This document shows, piece by piece, positions 1 through 64,000 of a stretch of DNA of 64,000 nucleotides. The notes beneath the pieces were generated by a model, which did not search any database, was not told the DNA's origin, and saw nothing but the letters and a program-made list of their open reading frames with translations. Source of the DNA: Actinobacteria bacterium 69-20 (lineage in GTDB: Bacteria > Actinomycetota > Actinomycetes > Mycobacteriales > Nakamurellaceae); NCBI GenBank assembly GCA_001897425.1, contig MKSW01000003.1, positions 144,772 through 208,771 on the forward strand, in the 5' to 3' direction. Position 1 is the first letter of the stretch. Each line of letters begins with the position of its first letter. A program made the translations under genes and the position numbers.

Positions 1-1
1 C

Positions 2-121
2 ATCGCCGGGCAGGGACCCGTCAAGGACTTCGATACGCAGCGTACCGTCGAATTGATCACGACCGGCGGGGCGCCCATGGCGGCTGGACGGGCGGGAAGT
101 GGGGCGAGGGAAACGCCATGA
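2..121 (+). CDS. C-terminal end of an ABC transporter component, probably the ATP-binding subunit (partial)
   Basis: An open frame enters from the left edge and ends in a TGA at 119-121, overlapping the ATG of the sugar permease by four bases (ATGA). The visible tail ends ...VELITTGG followed by a short Ala/Gly-rich stretch. The tight coupling to a BPD_transp_2-type permease says it is the previous gene of the same sugar-import operon. In XylG/RbsA-type systems this is normally the duplicated-ATPase subunit, but only 39 residues are visible and none is diagnostic; the substrate-binding protein is the alternative. Confidence 0.5.
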   Translation: MAGQGPVKDFDTQRTVELITTGGAPMAAGRAGSGARETP

Positions 122-1425
122 CCACCAACAAAGAATTGAGCGCCGACGACGGTGCCGCTCCGCCGTCCGCGACCGGGACCGCCACCAGCGCCGTCGTGCC
201 GGCGAACGGATCCTTCGGTGACATCGTCCGCGGCTGGGCCAGGCGTGTGCGCCACGGCGAAAGCGGCATGGCGCCGGTGCTGGTGGGCCTCGTCATCATC
301 ATCGTGATCTTCCAGGTGAAGGCGCCGCAGTTCCTGTCCGCCGGCAATCTGACGAACCTGATCATCCAGGGTGCCGCGCTGATCCTGCTCGGCATGGCCG
401 AGGTCTTCGTGTTGCTGCTCGGCGAGATCGATCTGTCCATCGGCTATGTCGGCGGCGTGGCCTCGGTCGTGACGGTGGCGTTGTCGTCGTCGAACGTCGG
501 CCCGGACTGGCCCTGGTGGATCTCCATCATCGCCGGGCTTGCGGCCGGAGCGCTGATGACGGGTATTCAGGGGCTGCTCATCACGCGACTGGGTCTGCCC
601 TCGTTCGTCGTCACCCTCGCCGGCATGCTCGGCCTGCAGGGTGTGCTGATCTACCTCGTCGACCACATCGGCGGCTCCAGCGGCGGCACCCTGCGCATCA
701 CCAATTCGGTGATCTTCAACCTCGTCAACGGCAACCTGGACCCGCTGGCCGGCTGGATCATCATGATCGTGGCGGTGGCCTTGTACGTGGTGCTGCTCTT
801 CCGGCGCAACCTGCGGCGCCGGGCGAGCAACCTGACGGCCGAGCCGCTCGCGCTCACCACGGTGAAGGCGATCGCGATCGCCATCGCCGGCGTCGTCCTG
901 GTACTCATCTGCAACGCGAACCGCGGCAGCAGCATCATCGCGCTGCGCGGGGTGCCGTGGGTGGTACCGATCATCGTGGCGGTGCTTGCGCTGTGGACCT
1001 TCCTGCTGACGCGCACGCGCTACGGCAAGTATGTCTACGCCATCGGCGGCAATGCCGAGGCGGCGCGGCGTGCCGGCATCAACCTCAACCGGATCCGGCT
1101 CATCGCCTTCATCTTCGGTGGGGTGACTGCGGCGCTCGCCGGCATGGTGTACGGGTCGTTTCTTGGCTCGGTGTCGAACAACATCGACGGCGGAAAGCTG
1201 GTGCTCTACGCGGTGGCCGCCGCCGTCATCGGCGGTACGAGTCTGTTCGGCGGGCGCGGCAAGATGGTGCACGCCCTGGTCGGCGGGATCATCGTCGCGG
1301 TCATCAACAACGGCATGGGGCTCATCGGCCTGGACGCCCCTCCGCAGTTGATGGTGACGGCGCTGGTGCTGCTGGCCGCGGTGATCGTGGACGCGGTCGC
1401 GCGACGCGGCCGGACCGAGACCTGA
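118..1425 (+). CDS. Sugar ABC transporter permease (XylH/RbsC-like)
   Basis: The 435-residue protein has a hydrophilic N-terminus of about 50 residues followed by roughly ten membrane segments, the layout of the XylH/RbsC/AraH branch of ABC permeases (BPD_transp_2). A GEIDLSIG motif after the third segment matches the conserved G-x-DLS-x-G of xylose and ribose permeases, and the C-terminal half carries the NAEAARRAGI cytoplasmic loop expected to touch the ATPase. It should form the membrane channel for a monosaccharide, most likely a pentose; the substrate cannot be read from sequence. It is translationally coupled to the partial gene before it and is the last gene of its operon, convergent with the next gene. 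Confidence 0.9.
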   Translation: MTTNKELSADDGAAPPSATGTATSAVVPANGSFGDIVRGWARRVRHGESGMAPVLVGLVIIIVIFQVKAPQFLSAGNLTNLIIQGAALILLGMAEVFVLLLGEIDLSIGYVGGVASVVTVALSSSNVGPDWPWWISIIAGLAAGALMTGIQGLLITRLGLPSFVVTLAGMLGLQGVLIYLVDHIGGSSGGTLRITNSVIFNLVNGNLDPLAGWIIMIVAVALYVVLLFRRNLRRRASNLTAEPLALTTVKAIAIAIAGVVLVLICNANRGSSIIALRGVPWVVPIIVAVLALWTFLLTRTRYGKYVYAIGGNAEAARRAGINLNRIRLIAFIFGGVTAALAGMVYGSFLGSVSNNIDGGKLVLYAVAAAVIGGTSLFGGRGKMVHALVGGIIVAVINNGMGLIGLDAPPQLMVTALVLLAAVIVDAVARRGRTET

Positions 1426-1474
1426 CGGGCCTCACCGTGCAGGCAGTGCCCGGCCGCGTCGGTCGTCATCATCG

Positions 1475-3265
1475 TCATATCGACTGGCTGTAGCCGAAGT
1501 ACTCGTGGTCCTCGTTGTATCCGCCGAACCCGGACCCGACCTCGGCGAAGTGCGCCACGAACTCGATGCCGCCGAGCCACTTGACGTGCTTGAAGCCGAG
1601 TTGCACTTCATTGCGCAACCGCAGCGGGGCCCCGTGCCCGTAGGACAGCGGCTCATCGTTCATGTCGTACGCGAGCATCGTCAGCGGTAGCTCCATCTGC
1701 TCGATGGGGTGCGCGTCGTAGTACAGGCCGCCGTCCGATCCGTCCGCGATCGAGTAGAAGACGACCCACTTCGCCTCGGGACTCGGCCGCACCAGATCCA
1801 CGATCGTCGACATGGCGACGCCACCCCACTTGGCCACCCCGGACCAGCCCTGGATGCAGTAGTGCTGGGTGATCTGCTCGTGGTGCGGCAGCGCCCGCAG
1901 GTCGGCCAGACTCAGCTCGACGGGGTGATCGACGAGACCGCCGACGCGCAGCCGGTAGTCCACGAAGTTGCCGGCCATTAGCCGCCGGTACTCGTCGGAG
2001 TCCGGGTAGGTGCCGTTGTGCCAGAAGTAGTCCGAGATGTCGGCGTCCGTGTACGTGCCGGGCTCGACATGCACCTTTTCCAGCCTGCGCTGGATGGGTC
2101 CGACGATTGCGTCGCCCACCTTCTGAACGGTGCGCGGGTGCTTCATGGTGAACGGGCTCGCCCACACCCACGCGACGATCACGACAACCATGGCCACGGC
2201 GAAGACGCCCAGTCCCACCGCGTCCCCCGCGTGGCGCGCAGCGAACATGGCGTTCAGGTTCTGCAGCGCGCCGGTGGTGAACACCATCGTCACGTGCATG
2301 ACGATGAACACCACGAACCACACCATGATCAGCGCGTGCAGCGAGCGGGCCAGCTGGATCGAGAAGTGTTTGCTGATCCGGTGCAACCGGGTGGACAGCG
2401 CGGGCGACATGCCGAGCCCGGTGACCAGCGCCAGCGGCGCCGCCACGAACACCGTCACGAAGTAGGCGAGCAGCTGCAGGCCGTTGTAGGCGACCCACCC
2501 GTTGTTCACCGGGAAGTCGAGCGACGCGTATTGGATCAACGTGGACAGCGCATTCGGGAACACGTCCCAACTGGTCGGCACGATCTTGCGCCATTGCCCG
2601 GTCGAGAAGAGCAGCACGTAGAAGATGACGCCGTTCAGGAGCCAGCCGGTATCCATCGTGAGGTGCCACCAGCGCGCCAAGCCGATGGAATGGCGCACCC
2701 CCGGCAGGCCGACCTGCGGAGGCAGGTCGACGGAGTCCTGCTTCGCCGTCCACAGCGGATCGTCCGGTGCCTTCGGCGCGATGCGCACCCATTCGGCGCC
2801 CGGACGGCTGTGCCGGGTCCAGTACAGGCGCGGGTGGTCGGTGAGGATCTGCCAGCCCGACCGGATGATGAACATCATGAACAGGATGTTCACGAAGTGC
2901 TGGACCGCAAGCCACCACGGCGTGCCCACCGCGCCGGACGCGGCACTGTTCGGATGGTCGCCGGGATAGGCCGCGATGAAGTGCTCGACCGCGGGAACGG
3001 TCCGCAGCCACTGCGCCACCGCGACCGCCACCAACAGCAGCACCAGGCCGATCGGAATCAGCCACAGCAGGTTGAACCAGCGGTCCTTGCCCACCCGCAA
3101 ACGGGGCGCGATGGCCGGCCGCGGCGGGATGCCACCGGCCCAGGTCGTGCGGTCGATCCGGTCCTCGCCGCGGCTGAGCTGCGCGCGGAATCCGGTGTCG
3201 GTGGCCGTGGCGGACCCCCGCGAGTCCGGAGGTGCCGATCGGGTCCGGTGCGAAGTTGTCGTCAT
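1475..3265 (-). CDS. Membrane cytochrome b / sulfite-oxidase-type molybdopterin oxidoreductase fusion
   Basis: The 596-residue protein joins two modules. Residues about 60-390 form a membrane cytochrome b-like domain with about six hydrophobic helices and histidines suited to heme ligation (LAVQHFVN, ARWWHLTMD, the SLHALIMVW...MHVTMVF helix). Residues about 410-596 are a sulfite-oxidase-fold domain with the likely Mo-ligating Cys in HYCIQGWSGVAKWGG. Electrons would pass between a Mo-pterin substrate site and the quinone pool through the heme helices; the substrate is unknown. The start at 3265 is chosen because GGAAGG sits 8-9 nt upstream; a longer start at 3301 is possible. It is divergent from blaI, with three dyad operators between, so it is probably under BlaI control. 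Confidence 0.85.
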   Translation of the reverse strand: MTTTSHRTRSAPPDSRGSATATDTGFRAQLSRGEDRIDRTTWAGGIPPRPAIAPRLRVGKDRWFNLLWLIPIGLVLLLVAVAVAQWLRTVPAVEHFIAAYPGDHPNSAASGAVGTPWWLAVQHFVNILFMMFIIRSGWQILTDHPRLYWTRHSRPGAEWVRIAPKAPDDPLWTAKQDSVDLPPQVGLPGVRHSIGLARWWHLTMDTGWLLNGVIFYVLLFSTGQWRKIVPTSWDVFPNALSTLIQYASLDFPVNNGWVAYNGLQLLAYFVTVFVAAPLALVTGLGMSPALSTRLHRISKHFSIQLARSLHALIMVWFVVFIVMHVTMVFTTGALQNLNAMFAARHAGDAVGLGVFAVAMVVVIVAWVWASPFTMKHPRTVQKVGDAIVGPIQRRLEKVHVEPGTYTDADISDYFWHNGTYPDSDEYRRLMAGNFVDYRLRVGGLVDHPVELSLADLRALPHHEQITQHYCIQGWSGVAKWGGVAMSTIVDLVRPSPEAKWVVFYSIADGSDGGLYYDAHPIEQMELPLTMLAYDMNDEPLSYGHGAPLRLRNEVQLGFKHVKWLGGIEFVAHFAEVGSGFGGYNEDHEYFGYSQSI

Positions 3266-3343
3266 ATCAGTGCCTTCCGTTCCCTGGGGGCCGGTGACCA
3301 CGCGGGATATGTGCCTTCCGGCGACGGGTCGCCGGAATATTCC

Positions 3344-3358
3344 TCTACATTCCGTAGA
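3344..3358. promoter_or_regulatory. BlaI-type dyad operator 1
   Basis: TCTAC-attcc-GTAGA is a perfect 5-bp-arm dyad with a 5-nt centre, in the gap between the divergent oxidoreductase and blaI genes. BlaI/MecI-family repressors bind TAC/GTA dyads of this sort as dimers. Confidence 0.75.
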
Positions 3359-3362
3359 AAAC

Positions 3363-3377
3363 TCTACGCCGTGTAGA
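3363..3377. promoter_or_regulatory. BlaI-type dyad operator 2
   Basis: TCTAC-gccgt-GTAGA has the same arms and spacing as the copy 19 bp to the left, so both can be bound on nearly the same face of the helix. Confidence 0.75.
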
Positions 3378-3396
3378 ACGAACAGGAGTGAGACGT

Positions 3397-3411
3397 TCTA
3401 CACGTTGTAGG
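3397..3411. promoter_or_regulatory. BlaI-type dyad operator 3
   Basis: TCTAC-acgtt-GTAGG is the third copy, with one mismatch in the right arm, 34 bp from copy 2 and close to the blaI start. This position suits autorepression. Confidence 0.7.
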
Positions 3412-3487
3412 ATCGTGGCCGCGGGACGGTGTGAGCGTCGCCGACGAGGGTCGCCGGAGTGGCGGCCAGGACGAGGGAGGCCGGCAC

Positions 3488-3847
3488 GTGGCGGGGCGCG
3501 GGGAGCTGGAACAGGCGGTCCTGCAAGTGTTGTGGGACAACCCTGCCGGGATCACCGCCCGCGATGTCACGTCCGCGCTGCCCGACCGGAACCTCGCGCT
3601 CACCACGGTGCTGACGGTCCTGGGCAGGCTGGGCGCCAAGGGTCTGGCGACGCGCGATGAGCTCGCTCACCCGCACCTGTACCGGGCGGCCGCGACTCGC
3701 GAGGAGTACATCGCCGACATTATGCTCGACGCCCTCGGCCGGGCACCGGACCGCGAGGCGGCACTCACACGGTTCCTCGGCTCGGTGACGTCGACCGACA
3801 CCGACCACCTGCGCCGCATGCTCCGGCACCGTCCACCACGCCGGTAA
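3488..3847 (+). CDS. blaI: BlaI/MecI/CopY-family transcriptional repressor
   Basis: A winged-helix repressor of 119 residues. The N-terminus (GRGELEQAVLQVLWDNPAG) and the recognition region (TTVLTVLGRLGAKGLATRD) match the BlaI/MecI fold, and the C-terminal half supplies the dimerisation helices. The GTG at 3488 is preferred because GAGGGAGG lies 7 nt before it; an upstream GTG at 3431 would add 19 residues that look unlike the family. It is followed one base later by an M56 protease gene, the usual BlaI-BlaR1 pairing, in which the protease cleaves the repressor on induction. Three dyads in the upstream gap suggest it represses itself and the divergent oxidoreductase gene. Confidence 0.92.
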   Translation: MAGRGELEQAVLQVLWDNPAGITARDVTSALPDRNLALTTVLTVLGRLGAKGLATRDELAHPHLYRAAATREEYIADIMLDALGRAPDREAALTRFLGSVTSTDTDHLRRMLRHRPPRR

Positions 3848-3848
3848 G

Positions 3849-4778
3849 GTGCTGCTCCACATCGAAGCCGTCTGCCTGGCAGCGCTGACCGCCCTGCTCG
3901 CGGGACCCGCCTCGGCCGGCCTAGCCCGGGCCCGATGGACTGCACGATCACCGCGCGCCGCGCTCGTGCTGTGGCAGGCGGTCGGGCTGGGCGGCGGGCT
4001 CGGTGTGCTGTCCGCCGGCCTGACGCTCGCCGCGGCGGATCTTGCGGGGCAGTGGGTCGCGGGAGTCGCCGCCGTGCCCGGGCAGTGGCGCCGATTCGGG
4101 CCGGCGGGCTGGTTCGGGATGGGCATCACGCTGGGCGTCGGCGTCTACCTCGTTTCGGCCACTGCCACCTCGACCATGCGCATCCTGGCCGATCGCCGCT
4201 CCCACCGTCACCGCCTCGCCCTTATCTCGACCCCTCTGGAGCCGCGCTGGCCCGCGGGCCGGGAGATGGGCACCCCGGTCCGCCTCGTCGACCATCCGCA
4301 CGCGGTGGCGTACTGCCTACCGGGGTTCCGCCCGCGGGTGGTGCTCACCCGTGGTGCGCTCGACGTACTCGACGCCGCCGAGCTGGAGGCTGTGCTGGCG
4401 CACGAGCAGGCACATGCCCGGGGCCGGCACGATCTGGTGATCCAGCCTTTCATCGCGTGGGCGAAGACGTTCCCGTTCCTTTCGCCGGGCCGGCGCGCGG
4501 TCGGGGCGGTAACCCTGCTCGTCGAGATGCTCGCCGACGACGCGGCGGTTCGGCGGTGCGGCCGGGCGCCGCTGCACAGCGCGCTGCACAAGCTGCGCGA
4601 TCAGCACCTGGCCGTCGGCGGGGCCGACACGGACGCCTGGCGTCGACAGCTGCGTACGCGGATCACGAGGATCTCGGCCGAGGCGCCGGGGGCATTGCCG
4701 CGGCCGATGAGCGCGCTTATCTACGGCGCCGCGTTCGTGCTGGTGGTGGCGCCGCCGATGGTGCTCCTGTTCAGTTGA
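3849..4778 (+). CDS. M56-family membrane metallopeptidase (BlaR1-like, without sensor domain)
   Basis: A 309-residue membrane protease with hydrophobic helices near residues 1-25, 38-65 and 85-105, then a cytoplasmic zinc-protease domain with HEQAH beginning at His185 and a last helix at about 288-307. Family members relay a signal by cleaving the partner BlaI repressor. It is only about half the length of staphylococcal BlaR1 and lacks the penicillin-binding sensor domain, as in other actinobacterial BlaR homologues, so the inducer is unknown. It starts with GTG one base after the blaI stop, so the two are surely co-translated. Confidence 0.88.
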   Translation: MLLHIEAVCLAALTALLAGPASAGLARARWTARSPRAALVLWQAVGLGGGLGVLSAGLTLAAADLAGQWVAGVAAVPGQWRRFGPAGWFGMGITLGVGVYLVSATATSTMRILADRRSHRHRLALISTPLEPRWPAGREMGTPVRLVDHPHAVAYCLPGFRPRVVLTRGALDVLDAAELEAVLAHEQAHARGRHDLVIQPFIAWAKTFPFLSPGRRAVGAVTLLVEMLADDAAVRRCGRAPLHSALHKLRDQHLAVGGADTDAWRRQLRTRITRISAEAPGALPRPMSALIYGAAFVLVVAPPMVLLFS

Positions 4779-4891
4779 CCCGCGCCCCGACCGGATCGGC
4801 GACCCCGCGCGGCGAGCCCGCAGTCCACGGACGCGTCCGGACATGCCGATGCGGCGTACCGTCGGACCAGCGGAGGGGAGGCGGACGCGGC

Positions 4892-5878
4892 GTGGCGGCC
4901 ATGACCATCGATCTCCATGCGCACCCGGGCAGGTTCTTCCTGGACGGCTTGGCCGACGACGATCCGGCCATGGCCTTGCGCGCGCTCGGCGGCCCGGCGA
5001 CCGACCTCGCGGACCTGCGGCCGGCGGGTATGACGGCGGTTGCGGTGGCGACGATCTCGGACCTTCGCGCACTGCGACTCGATCCGGCCGGCGGGCTGGT
5101 ACCGGGCCCGCCCGTCGGCGACGACGTTGCCTACGCCGACCACCTGCGGCAGGTGGCCGCGGCCCGCGCGGCTGTCGATGCCGCGGGTTTGCGGCTGCTG
5201 GCAACGGGTTCCGACCTGGATGCGGCCGCGGCGGCCGGCGTGCCCTGCGCGCTTCTGGCCTGCGAGGGCGCCGATTTCGTCGACACCGATCTCGCGCGGC
5301 TCGAAGCCGCCTTTGAGCGGGGCGTCCGGTCCGTCCAATTGGTGCACTATGCGGCGAACCGGTTCGGCGATGTGCAGACGCTGCCGCCGACGCATGCCGG
5401 GTTGACGGAGGCCGGTGCGGACGTCATTCGCGAAATGAACCGCCTCGGGATGCTCGTGGATCTCGCGCACGCGACCTTCGAGACCACCTGTGACGCGGTG
5501 CGGGTGTCCACGGCTCCGATCATGGTGTCGCACACGCACCTGCGCGGCACCGGACACGACCATCCGCGCATGATCGGTGTGGAACACGCTCACGTCGTCG
5601 CCGACGCGAACGGCGTCATAGGCGTGTGGCCCAGCGGTTTCTCGTCCCGGTCCCTCGACGACTTCGTGCGCGAGATCGATCGTTTGGCGGACGTTGTCGG
5701 GCCGGATCACGTGGGCATCGGTACCGATATGGACGCCAACTATCGCCCGGTCATGACGTCGTATCGGCAATTCGCGGTGCTGCGAGACGCGCTCGGTGCG
5801 CGGGGTTACTCCTCGGCGGAGGTCGACGTCATGCTCGGTGGAAACGCGGCGCGGTTGATCCGGACCGTGTGCCGGTGA
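4892..5878 (+). CDS. Membrane dipeptidase (peptidase family M19)
   Basis: A 328-residue metal-dependent dipeptidase of the renal-dipeptidase family, an amidohydrolase-fold TIM barrel. Visible metal-site motifs are DLHAHPG at the N-terminus, a glutamate in LLACEGADF, PIMVSHTHLRG and VGIGTDMDANY. Such enzymes cleave dipeptides, often with D-residues or dehydropeptides, and in bacteria may act on peptidoglycan-derived peptides. GTG 4892 is chosen because AGGGGAGG ends 10 nt upstream; ATG 4901 is the alternative. It lies about 110 nt after the BlaR-like gene in the same direction and could share its transcript, which would give the locus a cell-wall theme, but no direct link is visible. Confidence 0.9.
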   Translation: MAAMTIDLHAHPGRFFLDGLADDDPAMALRALGGPATDLADLRPAGMTAVAVATISDLRALRLDPAGGLVPGPPVGDDVAYADHLRQVAAARAAVDAAGLRLLATGSDLDAAAAAGVPCALLACEGADFVDTDLARLEAAFERGVRSVQLVHYAANRFGDVQTLPPTHAGLTEAGADVIREMNRLGMLVDLAHATFETTCDAVRVSTAPIMVSHTHLRGTGHDHPRMIGVEHAHVVADANGVIGVWPSGFSSRSLDDFVREIDRLADVVGPDHVGIGTDMDANYRPVMTSYRQFAVLRDALGARGYSSAEVDVMLGGNAARLIRTVCR

Positions 5879-5927
5879 CGTTCGGCGTAGCGTGAAATCA
5901 GGCGGGCCATGTTCGAGGAGCGATGGT

Positions 5928-6182
5928 ATGGCGACGAACGAGAAGGCGGACGGGCGAACCTCGAGCCGGGAGCGGCTGGTCGGTGAGCCCATGCGCGACG
6001 ACCACGTCGAGGCCTGGTGGCTCTTCGGTATCACCACCGCCGCGCTGTTCGCGGCCGGGATCATCCTGCCCGCGGTGCTGCATGACGGCGGAATGTTCTG
6101 GCCGCTCACGATCGTCGGCGCGTTCGTGATCACTGCCCTCATGTCCGCGGCCGCGGTGCCGCATCTACACCGTCACCACTGA
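5928..6182 (+). CDS. Small two-helix membrane protein of unknown function
   Basis: An 84-residue protein with a charged N-terminal 30 residues, a membrane helix at about 32-52, a short loop with HDGG, a second helix at about 58-75 and a His-rich tail (HLHRHH). GAGGAG 7 nt before ATG 5928 fixes the start. No family is recognised. It follows the dipeptidase by about 50 nt and may be in its operon. Confidence 0.75.
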   Translation: MATNEKADGRTSSRERLVGEPMRDDHVEAWWLFGITTAALFAAGIILPAVLHDGGMFWPLTIVGAFVITALMSAAAVPHLHRHH

Positions 6183-6490
6183 CGGACTCCGGGTGGCGGC
6201 CACCGGCGTGGTGGAGTGCTGTGACATATGCCTGGGACGTATGCCCGGGTACATGCCCGTCGGCGACGACCGCGTCGACTGCACCCCTTGTCCGGCTCGG
6301 GACTTTCGGCTCTCACCGATGCGCCGACGCGACATAGAATCCTGGAAGATGCAACGCCGGGCGATCGCGGCATGCCGGACCGTCACCGGGCATGCCTGCT
6401 GGCATCCGGTTTGCCGCGCCGACCGAGGAGTGCGGCTCACTGCGGCCGTCGCCGGTCGGGCCCACCGGGTCAACCTGGGAGGCGATCGGT
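6183..6490. other. Intergenic stretch without a convincing gene
   Basis: About 300 bases with several overlapping short frames but no ribosome-binding site or recognisable protein. No repeat, terminator or tRNA was seen here. Confidence 0.5.
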
Positions 6491-6844
6491 ATGAGTACTC
6501 CGCTCAAGGATTCGGCCGTGTGGACAGGGGACTGTTCGGCGACGGTCCACCTCGATCGGTGCGACGGCCCGCGAGAGGGCCGCGTCCGGGCCCCGACATG
6601 TTGGGTCGCGGAACACCCCGGCCGCTCGTTCGAGGCGGTCGACTTGGGCGATCGCGCCACGAAGATCGCGCTCTACGAATGTTGCCTCACGAAGGGGACG
6701 TCGTTCGCGATCTATCGATGGGTGAACCTCGAGGACCTGGTCGAGTTGTGGCCCGAGCTTCGGCTGCCACCGGCGGTTCGCGCGGAATGGGAGGGAGCGC
6801 TCACGGCCGCCGGCCTGTTGCAGCGGCACCGGCTCGCCGGATGA
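6491..6844 (+). CDS. Hypothetical protein, cysteine-containing
   Basis: A 117-residue protein with GGGAGG 8 nt upstream of ATG 6491. It contains several cysteines in its first two thirds (GDC, DRCDG, PTCWVA, ECC) and ends in an acidic/hydrophobic helix-rich tail. No domain is recognised. It stands alone in a region that also holds a decayed toxin-antitoxin locus, which fits an accessory gene. The start and reality of the gene rest mainly on the ribosome-binding site and high-GC codon use. Confidence 0.6.
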   Translation: MSTPLKDSAVWTGDCSATVHLDRCDGPREGRVRAPTCWVAEHPGRSFEAVDLGDRATKIALYECCLTKGTSFAIYRWVNLEDLVELWPELRLPPAVRAEWEGALTAAGLLQRHRLAG

Positions 6845-6969
6845 CGGGCGGCGCTGCCGGGTCCCGCTGCTGACGTCGCCATCACCCCGGGCGTGATGCC
6901 CCGTGGGATTAGGGGTGGATGAGCGAGCCGACACCGCTCGAAGTGCACGTGTCGGTTGAGCGGCCTTGA

Positions 6970-6989
6970 ATATAGCTGTAATGCTATAT
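6970..6989. promoter_or_regulatory. Palindrome at the head of the toxin-antitoxin remnant (probable operator)
   Basis: ATATAGC-tgtaat-GCTATAT is a perfect inverted repeat with 7-bp arms and a 6-nt centre in an AT-rich patch that stands out from its surroundings. Operators of toxin-antitoxin modules usually lie just before the first gene and are bound by the HTH antitoxin. Here it lies about 20 bp before the remaining toxin coding sequence. Confidence 0.6.
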
Positions 6990-7182
6990 CCTTCGAAGTC
7001 AGACCAGGGTGACGTACTGGCTTGCACCGGCACGGCGGGTCGTGTTGTTGACCGTATTCGCGAAGTCTCGGCAGATCGAGTCCGCGGAGGTCGCGCGGGC
7101 GCTTCGAGCGCAGCAGACCTGCGAAGCGTCGCACGGTATGGCGCATCAGGTTTTCGATCCGGAAAGGAGGGGTCGGTCATGA
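6982..7182 (+). pseudogene. RelE/HigB-type toxin remnant, 5' truncated
   Basis: The open frame reads ...VTYWLAPARR, VVLLTVFAKSRQ, ALRAQQTCEASHGM and ends ...FDPERRGRS, the C-terminal half of RelE/HigB-like toxins (core strand VVLLTVF-K followed by an Ala/Arg-rich helix). Full toxins are about 105-120 residues; only about 57-66 codons remain before an in-frame stop at 6979-6981, and no frame upstream encodes the missing N-terminal half. The frame ends in TGA 7180-7182, overlapping the antitoxin ATG by four bases, so the original coupling is intact. The nearest possible start is GTG 7009, without a good ribosome-binding site. Probably non-functional. Confidence 0.75.
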
Positions 7183-7475
7183 GTGGTCAGCATGGTTCCT
7201 ACGAGGAGATCGTTCGAGCTCGCCGCGGTTCGACCGAGTTTCGTGAGGGGTTCGACGAGGCCCGTCGCGCTTACTTGATCGGTAAGGCGGTGCATGAGCG
7301 ACGAGTTGCGCTCGGCCTGACTCAGGTGGAATTGGCAACGCGGGCGGGGATGACGCAGTCCGCGCTCTCGCGACTGGAGGGCGGCGGGACTGTCCCGACG
7401 ATCCCGGTCCTCGATCGACTCGCCGCGGCGATGGGTATGGCGCTGACAGTCGCCTTCGAACCCGCCGCTGCTTGA
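7179..7475 (+). CDS. XRE-family HTH antitoxin (HigA-like)
   Basis: A 98-residue protein with AAGGAGG 8 nt before ATG 7179. Residues 40-95 are a Cro/CI-type helix-turn-helix (LGLTQVELATRAGMTQSALS RLE...), and the N-terminus FREGFDEARRAY resembles antitoxins paired with RelE-like toxins. In full modules the antitoxin neutralises the toxin and represses the operon. Here the adjacent toxin is truncated, so it is an orphan that may still bind the upstream palindrome or other sites. It lies 80 bp from tRNA-Arg. Confidence 0.88.
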   Translation: MSGQHGSYEEIVRARRGSTEFREGFDEARRAYLIGKAVHERRVALGLTQVELATRAGMTQSALSRLEGGGTVPTIPVLDRLAAAMGMALTVAFEPAAA

Positions 7476-7554
7476 CGCTGCGGGTTGGCGACCCTTGACG
7501 CGCCCTTGATCTGCAAGAGCGCCGCGCGGCGTTGTGACCTGTGGCGATGATGGG

Positions 7555-7626
7555 CGCCCCCGGCAGGATTCGAACCTGCGCACCCGCCTCCGGAGGGCGG
7601 TGCTCTATCCCCTGAGCTACGGGGGC
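7555..7626 (-). tRNA. tRNA-Arg, anticodon CCG
   Basis: The minus strand folds as a full cloverleaf: 7-bp acceptor (GCCCCCG/CGGGGGC), D-arm GCTC...GAGC, anticodon stem CCGCC/GGCGG with loop CTCCGGA (anticodon CCG, reading CGG), a 4-nt variable loop, and T-arm GCAGG-TTCGAAT-CCTGC. The discriminator is G and CCA is not encoded. CGG is a heavily used Arg codon in such a GC-rich genome. The arginyl-tRNA synthetase gene lies 1 kb away. Confidence 0.97.
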
Positions 7627-7834
7627 CCGAGGACCAACTTTATCGCATGGCGCCGTGCCGGGTCGCCATCGCTCCGCACGCCGCCGCGGGGGCCACGAGC
7701 GGCGTCCCCGGGACGACGTGGCTGGGCCGCCATATATCCCATGGAGTAAGACTAAGTTCCATATCCTAGGACGCAGGCATAGAGTCGACCACACAGAGAC
7801 ACAGAGACACAGTTGCGTCGACGGGAGCATGAGC

Positions 7835-8635
7835 ATGCCGCAGCCCCGGTACACGCACGGACACCACGAGTCCGTGCTCCGGTCGCACACCTGGCGCACC
7901 GCCGAGAACTCCGCCGGGTACCTGTTGCCGCACCTGCGGCCGGGCATGTCGCTGCTCGACGTCGGCTGCGGGCCGGGCACCATCACGATCGACCTGGCGC
8001 GGCGTGTGGCGCCGTCCCGCGTCGTCGGCATCGACCCGTCGGCGGAGGTGCTGGAACAGGCCAGGGCGGCAGCCGACGAGGCGCGGGCCGACGTCGAGTT
8101 CCTGGCCACCGGCATCGATGGCTGGGCGCATCCGAGCGGGCCCTTCGACGTGGTGCATGCGCACCAGGTCCTGCAGCACCTACCGGACCCGGTCGTCGCC
8201 CTGCGACAGATGCGAAGCCTCTGTGTCCCAGGCGGTTTCGTCGCGGCACGGGACGCGGACTACTCCGGAATGTTCTGGTATCCGCGGATTCCGGAACTCG
8301 ACGAGTGGCTGCGGATCTACCACGACGTCGCGCGGGGCAACGGCGGTGAGCCCGACGCCGGCCGTCACCTGTCCGCCTGGGCGCGGGCCGCCGGGTTCAG
8401 GGACGTCACGGTGACAGCCTCCATCTGGTGCTTCGCGTCCGAGCCCGAGCGCCGCTGGTGGGGCGGGCTGTGGGCGGATCGAGTCGTCGCATCCGACCTT
8501 GCCGAGGCCGCGCTGACGCAGGGCCGCGCGAGCCGGACGGACCTGGGCCGCATCGCGGACGGTTGGCGGAGATGGGTCGGCGCGCCGGACGCATTCTTCG
8601 CGGTTCCGCACGCCGAGATCCTGTGCCGGCCCTGA
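7835..8635 (+). CDS. Class I SAM-dependent methyltransferase
   Basis: A 266-residue Rossmann-fold methyltransferase. Motif I is LLDVGCGPGTITIDLA, the acidic residue ending strand 2 lies in VVGIDPS, and GPFDVVHAHQVLQHL is the motif-II/post-II region typical of the UbiE/Methyltransf_11 group. The C-terminal 100 residues form a family-specific lid. GGAG 7 nt before ATG 7835 favours this start; ATG 7829 is possible. The substrate is unknown. It is a single gene between tRNA-Arg and argS, preceded by an AT-rich patch and short ACAGAGAC repeats at 7793-7812. Confidence 0.88.
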   Translation: MPQPRYTHGHHESVLRSHTWRTAENSAGYLLPHLRPGMSLLDVGCGPGTITIDLARRVAPSRVVGIDPSAEVLEQARAAADEARADVEFLATGIDGWAHPSGPFDVVHAHQVLQHLPDPVVALRQMRSLCVPGGFVAARDADYSGMFWYPRIPELDEWLRIYHDVARGNGGEPDAGRHLSAWARAAGFRDVTVTASIWCFASEPERRWWGGLWADRVVASDLAEAALTQGRASRTDLGRIADGWRRWVGAPDAFFAVPHAEILCRP

Positions 8636-8675
8636 GCCCGTGCACTCGCGTGTCGGGGCGTCGCGGCGCACTTCC

Positions 8676-8681
8676 TAGAAT
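8676..8681 (+). promoter_or_regulatory. -10 box of argS, leaderless start
   Basis: TAGAAT followed by 6 nt and then the GTG of argS puts the transcript start at or next to the start codon. No ribosome-binding site is present. Confidence 0.7.
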
Positions 8682-8687
8682 GAACCG

Positions 8688-10340
8688 GTGAATCCCGCCC
8701 AATTGGCCGATGAGGTGCGTGCCGCGTTGACCGCGGCCGTCGCCGACGGCACGCTGTCCGTCGCCGTTCCCGACGAGATCACGATCGACCGTCCACGGTC
8801 GCGCGAGCACGGGGATTACGCAACGCCGGTCGCGTTGCAGTTGGCCAAACAGGCTGGGGTCCCGCCGCGGCAGGTGGCGCAGGCGCTCGCCGATCGGTTG
8901 CGAGGCGCCGCCGGAATCGCGTCCGTCGAGATCGCCGGCCCGGGCTTCGTCAACATCCGGCTCGAGACAGCGGCCATCGGCGCTTTAGCGCGCGACGTCG
9001 TCATCGCCGGCGAGAAGTATGGCAGCGCAAACACTCTCAGTGGAATCGCGATCAACCTCGAATTCGTATCGGCCAATCCGACCGGGCCGCTGCACCTCGG
9101 GCACGCGCGATGGGCCGCCGTCGGCGACGCACTGGGCCGGGTGATGCGTGCGCAGGGTGCTGCTGTCACCAACGAGTACTACTTCAACGATGCCGGCGTG
9201 CAGATCGATCGGTTCGCCACGTCCCTGCTGGCGGCCGCGCGGAACCAGCCGGTGCCCGAGGATGGCTACGGCGGCGCCTATATCGCCGAGATCGCGCAAC
9301 GAATCGTCCAGGATCATCCGGAGGCGCCCGGGCTGCCGGACGACGAGGCGCTCCGCACCTTCCGCACCGAGGGCGTGCAGCTGATGTTCGACGAGATCAA
9401 GTCGACGCTGCACACCTTCCGCACCGATTTCGACGTGTACTTCCACGAGGACTCGCTGCACTCGTCCGGCGCCGTGACCACCGCGGTCAACCGGTTGAAG
9501 GACTCGGGGAGCCTCTACGAGAAGGACGGCGCCTGGTGGTTGCGCTCGACGGAATACGGTGACGACAAGGATCGTGTCGTCATCAAGTCGGATGGCAATC
9601 CTGCCTATATCGCAGGCGATCTCGCCTACTTCCTGGACAAGCGGTCGCGCGGGTTCTCCTTATGCATCTACATGCTCGGCGCCGACCACCACGGCTATAT
9701 CGCTCGGCTGAAGGCGGCGGCCGCCGCATTCGGCGACGACCCGGACACGGTGGAGGTCCTCATCGGGCAGATGGTCAACCTGGTGCGCGGCGGCGAGCCG
9801 GTACGCATGAGCAAACGCGCCGGCACCGTCGTCACCCTGGACGATCTCGTGGACGCCCTCGGCGTGGACGCCGCCCGATATGCGCTCATCCGCTATTCCG
9901 TGGACACGACGCTCGACCTCGATATCGATGTGTGGACCAGGCAGACCAACGACAACCCGGTCTTCTACGTGCAGTACGCGCACGCCCGCCTCGCCTCGTT
10001 GGAGCGGCATGCGGCCGACCTGCACATCGAGCTGGGCGATGATTACGACCCGGCATTGCTCGATACCGCCCAGGAGGCAGAGCTTCTCGCGCTGTTGGCC
10101 GGTTATCCGCAGGTCGTCGCCGCCGCGGCGGAGCTGCGCGAACCGCATCGCGTCGCGCGCTACCTGGAGGACCTCGCCAGCGGCTACCACAAGTTCTATG
10201 ACGCAGTGCGCATCCTGCCCATGGGGGACGAGCCCGCGACCGACGCGACGGTGGCCCGTTTGTGGCTGTGCCGCGCCACCCGGCAGGTGCTGGCCAACGG
10301 CCTCGCCCTGCTCGGCGTCACCGCACCGGAGCGGATGTGA
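8688..10340 (+). CDS. argS: Arginyl-tRNA synthetase
   Basis: A 550-residue class I synthetase that charges tRNA-Arg with arginine in the cytosol. The N-terminal Add1 domain (1-115) precedes the catalytic domain with the HIGH signature HLGH at His136-His139. The KMSKS-like loop is MSKRAGT at Met374, and the C-terminal anticodon-binding domain ends [10 protein letters not shown], the family's characteristic terminus. GTG 8688 follows a leaderless promoter. It is the first gene of the argS-lysA-hom-thrC-thrB group and overlaps lysA by four bases. Length and motifs are complete. Confidence 0.97.
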
Positions 10341-11761
10341 TCGCGCATCCGGCCGGTCCGCGGCATGCCGATGTGATCCCGCCCGACCGGCCCGCACATG
10401 TCGCGGCCGCGGACCTGAACGAGCTCGCGCCCACCGTATGGCCGCGCGGCACGCATCGTGGTGAGGACGGCGTCATACGGTTCGGAGGCGTCGACGTGCG
10501 GGACCTCGCGGCCCGGTACGGCACCCCGCTGATGGTGATGGACGAGGGCGACTTCCGTAGTCGCTGCAGGGATTTCGCCGTCGCGTTCGGTGATCCGGCC
10601 AACGTGCACTACGCCGGCAAGGCCTTCCTGTCCGGTGGCGTAGCGCGGTGGCTCGCCGAGGAGGGGCTCGGGCTGGACGTGTGCTCCGAGGGGGAGTTGG
10701 CGCTGGCCCTCAAAGCGGGATTCCCGCCCGGACGGATCGCCCTGCACGGTTCCAACAAATCGGAGTCCGAGCTGCACGCCGCGATCGAAGCCGGGGTCGA
10801 GGCCATCGTGATCGACTCGTTCGCGGAGATCGCCCGGCTGACGAATATGACGGCGTCCGGTGCCGGTTTGATCGGACGGCCGGTTCCCGTCATGGTGCGG
10901 GTGACGGTCGGCGTCGAGGCCCATACACACGAGTTCATCGCGACGGCCCATGAGGATCAGAAGTTCGGCTTCTCGCTGGCCGGCGGCGACGCCGCCGAGG
11001 CCGTGCGGCGCGTCCTGGCGGCCGACGGTCTTTCCCTCGTGGGGCTGCACTCCCACATCGGTTCGCAGATCTTCGATGCCGCCGGCTTCGAGGTCGCCGC
11101 GCACCGCGTGGTCGGACTGCTCGCCGAGCTCATCGCCAGATACCCCGAACTCGTCGACACGGTCACCCTCCTCGATCTGGGCGGGGGGATGGGCATCGCC
11201 TACACGACCGAGGACGATCCTCCCGACCCGGCGGCAATGGCGGACGCGCTCCGCGAGATCGTGTCGCGAGAGTGCCGGGCGGCGGGCATCGCTGTCCCGC
11301 GCATCGCCGTGGAACCGGGGCGCGCGATCGTCGGCCCGTGCGGGGTGACCGTGTACGAGGTCGGCACGATCAAGGATGTGCAACTCGACGCCGGCTCGGT
11401 TCGGCGCTATGTGTCGATCGACGGCGGGATGAGCGACAACATCCGCACCGCGCTGTACGGCGCGGAATACACGACCGCGCTCGCGTCGCGGTCGTCGGAC
11501 GCGGCCGCGCAGTTGTGCCGCATCGTCGGCAAGCACTGCGAGAGCGGCGATATCGTCGTGCGAGACTGCTACCTTCCGGCGGACCTGGCGCCGGGGGACC
11601 TGATCGCGGTCGGCGCCACCGGCGCGTACTGCTATGCGATGGCCAGCACGTACAACCGGTTGCCGAGACCGGCGGTGGTGGCCGTGACGGACGGCCGCTC
11701 GTCGGTGCTGCTGCGTCGTGAGACCATCGACGATCTGATGAACCTGGAAGTGTGGGAGTAA
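10337..11761 (+). CDS. lysA: Diaminopimelate decarboxylase
   Basis: A 474-residue fold-type III PLP enzyme converting meso-diaminopimelate to lysine, the last step of lysine synthesis. The Schiff-base lysine is Lys95 in [10 protein letters not shown]; the phosphate-binding loops are seen in SHIGSQIF and in LDLGGGMG, with EPGRAIV and the cross-subunit CESGD motif further on. The GTG overlaps the argS stop (GTGA), giving translational coupling. The N-terminal 35 residues are variable, as in other Mycobacteriales LysA. The substrate is also a peptidoglycan component. Confidence 0.96.
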
Positions 11762-11764
11762 CTG

Positions 11765-11989
11765 GTGCCTGACTCGGAGCAGGACGGCCCGAAGCCGCCG
11801 TCGCTGGTGCCCGGAGTGGTGCTGCTGGCTGTGGCCGCGGCGCTGATCGTGGTGGTGCTCGTGAACCCGCCCGTGCCCGGGTGGGCGCGAACCACGATCG
11901 CCGTCGTGGCGGTCGCGGTGGTGGTCGCGCTGCTGGTGTACGCCGTGCTGGTATTCCGCGGCGCGTCGAGGCGGGGGACGGGTCGATGA
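11765..11989 (+). CDS. Small two-helix membrane protein between lysA and hom
   Basis: A 74-residue protein starting with GTG three bases after the lysA stop and overlapping the hom ATG. A Pro-rich N-terminus is followed by hydrophobic helices at about 15-33 and 43-64 and a basic tail ([10 protein letters not shown]). No family is recognised. Its fixed position in a tightly packed operon makes it a real gene; function unknown. Confidence 0.75.
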   Translation: MPDSEQDGPKPPSLVPGVVLLAVAAALIVVVLVNPPVPGWARTTIAVVAVAVVVALLVYAVLVFRGASRRGTGR

Positions 11990-13293
11990 CGAGCCCTTCC
12001 ACGAATCGCACCATCGGGGTGGCATTGCTCGGCGCGGGCACGGTCGGCTCGCAGGTGGCACGCCTGCTCGTCGAACACGCCGACGAGTTGGCGGCTCGGA
12101 TCGGCGCCCGGATCGAGCTGGTGGGCGTCGCTGTCCGCCGGCCGCACCGGCACGAGGACATTCCCGCCGGCCTGGTGACCACGGACTCCGCGTCCCTCGT
12201 GGCGGATCCGCGGGCCGACATCGTGGTCGAGGTGATCGGCGGGATCGAGCCGGCGCGGACATTGCTGCTCACGGCACTGCGGCGCGGCGCGCGGGTGGTC
12301 ACCGCGAACAAGGCGCTACTGGCCGAGGACGGGCCCGCCCTCTTCGCCGCGGCGGACGCCGCGGGCGCCGACCTGTCCTTCGAGGCGGCTGTCGCCGGTG
12401 CCATCCCGCTGATCCGCCCGATCCGGGAATCCCTTGCAGGGGATCGGATCTCGCGGATCATGGGCATCGTCAACGGCACTACCAATTACATCCTCTCGGC
12501 GATGTCGTCCACCGGCGCGACCTACGAGCATGCGCTGGCCGAGGCGACGAGGCTCGGCTACGCGGAGGCCGATCCGACCGCCGATGTCGATGGGTTCGAC
12601 GCCGCCGCCAAGGCGGCGATCCTGGCGTCCATCGGCTTCCACACGCGGGTGCACGCCGGCGACGTGCACCGCGAGGGCATCGCCGACGTATCCGCCGCGG
12701 ACGTGGCCGCTGCGGCCGAGATCGGTTACGTGATCAAGGCTCTGGCCATCTGCGAGCGCGTCTCCACCGACGGCGGTGATGCGGTGTCCGTCCGGACCCA
12801 TCCGATGATGCTGCCGCGCACGCATCCGCTGGCGACGGTCGACGGGGCCTACAACGCCGTGTACGTCGAGGCGGAGGCTGCCGGGCGGCTGATGTTCTAC
12901 GGTCCGGGTGCGGGCGGCGCGCCCACCGCGTCCGCCGTGCTGGGGGACGTGGTCACGGCGGCGCGCGACATCGTCGCCGGGGGGCGGGGGCCGGCCGAAT
13001 CGGCCCACGCGGACCTAGCCGTCCGGCCCATGGGCGAGGTGCCGACCCGGTACCACGTCTGCCTGGACGTCGAAGATCGCCCCGGGGTGCTGGCTGCGGT
13101 GTCGGGAGCGCTTGCGGCGAACGGGATCTCGATCTCGACGGTGCGCCAAGAGGGCGGCGGCGCGGACGCGACATTGGTGCTCGTGACCCACATGGCGCCG
13201 GATGCCGTGCTGGCCGCCACGGTGGCACGCCTGTCGGAGCTGCCCGCGGTGCGGAAGGTCACGAGCGTGATGCGCGTGGCGGAGGAGGCGTGA
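11986..13293 (+). CDS. hom: Homoserine dehydrogenase
   Basis: A 435-residue NAD(P)-dependent enzyme reducing aspartate semialdehyde to homoserine, the branch point to threonine and methionine. The Rossmann motif [13 protein letters not shown] is near residue 17, followed by [19 protein letters not shown] and [13 protein letters not shown] of the catalytic domain. A C-terminal ACT domain ([19 protein letters not shown], about 350-430) normally mediates threonine feedback. ATG 11986 overlaps the preceding stop by four bases. The gene is called thrA in M. tuberculosis. Confidence 0.97.
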
Positions 13294-14360
13294 TGACCCA
13301 CAGCACACGGCCGTTCGGCCTCATTGCCCACTACCCTGATCGTGTCGAGATCCCCGACGGCGCAACGGTTATCAGCCTCGGAGAGGGCGCTACGCCGCTG
13401 GTGCCCGCGCCGCGGTTGTCGGCGCGTGTGGGATGCGACGTGTACTTGAAGGTCGAGGGTGCGAACCCCACCGGATCCTTCAAGGACCGCGGGATGACGG
13501 TGGCTGTGACCTACGCGCTGGCCCGCGGCGCGAAGGCCGTCATCTGCGCGTCGACGGGTAACACCTCCGCCTCGGCGTCGGCCTACGCGGCCCGCGCCGG
13601 GCTGGCGAGCGCGGTGCTCGTCCCGGACGGGAAGATCGCATTGGGCAAACTGGCCCAGGCGGTGGCGTACGGGGCGCGGATCCTGCAGGTGCGCGGCAAT
13701 TTCGACGCCTGCCTGGAGCTGGCCCGCAAGACGGCGGTCGACTCGCCCGATGTCGAACTGGTCAACTCCGTGAACCCGGTGCGGATCGAAGGGCAGAAGA
13801 CAGCCGCGTTCGAAATCTGCGACGAGCTCGGGCGGGCGCCGGACGTGCACCTGCTCCCGGTCGGCAATGCCGGAAACATCACCGCGTATTGGCGCGGCTA
13901 TCGCGAGTACCACGCGGACGGCGTCGTCGATGCGCTGCCGCGCATGTTCGGTTTCCAGGCCGCGGGTGCGGCGCCGCTGGTGCTCGGCCATCCGGTGTCC
14001 GATCCGGAGACGATAGCGACGGCCATCCGGATCGGGGCGCCCGCGTCGTGGGATGGTGCGGTCGCGGCGCGGGACGAGTCGCGCGGACTGATCGATTCGG
14101 TGACGGACGACGAGATCCTTTCCGCCTACTCGATTCTGGCAAAGGATGTCGGCGTGTTCGTCGAGCCGGCCTCGGCGGCATCCGTCGCCGGACTGCTGAA
14201 GACCGCGGCCGACGGTCGGCTCTCGAAGGGGGCGCTCGTGGTGTGCACCGTGACCGGCCACGGCCTCAAAGACCCTGACACGGCGCTGAAGTCCGTGGCC
14301 GAGCCGACGATCATCGACCCGACCCCGGAAGCCGTCGCCGCCGCGCTGGACCTCGCGTGA
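13293..14360 (+). CDS. thrC: Threonine synthase
   Basis: A 355-residue fold-type II PLP enzyme converting O-phosphohomoserine to threonine. The PLP lysine is Lys64 in [10 protein letters not shown], and [10 protein letters not shown] forms the phosphate-binding loop. GGAGGAGG 4 nt before ATG 13293 fixes the start, which overlaps the hom stop by one base; a GTG three bases earlier is less well placed. It overlaps thrB by four bases, so the enzymes making and using phosphohomoserine are coupled. Confidence 0.97.
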
Positions 14361-15322
14361 GCCTAGGTGCGGCGCACCCGGCCGAGGTGCGGATCCGGGT
14401 GCCTGCGTCGTCGGCCAACCTCGGCCCGGGGTACGACAGCTTCGGCCTCGCGCTCGGCCGGTACGACGAAGTGATCGCCGAACCGGCCGAATCGGGGCTC
14501 GACATCGTGGTCGAGGGTGTCGGGGCGGCGCAGGTGCCCACGGACGAATCGCACCTCGTCTACCAGGCAGCGTGCCGCGCCTGGCAGGCGATGGGCGAAC
14601 CCGTTCCCGGACTGCGCATGCGGTGCGTCAACAGCATTCCGCACGGCAGTGGCCAAGGATCGTCGGCGGCGGCGATCGTGGCGGGAATCCTGATGGCGCG
14701 TGCGCTCACCGCCGACGGCGCCGCACGCCTGGACGATGCGGCAGTCTTCGCGCTCGCCACCGAGATGGAGGGCCACCCCGACAATGTCGCACCGGTCCTG
14801 TTCGGTGGGTTCACCATCGCCTGGATGTCGCGGTCGGGCGGCGCGGCCAGGGCGGTGCGCTCCCCGGTGCACCCGGACATCCGCGCGGTGGTGCTGACGG
14901 CCGATGCGGCCTGCGCGACAGCGACGGCCCGCGCCGTGCTGCCAGCGCAGGTGCCGCACGCCGACGCGGCGTCGAACTCCGCGCGGGCCGCGCTGCTGGT
15001 GCACGCCATGGCGCACGACCCGGCGCTGCTGCTGGAGGCGACCGAGGACTGGTTGCATCAGCGGTATCGCGAAGGCGTGATGCCGCAAACGGCGGCTCTG
15101 CTCGATAGGCTGCGCCGCAGCGGATTTGCTGCCGTGCTGTCCGGCGCCGGACCGTCCGTCCTGCTGCTGTGCACGGACGTGCCGACATGGTCGACGATCG
15201 AGCAGCCGGGGTTCCACGCGGATGAGGTGGCGATTCCCGTCGACGGCGCGACCGTCGACGGCGTTCCGTTCGGCGCGCCCGGTTCCAGGTCGATGTTGCG
15301 GACGGCGGGTCCGCACCGGTAG
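14357..15322 (+). CDS. thrB: Homoserine kinase
   Basis: A 321-residue GHMP-family kinase that phosphorylates homoserine with ATP. Motif 1 is [19 protein letters not shown] near the N-terminus, motif 2 is [16 protein letters not shown] (ATP loop) and motif 3 is [13 protein letters not shown]. The GTG overlaps the thrC stop. It is the last gene of the argS-thrB run; the rho leader begins next. Confidence 0.96.
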
Positions 15323-15589
15323 TCTGAACGGTGACCGTCCGGTCGCGGTGCGACCGGGGTTCCGTGTGGGGGTCTATCGCCGGCGGGTGTGTGACCTGCC
15401 GCCGCGTTCTTGCGGATGACGACATGCATGTACACCACCACGGTTCATGCGCGAATCAGAAACCTGCACGAGAGACACATCACCACTGAAACCGTCCGGC
15501 ACGATCCGGGCGAGGCCGGCGCCATCCGCGTCGGCACATTCCATGCAACCCCGCAGCGGCGTCATGCCGCCGGGACAGGAAGGATCTTC
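15323..15589 (+). promoter_or_regulatory. Long leader region upstream of rho
   Basis: 267 nt separate thrB from the rho GTG. The frame leading into rho stays open from at least 15410, but the best ribosome-binding site (AGGAAGGA) belongs to GTG 15590. The 3' half is C-rich with few G runs, the composition favoured by Rho. Autoregulated rho leaders are known in other bacteria; no fold is obvious here. Confidence 0.4.
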
Positions 15590-17626
15590 GTGACCGAGAC
15601 CACGGAGTTGGCCACCCGCACCCAGAGTGCCCGCGGCAGCAACGGCCTCACATCGATGGTGCTCGCGGACCTCAAGGTCCTGGCGACCGATCTGGGTATC
15701 AAGGGCATCTCCGCCATGCGAAAGGGCGACCTGGTTGCCGCGATCGCGCAGCGCCGCGACGGCACGGCGGCCCCGGCCGCTGCGGCCGGTACGCGTGGAC
15801 GCCGCGCCGCGAGCCGACCCGCCGGAGTCGCCGATTCGCAACCCGCATTGACCGACGTCGTGGCGGAGGCTCCCGCCTCGGCGAATCGCGGGGTGCGCCG
15901 GAGCACGAATGGGAGTGCGGCGGTCGACGGTGCCGCAGCCGCGACTGCGGCTGGGGCTGCGGGCGAACGCGACGGCCGTTTCACCGGAAATGCAGCGACC
16001 GTCATCAACACACCGCCCGCCGGGGAACCCGATGCGGCGCGTGGCGAGAGCCACGAGGACAGCCAACGTGGCGCCGACGGCAGTGCGCCGGACCGCGCGC
16101 GAGAGCATCAACGGCGTTCGAGCGGCGATCGCGGTGACGGCAAGCAGCGGCGCGATCGGCACGGGCGCCAGAACGATGGGCGCCAGAACGATGGGCGCAG
16201 TGCTACCGATACCGACGAGACGAGCGAGAACGGCCGCGGCACAGACCGTTCCGACCGTGCGACGACCAGTGAGCGGACCGATCGAACGGACCGCGCGGAC
16301 CGATCCGACCGCGGGACGGCGACCGAGCGGGCCGACCGCACCGACCGTTCCGACCGGGCGGATCGTTCCGACCGCGGCGACGACGGCGGTGACGGCTCGC
16401 GGCGGCGTGGGCGGCGCTATCGCGATCGCAACCGGCGCGGACGGGATCGGTTCAGCGACACGAGCGAGCCGGAGATCAACGAGGACGGCGTGCTCGTGCC
16501 GGTGTCCGGTGTGGTCGACGTCCTCGACTCGTACGCGTTCGTACGGACCGCGGGGTACCTGGCCGGCCCCAATGACGTGTACGTCTCCATGTCGCAGGTG
16601 CGCAAGTACGGACTGCGCCGCGGTGACATGATCACGGGTTCGATCAGGGTTCCGCGGGACGGCGAGCAGGCATCGCAACGGCAGAAGTTCACGCCGCTGG
16701 CCAAGCTCGACACGATCAACGGGCTGGATCCGGAGCTCATGCGGAACCGCCCCGAGTTCACCAAACTCACCCCGCTGTACCCGAACGAGCGGCTGCGCCT
16801 CGAGACCGAACCGCACATCCTGACGACGCGCGTCATCGACCTCGTGATGCCCGTCGGCAAGGGCCAACGAGCGCTGATCGTGTCGCCGCCGAAGGCCGGC
16901 AAAACGTCGATCCTGCAGGCGATCGCGAACGCGATCACCACGAACAACCCCGAATGCCATCTGATGGTCGTGCTCGTGGACGAGCGCCCGGAAGAGGTGA
17001 CCGACATGCAGCGTTCGGTCAAGGGCGAAGTGATCGCGTCGACCTTCGACCGTCCGCCGAGCGACCACACCTCGGTGGCCGAACTGTCGATCGAGCGGGC
17101 GAAGCGTCTGGTGGAGATGGGCAGGGACGTCGTCGTGCTGCTCGACTCCATCACGCGCCTCGGCCGGGCCTACAACCTCGCCGCCCCGGCGTCCGGCCGG
17201 ATCCTGTCCGGCGGTGTCGACTCGACGGCGCTGTTCCCGCCGAAGAGGTTCCTGGGCGCCGCCCGGAACATCGAGAACGGCGGCTCACTGACGATCTTCG
17301 CCTCCGCCCTGGTGGAAACCGGATCGGCGGGTGACACGGTGATCTTCGAGGAGTTCAAGGGCACCGGCAACGCGGAGCTCAAGCTCGATCGCCGGCTCGC
17401 CGACAAGAGGCTCTTCCCGGCCATCGATATCGACGCGTCGTCCACCCGCAAGGAAGAGCTGTTGATGGGTCCGGACGAACTGGCCGTCACGGTGAAACTA
17501 CGCCGGGTGCTCGCCGCGTTGGAGCCGCAGCAGGCCCTCGAGGTGGTGCTCGACAAGCTCCGCAAGACGCGCACCAACGCCGAGTTCCTGATGACCGTCG
17601 CAAAGAACATGCCGCTGTCGGACTGA
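15590..17626 (+). CDS. rho: Transcription termination factor Rho, with long N-terminal insertion
   Basis: A 678-residue RNA-dependent ATPase that terminates transcription as a hexamer. Residues 1-60 are the Rho_N domain (SMVLADLKVLATDLGIKG). About 60-290 is a low-complexity Ala- then Arg/Asp/Ser-rich insertion with TDRADRSDR-type repeats. The RNA-binding OB domain follows (GVLVPVSGVVDVLDSYAFVR), then the ATPase with Lys438 in PPKAGKT and Walker B VVVLLDSITRLGRAYN. E. coli Rho is 419 residues; such insertions are typical of high-GC actinobacteria and are thought to add RNA binding. AGGAAGGA 6-7 nt before GTG 15590 supports the start. Confidence 0.96.
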   Translation: MTETTELATRTQSARGSNGLTSMVLADLKVLATDLGIKGISAMRKGDLVAAIAQRRDGTAAPAAAAGTRGRRAASRPAGVADSQPALTDVVAEAPASANRGVRRSTNGSAAVDGAAAATAAGAAGERDGRFTGNAATVINTPPAGEPDAARGESHEDSQRGADGSAPDRAREHQRRSSGDRGDGKQRRDRHGRQNDGRQNDGRSATDTDETSENGRGTDRSDRATTSERTDRTDRADRSDRGTATERADRTDRSDRADRSDRGDDGGDGSRRRGRRYRDRNRRGRDRFSDTSEPEINEDGVLVPVSGVVDVLDSYAFVRTAGYLAGPNDVYVSMSQVRKYGLRRGDMITGSIRVPRDGEQASQRQKFTPLAKLDTINGLDPELMRNRPEFTKLTPLYPNERLRLETEPHILTTRVIDLVMPVGKGQRALIVSPPKAGKTSILQAIANAITTNNPECHLMVVLVDERPEEVTDMQRSVKGEVIASTFDRPPSDHTSVAELSIERAKRLVEMGRDVVVLLDSITRLGRAYNLAAPASGRILSGGVDSTALFPPKRFLGAARNIENGGSLTIFASALVETGSAGDTVIFEEFKGTGNAELKLDRRLADKRLFPAIDIDASSTRKEELLMGPDELAVTVKLRRVLAALEPQQALEVVLDKLRKTRTNAEFLMTVAKNMPLSD

Positions 17627-17653
17627 GGCTCGCATCGTCGGATGTGGGGCGGG

Positions 17654-18550
17654 CTAGCTCCAGCCGGCGATCAGTGCGACACCGACGACCGCCACCGTCA
17701 CGCCGATCTGCTGCATGCGCGTCAAGAGCTCCCGATGGACGACGCGTGCCAAAAGGACGGTAACGGCCGGGTAGACCGACCCGAGCACGGCCACGATCGT
17801 GAGCGCGCCCGCGGTGCTGGCCAGGCCGAAGGTGAGGTTGGCGGACACGTCGAACAGCCCGGCGACCAGGACGATCACCCAGAGCCGGGGGTCGAGGCGC
17901 AACCGTCGTGACGCGCCGGACGGCCGTGGGGCCGGGCCGCCTCGCGCGTCGATCGCGCTACGCGACCCGCGCAGCCGTCTGACGAGGAACAGGCACGCCA
18001 GCGCTGACACGGACGCCACGCGCATGCCGACCATCGTCATGACGGGAGAGAACGCGGCGCCACGCGCGATGAACAGCAGCGCCCCGCCGAAGCAGATCGC
18101 CGCGATGATCGCCAGCAGCACAGGTGTGAGACTGCGTCCGGCCGATCGCTCCGGTCCGCTGGCGGCGACCACCCCGGCGATCGCCAGCACGAAGCCGACG
18201 GCGACCACCGCCGACGGCAGGTGCCCGGTGGCCAGCCCGGCGGCGACCGGCACGACGACGCCGAGCGCCGCGATCGGCGACACCACACCCATCGTCCCGA
18301 CCGCCAGGGCGTGGTAGAAGGTCACCAGCCCGGCCGCCCCGACCAATCCGGCGCCGGCCGCCCACGGGATGTATCCGGCAGCGTCCGTCCAGGCGCCCGT
18401 CACCGTCGCAGCGACGGTGACGGCGATCAGCCCGGCGGTCTGCGAAGTGAGGACCACGACGAGCGCCGGCAGCGCGCGGCTGGCGGTGCCGCCCGCGAAA
18501 TCCGCGATCCCCCACAGGACGCTCGACACGAGTGCCAGGATGATCGCCAC
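17654..18550 (-). CDS. DMT-superfamily (EamA) transporter
   Basis: A 298-residue integral membrane protein with ten hydrophobic helices in two homologous five-helix halves (about 1-140 and 148-298), the EamA/DMT layout of metabolite exporters and importers. The start motif SSVLWGIADFAGGTASR is typical of the first helix. A basic loop at about 195-220 follows the seventh helix. The substrate is unknown. GTG 18550 is preceded on the minus strand by TACGGT-N6, a leaderless promoter. It is convergent with rho and divergent from rpmE. Confidence 0.88.
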   Translation of the reverse strand: MAIILALVSSVLWGIADFAGGTASRALPALVVVLTSQTAGLIAVTVAATVTGAWTDAAGYIPWAAGAGLVGAAGLVTFYHALAVGTMGVVSPIAALGVVVPVAAGLATGHLPSAVVAVGFVLAIAGVVAASGPERSAGRSLTPVLLAIIAAICFGGALLFIARGAAFSPVMTMVGMRVASVSALACLFLVRRLRGSRSAIDARGGPAPRPSGASRRLRLDPRLWVIVLVAGLFDVSANLTFGLASTAGALTIVAVLGSVYPAVTVLLARVVHRELLTRMQQIGVTVAVVGVALIAGWS

Positions 18551-18556
18551 TCACGC

Positions 18557-18562
18557 ACCGTA
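18557..18562 (-). promoter_or_regulatory. -10 box of the EamA transporter gene
   Basis: On the minus strand TACGGT lies 6 nt before the GTG, consistent with a leaderless transcript. Confidence 0.55.
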
Positions 18563-18672
18563 ACGGTTGCCGGTGCGGCACCCGCACCGTCCCCGCGAGG
18601 CGCCCGCCCGGCGCCCGGCCGGCCGAAGACGGCATCGCGACGAACAGCGTCATACCCGCTTTTCCGTTCTGG

Positions 18673-18678
18673 CATACT
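18673..18678 (+). promoter_or_regulatory. Possible -10 box of rpmE
   Basis: TGGCATACT is an extended -10-like sequence in the AT-richest part of the gap, about 75 nt before rpmE. No clear -35 was found. Confidence 0.4.
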
Positions 18679-18752
18679 GATGAGTCGGGCTCCGGTTCAC
18701 GTTCGCGCGTCCGCGCGGGCGACCCGGCGGCTAAGCGAAAGAGGACTATCAC

Positions 18753-18965
18753 ATGAAGACCGGGATCCATCCCGAGTACGTGCTCACCGACGTGACGTGC
18801 GGTTGCGGCAACCACTTCACCACGCATTCCACGGTGACCAGCGGCCAGATTCGCGTGGAGGTCTGCTCTCAGTGCCACCCGTTCTACACGGGCAAGCAGA
18901 AGATCCTGGACACCGGCGGCCGCGTCGCCCGGTTCGAGGCGCGGTACGGCAAGCGCGCTCGCTAG
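18753..18965 (+). CDS. rpmE: 50S ribosomal protein L31 (zinc-binding form)
   Basis: A complete 70-residue L31. Zinc ligands are Cys16 and Cys18 (TCGCGN) with Cys38 and Cys41 (CSQC), so this is the C+ form rather than the Zur-induced zinc-free paralogue. GAAAGAGGA precedes the ATG. A strong terminator follows. Confidence 0.97.
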
Positions 18966-18973
18966 CTGCTCAG

Positions 18974-19020
18974 ACGGCGCCCGGCTGACCCCACGGTCGG
19001 CGGGCGCCGTTTGGTGTGTT
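18974..19020 (+). terminator. Intrinsic terminator after rpmE
   Basis: A 10-bp perfect stem (ACGGCGCCCG at 18974-18983 with CGGGCGCCGT at 19001-19010) has a smaller inner GACC/GGTC stem and is followed by a T-rich run (TTTGGTGTGTTT). Confidence 0.8.
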
Positions 19021-19051
19021 TCGGGTATCGCGCACGGGCGCGGCCTCGGAT

Positions 19052-19095
19052 CCGGACGGCGTATCCGGAGAGCATGGCCGGACGGCGTATCCGGA
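19052..19095. repeat. 18-bp direct repeat pair upstream of prfA
   Basis: CCGGACGGCGTATCCGGA occurs exactly at 19052-19069 and 19078-19095 (26-bp period). Each copy carries TCCGGA palindromes. It lies between the rpmE terminator and the prfA start, where the promoter is expected. Confidence 0.8.
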
Positions 19096-19123
19096 CGGTG
19101 AAACCGGTAGGGCGGCGGGAGAG

Positions 19124-20236
19124 ATGACGGCACAGAGCGACGGTCACGGCGGCCGGCTGGACGACTTGATCGCCGAATACCACGACCTGGAACGGACGAT
19201 GTCGGACCCCGGTCTGCACACCGATCCGGGCCGGGCGAAACGGGTCGGCCGCAGGTACGCCGAACTCGCGCCCATCGTGCGGGTGGCCGGGGAACTGGCT
19301 GCAGTGCAGGACGATCGGGCCGCGGCCGAAGAGCTTGCCGCCGAGGACCACGCCTTCGCGGCCGAGGCCGAGGATCTCACGCGGCGGGAGGGCAAGCTCC
19401 AGACCGAGCTCTTGGAGCTCCTGGCACCGCGCGATCCCGACGACGCGAAGGACGTCATCCTCGAGGTCAAGGCGGGGGAGGGCGGCGCCGAATCCGCGCT
19501 GTTCGCCGGCGATCTGCTGCGCATGTACCTGCGATACGCCGAGATCCGCGGCTGGAAGACGGAGATCCTCGACGCCGCGGAATCCGACCTGCACGGCTAC
19601 ACCTCGGTCACCGTGGCCATCAAGGCTCCCGGCACTCCGACGCCGGCCGAGGGCGTCTGGGCGCGGCTGAAGTTCGAGGGCGGTGTGCACCGGGTGCAGC
19701 GGGTCCCGGTCACCGAATCGCAGGGGCGGATCCATACCTCCGCAGCCGGCGTGTTCGTCGCGCCGGAAGCCGATGACACGACCGACGTCGAGATCAACCC
19801 CAACGACCTGCGGATCGACGTCTATCGGTCGTCGGGGCCCGGCGGGCAGTCCGTGAACACCACCGATTCGGCGGTCCGCATCACCCATCTGCCGACCGGG
19901 ATCGTGGTGTCCTGCCAGAACGAGAAGTCGCAGATCCAGAACCGTGAGCAGGCGATGCGCATCCTGCGGTCCCGTCTCCTGGTCGCCGCCCGCGAGGCCG
20001 CCGACGCCGCGGCCGCCGACGCGCGGCGTTCACAGGTGCGCACGGTCGACCGCTCGGAGCGGGTGCGCACCTACAACTTCCCGGAGAACCGCATCGCGGA
20101 CCACCGCGTCGGCTACAAGGCCTATAACCTCGATCAGGTGCTCGACGGGGATCTCGATGCGGTGCTGGACGCACTCGCCGCCGCGGATCGTGCCGCGCGC
20201 CTCGCCGGTGACGTGGACGGGGTCGTCCGGAGATGA
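19124..20236 (+). CDS. prfA: Peptide chain release factor 1
   Basis: A 370-residue class I release factor recognising UAA and UAG. The peptidyl-tRNA hydrolysis motif GGQ lies in [12 protein letters not shown], and the stop-codon recognition loop is in the preceding domain ([20 protein letters not shown]). GGGAGAG just before ATG 19124 favours this start; the frame is open further upstream but carries the 18-bp repeats. It overlaps prmC, whose product methylates the GGQ glutamine, by four bases. Confidence 0.96.
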
Positions 20237-21171
20237 CGATGTCTCCGGGGTCGGACCGTGGCGAACCGGCACGCGCCCGGGGCACGCGGCAGTCGCTGCG
20301 CGTCGCCGTGATGGCCGCGACCGAGCAACTGGCCGCGGCGGGCGTTCCGTCGCCTAAGGTCGATGCGGAGGAGCTCGCGGCGCACATGCTGGGGATCCCG
20401 CGCACCCGGCTGGGCCTGCACCCGCTGCTCGACGAGGCGCAGATGGACGCGTACCGCGACCTGATCGCGCAGCGCGCGCGGCGCGTTCCGCTGCAGCACC
20501 TGACCGGATCTGTCGTGATCGGCGGTGTGACGATCCAGGTCGGGGCGGGCGTGTTCATCCCGCGGCCGGAGACCGATCTCCTGGTCGAAGCGGCACTCGC
20601 ACAGATCGCCGACGTCGAAGGCCCTGTCGTCGTGGACCTGTGCACGGGCAGCGGCGCCATCGCCCTCGCGATCGCCGCGGCGCGCCCCGACGCCACCGTG
20701 CACGCCGTCGAACAGGCGCCGGGCGCGCTCGCCTGGGCCCGGCGCAACGCGGACCTGCAGACTGCGGCAGGCCACACGCCGATCCGGCTGCGCGGGGGCG
20801 ACTTCACCGACGAACGGCTGCTGGCCGACCTCGACGGCACGGCCGACCTGGTGACCGCGAACCCGCCGTACGTCCCGGTCGGAACGGACGTCGAGCCGGA
20901 GGTGTCCGGGTACGACCCGGCCGAGGCGGTGTTCGCCGGCGCCGACGGTCTGGACGTGATCCGCCCGCTGATCTCCGTCGCTGCGAGCCTGCTCCGCCCC
21001 GGTGGCGCGCTGGTGATCGAACACGACGAAAGCCAGGGCGAATCGGTACCGGCCCTGCTCGCCGCCCGGCGCGTGCTGGCCGATGTCCGTGATCATGCGG
21101 ATCTGGCAGGCCGCCCGCGGTTCGTGACGGCCCGCCGGGTACGCCTCGCGACGGCCGCCGATCGCACCTGA
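20233..21171 (+). CDS. prmC: Release-factor glutamine methyltransferase PrmC (HemK)
   Basis: A 312-residue N5-glutamine methyltransferase acting on the GGQ loop of RF1 and RF2. A helical N-terminal substrate domain (about 15-100, [10 protein letters not shown]) precedes the SAM domain with [16 protein letters not shown] and the catalytic NPPY in [11 protein letters not shown]. It is translationally coupled to prfA (ATGA overlap). Length and motifs match the family. Confidence 0.95.
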
Positions 21172-21211
21172 CTGCCGCATCTGATTGCCGCACCTGACAG
21201 ACTGGAACATC

Positions 21212-21865
21212 GTGACCACCTTCGATTGTTCCGAGCCGCATCAGCGGCGCTCCGGCCTCGATGCCGCCGCCGACGCGGCCCGCGCCGGGAAACTCGTCGT
21301 GCTGCCGACCGACACCGTGTACGGCATCGGCGCGGATGCGTTCAATTCGCCCGCGGTCGGCGCGCTGCTCGCGGCCAAGGGGCGCGGGCGGGACATGCCG
21401 GTCCCGGTGCTGGTGGGCTCGTGGAACACCATCGACGGTCTCGCGCTCGACGTCAGCGAGACCGCGCGGACGCTGATCGAGGCGTTCTGGCCGGGTGGCC
21501 TCTCGCTGGTGATCCGGCAGGCGCCGTCGCTCGCGTGGGACCTCGGCGATACCAACGGCACCGTGATGGTGCGCATGCCCATGCATCCGGTGGCGCTGGA
21601 CCTGCTACGCACGGTGGGCCCGATGGCGGTGTCCAGCGCGAACCGCAGCGGCCACCCACCGGCGACGACCGCGCAGGACGCCCGCGACCAGCTCGGCGAC
21701 GACGTGACGGTCTACCTGGACGGCGGCCGGGCCCCAGTCGGGGTGGCGTCGAGCATCGTGGATCTGAGCGGGCCGGAGCCGCGGGTGCTGCGCGAGGGCG
21801 CGGTGCCGCTGGACAAGCTGCGCACGGTGATCGACATCCCGCCTGCTGACGGACGAGCTGGCTGA
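21212..21865 (+). CDS. L-threonylcarbamoyladenylate synthase (YrdC/Sua5 family)
   Basis: A 217-residue YrdC-domain protein making threonylcarbamoyl-AMP for the t6A modification of tRNA. The motifs LVVLPTDTVYGIGADAF, AAKGRGRDMPVPVLV, SSANRSGHPPA and the C-terminal VLREGAV are those of the family, and the protein lacks the extra Sua5 domain. GTG 21212 gives the start conserved in Mycobacteriales; CAGACT 8 nt before suggests a leaderless or nearly leaderless message. It sits 40 nt after prmC, so two translation-fidelity genes lie together. Confidence 0.93.
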   Translation: MTTFDCSEPHQRRSGLDAAADAARAGKLVVLPTDTVYGIGADAFNSPAVGALLAAKGRGRDMPVPVLVGSWNTIDGLALDVSETARTLIEAFWPGGLSLVIRQAPSLAWDLGDTNGTVMVRMPMHPVALDLLRTVGPMAVSSANRSGHPPATTAQDARDQLGDDVTVYLDGGRAPVGVASSIVDLSGPEPRVLREGAVPLDKLRTVIDIPPADGRAG

Positions 21866-21961
21866 CGAGCCGACTGGCCTACCGGCCGACGACCCGGCGC
21901 CGTGCCGCAAGCGGTGGTGCCCGACGGTGCGCTGTGGTGCCCGGCCGTGCGAACCTCCGAC

Positions 21962-21967
21962 TACCCT
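21962..21967 (+). promoter_or_regulatory. -10 box of wecA, leaderless start
   Basis: TACCCT-N7-GTG fits a leaderless transcript; no ribosome-binding site is present. Confidence 0.65.
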
Positions 21968-21974
21968 TGGTCCG

Positions 21975-23141
21975 GTGCCCACGTTTGCCCTGCCGATGCG
22001 CGAGTACGCATTGGTTCTCGGCGTCGCGATGCTGGTCACGTTCGTCGTCACCGGACTGGTGCGACACCTCGCCGTCAAGGTTCACGCGTTCACGCCCATC
22101 CGGGCCCGCGACGTGCACACCAGGCCGACACCGCGGCTCGGCGGCCTCGGGGTCTACCTCGGCGTCACCGTCGCCCTCGTGCTCGCGTCGCAGCTGCCGC
22201 AACTGCATCAGGCGTTCGCCTCCTCGAGCCAGCTGCTCGGCGTCGTCATCGCGGGCGGCGTGATCTGCGCCGTCGGCGCGCTCGACGATCGCTTCGACCT
22301 CGACGCCGTCACCAAACTGGCGGCGCAGGTGTTGGCCGCCGCGATCATGGTGTTCTTCGGTGTGCAGTGGATCGTGATGTGGCTGCCGACCGGCGACGGC
22401 ATCCACGGCACCACGGTGACCCTGGATCGCGCGCAGTCCACGCTGGTCACGGTGCTGATCACGCTGGTGCTCATCAACGCGATGAACTTCATCGACGGAT
22501 TGGACGGGCTGCTCGCCGGGGTTGCGGCGATCGCCGGCATCGGCATGTTCGTGTTCTCCGCGCACGTGCTGGAGGTGTCCGCGAACGACAGTGCGGCCTC
22601 GCAGGCCCCGCTGCTAGCGGTCGCGGTGGTCGGCGCGTGTCTCGGCTTCCTGCCGCACAACTTCTATCGGGCGCGGATCTTCATGGGCGACGCCGGTTCG
22701 ATGTTCATCGGGATGGCCATGGCCGCTGGGATCGTCGAGGTGGGGGGCACCATCAGTCCGTCGACGTACGGCGCTCGGACCACGGTCGCCGCCTTGGCGC
22801 CGCTGATCGTCGCGCTGGCGGTCGTCTTCATCCCGGCGTTGGACTTCCTGCTGGCCGTCGTCCGCCGGACCAAGGAAGGGCGGCATCCGTTCAGCGCCGA
22901 CCAGCGTCATCTGCATCACCGGATGCTCGCGCTGGGACACAGCCACGAGCAGGCCGTCCTGGTCTTCTACATATGGGCCGTGGTGATCTCCGGCAGCGCC
23001 GTCGCGCTCGCCTTCACGGAGTGGGAAATGGTGATCTGGCCGGCGGCCGGGGGCCTGCTGGTCGCGGTGGGGGCGACGTTCTGGCCGCGTGTCCGCCGTC
23101 ATCTGCGGGTCGCGAGCGGGGCCGCGAAGGAGCGAGTATGA
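21975..23141 (+). CDS. wecA: Undecaprenyl/decaprenyl-phosphate GlcNAc-1-phosphate transferase
   Basis: A 388-residue polyprenyl-phosphate sugar-1-phosphate transferase (MraY/WecA family) with about eleven membrane helices. Catalytic loops are visible: DVHTRPTPRLGGLG, GALDDRFDLDA (DDxxD-like), NAMNFIDGLDGLLAG, HNFYRARIFMGDAGSMFIG and the HLHHRMLALGHSH nucleotide-binding loop. In mycobacteria the homologue Rfe/WecA starts the arabinogalactan linker on decaprenyl phosphate. GTG 21975 follows a leaderless promoter; ATG 21996 is the alternative. It overlaps the next gene by four bases. Confidence 0.94.
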   Translation: MPTFALPMREYALVLGVAMLVTFVVTGLVRHLAVKVHAFTPIRARDVHTRPTPRLGGLGVYLGVTVALVLASQLPQLHQAFASSSQLLGVVIAGGVICAVGALDDRFDLDAVTKLAAQVLAAAIMVFFGVQWIVMWLPTGDGIHGTTVTLDRAQSTLVTVLITLVLINAMNFIDGLDGLLAGVAAIAGIGMFVFSAHVLEVSANDSAASQAPLLAVAVVGACLGFLPHNFYRARIFMGDAGSMFIGMAMAAGIVEVGGTISPSTYGARTTVAALAPLIVALAVVFIPALDFLLAVVRRTKEGRHPFSADQRHLHHRMLALGHSHEQAVLVFYIWAVVISGSAVALAFTEWEMVIWPAAGGLLVAVGATFWPRVRRHLRVASGAAKERV

Positions 23142-23608
23142 CGAACGTTCCGGCCGATGGCCCGAAGCTCCCACTGGCCGAGGTGCAGCGCGCCGCCGAG
23201 CGCAGCCGGTCGACGGGCCCGTGGTCCGTCGCGCACCTGAAGTCCTGCTGGGCGGTGCTGGTGGCGGTCGGCGGCGTGACGGCGGTGGTGGCCGCGCTGG
23301 TGTCCGGCGGTCGGGCCGCGGCCGGCGTGGGCGTCGGATTCGGCATCGTCGGCGCATTCTTCACCGTGTCGACCGTGATCATCGCCTACGTCGGGGCGCG
23401 GCACCCGAAGGCCGTGCTCGTCACGGCGCTCGCGACGTACCTGGCGAAGATCGTCGCCCTGGGCGTGGTGGTCGTGCTGATGCCCGCCGACGGGCCGGTC
23501 GCGCCGCGGTGGATGGCGGTGTCCGTGGCGATCGGCCTTGTCGCGTGGATGACGGCGCACCTCACGTACGTCGCCAAGGCGAAGATCTTCTACGTCGACC
23601 CGCATTGA
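23138..23608 (+). CDS. Membrane protein preceding the ATP synthase operon (Rv1303-like)
   Basis: A 156-residue protein with a hydrophilic N-terminus (about 1-35) and four membrane helices (about 38-58, 63-83, 90-112 and 120-140). It occupies the place of the AtpI-like protein Rv1303 in M. tuberculosis and is coupled to wecA through an ATGA overlap. A role in ATP synthase assembly is inferred from position only. Confidence 0.75.
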   Translation: MTNVPADGPKLPLAEVQRAAERSRSTGPWSVAHLKSCWAVLVAVGGVTAVVAALVSGGRAAAGVGVGFGIVGAFFTVSTVIIAYVGARHPKAVLVTALATYLAKIVALGVVVVLMPADGPVAPRWMAVSVAIGLVAWMTAHLTYVAKAKIFYVDPH

Positions 23609-23741
23609 CCCGCATCAACCGACGCAGTCGGACGTTCTCGCGGATGGTCTCGGAGGCCGCGTCGGGCCCCGCGGTACGAGACGTGAGCCACATCGCCTGA
23701 TCCTGGTCCTGGCGGGTGCTGATCGGCCGGCCCGGTCCTGA

Positions 23742-23747
23742 TAGGGT
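23742..23747 (+). promoter_or_regulatory. -10 box of the ATP synthase operon
   Basis: TAGGGT lies 9 nt before the ATG of the first small atp gene, consistent with a leaderless or very short-leader message. Confidence 0.55.
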
Positions 23748-23756
23748 CATGCTGCC

Positions 23757-24032
23757 ATGTTCAAGCGGTCTGCCCCGACGCGCGCGCCCAGCGGGGCGCA
23801 GCTCGGTTGGGCTGCGACATCAACCCTGCTCGGCGGCCTGGTCGTCTGGGGTGGTGTGGGATGGTTGCTCGATCACTGGTGGGGGACCCGGTTCGCCACC
23901 CCGATCGGCACGATCCTGGGCATGGCTCTCGGTGTGTACGCGGTGGTGGCACGGTACGGACGCGCGCCCGAGGACGAAAGACATCGACCGGCCGACTCCC
24001 GTGAGTCGGCGCCGACACGTTCCGAGAGGTAG
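23757..24032 (+). CDS. AtpZ/AtpI-family small membrane protein
   Basis: A 91-residue protein with two membrane helices (about 20-40 and 46-65) joined by WLLDHWWGTRFATPIG, the signature of the AtpZ/AtpI family encoded at the head of atp operons. These proteins assist c-ring assembly or Mg2+ handling. The C-terminus is hydrophilic. atpB begins six bases later. Confidence 0.82.
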   Translation: MFKRSAPTRAPSGAQLGWAATSTLLGGLVVWGGVGWLLDHWWGTRFATPIGTILGMALGVYAVVARYGRAPEDERHRPADSRESAPTRSER

Positions 24033-24038
24033 CGCGCG

Positions 24039-24851
24039 GTGGCATTGAGTGCGGCAATGGCCGCCCTGCTCCCCATGCAGGGCGACACCGGGGGCTTTCA
24101 GCCTCCGACCGTCACGGAGTCCTTCTTCTACGACGCGGTCGGCAACGGCAGCGTCATCGCGTCATGGAAGGTCGTGGGGCTCCTCGTCATCGGCACCGCC
24201 GCGATCCTGGTGTTCTTCCTGGCCACCGCGCGCCGCGCAGCGGTGGTACCGAGCAAGGTGCAGTTCTTCGCCGAGGGCATCTACGGCTTCGTGCGCAACG
24301 GCATCGCCATCGAGGTGATGGGCCGGGCCGGCCGGGGCTGGGCGCCGTTCCTCTCCACGATGTTCGTGTTCATCCTGGTGATGAACATCTACGAGATCAT
24401 CCCGGTGGCCGCCGTCCCGGTCACCTCGCACTTCGTCTTCCCGGCAGCGCTTGCCGCGATGGTCTGGGTGCTGTACAACTTCGTCGGCATCAAGAAGCAC
24501 GGACTGCTCGGCTATCTTAAGGCGACCTGCGTGATCCCCGGGATCCCGTTGCCGATGCACATCCTGCTGATCCCGATGGAGTTCCTCTCCAAGATCCTGC
24601 TGCAGCCGTTCACGCTGGCGGTCCGGCTCTTCGCGAACATGTTCGCCGGCCACATGCTGGTCGTCGTCGCCGGCGCCGGAACGATCTACCTGCTGGAGTC
24701 CGGCGGCCTCAACTACGCGATGGCGGTGCTTCCGGCGCTGGCCAGCGTTGGCCTGTGGTTTTTCGAGCTGCTGATCTGCTCGCTGCAGGCCTACGTGTTC
24801 GTGCTGCTCACCGCCATCTACCTCGAAGCGGCAATGGCAGACTCGCACTGA
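24039..24851 (+). CDS. atpB: ATP synthase subunit a
   Basis: A 270-residue Fo subunit a forming the proton half-channels against the c-ring. The essential arginine is Arg196 in TLAVRLFANMFAGHMLV. Six helices are visible and the C-terminal LICSLQAYVFVLLTAIYL is conserved. GTG 24039 is used; ATG 24057 is possible. It is first of the structural genes in the order a-c-b-delta-alpha-gamma-beta. Confidence 0.95.
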   Translation: MALSAAMAALLPMQGDTGGFQPPTVTESFFYDAVGNGSVIASWKVVGLLVIGTAAILVFFLATARRAAVVPSKVQFFAEGIYGFVRNGIAIEVMGRAGRGWAPFLSTMFVFILVMNIYEIIPVAAVPVTSHFVFPAALAAMVWVLYNFVGIKKHGLLGYLKATCVIPGIPLPMHILLIPMEFLSKILLQPFTLAVRLFANMFAGHMLVVVAGAGTIYLLESGGLNYAMAVLPALASVGLWFFELLICSLQAYVFVLLTAIYLEAAMADSH

Positions 24852-24952
24852 TCAGCTACCGGCGCGGCGCAGGGTCTACGCAGCGACCGGTCAACGCCCG
24901 ACGACTCGGGTACGGACCCACCGATAACGCACGACAGATTCCGTACGCATGA

Positions 24953-25267
<315 letters not shown>

Positions 25268-25316
25268 GCGCTGCCGGTCCGCTGGTGAATCGCAACGGGA
25301 AAAGGGTTGATGGCTA

Positions 25317-25835
25317 ATGCCTCATTTGCTCGAAGCCACCGGTCCGGCCGTTCTGGGTCTGCCCTGGGGTGAGCTGGTCATCGGGATCGTGTGTTTCGCG
25401 ATCCTCGTCTTCGTGCTGCAGAAGTTCGCGTGGCCGATGTTCGAGAAGGCTTACGCCGCGCGGACCGAGGCGATCGAAGGCGGTATCGCCAAGGCCGAGC
25501 AGGCCCAGGCAGACGCCGCCGCCGCGCTGGAGCGGTACAACCAGCAGCTCGCCGGCGCACGGGAGGAAGCCGCCAAGATCCGCGAAGAGGCGCGGGTGCA
25601 GGCGCAGTCGATCCATGACGACCTGGTGGCCAAGGCCCGCGCGGAGACCGAACGCATCGCCGCCGCCGGCCAGGCGCAACTCGATGCGCAGCGGGCGCAG
25701 ATCGTCGCCGAATTGCGCGGCGACCTCGGCCGGACCGCGGTCGAGCTCGCCGGCAAGATCGTGGGCGAGTCGCTGGAGGACGAGGCGCGGCAGCGTCGCA
25801 CCGTCGACCGGTTCTTGGCCGAGCTGGAGAGCTGA
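25317..25835 (+). CDS. atpF: ATP synthase subunit b
   Basis: A 172-residue stator subunit with one N-terminal membrane helix (about 17-38, ELVIGIVCFAILVFVLQKF) and a long charged coiled coil rich in Glu/Ala/Gln. It dimerises and links Fo to the delta/alpha crown. An overlapping ATG at 25310 is in another frame. It overlaps atpH by one base. Confidence 0.94.
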   Translation: MPHLLEATGPAVLGLPWGELVIGIVCFAILVFVLQKFAWPMFEKAYAARTEAIEGGIAKAEQAQADAAAALERYNQQLAGAREEAAKIREEARVQAQSIHDDLVAKARAETERIAAAGQAQLDAQRAQIVAELRGDLGRTAVELAGKIVGESLEDEARQRRTVDRFLAELES

Positions 25836-26656
25836 TGGCGGGCCTGGCATCTCAGCACGCGCTGACGGCGTCCACCGGCACGCTGTTGACAACCGCCGCG
25901 ACGCTGGACGAGGCGGCGCTCGCGGCCGTGGCCGGCGATTTCGCCGGTGCCGCTGCCGTTCTGGCAGGGCAACCGCATCTGCGCCGGATGCTCACCGAGA
26001 CCACGGTCAGCGGGGAGGCGAAGGCGAACCTGGTGCGCCGGTTGTTCGACGGCAAGATCGGTGCCACCTCGCTGACGCTGCTTGCGTCCGTGGCGAAGAA
26101 CCAGTGGTCGACCGGAACGGATCTGGTCGACGGACTGCGCAGGCTCTCGCGGACCGCCTTGTTCCTCGAGGCCGAGCGGGCCGGCGAACTCGATGACGTC
26201 GAGGACGAACTCTTCCGCTTCGGTCGGATCATCGACGCCCACCCCGAGATCTCCGTCATACTCGATGATCCGGCGGTCTCCGCGACGGCGCGTGCCGACC
26301 TGGTGAGCCGCCTGCTCGCCGGTAAGGCGCACCCGCTGACGACGGAACTGCTCACGTCGCTGGCGCGGGACCTGGGCGGGCGCACCTTCGGGCACGGCGT
26401 CGCGGAGCTCGTGGAACAGGCCGCCGAGCGCCGCGACAAGCTCGTGGCTATCGTCACCTCGCCGGTTGCGCTGTCGGCGGCGGAAACGGGGCGACTGCGC
26501 GTCGCACTGACGCGGATCTACTCCCGTGAGATCGCCGTGCACGTCCTCGTCGATCCCGCACTGCGCGGCGGCCTCACGGTGCGCGTCGGTGACGAGGTGA
26601 TCGACGGCAGCGTGTCGGGTCGCCTCGACGCGGTCCGCGCCCGGTTGACCCGATGA
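25835..26656 (+). CDS. atpH: ATP synthase subunit delta (stand-alone, not fused to b)
   Basis: A 273-residue delta subunit: an N-terminal insertion and helical bundle, then a C-terminal region ending [21 protein letters not shown], the conserved delta terminus. It has no N-terminal membrane helix, so it is not the b-delta fusion known in Mycobacterium. At 273 residues it is longer than E. coli delta (177) but normal for actinobacteria. Confidence 0.93.
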
Positions 26657-26717
26657 CCCCTCCCACTGTGTGCACTATCCACTGCGGGCACCACCAACTG
26701 ATGAGGAACGAAGAACG

Positions 26718-28364
<1,647 letters not shown>

Positions 28365-28466
28365 CGGCCGGGTCGGGTCGCGGATCAAGGCGGACAACGT
28401 GAGAGTACGAGTGCGGGCGAGTGCGGGGCCTGTCGGCACGCGGGCCCATCGGGGAGGTGAGCGGTA

Positions 28467-30840
<2,374 letters not shown>

Positions 30841-30871
30841 GCTAGGAGGCTAGGGCCGCTCCCCGCGACCG

Positions 30872-30931
30872 CGCGCCACTTCCTCGACTGTGCGCCCCAT
30901 GCTCGTGGCGCGGCGCGGAGGAAGTGGCGCG
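30872..30931. terminator. Large inverted repeat after atpD (possible terminator)
   Basis: Perfect 14-bp arms at 30872-30885 and 30918-30931 (CGCGCCACTTCCTC and its complement) are 32 nt apart. A further CCCCAT/ATGGGG pair lies around them (30895-30900 and 30942-30947). There is no U-run, so termination would be non-canonical. Confidence 0.5.
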
Positions 30932-31006
30932 GCGCCGGTGCATGGGGATCGTATGGGAGACCCGTAAACGGCGCCGACCGCGCCGGCCGGGGCGATCATG
31001 ATGGAG

Positions 31007-31021
31007 CGGTAGGTACTACCG
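31007..31021. promoter_or_regulatory. Palindrome just before the P450 gene (possible operator)
   Basis: CGGTAG-gta-CTACCG is a perfect dyad ending 14 bp before the P450 ATG, a position from which a bound dimeric repressor would block transcription or translation. Confidence 0.55.
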
Positions 31022-31035
31022 AGCCGAGGATCGCC

Positions 31036-32253
31036 ATGACGTCCAGTTCCCGCCCCTCGTCGGAGTCGGTGACCGTAGACCCATTCGTGCCGTTGCGCCG
31101 TACCGGACTGGACCCCGTGCCCGACCTAGCGGTCCTGCGGGCGCATGAACCCGTGCGGAAAGTCGAGTTCCCGTTCGGTATCGGTGCTTGGATCGTCTCG
31201 GACTACGAGCACACCAAGGCGGTGCTCGGTGATGCCGCGTCGTTCTCCAACGACTTCGGCAACCTCACCGGCGCAGTTCATGGCGCGGTGTCCGCGGAGC
31301 AGAACCCGGGCGGTCTCGGCATGGCAGACCCTCCGGCGCATACCCGGCTGCGGAAGATGCTGACCCCCGAATTCACTGCCCGGCGCCTGCAGCGTCTCGC
31401 CCCGCGCATCGGCGAGATCGTCGACCAATTGCTCGATGAGATGGAGTCTGCTGGGTCGCCCGCCGACCTGGTGCAGCATTTCGCAATGCCGTTGCCGTCA
31501 CTCGTCATCTGCGAGCTGTTGGGTGTTCCGTATCCGGATCGCGAGGCTTTCCGGAAGCTCTCCGGAGCGCGATTCGACATCTTCGGTGGCGCCGGCACCG
31601 GCCTGTCGGCGATCGGCGAGTCGTTGCAGTACATGCGTGGCCTGGTCGAGGCGCAGCGCCGTGAGCCGGGCGACGGTCTGCTAGGCAGACTGATCCGCGC
31701 CCACGGCGACGAGCTGGACGACGAGGAACTGGCCGGTCTGGCCGACGGCGTTCTCATCGGCGGCCACGAGACGACGGCGAGCATGCTGGCACTCGGCACT
31801 ATCGCGCTGCTGGAGAATCCCGATGCGGCCGCCGTTGTCCGCGATGGCGATGCGGCGGCGGTTCATGACGCGGTCGAGGAACTCTTGCGGTACTTGTCGG
31901 TCGTCCAGGTCGCCTTCCCCCGGTTCGCGCGTTCGGACATCGATATCGACGGGCAGCACATCGAGGCGGGCGACCTCGTGCTGTGCTCGCTGTCCGGCGC
32001 GGACCACGATGCGGCGCTCGGCGACGGCATGGACGGCTTGAAGGTGTCCCGGGCGTCGACCTCGCACCTCGCCTTCGGTCATGGCATTCACCGATGCGTC
32101 GGTTCCGAACTGGCCCGGATGGAACTCCGGATCGCATTCCCGGCGTTGCTGCGAGCGTTCCCCGGGCTCCGATTGGATGTCGCGCCCGCCGAGATCAGCT
32201 TTCACGAGTACTCGGTGGTGTTCGGCGTCGACGATCTGCCCGTTTCTTGGTAG
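31036..32253 (+). CDS. Cytochrome P450
   Basis: A 405-residue soluble bacterial P450. The heme-binding motif FGHGIHRCVG has its ligand at Cys354, the I-helix oxygen-activation motif is GGHETTASM near residue 245, and the ExxR is in EELLRYL. Substrate is unknown; no ferredoxin or reductase gene is adjacent. It lies between atpD and atpC, where no gene normally occurs. Its own palindrome and the inverted repeat before it suggest separate regulation. GAGG about 8 nt before ATG 31036 supports the start. Confidence 0.95.
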   Translation: MTSSSRPSSESVTVDPFVPLRRTGLDPVPDLAVLRAHEPVRKVEFPFGIGAWIVSDYEHTKAVLGDAASFSNDFGNLTGAVHGAVSAEQNPGGLGMADPPAHTRLRKMLTPEFTARRLQRLAPRIGEIVDQLLDEMESAGSPADLVQHFAMPLPSLVICELLGVPYPDREAFRKLSGARFDIFGGAGTGLSAIGESLQYMRGLVEAQRREPGDGLLGRLIRAHGDELDDEELAGLADGVLIGGHETTASMLALGTIALLENPDAAAVVRDGDAAAVHDAVEELLRYLSVVQVAFPRFARSDIDIDGQHIEAGDLVLCSLSGADHDAALGDGMDGLKVSRASTSHLAFGHGIHRCVGSELARMELRIAFPALLRAFPGLRLDVAPAEISFHEYSVVFGVDDLPVSW

Positions 32254-32319
32254 CGGTGCCGGGCAAAGCGCTCCTAGCGGGGCCGGGCAGGGCGCGCTGG
32301 TTGCGAAGCCTGGCGGCGG

Positions 32320-33084
32320 TCAGCCGAGCGGGAGACCGAACACCTCGAAGGCCGTACACGGGTGTCCGGCGAATCGATCGGCGTGGCGCATCACGAACGA
32401 CTGTCCGAGCGAATCCGGATCGGCGCCCGCCGCGCCCAAACCCGCCAGGTACGCCGCATGTGCCTTCAAGGACGCGATCCCGGCCGACACGGTGTCGGTC
32501 ACGTCCACCGCATGCGTCGGCTCCGGCGAGCCGGCCACGGCCGTGAAGCGCACGCCGGACCACGGCGCGAGCGGTGAGCTGTCGGCATCGACCAGGTCGC
32601 GGAAGATCCAGCGGTTCGCCGCGTCGCGCACGGCGTCCAGTACCGCGAGGCCGACCACCCGGTGGTCCGCCATGTTGAACGTGCCCGGACCGAAGGATTC
32701 GCGGTGATTGATGGTGAGGACCACCTCGGGGCGGTGCCGACGGATGGCCGCGGCGAACTCGCGGCGCAGCCGGAGCGCATCGTGGATGACGCCGTCCGGG
32801 TGATCAAGGAACTCCAGGGATGACACGCCCACGGCATCGCATGCCGCGCGCTGTTCCGCGACCCGCAGCGGGCGCACCGCGGCCGGATCCATCCCGTCGA
32901 TCCCTGCCTCGCCGCGGCTGGCGAGCAGATATCGCACCTCCTTGCCCTGCCCGGTCCAGCGGGCGACGGCCGCTGCGGCGCCGTACTCCATGTCGTCGGG
33001 GTGCGCGACGATCGCCAGTGCCGTCGACCAGTCCTCCGGCAGGGGGCGTAGCTGGGCCGTCTCGTCGTCGGATGCGTGCACCAT
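32320..33084 (-). CDS. PIG-L family deacetylase
   Basis: A 254-residue zinc-dependent N-acetylglucosaminyl deacetylase-fold protein. Zinc ligands are in AIVAHPDDMEYG and the distal ADHRVVG. Family members include MshB (mycothiol synthesis) and Mca (mycothiol-conjugate amidase); this protein is shorter than both (about 290-300 residues) and may be a different amidase. GGAAGGA 8 nt upstream supports ATG 33084. It is encoded against the atp genes, between the P450 gene and atpC. Confidence 0.9.
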   Translation of the reverse strand: MVHASDDETAQLRPLPEDWSTALAIVAHPDDMEYGAAAAVARWTGQGKEVRYLLASRGEAGIDGMDPAAVRPLRVAEQRAACDAVGVSSLEFLDHPDGVIHDALRLRREFAAAIRRHRPEVVLTINHRESFGPGTFNMADHRVVGLAVLDAVRDAANRWIFRDLVDADSSPLAPWSGVRFTAVAGSPEPTHAVDVTDTVSAGIASLKAHAAYLAGLGAAGADPDSLGQSFVMRHADRFAGHPCTAFEVFGLPLG

Positions 33085-33206
33085 GCCGCCGATCCTTCCA
33101 GATGCCGTGCGGGTGCGATCGAGCCGCAGCTGGGCCGCCGCTGAGCCATCACCGGGCCATCACCGAGCCGCCGCTGGGGGCCGCAGGGACCGCGCACCGG
33201 GTCGGA

Positions 33207-33212
33207 TAGACT
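33207..33212 (+). promoter_or_regulatory. -10 box in front of atpC
   Basis: TAGACT lies 5 nt before a micro-ORF ATG (33218) and 44 nt before the atpC GTG. It could be the independent promoter needed by the detached atpC. Confidence 0.5.
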
Positions 33213-33217
33213 GGGCG

Positions 33218-33244
33218 ATGTTCTCATTCGGTCGGGCGGGGTAG
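33218..33244 (+). CDS. Eight-codon micro-ORF upstream of atpC
   Basis: ATG-TTC-TCA-TTC-GGT-CGG-GCG-GGG-TAG (MFSFGRAG) starts 5 nt after a -10 box and stops 11 nt before the atpC GTG, its stop merging with the atpC ribosome-binding site TAGGAG. It may be a leaderless leader peptide coupling ribosomes to atpC. It could be chance. Confidence 0.3.
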   Translation: MFSFGRAG

Positions 33245-33255
33245 GAGCGGCGCTG

Positions 33256-33648
33256 GTGGCTGATATGCAGGTCGACCTGGTGGCGGTCGAACGGGCCGTC
33301 TGGTCCGGTCGGGCCGACATGGTCGTCGCTCGTACCGTCGACGGCGATATCGGCATCATGGCCGGGCACGCCCCCTTGCTCGCGGAGTTGAAGGAAGGGT
33401 TCGCGGCGCGGATCCAGCAGCCGGACGGCACCATCTTCGGCGTTGCGGTGCATGGCGGATTCCTGTCCGTGACGAGCGACGGTGTGTCGATCCTCGCCGA
33501 GTCCGCGCAGATGGAGGACGAGATCGACATCAAACGCGCGCGCGAGATCTACGAACGCGCCAAGGCCGTGGGCACCGACTCCGCCGAAGCAGAGGCCGAA
33601 CTGAGACGGGCGCGCGCCCAGCTTCTGGCGACCGGCCAAGAGATTTAG
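33256..33648 (+). CDS. atpC: ATP synthase subunit epsilon, detached from the operon
   Basis: A 130-residue epsilon subunit: an N-terminal beta-sandwich (MQVDLVAVERAVWSG, DIGIMAGHAPLLAEL) and C-terminal helices (EIDIKRAREIYERAK...AEAEAELRRARAQL). It completes F1 and couples or inhibits the rotor. GTAGGAG 9 nt before GTG 33256 fixes the start. It lies 2.4 kb downstream of atpD, behind a P450 gene and a reverse-strand gene, so it cannot share the atp transcript in the usual way. The DUF2550 gene that normally follows it is still next. Confidence 0.95.
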   Translation: MADMQVDLVAVERAVWSGRADMVVARTVDGDIGIMAGHAPLLAELKEGFAARIQQPDGTIFGVAVHGGFLSVTSDGVSILAESAQMEDEIDIKRAREIYERAKAVGTDSAEAEAELRRARAQLLATGQEI

Positions 33649-33681
33649 TCGGCTGGCGACACATCGCGGCGGGATTGCGTG

Positions 33682-34152
33682 ATGGAGCTGGCAGAGGTCT
33701 TGGGACTGGTCGTTCTGCTGGGCATCATTGCGCTGATCGTCCTGGTGGTGTTGCGTCGCGCGATCTTGGCGCGCGCCGGCAGCTTCGACGTCAGCTGGCG
33801 CCGCAGGCGGGCCGCCGACGATCGTGGCTGGCTCCTCGGTCAGGCTCGCTACCGCGGAGGACAGCTTTGTCTGTACCGCGCCTTCTCGGTGCTGCCCACC
33901 GCAGCGCTGATACTGAATCGGGACGACTTCACGTTGGGCCCGGTCCGGCCGCCCATCGGCGCCGAGCCCGACTTGCTGCCTCCCGGTGTGGTGATCGTGC
34001 CGGGCGCGGCCACCGGCATCGCGATCGAGATGGCTCTGTCCCCCGATGCATTGACCGCACTTCGGTCCTGGGTCGAGTCGCGTCCGCCGGGGATGCGTCG
34101 GCCGGACCGCGAGCGGTTGGACGGCAGCGTGGGAGACGCGCCACCGCGGTAG
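33682..34152 (+). CDS. DUF2550 membrane-anchored protein
   Basis: About 156 residues: one N-terminal membrane helix (about 6-26) then a soluble domain with SFDVSWRRR and ARYRGGQLCLYR, the DUF2550 signature (Rv1312 in M. tuberculosis). Its steady place after atpC in Mycobacteriales is kept here. Function unknown. A GTG three bases upstream is an alternative start. Confidence 0.85.
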   Translation: MELAEVLGLVVLLGIIALIVLVVLRRAILARAGSFDVSWRRRRAADDRGWLLGQARYRGGQLCLYRAFSVLPTAALILNRDDFTLGPVRPPIGAEPDLLPPGVVIVPGAATGIAIEMALSPDALTALRSWVESRPPGMRRPDRERLDGSVGDAPPR

Positions 34153-34191
34153 GCGGTATCCCGTGCGGTCACCGAATGCGTACCGCCGTGG

Positions 34192-34812
34192 TTACGTGCG
34201 CGCTTGACGCACGCCCTTGCGCCGCCGAATGCCGGCGTCGGCGCGATCCCCGCCCGGTACCCACCGGATGTCGCCGCCGGGATTCGCGACCCGCGCGAGG
34301 ATGAACAGCAGGTCCGACAGTCGGTTGAGGTAGGTGCACGCCAGGACGCTGGTGCGCTCGGGCTCCGCCCGGTACAGCGCCCACGCCGATCGTTCGGCCC
34401 GGCGGGCCACGGTCCGGGCCTGGTGCAGCAGCGCCGCGGCCGGAGTTCCGCCCGGCAGGATGAACGAGTCCAGGTCGGCCAACTCCGCGTTGAACGAGTC
34501 GCAATCCGCTTCGAGGCGGTCGACGTATTCCTGCGTCACGCGCAGCGGTTCCCACGCCGGTTCGGCAATGACCGGCGTCCCGAGATCCGCGCCGACGTCG
34601 AAGATCTCGTTCTGCAGGCGGGATATGACGGTGGCGACAGCCTGCGGCGGCCGGCCGAGGGCCAGCACCAGACCGAGGCAGGAGTTGGCCTCGTCACAGT
34701 CGGCATACGCGACCAGACGCGGGTCGGTTTTCGGCACGATCGCGCCGTCGACGAGCCGCGACGTGCCGGCGTCTCCGGTCCGCGTGTAGACGCGGGTGAC
34801 ATGAATGGCCAT
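34192..34812 (-). CDS. ATP:cob(I)alamin adenosyltransferase (PduO type)
   Basis: A 206-residue trimeric PduO-type enzyme transferring the adenosyl group of ATP to cob(I)alamin. Signatures are YTRTGDAGTSRL at the N-terminus, the active-site region QNEIFDVGADLGTP, FILPGGTPAAALLHQARTVARRAER and YLNRLSDLLF. It is divergent from murA with 38 bp between start codons, and each gene has its own leaderless -10. It matches Rv1314c by position. Confidence 0.94.
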   Translation of the reverse strand: MAIHVTRVYTRTGDAGTSRLVDGAIVPKTDPRLVAYADCDEANSCLGLVLALGRPPQAVATVISRLQNEIFDVGADLGTPVIAEPAWEPLRVTQEYVDRLEADCDSFNAELADLDSFILPGGTPAAALLHQARTVARRAERSAWALYRAEPERTSVLACTYLNRLSDLLFILARVANPGGDIRWVPGGDRADAGIRRRKGVRQART

Positions 34813-34818
34813 GGTCGT

Positions 34819-34843
34819 AGCGTAGAGCCCTGCCGGATACGCT
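34819..34843. promoter_or_regulatory. Back-to-back leaderless promoters for cobalamin adenosyltransferase and murA
   Basis: TACGCT on the minus strand (34819-34824) lies 6 nt before the adenosyltransferase ATG, and TACGCT on the plus strand (34838-34843) lies 7 nt before the murA GTG. The -35 regions must overlap, so the two polymerases may compete. Confidence 0.65.
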
Positions 34844-34850
34844 GTGCGGC

Positions 34851-36119
34851 GTGGATGTGCAGCCGGAGAAGCTCTTGGTATCCGGGGGAGCCCGGCTCGA
34901 CGGCGACGTCTCGGTGACCGGCGCGAAGAACAGCGTGTTGAAGCTCATGGCCGCCGCGCTCCTCGCCGAGGGGACGACGACCATCTCGAACTGCCCGCGT
35001 ATCCTCGACGTCCCACTCATGGCAGATGTGCTGCGGGGCCTCGGATGTCGTGTCGACGTCGACGGAGACGTGGTCACCATCGACACGCCGCCGGAGCCGT
35101 CCTTCCACGCCGATTTCCCGGCTGTCGGCCGCCTGCGGGCGTCGGTCTGCGTACTGGGCCCGCTAATGGGCCGACTCGGCCGCGCGATCGTGGCCCTGCC
35201 CGGCGGCGACGCGATCGGATCTCGCCCGCTCGATATGCACCAGAACGGACTACAGGCGTTGGGCGCCACCATGCGGATCGAGCACGGCGCGGTGGTCGGG
35301 GAGGCGGCGAAACTGCGCGGCGCGACGATCGAGCTCGATTTCCCGAGCGTGGGCGCGACCGAGAACATCGTCATGGCAGCCGTTCTCGCGGCCGGAACCA
35401 CGACCATCGAGAACGCCGCACGCGAACCGGAGATCGCGGATCTGGTGCACATGCTGAACGGCATGGGTGCCCGGATCACCGGTGCCGGCACCCCGACGCT
35501 GGTGATCGACGGCGTGGACCGGCTGTCGCCGACGCGTCACCGTACGGTCGGCGACCGCGTGGTCGGGGGCACCTGGGCGTTCGCCGCCGCGGTGACCCGT
35601 GGCCGGGTGCGCGTGCACGGTGTCGACGCAGACCACCTGACGGTCCCGCTCGAACGACTCGTGGCCGCCGGGGCCGCGGTCTCGCGCGCCCCCGACGGGT
35701 TCGAGGTCCGCATGGACGCGCGCCCGCGCGCCGTCGACTTCGTGACCCTGCCGTATCCGTCGTTCCCGACGGATCTGCAGCCGATGGCGCTGGCGTTGGC
35801 CGCAGTGGCCGACGGGCACTCGATCATCACCGAGAACGTGTTCGACGCACGCTTCCGCTTCGTCGAAGAGCTCATCCGGATGGGCGCCGACGCGCATATC
35901 GACGGGCACCACGCGTCGATCCGCGGCCGGGACCAGTTGTCCAGCGCGCCGGTGTGGGCCACCGACATCCGAGCCGGCGCCGGCCTGGTGCTCGCGGGGT
36001 TGGCCGCCGACGGCGTGACCGAGGTGCACGACGTGTTCCACATCGACCGCGGTTACCCCGATTTCGTGCAGAATCTCGCCGCGCTCGGCGCGACCGTGGA
36101 GCGCGCACCGGATCGCTGA
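34851..36119 (+). CDS. murA: UDP-N-acetylglucosamine 1-carboxyvinyltransferase
   Basis: A 422-residue MurA that transfers enolpyruvate from PEP to UDP-GlcNAc, the first committed step of peptidoglycan synthesis. The PEP loop reads [16 protein letters not shown]: the usual catalytic cysteine (Cys115 in E. coli) is Asp120 here, as in M. tuberculosis, which makes the enzyme insensitive to fosfomycin. [12 protein letters not shown] at the N-terminus is the UDP-GlcNAc loop. The GTG is leaderless. Confidence 0.97.
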
Positions 36120-36148
36120 CACGGCCGGCCGGTGCGACGCCTGGGTGG

Positions 36149-37090
36149 CTATGCCCTGGCAACGCTCCACCGGCCGGTCTGGATCGGCTTTCCGCCGCAG
36201 GTGGTTTCCTCGATGCGAGCGCCCGCGACGTAGCGGACCACGACGTCGTCACGGCTGCCCTGAACGGTCGCCGTGACGCGGACGGCGCCATCGACGCGGG
36301 TCTCGGATTCGATGCGGACCGCGTCGACGGCGGACGGTCCCAGTGCCACGCGCCAGTACGCGTCGGCCGCCTGCGCCGCCGGGGAGAGATCCGACCGGCC
36401 GCGCAGGCCCGTCGGGTGGACGAGTCCGTCCAGCGCGGCACGCACGACGGCATCGGCGAGGTCGGGGGTCAGCTGACCGTAGCTGTACCCGATCGGCAGA
36501 ACAAGCATCGTGGCGGCGAAACGGTGCCCGCCGAGGTGGCTGATCTCGGTGACGCGCTGGCCGAACGTCGTGCGCAGGGCAGCGGCGACAGGCCGGCCGC
36601 GTACCGCACAGCAGCGGTCGCGTTTCGCGTTGGTGCAGACGCCTATGACGATGTCCTCGACCATGGATCCGTCGACAGCTGTTGCCCCCGTGGCCAGGCC
36701 CGCGATCGCGGTCGCGTCGAGACCACCCGGGAACGTCGCCAGGAAGGGGTCGTGGCCCACTCTTCCGGCGCGGGGTGCCTGAAGGGGCACGCGGTGGCGG
36801 TCCCGAACGGGCCGGACCGCGAACGCCCGGGTTCTGGGCGAAGCTGCCAGCGCGTGCTGTACGGCCCGCGGTAGCAGGCCTCGAACGGCGTCATCGGCGG
36901 CCGTCCGGCTCCACGGCGAGCGGTGATCGAGGAGCAGGAAGGTGTCGAAGGACGGGGCGGAACCGATCGGGCTGTCGCCGGCGGCGCGATCCGCGTCGCA
37001 GCACGGTGCGGCGGCGGGTGGCGCCGTGGCAGCGGATGGGGTCGTGGCGGACTGCGCTGCGGGAGACTGCGCAGTTGGAGATGCTGTCAC
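36149..37090 (-). CDS. Sucrase/ferredoxin-like protein (thioredoxin-fold Fe-S family)
   Basis: A 313-residue protein of the Suc_Fer-like family. An Ala-rich N-terminus of 30 residues precedes the conserved parts: VCTNAKRDRCCAVRG with the cysteine set, and ISHLGGHRFAATMLVLPIGYSYGQL, including the HxxGH pattern that binds a 2Fe-2S cluster in related proteins. Function is unknown; the relatives are putative redox proteins. GGGAGGA 7 nt before GTG 37090 supports the start. It is convergent with murA. Confidence 0.85.
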   Translation of the reverse strand: MTASPTAQSPAAQSATTPSAATAPPAAAPCCDADRAAGDSPIGSAPSFDTFLLLDHRSPWSRTAADDAVRGLLPRAVQHALAASPRTRAFAVRPVRDRHRVPLQAPRAGRVGHDPFLATFPGGLDATAIAGLATGATAVDGSMVEDIVIGVCTNAKRDRCCAVRGRPVAAALRTTFGQRVTEISHLGGHRFAATMLVLPIGYSYGQLTPDLADAVVRAALDGLVHPTGLRGRSDLSPAAQAADAYWRVALGPSAVDAVRIESETRVDGAVRVTATVQGSRDDVVVRYVAGARIEETTCGGKPIQTGRWSVARA

Positions 37091-37167
37091 ACGAACGATC
37101 CTCCCGTGCGCCGACTGGCGCCGTGCCGGTGGGTCGACGGGGCTGCCGTCGGAGCCACTGTCGGGGC

Positions 37168-37173
37168 TACGGT
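37168..37173 (+). promoter_or_regulatory. -10 box of the enoyl-CoA hydratase gene
   Basis: TACGGT-N6-ATG gives a leaderless start. Confidence 0.6.
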
Positions 37174-37179
37174 CGGGGT

Positions 37180-37950
37180 ATGTCCTACGAGTATCTGACG
37201 GTGTTCGCGCCCGGCCCGGTCACCCGCATCACGCTGAACAATCCGGCCCGGCGCAACGCGCTGTCCGCTGCCGTGCTGGAGGAGTTGCTGCGCGCCCTGC
37301 GGGAGGTCGGCGGCAGCGACGCGAAGGGCCTGGTGCTGGCGGCGAACGGGCCGGTGTTCTCGGCGGGCCATGACTTCGCCGACGTGGTCGGGCGTGATGC
37401 GATCGGCGTCGCCGACCTGATGCGGCTGTGCACCGACGTGATGCTCACCATGCACGCGCTGCCGCAGGTGATCGTGGCGCGCGTCCATGCGCTGGCGACC
37501 GCGGCCGGCTGCCAGCTGGTGGCATCCGCCGACCTCGCGGTCGCCGCCAGATCGGCGGGTTTGGCCCTGCCCGGCGGTAAGGGCGGATGGTTCTGCCACA
37601 CGCCGTCGGTGCCGGTGGGCCGCGCCGTCGGGCGGAAGCGGCTCATGGAGATGGCGTTCACCGGCGATGTCGTCGACGCCGAGACCGCTTGTGCCTGGGG
37701 CCTTGTCAATCGGGTCGTGGACGATGCCGAGCTGGACGACGCCGTCGACGATCTGATGTCGCGCGCGACCCGGGGCAGCGCGGCGGCGAAGGCATGGGGC
37801 AAGCGCGTCCTGTACGCGCAACTCGACCGCCCGGAGGCCGACGCCTACGCCCTTGCCTGCGAGGCGATGACCGCGTCGTCGCAGACCGCGGCGGCGCATG
37901 AGGGTATGACGGCATTCCTGGAAAAGCGCCGGCCGGTGTGGGCCGATTGA
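37180..37950 (+). CDS. Enoyl-CoA hydratase/isomerase family protein
   Basis: A 256-residue crotonase-fold enzyme. The oxyanion-hole segments are GPVFSAGHDFAD and ATAAGCQLVASADLAVA, and the CoA-binding N-terminus is NPARRNALSA. The crotonase acid residues are not clearly conserved: the second oxyanion segment lacks the usual Glu, so it may be an isomerase or hydrolase rather than a hydratase. It is divergent from the Suc_Fer gene, single, and just before nucS. Confidence 0.85.
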   Translation: MSYEYLTVFAPGPVTRITLNNPARRNALSAAVLEELLRALREVGGSDAKGLVLAANGPVFSAGHDFADVVGRDAIGVADLMRLCTDVMLTMHALPQVIVARVHALATAAGCQLVASADLAVAARSAGLALPGGKGGWFCHTPSVPVGRAVGRKRLMEMAFTGDVVDAETACAWGLVNRVVDDAELDDAVDDLMSRATRGSAAAKAWGKRVLYAQLDRPEADAYALACEAMTASSQTAAAHEGMTAFLEKRRPVWAD

Positions 37951-37982
37951 CGGCCGGGTCCCGGGGGCGGGGCCGTTGCCGG

Positions 37983-37988
37983 TAGGGT
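37983..37988 (+). promoter_or_regulatory. -10 box of nucS, leaderless start
   Basis: TAGGGT-N7-GTG. Confidence 0.65.
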
Positions 37989-37995
37989 GCCGACT

Positions 37996-38655
37996 GTGCG
38001 ACTCGTGGTGGCCAGGTGTTCGGTGGACTACTCCGGCCGGCTCACCGCACATCTCCCGATGGCGACCCGGCTGATCCTGATCAAGGCGGACGGCTCCGTA
38101 TCGATCCACGCCGACGATCGCGCGTACAAGCCGCTGAATTGGATGAGCCCGCCGTGCGCCCTGCGCGTCGACGGAGACATGTGGACGGTCACGAGCCGCG
38201 GCGGCGACACGTTGGTGATCACCGTCGAGGAGATCCTGCACGATTCACTGCACGAGTTGGGCCTCGATCCGGGACTCATCAAGGACGGGGTGGAGGCGCA
38301 CCTGCAGGCGCTGCTGGCCGAGCGGGTCGAGGTCCTGGGCGACGGGTTCACCCTGATCCGGCGCGAGTACCCGACGGCCATCGGTCCGGTGGACCTGTTG
38401 TGCCGGGACGCGTCCGGCGCGGTGGTCGCCGTCGAGATCAAGCGACGCGGTGAGATCGACGGCGTGGAGCAGTTGACCCGGTACGTCGAGCTGCTGGACC
38501 GGGATCCGATCCTGTCGCCGGTGACGGGTGTCTTCGCCGCGCAGCAGATCAAGCCGCAAGCCCGGACGTTGGCCCAGGATCGTGGCCTGCGCTGTGTGGT
38601 GCTCGACTACGACGCGCTGCGAGGAATGGACTCGGCCGAAGGCCGGTTGTTCTGA
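37996..38655 (+). CDS. nucS: Mismatch-specific endonuclease NucS/EndoMS
   Basis: A 219-residue nuclease that cuts both strands at G:T, G:G and T:T mismatches and replaces MutSL repair in many actinobacteria and archaea. The N-terminal dimerisation domain starts [16 protein letters not shown] and contains the DNA-binding KPLNWMSPP; the C-terminal RecB-like domain has [18 protein letters not shown] (the D...ExK active site) and [12 protein letters not shown] 37996 follows a leaderless promoter. Confidence 0.96.
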
Positions 38656-38668
38656 TGGGTGCCGGTGC

Positions 38669-38746
38669 GGGCGCAGTGACACAGGCGCCCGGTAGGGCAC
38701 AATGACACGGGCGTCCGGGTGGGCGCAGGGTCACGGGTGCCCACGC
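38669..38746. repeat. 26-bp tandem repeat, three degenerate copies
   Basis: Copies at 38669-38694, 38695-38720 and 38721-38746 each begin GGGC-C and carry (T/G)-(G/T)-ACAC/TCAC and a GGCG-CCGG core. The array fills most of the gap between nucS and the DUF3107 gene. Confidence 0.8.
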
Positions 38747-38796
38747 GGGCATCATCGAAGCGGAAGCCGTCACGGCTCGCGCCTGGGAGGTCATTG

Positions 38797-39021
38797 GTGG
38801 ACGTCACGATCGGGATCGCGGAAAACGGGCGCCAGTTGACGCTAACCGTCGACGACAAGCCGGAGGCGATCGAGCAGCGGGTCGCCGAGGCGCTGGGCTC
38901 CACGGTGCTGAGCCTCTTGGACGACAAGGGTCGCCGCGTCATCGTCCCGACGGCGAAGATCGCATACGTCGAGATCGGTCCCGCGGACAGCCGGCGCGTC
39001 GGGTTCACGAGCGGAAGCTGA
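38797..39021 (+). CDS. DUF3107 protein (TB9.4-like)
   Basis: A 74-residue protein reading VDVTIGIAENGRQLTLTVD ... VPTAKIAYVEIG at its ends, the DUF3107 family found throughout actinobacteria (Rv3208A/TB9.4). Function unknown. GGGAGG 6 nt before GTG 38797 fixes the start. It is convergent with the TetR gene. Confidence 0.88.
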   Translation: MDVTIGIAENGRQLTLTVDDKPEAIEQRVAEALGSTVLSLLDDKGRRVIVPTAKIAYVEIGPADSRRVGFTSGS

Positions 39022-39039
39022 CCGCACGACCGCGGCGGG

Positions 39040-39654
39040 TCAGGTATTCCTCGGAAAGTGCGAGATGCCGCGCCAGGCCAACTCGGAGACGAGTTCCACG
39101 GCGCGGTCCTGCGTGATCGAGTCTGCTTGGGCCAGCCAGTAGCGCGCGCTGACCTGGGAGAGGCCGACGAGGCCCGCTGCCAGGAGCCGCGCGCTCGCAC
39201 TGTCCGCACCGGTATCCGCCGTGATCGTGTCGCTGATCGCCGCGATGCACGACTCCGTGGCCCGGTCGACGATCGCGGCGATGGCCGGCTCGTCCCGTAG
39301 GTCCGACTCGAAGATCAGCCGGAACGCCTGCCCCTCATCGGCGACGAACGAGAAGTATGCCGCAGTGGCGTTATGGACGCGGAGGCCGTTGTCCTCGCTC
39401 GACGCGATCGCCTGCCGGACCAGGTGAACCATCTCGTCGGCCGATGCCTCGAGTAGCGCCCGATATAGCGCTAGCTTCGACGGGAAGTGTTGATACAGCA
39501 CAGGTTTGCTGACGCCGGCCGCGTCGGCGATATCGTCCATGGCAGTGGCGTGGAAGCCCTGCGCGACGAAGACACCGCGTGCCGCATCAAGCAGCTGAGC
39601 CCGTCGCGCCGTGCGATTCATCCGGCTCGTGCCTCGACGCGGTTGGGCTGGCAT
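39040..39654 (-). CDS. TetR-family transcriptional regulator
   Basis: A 204-residue regulator. Residues about 15-60 are the HTH (RAQLLDAARGVFVAQGFHATAMDDIADAAGVSK followed by PVLYQHFPSKLALYRALLE); the rest is an all-helical ligand and dimer domain. It resembles Rv3208 of M. tuberculosis, which also neighbours the DUF3107 gene. AGGAGGT 4-5 nt before ATG 39654 fixes the start. The ligand is unknown. A copy of the GTGGATG-N15-GACAACC motif lies 27 bp upstream. Confidence 0.92.
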   Translation of the reverse strand: MPAQPRRGTSRMNRTARRAQLLDAARGVFVAQGFHATAMDDIADAAGVSKPVLYQHFPSKLALYRALLEASADEMVHLVRQAIASSEDNGLRVHNATAAYFSFVADEGQAFRLIFESDLRDEPAIAAIVDRATESCIAAISDTITADTGADSASARLLAAGLVGLSQVSARYWLAQADSITQDRAVELVSELAWRGISHFPRNT

Positions 39655-39680
39655 CGACACCTCCTGTCCGCTCGGCCGCC

Positions 39681-39709
39681 GTGGATGCGTCGACCGGTGC
39701 CCGACAACC
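39681..39709 (-). promoter_or_regulatory. GTGGATG-N15-GACAACC motif, copy upstream of tetR
   Basis: The half-sites and 15-nt spacing are the same as at 41706 and 47406. It starts 27 bp upstream of the reverse-strand tetR gene. This is the weakest of the three copies outside the two 7-bp blocks. Confidence 0.45.
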
Positions 39710-39739
39710 CTACGCGGACCGGGGTACGGGCATCGGTGA

Positions 39740-41323
39740 TCATCGCTCCCGGCGTACCGGGACCACCGAATAGCGCCCCGCGGCCACCGCCGCCACCGCT
39801 TGTAGGGAGGGGCCGGACAGGTAGTTGTCCAAGGCATGTTGTCCAAGGTCCACGCCGCCGTTCCAGCTGATCCCCGATGGCACCATGATCGCTTGCGCGT
39901 CGAACGAGGGTGCGTTCGGGTCGGTGCCGAACGGGCCCGTTCGATCGCCCATGGCCAGCGCGCGAGCGATGATGCCGGCCGGGTTCGCCAATTCCGCGAT
40001 GAGGTCGGTGATGTCGTTCGGTATCGGGTCGCCCGGGAATGCGACGGTGTACACGTGGTCTGCCGGGACGGCCGTGTAGTCGTGCGCCGTGGCGACGTGA
40101 TACCCCGCCCCGGGCGAACCGAGCAGCACGATATCGTCGATGCCGGCCTCCGGCGGCATGGTGCGTGCCGCCTGCGACACCACGGTCGATCCGTAGGAGT
40201 GGCCGATCAGGGTTACAGTGGCCGACGGAGCGATCATGGCCCGCATCTCCCGGGTGAACGCGCCGAGCCGCGCCGCTCCGGACACGGCCGCACTGGCGTC
40301 GATGGCCAGGACCGAGTTGGCGATGATCTCTGCGACCGGATTCCGCCCGCCGATCGGTCGCTGGTCGGCGGTCCAGCTCAACGGGATGTCGTAGCCGAAC
40401 CAGGCGATGGCGGCGCTCGTCGCGTCGGCCGGCCCGGATCTCGCGGTCGCGGCGGCCAGGTCGGCGGAGAGCCGAACCGCGTCGGACATGTCCGTCGGCG
40501 AGTTGCCGACGCCGGGCACCAGCACCGACACCGTGTCGGCATGCGCGATATCGCCGACGGCGATGGCCGCGGCCCCGTGGCCGTCCAGACTGTCCGCGTC
40601 GTAGGTGAGTAACTGCACGACCTGCCCGTGCGCAGCGGCCTCGTCGAGAGCGCGTTGGACGGCCCGTGCGAACAATGCGTGCCTCCCGTCCGCCGAGGAG
40701 CGGTCGGCAGCCAGTGCGGCGCGGTTCCGTGCATCGAGATCCCGCGCGCCCGGGTTCGGTGGCTGCGTGGCCACCCCGGGCGGGAGCAGGTCGCGCGGGT
40801 CCACGGCCAGCGTGTGCGTGGTGCTCAGCGCCACGGCCTCCAACCGGGCCTCGGCCGATCGCACCTCGGCGTGCATGCCGGAGACCAGGGCGCGGCGCTC
40901 GGCCGCGATCGTGGCGATCTCGGCGACGTTCGTCGCGATCGGCTCCCGGCGCAGCTGCTGCGCCGTGATCGCCGCCTCGGCCTGCGCGTAGACCCGTTCG
41001 ACATCGCGGTGCGCCCCCTCGAGCGCCCCCGCCAGCGATACCACGGCCTGTGCCGCGGCCCTGGCCGAGTCCGCGAGGCGGTCACCGGTCCGTGCCAGGG
41101 CGGCCACAGCCTGCGACGCCTGCGGCGTCGACCATCCCTGCTGCAGCGCGGCCAGGGCGTTCCGCGCCCGATCGCCCCCCTGCCCGACGAACAGGTCGAC
41201 CGCCTCCCACCGCACCACTGCGGCGCGTAGGGCAGCGGCATCGGCGCGCCGCAGATCATCGGCCGGGAGGGCGGGGTCAGGCAATCCGTATCGGTTCGCC
41301 CACTGGGACGTCACATGGGCCAC
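39740..41323 (-). CDS. DUF1023 alpha/beta-hydrolase with N-terminal coiled-coil domain
   Basis: A 527-residue protein. Residues about 1-230 are helical and Ala/Glu-rich, resembling WXG100/LXG-type regions; about 230-500 is the DUF1023 alpha/beta-hydrolase with nucleophile elbow LIGHSYGSTVV, VSVLVPGVGNSP and a C-terminal GVDLGQHALDNYLSG with the likely histidine. Members are predicted lipases or esterases. It starts (GTG) four bases after an EspC-like gene, a pairing common in mycolata and suggestive of type VII-linked export; activity and secretion are inferred. Confidence 0.87.
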   Translation of the reverse strand: MAHVTSQWANRYGLPDPALPADDLRRADAAALRAAVVRWEAVDLFVGQGGDRARNALAALQQGWSTPQASQAVAALARTGDRLADSARAAAQAVVSLAGALEGAHRDVERVYAQAEAAITAQQLRREPIATNVAEIATIAAERRALVSGMHAEVRSAEARLEAVALSTTHTLAVDPRDLLPPGVATQPPNPGARDLDARNRAALAADRSSADGRHALFARAVQRALDEAAAHGQVVQLLTYDADSLDGHGAAAIAVGDIAHADTVSVLVPGVGNSPTDMSDAVRLSADLAAATARSGPADATSAAIAWFGYDIPLSWTADQRPIGGRNPVAEIIANSVLAIDASAAVSGAARLGAFTREMRAMIAPSATVTLIGHSYGSTVVSQAARTMPPEAGIDDIVLLGSPGAGYHVATAHDYTAVPADHVYTVAFPGDPIPNDITDLIAELANPAGIIARALAMGDRTGPFGTDPNAPSFDAQAIMVPSGISWNGGVDLGQHALDNYLSGPSLQAVAAVAAGRYSVVPVRRER

Positions 41324-41326
41324 GCG

Positions 41327-41623
41327 TCAGCCGCCCGCCGCGCACAGCTGTTCCGCGCGATCGAAGCTGTCCGCCGCCGTGCGGAGGAAATCCGCCAGCC
41401 GACCTGCGTGTGACGCGAGCGCGCTGGCAGCCGCCATGCACTGGTCGGCCCGAACGATCGCCAGCCGCGCGGCCTCCCGGAATCCGGGCGGGCCGTCCGC
41501 TCGGCCGGCGGCGGAGAGGCAGCCGTATCGTCGCTCGACGATGCCGTCGCACTCTGCGGCGAGGACGAGAAGCGCGGATGCCTTCCGCATCCGATCCGTG
41601 TCGACCTCCAGGTCACAGGCCAT
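41327..41623 (-). CDS. EspC-like small helical protein (DUF2580/WXG100-type)
   Basis: A 98-residue, all-helical Ala-rich protein: LEVDTDRMRKASALL begins the first helix, and HAGRLADFLRTAADSFDRAEQ the last, the pattern of EspC/DUF2580 proteins (start 'VD...L', end 'a-yd-tD'). The central part contains GCLSAAGRADGPPGF as a helix break, with Cys residues unusual for the family. GGAAGGA 6 nt before ATG 41623 fixes the start. It immediately precedes the DUF1023 hydrolase, with which it may heterodimerise for ESX-type secretion. Confidence 0.75.
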   Translation of the reverse strand: MACDLEVDTDRMRKASALLVLAAECDGIVERRYGCLSAAGRADGPPGFREAARLAIVRADQCMAAASALASHAGRLADFLRTAADSFDRAEQLCAAGG

Positions 41624-41704
41624 GGCCGATCCTTCCGGGCAGCGGATTGAGATGGGCACGACGCTATGTCCGACCGCCGGGGTATGGCAGCGGCCGCAGC
41701 GTGA

Positions 41705-41742
41705 TGTGGATGGAATCCGGACAGGGGGACAACCCGCCCGTC
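41705..41742 (-). promoter_or_regulatory. GTGGATG-N15-GACAACC motif upstream of the EspC-like gene
   Basis: TGTGGATGGA-N7-CAGGGGGACAACC matches the copy at 47405 in 23 fixed positions with identical spacing. It lies 82 bp upstream of the reverse-strand EspC-like gene, so on the coding strand it reads GGTTGTCCCCCTG-N7-TCCATCCACA. Confidence 0.65.
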
Positions 41743-41801
41743 ATATCCGTCAACCCGGCCCGTGCATCCGGAAATGCCAGCCGGGCAGGCAGGATGGAGG
41801 C

Positions 41802-42890
41802 ATGCCTCTGCCCGTGAGAAACTTCGGCCCGCGTCCGCGCGATGAGCTCACGCGATGGTCGACGGCGCCACTGGCGCACGACACGCTCGCTCCCATACCG
41901 GGTTTCGCGGCGGAGCCGCCCCCGGCCGAGGTCGTGACGGTGTGCGGTCAGGACGTCCTCGTCCGGCGGACGGACGGGCCGGCGCGGGCTCCGCATACGT
42001 GGTACATCCACGGGCTCGACGGCGCGTCGACCAACTGGGACCGGCTTGCCGCGGCGCTGAACGGCCACTCGACCGGCTTCGCGATGGACCTTCCCGGGTC
42101 CGGGCGATCCGAGCCGCCGCGCGACGGCGACTACTCGATCACACGCGAGGCGAAGTTGTGCGCATCGCTGATCGAACGGGTCTCCCGCGGGCCGGTCCAC
42201 CTGGTCGGCAACTCGCGCGGGGGAGTTGTCGCCACCTACCTCGCCGCACGGTTCCCGCAGCTGGTACGCACGCTCACGCTGGTGTCGCCGGCGGTCCCCG
42301 ATCTGCGGCTGGCGGGGGAGCGCGGGGCCGATCCGAAGTTGGCGCTTGTCATGCTTCCGGGTATCCGGCCGTGGGTGGTGCGCCAACTGGCGCTCATCAG
42401 CCCGGCGCAGCGTGCCTCCGCGTTGGCGGCCGTGTGCTTCGGTGAGCCGGAGCGGCTGTCGCCCGCGGACCTGGCGGCTGCCGAACACGAATTCCGTGAG
42501 CGGTCGGCGTTTCCGTGGATGCGGGACGCAACGGTGATGTCGCTGCGGTCCCTGATCCGCGCGCAGATGCGGCCGGGGCCGTGGTCGTACGCGGCGGCCT
42601 GCCGGTCGGTGCGGGTGCCGGTACTCATCGTGTGGGGTACGCGAGATCGACTCGTCGACGCGCGGTTGGCCCGCCGCACCGTCCGCGACTTCGCCGACGG
42701 CCGCCTGCTGATGCTCGCGCGCACCGGGCACGTGGCGCAGATGGAACGTCCCGCCCAGGTCGCCCGGGCCATGCTGGCGCTCTGGCGCGCGGCGACGCCC
42801 GTGGACCGCCGAGCCCCCGCGGCCCGCGACGTTCAGCCGCTGGCCCCGGGCGCGCCTGAACCTGCGGTTCTCGATGGTGTGGCACTCTAG
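41802..42890 (+). CDS. Alpha/beta-fold hydrolase
   Basis: A 362-residue serine hydrolase. The nucleophile elbow is LVGNSRGGVVA, the oxyanion region WYIHGLDGASTNW, the acid WGTRDRLVD, and the histidine RTGHVAQMERP. A 50-residue N-terminal tail and a Pro/Ala-rich C-terminal tail flank the domain. Substrate unknown. Its position next to DUF3152 and moeZ is conserved in relatives. ATG 41802 is used; GGAGG lies too close, so GTG 41814 is possible. Confidence 0.85.
   Translation: MPLPVRNFGPRPRDELTRWSTAPLAHDTLAPIPGFAAEPPPAEVVTVCGQDVLVRRTDGPARAPHTWYIHGLDGASTNWDRLAAALNGHSTGFAMDLPGSGRSEPPRDGDYSITREAKLCASLIERVSRGPVHLVGNSRGGVVATYLAARFPQLVRTLTLVSPAVPDLRLAGERGADPKLALVMLPGIRPWVVRQLALISPAQRASALAAVCFGEPERLSPADLAAAEHEFRERSAFPWMRDATVMSLRSLIRAQMRPGPWSYAAACRSVRVPVLIVWGTRDRLVDARLARRTVRDFADGRLLMLARTGHVAQMERPAQVARAMLALWRAATPVDRRAPAARDVQPLAPGAPEPAVLDGVAL
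42883..42888 (+). promoter_or_regulatory. Possible -10 box of the DUF3152 gene
   Basis: CACTCT-N6-GTG resembles the leaderless layout but lacks the T at position 1. Confidence 0.4.
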
Positions 42891-42894
42891 CGAA

Positions 42895-44196
42895 GTGACC
42901 AGCATCGACCCGAAGGGCCCGACGAGCGGTCGCACCTCCTACTCGCGATCGGGCGGGCGAGTGACCGCCGCGCAGGGAGCGACCGCCGGAGTCCGGCGCG
43001 CGCCGCCGCGCGCTGCGGATTGGCGGCAGCCGCCCGATGTCGGGATACGCGGTTTGTCGCGGTCGACGCTCTGGGACGACCCGGGCCACGGCGCCGATCC
43101 GCCGCGCACGCAGCCATTGCGCGCGCGGTGGGATCCCGTGCCGCCGCCGCGGACGCGGGTCGGGCGCAAGCGCACCAGGTCGCAGCGCCGGCGTAGCGCG
43201 GTCGGCTGGTTCGTCCACCACTACGGTTGGCGGGCCTATGCGCTTCCGGTGCTGGCCGCGCTCACCGTTATGACGGTCGTCGGCGTGATCAATTCGACGG
43301 GCTCCGATGCGGTGCCGCCGGACACGGCGGCCGGTGCGGGTGCGCAGGTCACGGTCACCGTCATCAACGGGGCCACGAGCACCGTGACGGTCGCCGGCCC
43401 GGGCGTCACGACGACCGTGAACTCGGCCGACCCACCGACAACGGGGGCGAGCCCCGCCGTGGACGCGCCGCCGTCCGCGGTGGTCGCCGCGGCGCACGCC
43501 GGAACCGCGCTGCCGACGCCGCCTGCGGCCGCTGCCGACGCGGCCTTCCAGGGCGTGACCATGGGCCTGTTGCCATCCGGTGCACCGTTCGCCAAGACGG
43601 GGACCGGCGCTTTTCACGTGGTGCCCGGGACGTCACAGCCGTTCGGCACCGGCGCGGATCATCGCACCTTCACCGTTGAGGTGGAGGACGGTATCGAATC
43701 GGCGAGCGCGGACCAGCAGTTCGCGAATCTGGTCGTGGCCATCCTGTCCAGTCCGCGCTCGTGGACCGGTGGTGGCCAATTCACCCTGCAACGTGTCGAT
43801 TCGGGTACCCCCGACTTCCGGGTGAGCCTCACCAGCCAGATGACGACCCGGCGGGCCGACTTCTGCGGCTGGGACGTGTCACTCGAGGCGAGCTGTTACA
43901 ACCACGCGCTCGGGCGGGTGGTGATCAACGATGCGCGGTGGGTCCGCGGCGCCTACGCGTATGGCGGAGACCTGGATTCCTACCGTGTCTACGCGATCAA
44001 CCACGAGGTCGGCCACGCGCTCGGGCGCCAGCACGAGCCGTGTCCGGCGAACGGCGCGCTCGCTCCGGTCATGATGCAGCAGTCGTGGAGCACGTCAGAC
44101 GACGATATCGCCCGCCTGAACCCGGGTGGTCCGGTGTCCGCCGACGGCAAGACCTGCCTCGCGAATCCGTTCGTCACACCGCCGCACGCGTCCTGA
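42895..44196 (+). CDS. DUF3152 membrane-anchored zinc-protease-like protein
   Basis: About 433 residues: a basic cytoplasmic N-terminus (about 1-110), one membrane helix (about 118-138, AYALPVLAALTVMTVVGVI), a Thr/Ala/Pro-rich linker with VTVTVINGATSTVTV, then the extracytoplasmic DUF3152 domain with NHEVGHALGRQHEPCP, an HExxHxxGxxH-type metzincin zinc site. Cys pairs suggest disulfides. It is the Rv3207c equivalent. A secreted or surface metalloprotease role is inferred. GTG 42895 is preferred. Confidence 0.88.
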   Translation: MTSIDPKGPTSGRTSYSRSGGRVTAAQGATAGVRRAPPRAADWRQPPDVGIRGLSRSTLWDDPGHGADPPRTQPLRARWDPVPPPRTRVGRKRTRSQRRRSAVGWFVHHYGWRAYALPVLAALTVMTVVGVINSTGSDAVPPDTAAGAGAQVTVTVINGATSTVTVAGPGVTTTVNSADPPTTGASPAVDAPPSAVVAAAHAGTALPTPPAAAADAAFQGVTMGLLPSGAPFAKTGTGAFHVVPGTSQPFGTGADHRTFTVEVEDGIESASADQQFANLVVAILSSPRSWTGGGQFTLQRVDSGTPDFRVSLTSQMTTRRADFCGWDVSLEASCYNHALGRVVINDARWVRGAYAYGGDLDSYRVYAINHEVGHALGRQHEPCPANGALAPVMMQQSWSTSDDDIARLNPGGPVSADGKTCLANPFVTPPHAS

Positions 44197-44205
44197 CCGC
44201 TGTGC

Positions 44206-44211
44206 CACACT
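44206..44211 (+). promoter_or_regulatory. Possible -10 box of moeZ
   Basis: CACACT-N6-ATG; no ribosome-binding site is seen. Confidence 0.45.
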
Positions 44212-44217
44212 GGCGTT

Positions 44218-45432
44218 ATGACTGACGGTCTGTTCGACGGCCTAGTTCATGGCACGGCCGGTGGCACGGCCGGGTCCGACCTGCCGCCACTGGTGTCGCC
44301 CGGGCCGGCGCTGTCCACCGTCGAAGCGCAGCGGTATTCCCGTCACCTGCTGATTCCCGAGGTCGGTAGCGTCGGGCAGCGACGGCTGAACAACGCGAGG
44401 GTGCTGGTTCTCGGCGCCGGGGGACTCGGCTCGCCGGCGCTTCTCTATCTCGCCGCCGCAGGCGTGGGAACGATCGGGATCGTCGATTTCGACGTCGTCG
44501 AGACATCCAACCTGCAACGGCAGATCATCCATACGGACGGCGATGTCGGACGGCCTAAGGCGGAATCGGCAGCGCGTGCGGTCGCGGCGGTGAATCCGCT
44601 CGTGCACACCGTTCTGCACCCGGTGCAGCTCTCCTCCGCGAACGCGCTGGACATCTTCTCCGGCTATGACGTGGTATTGGACGGAACGGATAATTTCGCG
44701 ACCCGGTACCTCGTCAACGACGCGTGCGTGCTGCTCGGAAAGCCGTACGTATGGGGGTCCATCTTCCGGTTCGAGGGCCAGGTGAGCGTGTTCTGGGCCG
44801 GCCGCGGGCCGCAATACCGCGACGTGTACCCGGTGCCGCCGCCTGCGGGCAGCGTGCCGTCCTGCGCCGAAGGCGGTGTGCTCGGCGTGCTGTGTGCGAC
44901 GGTCGGGTCCGTCATGGCGACCGAGGCGGTCAAGCTGATCTGCGGCATCGGCCAATCGTTACTCGGTCGCATGCTGGTCTACAACGCACTGGACATGACC
45001 TTCCGGACGGTGCGGCTCCGGCCGGACCCGTCCGCACCGGAGGTCACCGGCTTGATCGACTATGACGAGTTCTGCGGGGCGCGCCCCGCAGGGGAGCAGT
45101 CGATCACCGATGCCACCATCAGCCCGCGCGAGCTCGAGACGCTGCGTGCCGAGCGTGACGATGTCCTGCTGGTCGACGTCCGTGAGCCGCCGGAGCATGA
45201 CCTCGTGGCCATCCCCGGGGACGTCTTGATCCCCAAGGGGCGCATCCTCTCGGGCGAGGCCCTGGATGAGCTGCCCCACGACCGCCTCATCGTGTTGTAC
45301 TGCAAATCCGGGGCCCGCTCGGCCGACTGCCTGCGCGCGTTGCACGCCGCCGGATACGACGACGCCCTGCACCTCGGCGGCGGTGTGATGGCATGGGCGC
45401 AGGACATCGCTCCCATGCTTCCGCGATACTAG
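44218..45432 (+). CDS. moeZ: Adenylyltransferase/sulfurtransferase MoeZ
   Basis: A 404-residue fusion of an E1-like MoeB domain (about 30-290) and a C-terminal rhodanese domain (about 300-404). VLVLGAGGLGSPALLYLAAAGVG is the ATP site, GTDNFATRYLVND the catalytic aspartate region, and SVPSCAEGGVLG the attacking-Cys loop; the rhodanese Cys is in LYCKSGARSAD. Such proteins activate the C-terminal glycine of ThiS/MoaD-like sulfur carriers and thiocarboxylate them, for molybdopterin, cysteine (CysO) or other sulfur paths. It would serve the Mo-enzyme at 1475 among others. Confidence 0.95.
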   Translation: MTDGLFDGLVHGTAGGTAGSDLPPLVSPGPALSTVEAQRYSRHLLIPEVGSVGQRRLNNARVLVLGAGGLGSPALLYLAAAGVGTIGIVDFDVVETSNLQRQIIHTDGDVGRPKAESAARAVAAVNPLVHTVLHPVQLSSANALDIFSGYDVVLDGTDNFATRYLVNDACVLLGKPYVWGSIFRFEGQVSVFWAGRGPQYRDVYPVPPPAGSVPSCAEGGVLGVLCATVGSVMATEAVKLICGIGQSLLGRMLVYNALDMTFRTVRLRPDPSAPEVTGLIDYDEFCGARPAGEQSITDATISPRELETLRAERDDVLLVDVREPPEHDLVAIPGDVLIPKGRILSGEALDELPHDRLIVLYCKSGARSADCLRALHAAGYDDALHLGGGVMAWAQDIAPMLPRY

Positions 45433-45485
45433 GGCGGTGTCGTATTCCGCTGCCGCTCGTCGTGCCGCGGCCCGCGGAGGCCCCG

Positions 45486-46301
45486 GTGAATGAACCCACG
45501 CCGCCCCCGGAGCACGTGCTGGCGGCGTTCGGTGTGGCCGGTATTCCCGGAGAACGTCTTGCCGGCGCCGTCGGGCAGGTGTGGCGGCACGGTGACGTTG
45601 TGCTCAAGGCCGTCACCGACCCGGTCGCAGCCGCATGGTCGGCGGGCGTCTTCGAGTCGCTGAGAGTCTCGGGCATCCGGGTGGCGCGGCCTGTTCGATC
45701 ACTCGATGGGCGCTGGGTGGTCGGCCGGTGGTGCGCGCAACGGTTCGTTTCCGGCCGGCCGAGCGCGCGTTATGCCGACACCGTTCGGGTGTCCGTGCAG
45801 CTGCATGAGTCGCTGCGCGGCGTGGCACGGCCCCGTTTGCTCGCCGAGCGGTCCGACCTGATCGGCTGGGCGGATCGCCTTGCCTGGGGCGAGGCGCGAT
45901 CTGACGAGCCGGGGCTCGAGGCCGGTGCGGGCGCCGATCTATGGTCACAGATCGCGTCGGCGCGGAAGCCGGTCCGACTGCCGGACCAGCTGATTCACTG
46001 TGACCTGTTCGGCAACGTCCTGTTCGCGGGCTCGGCACCGCCGGCCGTCATCGACTTCAACCCGCTCTTCCGCCCAGCAGAGTTCGCGGCGGCCGTGGTG
46101 GTGGTCGACGCCGTGGCATGGGGCGGTGCGCCGCGCGAGTTCGCCGCCGAGTGGTCGGACTTCCCGGACTGGGAAGCATTGCTGCGACGCGCGGTCCTGT
46201 TCCGGCTGGCGCTGGGTCTCGGCCATCCGCGCAGCACGCCGGAGTCGACGACGCGGATCATGACAGCCGCGAGATCGCTCGTCGCTGGCGCTGTTCCGTA
46301 G
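45486..46301 (+). CDS. TIGR02569-type phosphotransferase-like protein
   Basis: A 271-residue protein of the aminoglycoside-phosphotransferase/kinase-like fold: LIHCDLFGNVLF is the HxDxxxxN catalytic loop and PPAVIDFNPLF the metal-binding Asp segment. The N-lobe is reduced. It is the Rv3205c-type protein next to moeZ; substrate unknown. GGAGG 5 nt before GTG 45486 supports the start. Its 3' end overlaps the convergent DUF4192 gene by 44 bp. Confidence 0.82.
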   Translation: MNEPTPPPEHVLAAFGVAGIPGERLAGAVGQVWRHGDVVLKAVTDPVAAAWSAGVFESLRVSGIRVARPVRSLDGRWVVGRWCAQRFVSGRPSARYADTVRVSVQLHESLRGVARPRLLAERSDLIGWADRLAWGEARSDEPGLEAGAGADLWSQIASARKPVRLPDQLIHCDLFGNVLFAGSAPPAVIDFNPLFRPAEFAAAVVVVDAVAWGGAPREFAAEWSDFPDWEALLRRAVLFRLALGLGHPRSTPESTTRIMTAARSLVAGAVP

Positions 46302-47352
46302 ATTTGGTGGGCTTCTTCGCTCCTCGTTGATCCGCGGGTATCCGGATCTCGGCGAGCGCCGCAAGGCTTTGTGGGGGGATTCCGGCCGTGAAGGCCGCGC
46401 GCAGCAGGTTGCCGAGGCGATGGTTCGGTGCCGATTCAAGGGTGCGGTCCACCGCGCACTGGGCCAAGGCACCGTCGCCGGAGCGATAGGCGGCCGCGGC
46501 GAGGACGGCGCAGATCTCGGCCGCGCAGTCCCGCGGGCAGCGGCGCGCCACCGAGATGAGCGCAGGGATAGCGCTTGCGTCACCGCGACCCACGGCGCGC
46601 GCAACAAGCTGGTCACGGCAACCGATGTGCCCGATCAGCACGATGAGGTCGGCGGCCGCATGAGGGCCGACGCCGGACGGGGACCGGTCTTCCGACACGA
46701 CGCGGGCAAAGGCCTCATCGAGGGCCACGGAGAGCGGCACCGTCAGATCGCGGGGAGACTCCGCGAGGATCGCCGCGAACCGATCGCGCGCATCCGCCAG
46801 CGCGGTGCGGAACCCATCGTCCGCTGGCCCCTCCGGACCGGCTATCGAGGCCGCGAGCTCGGCTCGGGTGGCGAGCACCCGCCGCCCTGCGAGAACGGTA
46901 GCGGCGGCGAGCTGTTGGGACTGCGGGTCGCTCTGATCCAGCATCGGGATGCCGGGATCGTCCGCCATGGCCCGTGCGGTTGCCGCCTCGCGGATCACGC
47001 CGCCGCCGACACACAGCGCCGAGACCACGGGAACGCCGCCGCGGGCGAGGGCTTCGAGAACGGGGTCGAGACACGCCGGCCGCCCCGCGTCGTCATAGCA
47101 GACGACCACGGCCGAATCCGCGTATCGGACGGCATGCTGGGTGAGTTGCCGCACCATGTCGGTCGAACCCGGTGGGAACAGATCGACGCGCACCACCGGG
47201 CCGACCCGGCTGCGCGGCCCGGTCAGGCACACCAGCACCAGGCTGTCGGTCGGCACGAAGCCGAGGAGTTGTGGGATGGCGGCGACGATGCCCTGTCCTC
47301 CGGACAACCGGACGGCCGGTTCGCTCGTGGCGTGTGCAGTGTGGTGGGTCAT
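46258..47352 (-). CDS. DUF4192 protein
   Basis: A 364-residue actinobacterial protein. The N-terminal half has alternating strands and helices (AAIPQLLGFVPTDSLVLVCL, VRVDLFPPG, VVVCYDD), and the C-terminal half is helical repeats (CRDQLVARAVG, RLGNLLRAAFTAG) ending in a basic tail. Its function is not established. AAGG 8 nt before ATG 47352 supports the start. The motif TGTGGATGGA-N7-CAGGGGGACAACC lies 53 bp upstream. Confidence 0.85.
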   Translation of the reverse strand: MTHHTAHATSEPAVRLSGGQGIVAAIPQLLGFVPTDSLVLVCLTGPRSRVGPVVRVDLFPPGSTDMVRQLTQHAVRYADSAVVVCYDDAGRPACLDPVLEALARGGVPVVSALCVGGGVIREAATARAMADDPGIPMLDQSDPQSQQLAAATVLAGRRVLATRAELAASIAGPEGPADDGFRTALADARDRFAAILAESPRDLTVPLSVALDEAFARVVSEDRSPSGVGPHAAADLIVLIGHIGCRDQLVARAVGRGDASAIPALISVARRCPRDCAAEICAVLAAAAYRSGDGALAQCAVDRTLESAPNHRLGNLLRAAFTAGIPPQSLAALAEIRIPADQRGAKKPTKSTEQRQRRAISRLS

Positions 47353-47404
47353 GGCGCTCACCTTGCCGCCACCGTGATGCGCTTGTCGCGAACGGCGTCA
47401 TACC

Positions 47405-47441
47405 TGTGGATGGATCAACGCCAGGGGGACAACCGACCGTC
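47405..47441 (-). promoter_or_regulatory. GTGGATG-N15-GACAACC motif upstream of the DUF4192 gene
   Basis: Same two blocks and spacing as at 41705; the left block also resembles the right half of a DnaA box (TCCACA on the minus strand). Confidence 0.65.
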
Positions 47442-47468
47442 CGACAGGCCTTCGGCGGCGCCGGTGTC

Positions 47469-47795
47469 CTAGCCGCGTGGTAAGGCCCCGGGTCGCCACC
47501 GGAAGCGTCGGAGATCGACCCGGCCGCCGTTGACTTCGACACCTTCGGAGCGAAGACGTTCGCACTGCTCGACGACCAGATGGGACGCCGGTGTGCCGTT
47601 CGCGCGGAGGATCCGGTACCACGGGGTCGCATCGTCCGACAATTCCGCGAGGACACGACCGACGAGACGCGGCGACGGGGTTCCCGCGAGCGCGGCGATG
47701 TCGCCGTACGTAGCCACGTTGCCGCGCGGCACCGACGCGACCATGTCGAGAATCCGCTCGGCCAGAACCATGTCCACACGACCATCTTCGTGCAC
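47469..47795 (-). CDS. Alkyltransferase-like protein (MGMT homologue lacking the acceptor Cys)
   Basis: A 108-residue protein with the MGMT DNA-binding domain: RGNVATYGDIAALAG, SPRLVGRVLAEL (HTH with the Arg finger) and TPWYRILRANG. Trp replaces the alkyl-acceptor cysteine of PCHRV, the mark of ATL proteins, which flag O6-alkylguanine for nucleotide excision repair. GTG 47795 is used; ATG 47771 is possible. It is divergent from the adnAB repair genes by 28 bp. Confidence 0.9.
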   Translation of the reverse strand: MHEDGRVDMVLAERILDMVASVPRGNVATYGDIAALAGTPSPRLVGRVLAELSDDATPWYRILRANGTPASHLVVEQCERLRSEGVEVNGGRVDLRRFRWRPGALPRG

Positions 47796-47823
47796 TGTCG
47801 GAGGCGTGTGATCCCATGGGCCT

Positions 47824-50800
47824 GTGCTGAGCGATTCGGATCCCCGCGTGGTGCGGGATGGATGGTCTCCGCGCTACGTCCTCACCCGCGCGGTGCGTCC
47901 GCGCGCGCCTTTCGTACCCGCGCCGGGCCAGCGCGCGGTGATCGATCACGATGCAGGGCGGCTCAAGGTTCTCGCCGGTCCCGGCACCGGAAAGACCGCG
48001 ACGATCGTCGAGGCGGTGGCGGATCGGATCCTGCGGCGAGGCGTCGACCCTAGCTCGATCCTCGTGCTGACCTTCTCGCGCCGGGCCGCGGCCGAGCTCG
48101 CGACGCGCATCTCCGCCCGCCTCGACATCACGGTGACCGAGCCGATCGTCCGAACCCTGCACTCCTACGCCTATTCCGTCGTCCGATCGGCGGCGCTCGC
48201 CGCGGGCGACCCGCCGCCGCGGCTGCTCGACGCCGGCCAGGCGGATCTCATGGTGCGCGAGATGCTGGCCGGCCACGCGGACGAGGGTGGCCGGTATTGG
48301 CCCGCCGAGCTTCGTCCGGCGCTACGGGTGCGCGCCTTCGCGTCCGAGTTACGCGAACTGCTGCTGCGCCTCGCGGAGCGCCAGATCGCGTCGCGCCGCG
48401 TGGCCGCACTCGGACGGCGACTGCGCCGGCCCGAGTGGTGCGCGGTCGCCGAATTCATCGACGAATACCGGGATATCGGCGATCTACGGCAGGGCACTGC
48501 GCGGCTCGGTGCGGCGTTGGACCAGGCCGAATTGACGGCCGCCGCGTTGGACCGCCTCGCCGACCCGGCGGTTCTCACCGCTCAGCAGGCGCGGTTCCGT
48601 CGGATCTTCGTGGACGAGTACCAGGACGTCGACCCGGCCCAGGCGCAGCTGATCGAGCTCCTCGCCACCGGCGCAGACGAGTTCGTGGCGGTCGGCGACC
48701 CGGATCAGGCGATCTACGCCTTCCGCGGCGCCGCGCCCGGTGTGATGGAGCATCTGCAGACGGAGGCGGTGACAGCCCTGACCACCTGCCACCGGATGGC
48801 GCCCGTACTGGTGGAACGCACCCGGGGTGTCGCGCATCTGCTGCCCGGCCGGGATATTCATCGTCATCTCGAACCGGCCGACGCGGAACCGGCGGGCGAT
48901 GTCGACGTGCGGGTGCTGCCTACGGCGGCGCAGGAGGGTGCCTACATCGCGGACCAACTCCGCCGGGCGCACGCCGAATCGTCGGTCGACTGGTCGCGGA
49001 TGGCTGTCCTGCTCCGGTCGCCGATGGCCACGGGGGCGGCCATCCGTCGGTCGCTGGCTGCTGCCGGTGTGCCGGTGGCGACGAGTGCGGCGGGGCCCCT
49101 TTCCGCGGAACCGCTCGTCGCGGCACTGCTCGACGTGTTACGTGCCGGGGTGGACCCGCGTCGCCCGCGCGGGCCCGCCGCGCTCGCGCTGTTGGCCTCG
49201 CCCGTCGGCGGCCTCGACCCCCTGTCGCTGCGGCGGTTACGACGATCGGTCCGCGCCCACGCGCCCGGATGGGCGCCCGAGGATGGGGTGTCGAGCGGCG
49301 CGTTGATCGCGAACATCCTGCGGGGAGATCGCCCGATGCCACCCGGACTCCCGAAAGACCTGGCGGAGCCCGTGGGTCGAGTCGCGTCCCTGGTGGCGAT
49401 CGCCCGCGGCGGAGCGTCCGCTGCCGCGGCCGAGACCGTGCTCTGGCAGGTGTGGGAAGCATCGGGATTGGCGGGCCGGCTGCTCGAGCAGAGCGAGCGT
49501 GGCGGCCGCGATGGTGCGCGGGCCGATGCCCACCTCGACGCGGTGATGGCCCTGTTCGATCGTGCGGCCGATCTCGCGGCCCAACTTCCGGCAGCGGGTA
49601 TTCCGGGCCTGTTGGATGTGCTGGACGACGACGAGATACCGGTATCCGGGGCGGTCACGCGAGAGGTGCAGGCGGTCGCTGTCATGTCGGCGCACGCGGC
49701 CAAGGGGCTGGAATGGGACGTCGTCGCCGTGGCGGGCGTCCAGGCCGAGGTGTGGCCAGATCTGCGCCGACGATCGAGCCTGCTCGGGATGAGCGAACTC
49801 CTCGACGCGGCGGCGGGCATCGAAGCGCCGCTCCCGGCGGCGGGCGTGCTCGCCGACGAGCGGCGACTGTTCTACGTCGCCGCGACGCGCGCGCGCCGAC
49901 GCCTCATCGTGACGGCCGTCCATGACGAGGAGACGAGACCGTCGCAATTCCTTGCGGAGATCGCAGGTGATGGCGCCGTTCCGGTCGGTTGGCCGCTGGG
50001 GGCACGCGGCACCCCGCGCCGCGCGCTGCATCTCCCGGCGCTGATCGCCGACCTTCGGCGGGCGGCGTCCCCCGGTGAGGCGGCGTCCCCCGGTGAGGCG
50101 GCGTCCTTCGGCGAGGCGGCGTCCCTCGACGAGGCTGCGTCCCCCAACGAGGCGGCGTCGGGCCCGCAGCGCAGACTTACCGCGGCGCGCGGCCTGGCGC
50201 GGCTCGCCGCTACCGGTATTCACGCCGCGGATCCCGCGCACTGGTACGGACTTCTGGAACTGTCCACTCAGGAGCCGTTGATCCCGAGCGACGCGGAGAT
50301 CGTCCTTTCGCCGTCGCAGATCGCGTCCCTTCAGGAATGCCCGCTGCGCACCGTCCTGGAGCGGAACGGCGGACGCGGCGAACAGAGCCAGGCGCAGCTC
50401 CTGGGCATCGCGGTGCACGCGCTGGCCGAGGGGATGGCAGCGGGCGCGGACGACGCCGATATCGACCGTGCCATCGAGGAGTACCTCGAATCCCAGGATC
50501 ATCTGCCGGCATGGGAAATCGCACACCTCCGCCGACGCATGCAGACGATGAGACAGGCACTCGCATCGTGGATCCGCGAACAGTCCGGGACGCGTACCTA
50601 CCTCGGGTCCGAGCTGGACCTCGATGTCGTGCTCCCACCGGACGGCCCGCGCTCCATACGACTGCGTGGGAGGGTGGACTGGCTATCGGCCGATCCGGAT
50701 GGCCGAGTCGTCGTCACCGATTTCAAGACCGGATCAACACCGCCGACGAAGGCGGCTGCCGAGGAGCATGTGCAGCTGGCCGTCTACCAACTCGCGATTG

Positions 50801-51069
50801 CGCTGGGTGGGCTGTCCGTCGCGGTTCCGACGTCGATGACGCGGCTCGGTGGTGCAGAACTCGTCTATCTGAGCACCGGGAAGCCGGTGCTGCGCTCGCA
50901 GCGGGCGCAGGACGATCAGTCGCGGGAACACTGGATCGGTGAACTGCGCCGAGTCGCGGCGGGCGCGGCCGGATCGACCTACGTCGCGCGGCAGGGCGAC
51001 TATTGCGCCCGTTGCCCGGTACGCACGGCCTGCCCCATACAACCCGAGGGCCGGCAGGTGACGCGATGA
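47824..51069 (+). CDS. adnA: AdnA subunit of the AdnAB helicase-nuclease
   Basis: A 1081-residue UvrD-like motor fused to a RecB-type nuclease, half of the heterodimer that resects double-strand breaks in mycobacteria. Walker A LAGPGTGKTAT has Lys57 and Walker B is FVDEYQDVDPAQ; the nuclease site is VVTDFKTGS with Asp966 and Lys968. Four cysteines (Cys839, Cys1061, Cys1064, Cys1070) make an AddB-like 4Fe-4S site. The linker at about 747-779 carries five AASPGE-type hexapeptide repeats. It overlaps adnB by four bases. Confidence 0.95.
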   Translation: MLSDSDPRVVRDGWSPRYVLTRAVRPRAPFVPAPGQRAVIDHDAGRLKVLAGPGTGKTATIVEAVADRILRRGVDPSSILVLTFSRRAAAELATRISARLDITVTEPIVRTLHSYAYSVVRSAALAAGDPPPRLLDAGQADLMVREMLAGHADEGGRYWPAELRPALRVRAFASELRELLLRLAERQIASRRVAALGRRLRRPEWCAVAEFIDEYRDIGDLRQGTARLGAALDQAELTAAALDRLADPAVLTAQQARFRRIFVDEYQDVDPAQAQLIELLATGADEFVAVGDPDQAIYAFRGAAPGVMEHLQTEAVTALTTCHRMAPVLVERTRGVAHLLPGRDIHRHLEPADAEPAGDVDVRVLPTAAQEGAYIADQLRRAHAESSVDWSRMAVLLRSPMATGAAIRRSLAAAGVPVATSAAGPLSAEPLVAALLDVLRAGVDPRRPRGPAALALLASPVGGLDPLSLRRLRRSVRAHAPGWAPEDGVSSGALIANILRGDRPMPPGLPKDLAEPVGRVASLVAIARGGASAAAAETVLWQVWEASGLAGRLLEQSERGGRDGARADAHLDAVMALFDRAADLAAQLPAAGIPGLLDVLDDDEIPVSGAVTREVQAVAVMSAHAAKGLEWDVVAVAGVQAEVWPDLRRRSSLLGMSELLDAAAGIEAPLPAAGVLADERRLFYVAATRARRRLIVTAVHDEETRPSQFLAEIAGDGAVPVGWPLGARGTPRRALHLPALIADLRRAASPGEAASPGEAASFGEAASLDEAASPNEAASGPQRRLTAARGLARLAATGIHAADPAHWYGLLELSTQEPLIPSDAEIVLSPSQIASLQECPLRTVLERNGGRGEQSQAQLLGIAVHALAEGMAAGADDADIDRAIEEYLESQDHLPAWEIAHLRRRMQTMRQALASWIREQSGTRTYLGSELDLDVVLPPDGPRSIRLRGRVDWLSADPDGRVVVTDFKTGSTPPTKAAAEEHVQLAVYQLAIALGGLSVAVPTSMTRLGGAELVYLSTGKPVLRSQRAQDDQSREHWIGELRRVAAGAAGSTYVARQGDYCARCPVRTACPIQPEGRQVTR
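50062..50160 (+). repeat. 18-bp tandem repeat inside adnA
   Basis: Five 18-bp units from 50062 to 50151 plus a half unit encode AASPGE-AASPGE-AASFGE and two diverged copies. The first two units are identical in DNA. The array lies in the linker between motor and nuclease domains and keeps the frame. Confidence 0.85.
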
Positions 51070-54000
51070 GGATCGACCCACTGGAACTTGCGGCTGTGTT
51101 CGGACGGCCGGCGCCTACTGCCGAGCAGATTGCCGTGATCTCCGCACCGCTGGAGCCCACATTGGTGATCGCCGGCGCCGGATCGGGGAAGACGGAGACC
51201 ATCGCCGCGCGCGTCGCCTACCTCGTCGCGAACGGACTGGCGGAACCGGGCAACATCGTGGGGCTCACGTTCACGCGCAAGGCGGCCACCGAGTTGGCCG
51301 AACGTGTTCGCTCGCGTCTGCGGATGCTGGCCGGCGCGGGCGTGGTGGACGATGCTGCGGCGCTGGCCGGCTCGGAACCGGTGATCGGGACCTATCACTC
51401 GTTCGCCGGTCGGCTGATCGACGAGTTCGGGCCGCTGGCCGGTATCGAACCAACCGCGCGTGTGCTGACCGCGACGGCCTCGTGGCAACTCGCCCGCAGC
51501 GTGGTCGGCAGCTGGGACGCCGACTTGGACACCGATTACGGTCCGGATCGGGTGACGCAGGACCTCCTCGCCATATCCGGGGCGCTCGGCGACCACTTGG
51601 TCACCACCGACATGCTGGACGGTGAGTTGACACGCATCATCGCGGCGTTGTCGGACGCGCCGCCGAGCAGGGGACAGCGGTCGCAGATCCACAACGGTCT
51701 GGTAGGCCCGATCGCCGCGCTGACGAACCGGCGCGCGCTGCTTCCGTTGGTGCGCGCGTATGACGAGGCGAAGCGGGAGATCCACGCCGTCGATTTTGCC
51801 GACCAGATGCGGCTTGCTGCGCTTCTTGTCGAGACGTCGGCAGCGGTCGGGCAGTCGCTGCGTGCGCGGCACCCCGTCGTGCTTCTCGACGAATACCAGG
51901 ACACCGGTCATGCCCAGCGGGTGATCCTCCGCACCCTGTTCGGCGACCCCGGGCCGGGCCTTGCTCCGGGAGGCGGCCCGAGCCGGCGGGGTCACTGTGT
52001 CACCGTGGTCGGCGACCCGGTGCAGTCGATCTACGGCTGGCGGGGCGCGTCCGCGTCGAACCTGCTCCGGTTCGCGACGGACTTTCCGCGTCGTGACGGC
52101 TCGCCGGCCGTGACTCGTCCGCTGCTGGTCAGCTTCCGGAACGACCGACGGATACTCGATATCGCGAATGTGGCGTCCGTGGACGTGCGCGCGGGCGCGG
52201 TCCCGGTGGGGGAGCTCAGACCGTCGGACGTGGCTGGCCGCGGGAAGGTCAGCAGTGCTCTGCTGACGACGATCGACGACGAGAACGAGTGGCTTGCCGG
52301 CGTTCTCGTGGACGCGCGTGAGCGAACAAGCGAGGACCCGTCCATGGCGGTCCTGGTCCGGCGTCGCGCAGCGATGCCCGGCGTCGCGGCTGCGTTGCGC
52401 GCCCGCGGCCTGGTCGTCGAAGTGGTCGGTGTGGGTGGCCTCGTCGACGAACCCGAGGTGGCCGACGTTATCGCGATGCTGCGCCTCGCCGTGGACCATC
52501 GATCCGGCCCCGCGGCCGTGCGCATCCTATCCGGTGCGCGGTGGCGTTTGGGCATCGCGGATCTTGCGGCACTCGCGCGGCGTGCCCGCGAACTTCGCGT
52601 CGTGTCGCCCGGTTCGCCGGACGGTACCGCCGCGGGAGAAGGCGCCAGCGGCCCCCTCGCGAAGATCAGGCTGGCCCTCGCGGACGCAATCGGAGGCGAG
52701 GACGTCGACCAAGCCGGCCTGGCCGATGCGCTCGCCGACCCCGGTGATGCGGACCGCTACTCCGCGCCAGGCTGGCGGCGAATCAATGCCTTACGGGACG
52801 AATTACGTTGGCTCCGAACACGGCTGACGGCACCGCTCGGCGAGATCGTGACCGATATCGAACGAGTGCTGGGTCTGGAGGTCGAGGTGCTGCTCGGCCC
52901 GGACGGGCGCGCGCATCTCGACGAGTTCGAGTCCATCGTGGCCGACGTGGCGGCGACCGGTGCCGGGCCCGTCGAGCTCCTCGACTACCTGGCCACGGCC
53001 GGAGAGCGCGAAGACGGCCTGCCGCCCGGCGCGGCGCAGTCGCCGCCCGGCCGGGTGCAGGTGCTCACCGTGCATTCCGCCAAGGGGCTCGAGTGGGACG
53101 TGGTGGCCATTCCGCACCTGTCGGACGAGGTTTTCCCGAGCGGAATGTCGAGCAGTTGGCTCGGCGACGCCGGGTTCCTGCCGCCTGCGCTGCGCGGCGA
53201 TCGTGCCGATCTCCCGGCTCTGGATCTGCCGGCGGGCGCGGACCAGCGGGAACTAGCCGATGCCGTCCAGGCGCATCGCGCCGCCTGGCGCGCCCTTCAG
53301 CTGACCGAAGAACGGCGATTGTTCTACGTCGCGGTGACCCGGGCGCGGCACCACCTCGTGCTGTCCGCCCATCATTGGGGCGCCACGCGCAAGACCGCGA
53401 CGGGCCCCGGCGCATTCCTCCGGGAGCTTGCCGACGGCTCCAGCGACCTGCTGGGCGACCCTGACGTCTGGGCCGATCCACCCGTGGACGGAGCGTCGAA
53501 CCCCTTGCTGGACGATCCCATCGTCGGCGAGTGGCCGGTGGACCCGCTCGGTGACCGGCGGCCATCGATTGAGGCAGCGGCGGAACTCGTGCGCGCCGCT
53601 GGTCGTCGCACGCCCGAAGCGGTGCCGACCGACGTCGAGAGCGAGTGGGACGCGGACATCGATCTCCTCCTCGCCGAACGTGCCGCGGCAGCGAGCATGC
53701 CGCAGGAAGTGGACGTGCCGTTGCCCTCGGCGGTATCCGTGTCGATGCTCGTGGAGCTGGCCGCCGATCCGCGACGCCTCGCCCGATCGCTGCACCGCCC
53801 GATGCCGCAGCCCCCGGCTCCGCAAGCGCGACGGGGGACGGCGTTCCATGCGTGGCTCGAACGGCACTTCGGCGGGGACGCGTTGCTCGATCTTGACGAG
53901 TTGCCCGGCGCGCGGGACGAGGGTGCGGCGCCGGACGAGCAGCTGTCCGACCTGGTGGCGGCATTTCGCGCATCGCCGTGGGTCGATCGCGTGCCGATCG

Positions 54001-54320
54001 CCGTCGAGGTGCCGTTCGTGACGAACGTCGCGGGGTTGACGGTCCGCGGCCGGATCGACGCGGTGTTCGCAGACACCGATGGCGGCGCCACCGTCATCGA
54101 CTGGAAGACGGGCAGCGTCCCCACGGGAGCGCACGCGCAGGCCGCCGCGGTCCAGCTCACCGCGTACCGCTTGGCCTGGTCACGTTTGCGGGGGCTGCCT
54201 CTCGACAATGTCCGAGCCGCGTTCTACTACGTTGCGGCCGGACGGACGATCACACCGGAAGACTTCATGGATGCCGCCGATCTCGAACACCTCGTCGCAG
54301 TGTCGACATCTGCCCGATGA
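51066..54320 (+). CDS. adnB: AdnB subunit of the AdnAB helicase-nuclease
   Basis: A 1084-residue UvrD-like motor plus RecB nuclease. Walker A IAGAGSGKTETI contains Lys42, Walker B is LLDEYQDTGHAQ, motif III VVGDPVQSIYGWRGA, motif V/VI LTVHSAKGLEWDVVAIP and RRLFYVAVTRARHHL. The nuclease site is TVIDWKTGS (Asp1012, Lys1014), with GRIDAVF before it. No Fe-S cysteine set is seen. In M. smegmatis the AdnB motor is the main ATPase. ATG 51066 overlaps the adnA stop. Confidence 0.95.
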   Translation: MRIDPLELAAVFGRPAPTAEQIAVISAPLEPTLVIAGAGSGKTETIAARVAYLVANGLAEPGNIVGLTFTRKAATELAERVRSRLRMLAGAGVVDDAAALAGSEPVIGTYHSFAGRLIDEFGPLAGIEPTARVLTATASWQLARSVVGSWDADLDTDYGPDRVTQDLLAISGALGDHLVTTDMLDGELTRIIAALSDAPPSRGQRSQIHNGLVGPIAALTNRRALLPLVRAYDEAKREIHAVDFADQMRLAALLVETSAAVGQSLRARHPVVLLDEYQDTGHAQRVILRTLFGDPGPGLAPGGGPSRRGHCVTVVGDPVQSIYGWRGASASNLLRFATDFPRRDGSPAVTRPLLVSFRNDRRILDIANVASVDVRAGAVPVGELRPSDVAGRGKVSSALLTTIDDENEWLAGVLVDARERTSEDPSMAVLVRRRAAMPGVAAALRARGLVVEVVGVGGLVDEPEVADVIAMLRLAVDHRSGPAAVRILSGARWRLGIADLAALARRARELRVVSPGSPDGTAAGEGASGPLAKIRLALADAIGGEDVDQAGLADALADPGDADRYSAPGWRRINALRDELRWLRTRLTAPLGEIVTDIERVLGLEVEVLLGPDGRAHLDEFESIVADVAATGAGPVELLDYLATAGEREDGLPPGAAQSPPGRVQVLTVHSAKGLEWDVVAIPHLSDEVFPSGMSSSWLGDAGFLPPALRGDRADLPALDLPAGADQRELADAVQAHRAAWRALQLTEERRLFYVAVTRARHHLVLSAHHWGATRKTATGPGAFLRELADGSSDLLGDPDVWADPPVDGASNPLLDDPIVGEWPVDPLGDRRPSIEAAAELVRAAGRRTPEAVPTDVESEWDADIDLLLAERAAAASMPQEVDVPLPSAVSVSMLVELAADPRRLARSLHRPMPQPPAPQARRGTAFHAWLERHFGGDALLDLDELPGARDEGAAPDEQLSDLVAAFRASPWVDRVPIAVEVPFVTNVAGLTVRGRIDAVFADTDGGATVIDWKTGSVPTGAHAQAAAVQLTAYRLAWSRLRGLPLDNVRAAFYYVAAGRTITPEDFMDAADLEHLVAVSTSAR

Positions 54321-54396
54321 TCGACGCACGGCCGAAGGGCGCCTGCGCCACCGGAAGGAGGCCGATGCGGCAACGGAACTGCTGCGCGGCGAACCG

Positions 54397-54402
54397 TAGG
54401 CT
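54397..54402 (+). promoter_or_regulatory. -10 box of the folP2-like gene, leaderless start
   Basis: TAGGCT-N6-ATG. Confidence 0.65.
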
Positions 54403-54408
54403 GAGTCG

Positions 54409-55293
54409 ATGACCGCCGCCGTCACGTATCCGCAGGTCGTCCTTCGGGGCAGGCGGTTGCGCACGGATCGCGCCTGCGTCATGGCGATCATCAACCGAAC
54501 GCCGGACTCGTTCTTCGATCACGGCGCTACCTTCGATCCCGGGCGCGCGCTCGCCGCTGTGGAGCGGGCAGTACTCGCGGGGGCCGACCTGGTCGACATT
54601 GGCGGTGTGAAGGCGGGGGCGGGGCCCGCGGTGTCGATCGCGGAGGAGATCGATCGGGTGGTGCCGACCATCGCCGCGATCAGATCAGCGCACCCCGATC
54701 TGCCGATCAGCGTCGATACGTACCGCGCCGAGGTCGCCGCTGTGGCGTGCGATGCGGGAGCCGATCTCATCAACGACACCTGGGCGGGCGCAGATCCCCA
54801 CCTCGGGGAGGTTGCCGCCCGGTACGGCGCCGGGATCGTTTGCTCGCACACCGGCGGCGCGGCGCCGCGCACCAATCCGATGCGGGTCGCCTACGACGAT
54901 GTCGTCGCAGCGGTGATCGACGAGACAGTCAGCGCCGCAGAACGTTTCGTTTCGGCCGGTGTCCCGCGGCAGGGCATTCTCATCGATCCGACGCACGATT
55001 TCGGGAAGAACACCTACCACGGTCTCGAGTTGGTCGACCGTACCGCCGAACTGGTTGCCACCGGGTGGCCCGTGCTCATGGCTCTGTCGAACAAGGACTT
55101 CGTCGGCGAGACTCTGGGCCTCCCGGTGGACCAGCGTCTGGAAGGCACGCTGGCCGCCACCGCGGTGGCCGCGGCGGCGGGTGCAGCTATGTTCCGGGTG
55201 CACCAGGTCGAACCGACCCGCCGCGTGCTGGAAATGGTCGCGTCGATTCGCGCCAGCCGTGCCCCGGCGGCGGTCCGCCGGGGAATGGCCTGA
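54409..55293 (+). CDS. folP2: Dihydropteroate synthase-like protein (FolP2 type)
   Basis: A 294-residue TIM-barrel of the pterin-binding family: MAIINRTPDSFFD, ADLVDIGGVKAGAG, PISVDTYRAEVA and LINDTWAG are DHPS motifs, but the usual second loop is altered, as in the FolP2 paralogues of mycobacteria, for which M. leprae work reported no DHPS activity. It matches Rv1207 by position. The true reaction is unknown. In M. tuberculosis gpgS follows; here a DivIVA-like gene does. Confidence 0.88.
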   Translation: MTAAVTYPQVVLRGRRLRTDRACVMAIINRTPDSFFDHGATFDPGRALAAVERAVLAGADLVDIGGVKAGAGPAVSIAEEIDRVVPTIAAIRSAHPDLPISVDTYRAEVAAVACDAGADLINDTWAGADPHLGEVAARYGAGIVCSHTGGAAPRTNPMRVAYDDVVAAVIDETVSAAERFVSAGVPRQGILIDPTHDFGKNTYHGLELVDRTAELVATGWPVLMALSNKDFVGETLGLPVDQRLEGTLAATAVAAAAGAAMFRVHQVEPTRRVLEMVASIRASRAPAAVRRGMA

Positions 55294-55357
55294 CGCGGGC
55301 GCGGCCGGCTGTGTCGCGATCAGACAAGTCACGATCGAACATGGCACGATCGACGCT

Positions 55358-55696
55358 GTGATCACCGTCATCGAGTACATCGTCATCGCCGCCGTCATCG
55401 GTGCGGTCGCATTCGGGATCGCCGCGGTGGCCTTCGGGCGCGGCGAGCAGATGGCTCCGTTGCCCGCGCGCACATCGCCGGCGGAGCTTCCGGCGGACGG
55501 GCTCCGCGGTGACCATGTGCGCCGGGTCCGATTCGGCCTCGCCCTGCGCGGCTACCGGATGAGCGACGTCGACTGGGCGCTGGATCGGCTTGCGGACGAG
55601 ATAGACCAGTTGAACGGCACCATCGAGCGACTGACGGCACCGAGCGGCGCGGGCCCCGTTGCCGACGCGCCGTCGGCCGGCCGGACCGCCGAATGA
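55358..55696 (+). CDS. DivIVA-domain membrane protein (Rv1209-like)
   Basis: A 112-residue protein with an N-terminal membrane helix (about 5-27) and a DivIVA-type segment GLRGDHVRRVRFGLALRGY followed by MSDVDWALDRLADEIDQL, the start of a coiled coil. The Pro/Ala-rich tail is disordered. It may mark curved membrane or recruit partners, but this is inference from the domain. It overlaps tag by four bases. Confidence 0.8.
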   Translation: MITVIEYIVIAAVIGAVAFGIAAVAFGRGEQMAPLPARTSPAELPADGLRGDHVRRVRFGLALRGYRMSDVDWALDRLADEIDQLNGTIERLTAPSGAGPVADAPSAGRTAE

Positions 55697-56244
55697 ACGT
55701 CGTTCGATGTCCGTGGGCCGTGACCCCCGAATATCAGACGTACCACGACACGGAGTGGGGCCGGCCGCTGCACGGAAACGACGTGCTGTTCGAACGGCTC
55801 AGCCTCGAGGCGTTCCAGTCGGGTCTGAGCTGGCTGACGATCCTGCGCAAACGCGATGCCTTTCGAGCCGCGTTCGCCGGCTTCCGGATCGATGCGGTCG
55901 CCGCATTCGACGATGACGACGTTCGGCGCCTGTGCGCCGATGCCGCGATCGTGCGCAACCGACGCAAGATCGAAGCCGTCATACACAACGCCCGAGTGTG
56001 CCGCGACTCGCCGCAGGACCTGGACGGACTGCTCTGGTCCTTCGCTCCGGACGTGCCGCGCCTGCGTCCGGAGACGGCCGCACAGATCCCGGCCGTCACG
56101 CCGGAGTCCACAGCGATGGCGCAGGAGCTTCGACGCAGGGGGTTCCGATTCACGGGGCCGACGACGTGCTACGCCCTGATGCAGGCAACCGGAATGGTGG
56201 ACGACCACGTCGCGTCCTGCTTCCGCGCGGACGCCGCCGGGTAG
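55693..56244 (+). CDS. tag: DNA-3-methyladenine glycosylase I
   Basis: A 183-residue Tag protein that removes 3-methyladenine from DNA. It has CPWAVTPEYQTYHDTEWGRPLH at its N-terminus with Cys and His zinc ligands, the catalytic glutamate region FERLSLEAFQSGLSWLTIL, IVRNRRKIEAVIHNA, and the C-terminal HVASCF zinc pair. It corresponds to Rv1210 (tagA). It is coupled to the DivIVA-like gene. Confidence 0.96.
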   Translation: MNVVRCPWAVTPEYQTYHDTEWGRPLHGNDVLFERLSLEAFQSGLSWLTILRKRDAFRAAFAGFRIDAVAAFDDDDVRRLCADAAIVRNRRKIEAVIHNARVCRDSPQDLDGLLWSFAPDVPRLRPETAAQIPAVTPESTAMAQELRRRGFRFTGPTTCYALMQATGMVDDHVASCFRADAAG

Positions 56245-56283
56245 GCCGCGGCACGCGGGCGAAACGTAGCCCGCGCCGAGACG

Positions 56284-56784
56284 TCAGGGCTTCGCGCGTC
56301 GCGCCTTGCCGACCGGGTTGCCGGTCGCGGGTCGGCCCGCCGCCGGGCCGCCGCCCGTGCCCCGACGGGCCTTGCCTTCTGGTGCCGCTGTGACGGATCG
56401 ATGCGCGACCTGGGGCTCGCCCGGTTTGGCGGCACGCTTCGCCGGCGCGCCATCTGTAGCGCCATTCACAGCGCCGTTCCGGCCGCCATCCGTATCGGTA
56501 GCGGCTCCGGTAGCGGCTCCGGAAGCGGCCGAGGCCGAGCCCGATTCGCGGTCCGGCTCCGGCCGGCCGCGCCCGTTTGCCGCGCCACGATCCGCCGGAT
56601 CCGCGTCGGCGCGGGCTGCGCCGTCGGCGCCGATCACCACGACGCCGGACTCGAGGTCGATGCCCAGTCGTCCCTTACGGCCGGTGCCTTCCTCCTCGCG
56701 GAGCATCTGCTTGGCGCGCTTCTCCTCTTCCTCGTGTCGCATGCCCGGATTGAACAGTGCTCCGAGTTCTCCCAGTGGTCCCAC
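56284..56784 (-). CDS. DUF6191-like protein with low-complexity tail
   Basis: A 166-residue protein. Residues 1-50 are conserved-looking (VGPLGELGALFNPGMRHE, then EEEEKRAKQMLREEE and GRLGIDLESGVVVI), resembling DUF6191. Residues 51-166 are a Gly/Ala/Arg-rich basic tail. GTG 56784 sits 6 nt after TACGCT, a leaderless start. Its promoter lies inside the 3' end of the following gene. Function unknown. Confidence 0.7.
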   Translation of the reverse strand: MGPLGELGALFNPGMRHEEEEKRAKQMLREEEGTGRKGRLGIDLESGVVVIGADGAARADADPADRGAANGRGRPEPDRESGSASAASGAATGAATDTDGGRNGAVNGATDGAPAKRAAKPGEPQVAHRSVTAAPEGKARRGTGGGPAAGRPATGNPVGKARRAKP

Positions 56785-56788
56785 AGGA

Positions 56789-57613
56789 TCAGCGTATAGG
56801 CCCGAATCGCGGCGGACGTTTGGCCACGAAGGCGTCGAGCGCTTCCCGATGGTCGAGTGACGCGAAACACGCCATCTGGGCGCCGTTCTCGAAGTCCAGC
56901 GAGTCGGCCAGATCATGGGTCGCCCCATACGCAAGCGATGCCTTGATCCAGCCGAACGCGCCGGTGGGTCCGTCCGCAAGCCGCCGCGCCACCTCCGTAA
57001 CACGGTCGGCGAATGCGTCGTCGGGGGCGACCTCTTCGACGAGCCCGATGCGCAGCGCCTCGTCGGCGGGCACCCGCTCGCCGAGCAACATCATGCGGGC
57101 CGCCCGGCCCGCTCCGACGAACCGGGGCAGCGTGTACGACGCACCGCTGTCGGCGGACAGCGCGACCTGGCCGAACGCCATGGTGAACGACGCCGACGCC
57201 GCCGCGATGCGCAGATCGCACGCCAGGGCCAGCGCCACACCGGCACCCGCGGCGACGCCGTTCACCGCGGCGAGAACCGGTTTGCGCATGCCGGTCACCG
57301 CGGTGATCAGGGGGTTGTAGAAATCGGAGACCGTCTGCGCGACCGCGGGATCGTCGGCCGCAACCCGGGCCAGGTGCTCCTTGAGATCCTGCCCTGCGCA
57401 GAACGCCTTCCCGGACCCGGTGATCACCAGCGCCCGGACCGACTCGTCCTCGGCGGCAGCGCGCACGGCGGACAGCAGCGCTGCCTTGAGCTCGGCATTG
57501 AAGGAGTTGAACGCGCCGGGCCGGTTCAGCGTGAGCGTGCGCACGCCGTCATCTCCGCCGACCAGCACCGCGGACTCCTCCGCACTGTGCGCCGAGCCGT
57601 CGAACTGCGTCAT
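56789..57613 (-). CDS. Enoyl-CoA hydratase/isomerase
   Basis: A 274-residue crotonase-fold enzyme. Oxyanion motifs are GKAFCAGQDLKEHL and NGVAAGAGVALALACDLRIA; DSGASYTLPRFVG follows. The GxGxxL and Asp pattern resembles PaaG/1,2-epoxyphenylacetyl-CoA isomerase or beta-oxidation hydratases. GGGAGG 5 nt before the ATG supports the start. It is an insertion relative to the M. tuberculosis order tag-DUF3117 and is single, with the DUF6191 gene just behind. Confidence 0.9.
   Translation of the reverse strand: MTQFDGSAHSAEESAVLVGGDDGVRTLTLNRPGAFNSFNAELKAALLSAVRAAAEDESVRALVITGSGKAFCAGQDLKEHLARVAADDPAVAQTVSDFYNPLITAVTGMRKPVLAAVNGVAAGAGVALALACDLRIAAASASFTMAFGQVALSADSGASYTLPRFVGAGRAARMMLLGERVPADEALRIGLVEEVAPDDAFADRVTEVARRLADGPTGAFGWIKASLAYGATHDLADSLDFENGAQMACFASLDHREALDAFVAKRPPRFGPIR
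56791..56796 (-). promoter_or_regulatory. -10 box of the DUF6191-like gene
   Basis: TACGCT-N6-GTG on the minus strand, within the last codons of the enoyl-CoA hydratase gene. Confidence 0.6.
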
Positions 57614-57786
57614 GGCCGCCTCCCATCACCCGCGAAGAACGTCGCCGCGCGCGGCATCGTGCGGCGCCGGTTGGTCTTCCGACCCGTCCATGGGAGACAA
57701 TAGGGTGTCCGCGCGCGGCGTGGGCGTGGGCGTCTGCGTCGACGGGCGACCCGCTGGCGTTGGTGAAGTCCTGGAGGGAGTCGCAG

Positions 57787-57954
57787 ATGGCGGCCATGAA
57801 GCCCCGCACGGGGGACGGTCCTCTCGAGGTGACCAAGGAGGGCCGCGGCATCGTCATGCGCGTTCCGTTGGAGGGCGGCGGGCGGCTGGTTGTCGAGATC
57901 ACCGCTGACGAGGCGTCCGCGCTGGGCGACGCGCTCAAGGCCGTCGTCAGCTGA
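57787..57954 (+). CDS. DUF3117 protein (Rv1211-like)
   Basis: A 55-residue protein reading MAAMKPRTGDGPLEVTKEGR and then IVMRVPLEGGGRLVVEIT with a final short helix, highly conserved in actinobacteria. M. tuberculosis Rv1211 has been described as a small calcium- and/or calmodulin-like protein, but function is unsettled. GGAGGGAG 6 nt before ATG 57787 fixes the start. A large palindrome follows. Confidence 0.9.
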   Translation: MAAMKPRTGDGPLEVTKEGRGIVMRVPLEGGGRLVVEITADEASALGDALKAVVS

Positions 57955-57956
57955 TC

Positions 57957-57978
57957 CGCTCTCGCCCGGGCGAGAGCG
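57957..57978. terminator. Perfect 22-bp palindrome between DUF3117 and glgA
   Basis: An 11-bp-arm palindrome centred on GCCCGGGC fits a bidirectional terminator for the two convergent genes. A second, 12-bp partial copy follows at about 57990-58002. Confidence 0.6.
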
Positions 57979-58003
57979 CGCCAGCGCTCCGCCCGGGCGA
58001 GCC

Positions 58004-58045
58004 TGTCTCTGCAGCAGTGTCTCTGCAGCAGTGTCTCCGCAGCTG
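58004..58045. repeat. 14-bp tandem repeat, three copies
   Basis: TGTCTCTGCAGCAG at 58004-58017 and 58018-58031, then TGTCTCCGCAGCTG at 58032-58045, just before the glgA stop. Confidence 0.85.
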
Positions 58046-58050
58046 CGTCG

Positions 58051-59202
58051 TTAGAGCAGAGACCGATAGAGGTCCACCGTCTGCCGCGCCACCGCCGGCC
58101 AGGAGAACTCGGCTTCCGCGCGCGCGCGTCCCGCTCGGCCCTGCGCGGCGGCTCGCGCCGGGTCAGCGACGATCGCATTGACGGCGGCCGCGAGATCGCC
58201 CTCGAAGGCCCGGGGCGTCTTCGGGTCGTAATGCACCAACGTGCCGGTTACGCCGTCCACCACCACCTCGGGGATCCCGCCCACGTCGGACGCGACCACG
58301 GCGGTCTCGCACGCCATGGCCTCCAGGTTCACGATGCCCAGCGGCTCGTACACGCTGGGACAGCAGAACACCGTCGCGGCAGACAGCACCTGGATGATCT
58401 CCGCCTGGGTGAGGATGTGATCCATCCAGTACACGCCGGGGCGCGCGCGTTGGAGGGCGGCGACGGCGTCGGCTGTCTCGGCGGCGATCTCGGGCGTGTC
58501 GGGGGCGCCGGCGCAGAGCACCAGCTGGATGCCCGGATCGAAACGGTGTGCGGCGGCCACCAGATGCGCGACCCCCTTCTGCCGGGTGATCCGCCCTACG
58601 AACGCCACGATCGGCGCGTCGAGGTCCACCCCCCGCTGTTCCAGCACATCGCGTTCAGGCATCGGACGGTAGATGGCCGTGTCGATGCCGTTCCGGATCA
58701 CGTGCACCTTGCCCGGATCGAGAGCGGGGTAGCAGGAACGGATATCGGCGGCCATGTCGGCGGAAACCCCGATCACGGCATCTGCGTCGCGATACGCCGT
58801 CGCCTCGGCCCACGAGGACAGGCGATACCCGCCGCGCAACTGTTCGGCCTTCCACGGCCGGCGCGGCTCCAAGGAGTGGGCGGTGACGACGTGAGGGATG
58901 TCATAGAGCAGCTTCGCCCAGTGCCCCGCCATGTTGGCGTACCAGGTATGCGAATGGACGAGGTCCACGCTGCCGCACGCGGCCACCATGTCCAGATCGA
59001 CACCGAGCGTGCCGAGCGCTGCGTTCGCCGTCTCGAGCCGGGGGTTCGGTGCGTGACCGTACGCTCCCGGCTTGTCGGCGCCGAACGCGTGCACGTCGAC
59101 GTCGATCAGCGTGCGCAGCTCCCGCACCAGGTATTGCACATGGACCCCGGCGCCGCCGTACACGTCCGGCGGGAACTCGCGGGTGAGGATCGCGGTGTGC
59201 AT
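58051..59202 (-). CDS. glgM: GT4 glycosyltransferase GlgA/GlgM (alpha-maltose-1-phosphate or glycogen synthase)
   Basis: A 383-residue GT4 enzyme using ADP-glucose. Motifs are FPPDVYGGAGVHVQYL (donor loop), HSHTWYANMAGH, VAFVGRITRQKGV and EPLGIVNLEAMACE (the E-x7-E). The mycobacterial enzyme, long called GlgA, was shown to be GlgM, forming maltose-1-phosphate for the GlgE path; this homologue is expected to do the same. ATG 59202 is leaderless (TACGCT-N6). It is divergent from glgC, which makes its donor. Confidence 0.93.
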   Translation of the reverse strand: MHTAILTREFPPDVYGGAGVHVQYLVRELRTLIDVDVHAFGADKPGAYGHAPNPRLETANAALGTLGVDLDMVAACGSVDLVHSHTWYANMAGHWAKLLYDIPHVVTAHSLEPRRPWKAEQLRGGYRLSSWAEATAYRDADAVIGVSADMAADIRSCYPALDPGKVHVIRNGIDTAIYRPMPERDVLEQRGVDLDAPIVAFVGRITRQKGVAHLVAAAHRFDPGIQLVLCAGAPDTPEIAAETADAVAALQRARPGVYWMDHILTQAEIIQVLSAATVFCCPSVYEPLGIVNLEAMACETAVVASDVGGIPEVVVDGVTGTLVHYDPKTPRAFEGDLAAAVNAIVADPARAAAQGRAGRARAEAEFSWPAVARQTVDLYRSLL

Positions 59203-59208
59203 GGGGCG

Positions 59209-59214
59209 AGCGTA
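59209..59214 (-). promoter_or_regulatory. -10 box of glgM, leaderless start
   Basis: TACGCT-N6-ATG on the minus strand. Confidence 0.65.
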
Positions 59215-59243
59215 CGCACCGGCGATCTGCCAACGGCGGCGCC

Positions 59244-59282
59244 CCGGACCATCCAGCCGGACCATCCGGCCGGACCATCCAG
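59244..59282. repeat. 13-bp tandem repeat between glgM and glgC, three copies
   Basis: CCGGACCATCC(A/G)G at 59244-59256, 59257-59269 and 59270-59282. It lies in the middle of the divergent promoter region, so it may be a regulator array or simple slippage product. Confidence 0.8.
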
Positions 59283-59351
59283 CCGCACCGTGAACCCGGA
59301 CCGGCTACCCGGAACGGCAGTATGCGCGCGACGGAGCGATCACCGGCCCGT

Positions 59352-59357
59352 TAGGGT
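59352..59357 (+). promoter_or_regulatory. -10 box of glgC, leaderless start
   Basis: TAGGGT-N6-ATG. Confidence 0.65.
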
Positions 59358-59363
59358 CGTCCT

Positions 59364-60587
59364 ATGGCGGGTAGACCGACGGTCCTGGGGATCGTATTGG
59401 CCGGCGGCGAGGGCAAGCGCCTGTGGCCGCTCACGGCCGACCGGGCGAAGCCGGCGGTGCCCTTCGGCGGCAGCTTCCGGCTGATCGACTTCGTGTTGTC
59501 CAACCTGGTGAACGCGGGCATGTGGAAGATCTGCGTGCTCACCCAGTACAAGTCGCATTCGTTGGACAAACACATCACCACCACCTGGCGCATGAGCACC
59601 ATGCTCGGAAACTACGTCACCCCGGTCCCGGCGCAGCAGCGACTCGGCCCACGCTGGTACACCGGCAGCGCGGACGCCATCTACCAGTCGCTGAACCTCG
59701 TGAACGATGAGAATCCCGACTATCTGGTCGTTTTCGGCGCGGATCACGTCTATCGGATGGATCCGTCACAAATGATCGCGGACCACATCGCGTCGGGCGC
59801 GGACGCCACCGTCGCGGGCATCCGGGTGCCGCGGGCCGACGCCACCGCATTCGGCGTCATCCAGACCGCGCCGGACGGCCAACGCATCGCGGACTTCCTG
59901 GAGAAGCCCGCCGACCCGCCCGCGGTGCCCGACAACCCCGACGTCGCGTACGCATCGATGGGGAACTACGTCTTCACCACCACGGCACTGGTCGACGCGC
60001 TGCGTGAGGATGCCGCCGACTCGTCCTCGGTCCACGACATGGGCGGTTCGATCATCCCGATGTTCGTGGAGCGCGGCACCGCGAGCGTGTACGACTTCGC
60101 GCGCAACCAGGTCCCCGGAGCCACCGAGCGGGATCGTGGCTATTGGCGCGACGTCGGCACGCTGGATTCGTACTACGACGCGCACATGGACCTCATCTCC
60201 GTGCACCCGATCTTCAACCTGTACAACGCCGAGTGGCCGATCCACACGCAGGTGCCGGCGCTGCCGCCGGCCAAGTTCGTGCAGAACGGCACGGCCACCG
60301 AGTCCATGATCGCGTCGGGCAGCATCCTCTCGGGCTGTTCGGTGGAGCGATCCGTCGTCGCGAACAACGTGCGCATCCACTCCGGCGCGCACGTCGAGGG
60401 GTCGGTGATCCTCGCCGGAACGGAGATCGGCCGGGGCGCGGTCGTCCGCAACGCCATCCTCGACAAGCACGTGCTGGTTCCCGACGGCGCCCGGATCGGC
60501 GTGGACCTCGACGCCGACCGGTCCCGGTTCAACGTCACCGAGTCCGGTATCACGGTGATCGGCAAAGGTGTGCAGGTCGAGGTATGA
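59364..60587 (+). CDS. glgC: Glucose-1-phosphate adenylyltransferase
   Basis: A 407-residue ADP-glucose pyrophosphorylase. The nucleotide loop is [21 protein letters not shown], the substrate site [11 protein letters not shown] and [10 protein letters not shown], and [15 protein letters not shown] binds glucose-1-phosphate. The C-terminal half is a left-handed beta-helix ([15 protein letters not shown]). It supplies ADP-glucose to GlgM/GlgA. Length and start match M. tuberculosis GlgC (Rv1213). Confidence 0.97.
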
Positions 60588-60612
60588 CGTATGACCGCAT
60601 GGCGCTGCTCGC

Positions 60613-60630
60613 GGCCTGCGGCCGCAGGCC
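60613..60630. terminator. Perfect 18-bp palindrome between glgC and the methyltransferase
   Basis: GGCCTGCGGCCGCAGGCC lies in the 50-bp gap between convergent genes. No U-run is present, so it may act as a bidirectional but weak terminator. Confidence 0.5.
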
Positions 60631-60637
60631 CGACCGG

Positions 60638-61258
60638 TTACCGCTTCACTCCGGCGAGCAGGCCGTCGCCGAGCGGGATCAGCACCGCGGTCCACTGGTC
60701 GTCGTCGCGCAGCGACCGACCGGCGTCGCGCACCGCGACGGTCTCCGCATCGCGCGCGGTCGGATCGGCGACCCGCCCGCCGTGCAGCGCGTGCGCTATG
60801 ACGACGACCCCCCCGCGCCGCAGTAGCCGGGCCGCTTCGACAAGGTATTGCGGGTACTCCCGCGGGTCTCCGTCGATGAGCACCAGGTCGTAGCCGCCAT
60901 CGGTGAGGCGCGGCAGCACGTCGAGGGCGCGCCCGTTGATCAGCCTGGCGCGTCCCGGTGCGATACCCGCGTCGCTGAAGGCCTGTTTCGCGGCCCGTTG
61001 ATGCTCGGACTCGATGTCGATCGAGGTGAGGATGCCCCCGTCCACCATCCCGTCGAACAGGTGCAATCCGGAAACGCCTGTGCCCGTGCCGATCTCGACC
61101 ACATTGCGCGCGGCGATGCCGGCCGCGATGAAGGCGAGTGCGGCCCCGGCCCCGGCACCGATCGGTGCGCAGCCCAGGTCACCGGCGCGGTCGCGGGCGG
61201 CCGTCGCCTGGTCGTTCTCCGCGATGAACAGTTCCGCGTACGGGAGAGATGTGCTCAC
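60638..61258 (-). CDS. O-methyltransferase (Rv1220c-like)
   Basis: A 206-residue class I O-methyltransferase of the caffeoyl-CoA type. [17 protein letters not shown] is motif [11 protein letters not shown] the SAM acidic strand, and [16 protein letters not shown] the metal-binding Asp segment. GTG 61258 is taken because TAACCT lies 7 nt upstream. It is divergent from sigE, as in M. tuberculosis. Substrate unknown. Confidence 0.9.
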
Positions 61259-61265
61259 GCGGGTG

Positions 61266-61271
61266 AGGTTA
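61266..61271 (-). promoter_or_regulatory. -10 box of the O-methyltransferase gene
   Basis: TAACCT-N7-GTG on the minus strand. Confidence 0.6.
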
Positions 61272-61364
61272 CCCGGAGCCGGACCTCGCACGACGGAATT
61301 CGGCGCGATTCCCGCGGTTCGTCGCAGAAGGTTCGTCGCAGAATCGTCGATCCACCGTGCGATG

Positions 61365-61392
61365 GGGAACAATCGGAACCGTGCGATCGTTA
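61365..61392 (+). promoter_or_regulatory. ECF-type promoter of sigE
   Basis: GGGAAC (61365-61370), 17 nt, then CGTTA (61388-61392) matches the GGAAC/CGTT consensus of SigE/SigH-class sigma factors. It indicates that sigE is transcribed by its own product or a related ECF factor. Confidence 0.75.
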
Positions 61393-61427
61393 CGCTAAGC
61401 ACCCAGGGGAGGGAGACTGCGGGGCCG

Positions 61428-61979
61428 ATGAGCGCGGACATGAGTTGGGACGAGGTCGTACGGGAGTACGGCGATCGTGTGTACCGCCTCGCCTATCGGC
61501 TGGCCGGCAATCAGCATGACGCCGAGGACATCACCCAGGAGACCTTCATCCGCGTGTTCCGGTCCCTCGACCGCTACGAGCCAGGGTCGTTCACCGGCTG
61601 GTTGCATCGGATCACCACGAACGTGTTCCTGGACATGGTGCGGCGCAGGGCCCGCATCCGCGTGCAGCCGCTGGGCGAGGACACCGATCAGATCGCGTCG
61701 GGCGAGCCGACCCCGGAACAGGCGATGAGCCGCGCCAACCTCGACCCCGACCTGCAGGCCGCGCTCGACGAGCTCGCGCCGGAGTTCCGTGCCGCCGTCG
61801 TTCTCTGCGACGTGGAGGGCTTGACGTACGAGGAGGTCGGGGAGGCGCTGGGCATCAAGGTCGGCACCGTGCGCTCGCGGATCCACCGCGGTCGGCGCGC
61901 CCTTCGTACCAGCCTGGCGGCGCGCGGCATGGATCGGGCCGATCGCGTGGACCGGTTGGCGAGGGACGAGCGGGTATGA
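61428..61979 (+). CDS. sigE: ECF sigma factor SigE
   Basis: A 183-residue ECF sigma factor. Region 2 is [31 protein letters not shown] followed by [19 protein letters not shown]; region 4 is [22 protein letters not shown] with [21 protein letters not shown]. It directs the envelope and heat stress response in mycobacteria. Two starts, ATG 61428 and ATG 61440, are possible; GGGAGG lies 12-20 nt before. It overlaps rseA, its anti-sigma, by four bases. Confidence 0.95.
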
Positions 61980-62263
61980 CGCTGTCCTCGATCTTCGCGA
62001 TGCCGGAATTCGCGGACCATCTGGGCCTCGACGCGGTCGTCGCGTTCACCGACGGCGAGATGGGCCTGACCGCCTTTCAGCGGGCGGCGGCGCACATCGC
62101 GAGATGCAGCCAGTGCGCGCACGAGGTGGACGAGCAGACGATGGTCCGCAGCCAGCTCCGATCCGCGCCGTGCCCCGCCATACCGACCGGGCTGCTGGAT
62201 TCGCTCAAGTCCATCCCGGTCGCGCTTCCGCTTCGCGATCCGGGCATCTCGACGGGCTCGTGA
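61976..62263 (+). CDS. rseA: Anti-sigma-E factor RseA (zinc-associated)
   Basis: A 95-residue cytoplasmic anti-sigma factor. His40, Cys44 and Cys47 in HIARCSQC make the ZAS-type HxxxCxxC motif, preceded by [17 protein letters not shown]. In M. tuberculosis it binds SigE and releases it on oxidation or after phosphorylation by PknB and ClpC1P2 proteolysis. There is no membrane helix. It is coupled to both sigE and htrA by four-base overlaps. Confidence 0.92.
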
Positions 62264-63624
62264 CGGTGCGGGAGGGCGTTCCCGCACCGGTGTCGGAGGC
62301 GTTCGCGCGGCCGCCGGGAGCCCATGACTCGCTTCAGCGGCCACCGACCGTGCCCGACGTGATCGACATAGTTGTGGTCGACACCGCGCAGCCGCGTGAG
62401 CCGTGGCGCGACCCGCGGTCCGACGTGGTTCTGGGCGAGCCCGCACAGCCGGAGCCCGCGGCGACCGTGGCCGCTCCGGCGACGATGGAGCGGTTCACGT
62501 TGCGGGAGGCCCTGTTCCAGCGTCGCCTGCGCCCCGGAGCCCTCGTCATGCTCGTCATCGCCGCGTTGGCCGTCGGTGCCGCGGGCGGCGCCGCCGCCTT
62601 GCTACTCGGCCCGCGCCCGGCCGGTGAGGCGGCATCACCGCCGGTGACGCTCGCGTCGGCACAGCCCGCGGTCTCACGTCCGCCGGGGTCGGTGGCCGGC
62701 ATCGCCGCGCGCGTGCTCCCGGCCGTGGTGTCGATCGACGTCCGGGTCGGCGACGGCGGCGAGACCGGCTCGGGAATCGTCATCGACGGCCGGGGGTACA
62801 TCGTGACGAACAACCACGTCATCACGATGGCGACCGACGCCGACGCGTCGGTGACGGTCGTCTTCAACGACGTGAATGACGGCTTGAATGACAGCGCAGG
62901 CCATCGGGTCCCGGCGCACGTCGTCGGGCGGGACCCGGCGTCGGATCTGGCGGTGCTCAAGGTCGACAAGGTCAGCGGTCTCACCGTCGCCGACCTCGGC
63001 GACTCCACGACGCTTCAGGTCGGCGACGCGGTGATCGCGGTCGGTTCGCCGCTGGGCTTGGCCGGGACGGTCACCACCGGGATCGTGTCGGCGCTGCACC
63101 GCCCGGTCCGGCTCGGCGGAGCGGGCACGGACACGAACGCCGTCATCGACGCGATCCAAACCGACGCGCCGATCAATCCGGGCAATTCCGGCGGTCCGCT
63201 GGTGGATGCGACGGGTGCCGTGGTCGGGATCAACACGGCGATTCGAACGTTGTCGGGCGATCCGCTGTCGGGCGGCTCGATCGGTCTGGGATTCGCGATC
63301 CCCATCGACGATGCGCGCCAGATCGCCGAAACGTTGATCGCGCACGGCACCGTCAGCCACCCGAGCCTCGGGGTGAATGTGCGGTCGGCGACCGACGGGG
63401 CGATCGACGGCGCGCAGGTCCAGAGTGTCGATGCAGGCGGTCCGGCCGCGCGTGCCGGTATCGCCGAGGGCGACGTCATCGTCGCGATCGGGACGCGCGC
63501 GGTCCGAACCGCGGACGAGATGATCGTGGCCGTGCAACAGCATGCCGTCGGCGACGCGGTTCCGGTCACGGTGCTGCGCGACGGGAGGTCGATGACCGTC
63601 ACGGTCACCCTCGGCGCTGCATAG
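62260..63624 (+). CDS. htrA: HtrA/DegP-family membrane-anchored serine protease
   Basis: A 454-residue protein: a cytoplasmic N-terminus of about 95 residues, one membrane helix (about 100-122, LVMLVIAALAVGAAGGAAALL), then an extracytoplasmic trypsin-like domain with His186 (TNNHVIT), Asp229 (ASDLAVLKV) and Ser310 (NPGNSGGPL), and a C-terminal PDZ domain (about 360-450). It is an envelope-quality protease in the SigE regulon. The GTG overlaps the rseA stop. Confidence 0.95.
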   Translation: MTVREGVPAPVSEAFARPPGAHDSLQRPPTVPDVIDIVVVDTAQPREPWRDPRSDVVLGEPAQPEPAATVAAPATMERFTLREALFQRRLRPGALVMLVIAALAVGAAGGAAALLLGPRPAGEAASPPVTLASAQPAVSRPPGSVAGIAARVLPAVVSIDVRVGDGGETGSGIVIDGRGYIVTNNHVITMATDADASVTVVFNDVNDGLNDSAGHRVPAHVVGRDPASDLAVLKVDKVSGLTVADLGDSTTLQVGDAVIAVGSPLGLAGTVTTGIVSALHRPVRLGGAGTDTNAVIDAIQTDAPINPGNSGGPLVDATGAVVGINTAIRTLSGDPLSGGSIGLGFAIPIDDARQIAETLIAHGTVSHPSLGVNVRSATDGAIDGAQVQSVDAGGPAARAGIAEGDVIVAIGTRAVRTADEMIVAVQQHAVGDAVPVTVLRDGRSMTVTVTLGAA

Positions 63625-63637
63625 TGTTATCCGCCGG

Positions 63638-63643
63638 TAGGCT
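63638..63643 (+). promoter_or_regulatory. -10 box of tatB
   Basis: TAGGCT 33 nt before the TTG start; unlike its neighbours this gene has a leader with a strong ribosome-binding site. Confidence 0.5.
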
Positions 63644-63676
63644 GGGGCCGATACGCGCGGTGCGAGGAGGCAGCCG

Positions 63677-64000
63677 TTGTTCGGTCTGTCCTGGGATCAG
63701 ATCATTCTGATCGTGCTGGCCGGGTTGTTCCTGCTCGGTCCGGAGCGGATCCCGACGGCCATGAAGTGGCTGATGGAATCGTTGCGCAAGCTCCGCACAT
63801 TCGCAGCGGGCGCGCAGTCGGAGATGCGGTCGCAGCTAGGCCCGGAACTCGACGAATTGCGTCGCCAGATCGCGGAACTGCAGTCGTTGAAAGAGCTCAA
63901 GGAACTGCGCGAACTGCGTGACCTGGACCCGCGCCGCATGGTCGGCAAGACCCTGCTCGGCGACGAGTTCTCCGGCGGCGTCAAGGGGTTCCTCGGGCTG
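63677..64000 (+). CDS. tatB: Sec-independent translocase protein TatB (partial)
   Basis: The first 108 residues of TatB, running off the right edge. FGLSWDQIILIVLAGLFLLGPERIP is the single membrane helix with the conserved Glu/Pro hinge, then an amphipathic helix (TAMKWLMESLRKLRTFAAGA) and a charged coil. It forms the Tat receptor with TatC. GAGGAGG 6 nt before the TTG codon makes TTG the start; no ATG or GTG lies nearby. Confidence 0.93.
   Translation, partial: MFGLSWDQIILIVLAGLFLLGPERIPTAMKWLMESLRKLRTFAAGAQSEMRSQLGPELDELRRQIAELQSLKELKELRELRDLDPRRMVGKTLLGDEFSGGVKGFLGL

Follow-up and report, generated by a model that had tools for sequence, protein, structure and literature searches.

An interrupted atpD-atpC seam in Nakamurella and a probable two-unit organization of its ATP synthase genes

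The ATP synthase complex contains three beta subunits and one epsilon subunit, and epsilon couples and restrains the enzyme. In the genome of Actinobacteria bacterium 69-20, 2415 nt separate the beta gene (atpD) from the epsilon gene (atpC), and this gap holds two genes, for a cytochrome P450 and a PIG-L deacetylase. The locus raises the question whether a single operon was broken here by insertion or whether the two genes came to lie between transcription units that already existed. We consider it probable, judging from sequence comparisons, that the atp genes of Nakamurella form two transcription units and that P450 and PIG-L settled later as passengers in the seam.

Gene order and distribution of the inserted genes

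The window, i.e., the whole stretch of 64,000 nucleotides that was analyzed, lies on contig C3 of a 4.48-Mb draft genome (43 contigs, 98% complete) of the genus Nakamurella, which NCBI places in the order Nakamurellales. The gene order and coordinates of the initial annotation match the open reading frame (ORF) table, the sequence, and Pfam (Table 1). The DUF2550 gene begins 33 nt after atpC, with which it probably forms one transcription unit; the same gene follows atpC in 28 of 30 named actinobacteria. A second atpC elsewhere, considered in the initial annotation, was not found, as PF02823 has a single match in the draft genome. In GC content, the P450 gene (0.666) and the PIG-L gene (0.711) are like the window (0.698).

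Table 1. Features of the atpD-atpC region (window coordinates)
Feature	Position	Strand	Evidence and remarks
Subunits a, b, delta, alpha, gamma	5' of atpD, usual order		Pfam
c subunit	25007-25267		86 aa; by eye only
gamma subunit	28467-29402
atpD (beta subunit), final gene of the main atp operon	29407-30840	+	PF00006/PF02874/PF22919; start codon picked by eye
68-nt palindrome (stem-loop), proposed operon terminator	30868-30935	+	fold -43.8 kcal/mol, z -3.67
Cytochrome P450, 405 aa	31036-32253	+	PF00067 (1.4e-29)
PIG-L/LmbE-type deacetylase, 254 aa	32320-33084	-	PF02585 (6e-26)
Proposed atpC promoter: -10-like element TAGACT	33207-33212	+	TANNNT search; kept in G003
atpC, epsilon subunit, 130 aa, GTG start	33256-33648	+	PF02823 (3.4e-25)
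DUF2550 gene	33682-34152	+	PF10739 (1.8e-31)

Epsilon was searched for in 81 genomes and found in 79, and the atpC locus was read in all 79. The atpD-atpC gap was measured in 75 of them; left out were the sister genome G003 and G079, with no atpD on the fetched stretch, and G023 and G036, where the contig stops before atpD could appear. The Nakamurella set comprises 17 genomes, including that of the window. The 2.4 kb that the initial annotation took to be inserted are present here and absent from 14 of the 16 other members of the genus, which have 107 to 683 nt and no large gene between atpD and atpC. Another member, G002, has a gap of 3032 nt with a 932-aa reverse ORF. Matches to P450 or PIG-L in the atpC stretches of the 79 genomes are limited to the window genome and G003, an independent assembly with the same P450-PIG-L-atpC order, so that the arrangement is not one that all relatives share; the insertion of these two genes is lineage-limited. 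G002 also carries, near position 415,200 of its contig C1 (L169:10085-10474), a further intact epsilon gene with 72% identity to that of the window, in whose fetched surroundings (L033, L169) queries for a, alpha, beta, and DUF2550 had no match.

In G003, NmrA-type genes rather than atpD lie upstream of P450, and atpD is on another contig. Its homology to the window ends about 11 nt past atpD on one contig and restarts at window position 30927 on another, and the DNA seen between the two homologous parts consists of short repeats, a TetR-like ORF (by eye), and the NmrA-type genes. Both contig ends fall in NmrA-like coding sequence, which suggests that the two contigs may adjoin there. The P450 and PIG-L genes are intact in both species, at 91% and 94% identity. 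Insertion by a mobile element is conceivable, but no sign of it was seen; neither inserted gene is a recombinase by Pfam. The repeat list holds no convincing flanking pair around the insert, whose target site is blurred since G003 differs at 30851-30927. Short direct repeats were observed directly after atpD in G003 (L160) and in the atpD-atpC gap of G001 (L032) and G015 (L046).

The P450 matches the Pfam family and has E282, R285, and C354 invariant in a 16-row alignment, which we take to be the ExxR and heme-Cys motifs; an I-helix motif was also assigned. A relative of at least 58% identity is found in 15 of the 16 other genus members (all those of G011 are distant), the nearest apart from G003 being those of G006 and G001 (64%). 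In a tree of 60 rows, the window and G003 proteins fall inside a seven-row, all-Nakamurella set (97/91), which disfavors a recent transfer from outside the genus, and the tree thus points to P450 as genus-resident; the 17 genus rows do not form one clade (four label changes). P450 neighborhoods differ between species, and in five of six single-contig genus genomes the gene lies 0.8 to 2.6 Mb from atpC, in the sixth 30 kb; in G008 the relative is on contig C21 (6877-8049). The deacetylase matches Pfam PIG-L, and its translation reads AHPDD, presumably the PIG-L deacetylase motif. Its nearest solved chain is 5bmo (LnmX, E 1.5e-63), and its nearest genus relative after G003 is that of G016 (70%). 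A travelling P450 and PIG-L pair was considered and rejected, as a PIG-L relative occurs in the fetched flanks of only 1 of 80 named P450 loci (L236, 51% identity) and the nearest genus relatives of the two genes differ, G003 aside. Before P450, at 31007-31021, lies a short palindrome, CGGTAG-GTA-CTACCG, whose arms are kept and whose center is changed in G003; as an operator it was rejected, CGGTAG-N3-CTACCG being no commoner than the control in the window genome or G003 (2 versus 2).

Promoter-like elements and hairpins at the seam

TANNNT is the actinobacterial -10 element. It was searched for in the 150 nt before atpC, with the expectation taken from dinucleotide shuffles, a test that is weak for any single genome and strong only in number. 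The element was found in 16 of 17 Nakamurella genomes, where 5.4 were expected, and in the exception, G002, TAGACT lies at -156, just outside the 150 nt. A stricter -10 pattern, picked after the sequences were seen, was present in 13 of 17 (1.4 expected). Controls stayed close to expectation, with 2 of 16 before atpD in the genus (1.35 expected) and 2 of the 17 short-gap genomes that were long enough for the test, out of 18 selected by hand (2.16 expected). In the window, TAGACT starts 49 nt before atpC, within a final stretch of 66 nt that differs from G003 at two places, while large deletions distinguish the two species further upstream. A consensus scan for two-hexamer promoters in 30800-33300 found none, so the candidate has the TANNNT -10 of a sigma-A type promoter and no recognizable -35 hexamer. 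The earlier proposal that atpC has its own promoter is thus backed by a promoter-like element; the further proposal that the insertion created the separate start and altered regulation is not supported, because 14 of the 16 positive genomes carry the -10-like element with no large inserted gene, and most of these 14 also have a stable hairpin after atpD.

The palindrome after atpD begins 28 nt past the stop codon, and its stem-loop at 30868-30935 has the stability and placement of an intrinsic terminator; the U-tract of such a terminator is lacking, the consensus scan of 30800-33300 having returned no U-tailed candidate. Similar palindromes (75 to 80% identity) occur elsewhere in the window genome at C22:203957, C6:23464, and C9:97517, two of them 58 to 59 nt after the end of a plus-strand ORF and one 35 nt after that of a minus-strand ORF (ORFs called mechanically). 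BLAST with the 68 nt found nothing in the other 16 Nakamurella genomes, and a repeat family was rejected because the arm pattern with one mismatch did not exceed the control in number (19 versus 42). Measured as the best 56-nt fold after atpD with a mark of z < -3, a hairpin is present in 13 of 16 Nakamurella genomes tested, the exceptions being G001, G009, and G015. For G003, run separately over the 130 nt that follow atpD, no hairpin stood out (z +1.0).

Taken together, these features suggest a first unit running from atpB to atpD, which in most species would be closed by the stem-loop, and a second unit, atpC-DUF2550, which would start from its own -10 element. The genus-resident P450 and PIG-L would have settled between them in the window species and its closest sister, splitting the genes on the map and not a transcript, and atpC-DUF2550 would most likely have been a separate unit before they arrived. 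Since the insertion would have fallen between two units, it would have cost little. This reading draws on the gene order, the sister species, the recurrence of the -10-like element and of the hairpins, and the presence of other genes in the seam of other lineages; we infer from these that transcription ends at the hairpins and starts at the -10 elements, and that the seam contributes to setting epsilon apart from beta. Transcribing atpC separately could be one of the routes by which the cell arrives at three beta per epsilon. In genomes with an uninterrupted seam, atpC may be served both by its own promoter and by transcripts running on from atpD.

The seam in other actinobacteria

Across the 75 genomes (families labeled f1 to f16), TANNNT precedes atpC in 45 of the 48 whose gap is at least 100 nt versus 16.2 expected from shuffles, and in 4 of the 27 whose gap is shorter versus 7.5 expected; these genomes are related and not independent cases, which precludes a literal reading of any p value. 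The element is present in every measured genome of f4 (3), f14 (7), f15 (6), and f16 (6), and all but one of these 22 also have a hairpin of z < -3. Both features occur together in three of six f9 genomes, f12 has hairpins in four of four and no TANNNT, and f11 and f13 have TANNNT in three of three and no hairpin of z < -3. In f2, f3, f5, and f7 (gaps of 1 to 111 nt), TANNNT was found in 1 of 20. Among the 30 named genomes, 13 have the element, including Amycolatopsis, Saccharopolyspora, Saccharomonospora, Kutzneria, and both Streptomyces. Ten lack the element at a gap of -1 to 30 nt (Mycobacterium and Mycolicibacterium, four in all; two each of Nocardia and Pseudonocardia; Smaragdicoccus; Actinomycetospora), and seven further ones have a gap of 11 to 77 nt and no TANNNT. 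In 5 of the 30, no atpD lies within 1.49 kb of atpC.

As the initial annotation supposed, atpD and atpC are more often adjacent than not, with a gap below 580 nt in 55 of 75 genomes, though adjacency need not mean one transcript. In the other 20 the gap is at least 580 nt, and a mechanical scan found an ORF of at least 94 aa in 19 of them; the gap of G015 consists mainly of short repeats. The interruption is thus not peculiar to the window genome, as several other families have genes of other kinds at this place: all measured f15 and f16 genomes, single genomes of f9, f11, f13, and f14, and Kibdelosporangium, Allokutzneria, Umezawaea, and Actinokineospora. As in the window, atpD and atpC are apart and TANNNT precedes atpC; unlike in the window, the genes between them are LCP-like, a small f16 ORF, GH3-like, a sigma-factor-like pair, or HIT-like (named by eye). 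The contents differ between lineages, which suggests that genes came into the seam on several occasions. In G079 (f15, L167), no atpD match was found within about 12 kb upstream of atpC-DUF2550, and atpC is preceded, at a distance of a few hundred nucleotides, by a CRP-like ORF (by eye).

It is conceivable, and we offer it tentatively, that the terminator-promoter seam before atpC is an ancient means of regulation in many actinobacterial families, by which the cell sets epsilon, and with it coupling or ATPase restraint, apart from the rest of ATP synthase, that this seam is absent from Mycobacterium and Nocardia, and that it is a recurrent landing site for unrelated genes. If epsilon is transcribed apart in Nakamurella and many Pseudonocardiaceae and within the operon in Mycobacterium and Nocardia, findings on how epsilon is regulated would not be simply transferable between these groups, and the seam would offer a natural comparison of routes to three beta per epsilon.

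Alternative explanations and comparison with known atp operons

The reading of the initial annotation, a single atpB-to-atpC operon broken by insertion after which atpC gained a new promoter and epsilon regulation changed, would agree with the gene order in the window, with the tight atpD-atpC junction in Mycobacterium and Nocardia, and with published single-operon accounts for Streptomyces (PMC4895711) and Corynebacterium (PMC3917460), as far as the passages drawn on here go. Against it stands the -10-like element in the 14 uninterrupted genus members and in other families, which makes this reading improbable. It is also unlikely that atpC still owes much of its message to read-through from atpD and P450 over the antisense PIG-L gene. 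Such read-through would fit the shared direction of P450, atpD, and atpC, the lack of a U-tailed terminator in the scan of 30800-33300, and the lack of a stable hairpin after atpD in G003; yet a transcript would have to pass the stable hairpin of the window and the 765 bp of the opposing gene to reach an atpC that has a -10-like element before it. The reverse PIG-L gene and TAGACT together would argue against one atpB-to-atpC transcript in the window.

A mis-assembly that joined atpD to P450 we regard as very unlikely. The join is known from one draft only, and G003 has other DNA beside both atpD and P450, but the join lies inside a contig of 376,896 bases, and the order P450-PIG-L-atpC recurs independently in G003, on a contig that carries no atpD. 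It is hardly credible that P450 and PIG-L are functionally tied to ATP synthase and kept in place for co-regulation: both genes are intact and well conserved in the two species, yet P450 relatives lie elsewhere in other species, the pair stands at atpC in only 2 of the 79 atpC stretches, and the other seam inserts are different genes. We know of no tie of either gene to ATP synthase. The two-unit reading is left as the probable one, with our confidence in it reduced by the published operon accounts.

In the passages considered from these accounts, AtpB to AtpC of S. coelicolor is called one operon, with ribosome profiles proportional to subunit numbers (PMC4895711), and a 7.5-kb atpBEFHAGDC transcript is reported for C. 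glutamicum (PMC3917460), an early paper on the C. glutamicum atp transcript having been retracted (PMC3709692). A standard complete atp unit is predicted in 78.6% of Actinobacteria in the part of PMC5709465 drawn on. The top-ranked results of a literature search included no paper on separate atpC transcription in actinobacteria.

Compared with the standard atpBEFHAGDC operon, the genes from a to beta and their order are the same in the window, and epsilon lies downstream on the same strand. However, atpC does not directly follow atpD, as it does in that single operon; it stands 2.4 kb apart, with a reverse-strand gene in between and a promoter-like element of its own. The window split, which sets epsilon and DUF2550 apart from all other atp genes, is not among the splits listed in the passages of the published accounts drawn on here; what those known cases would have in common with the arrangement proposed for Nakamurella is the splitting of atp transcription units as a lineage trait.
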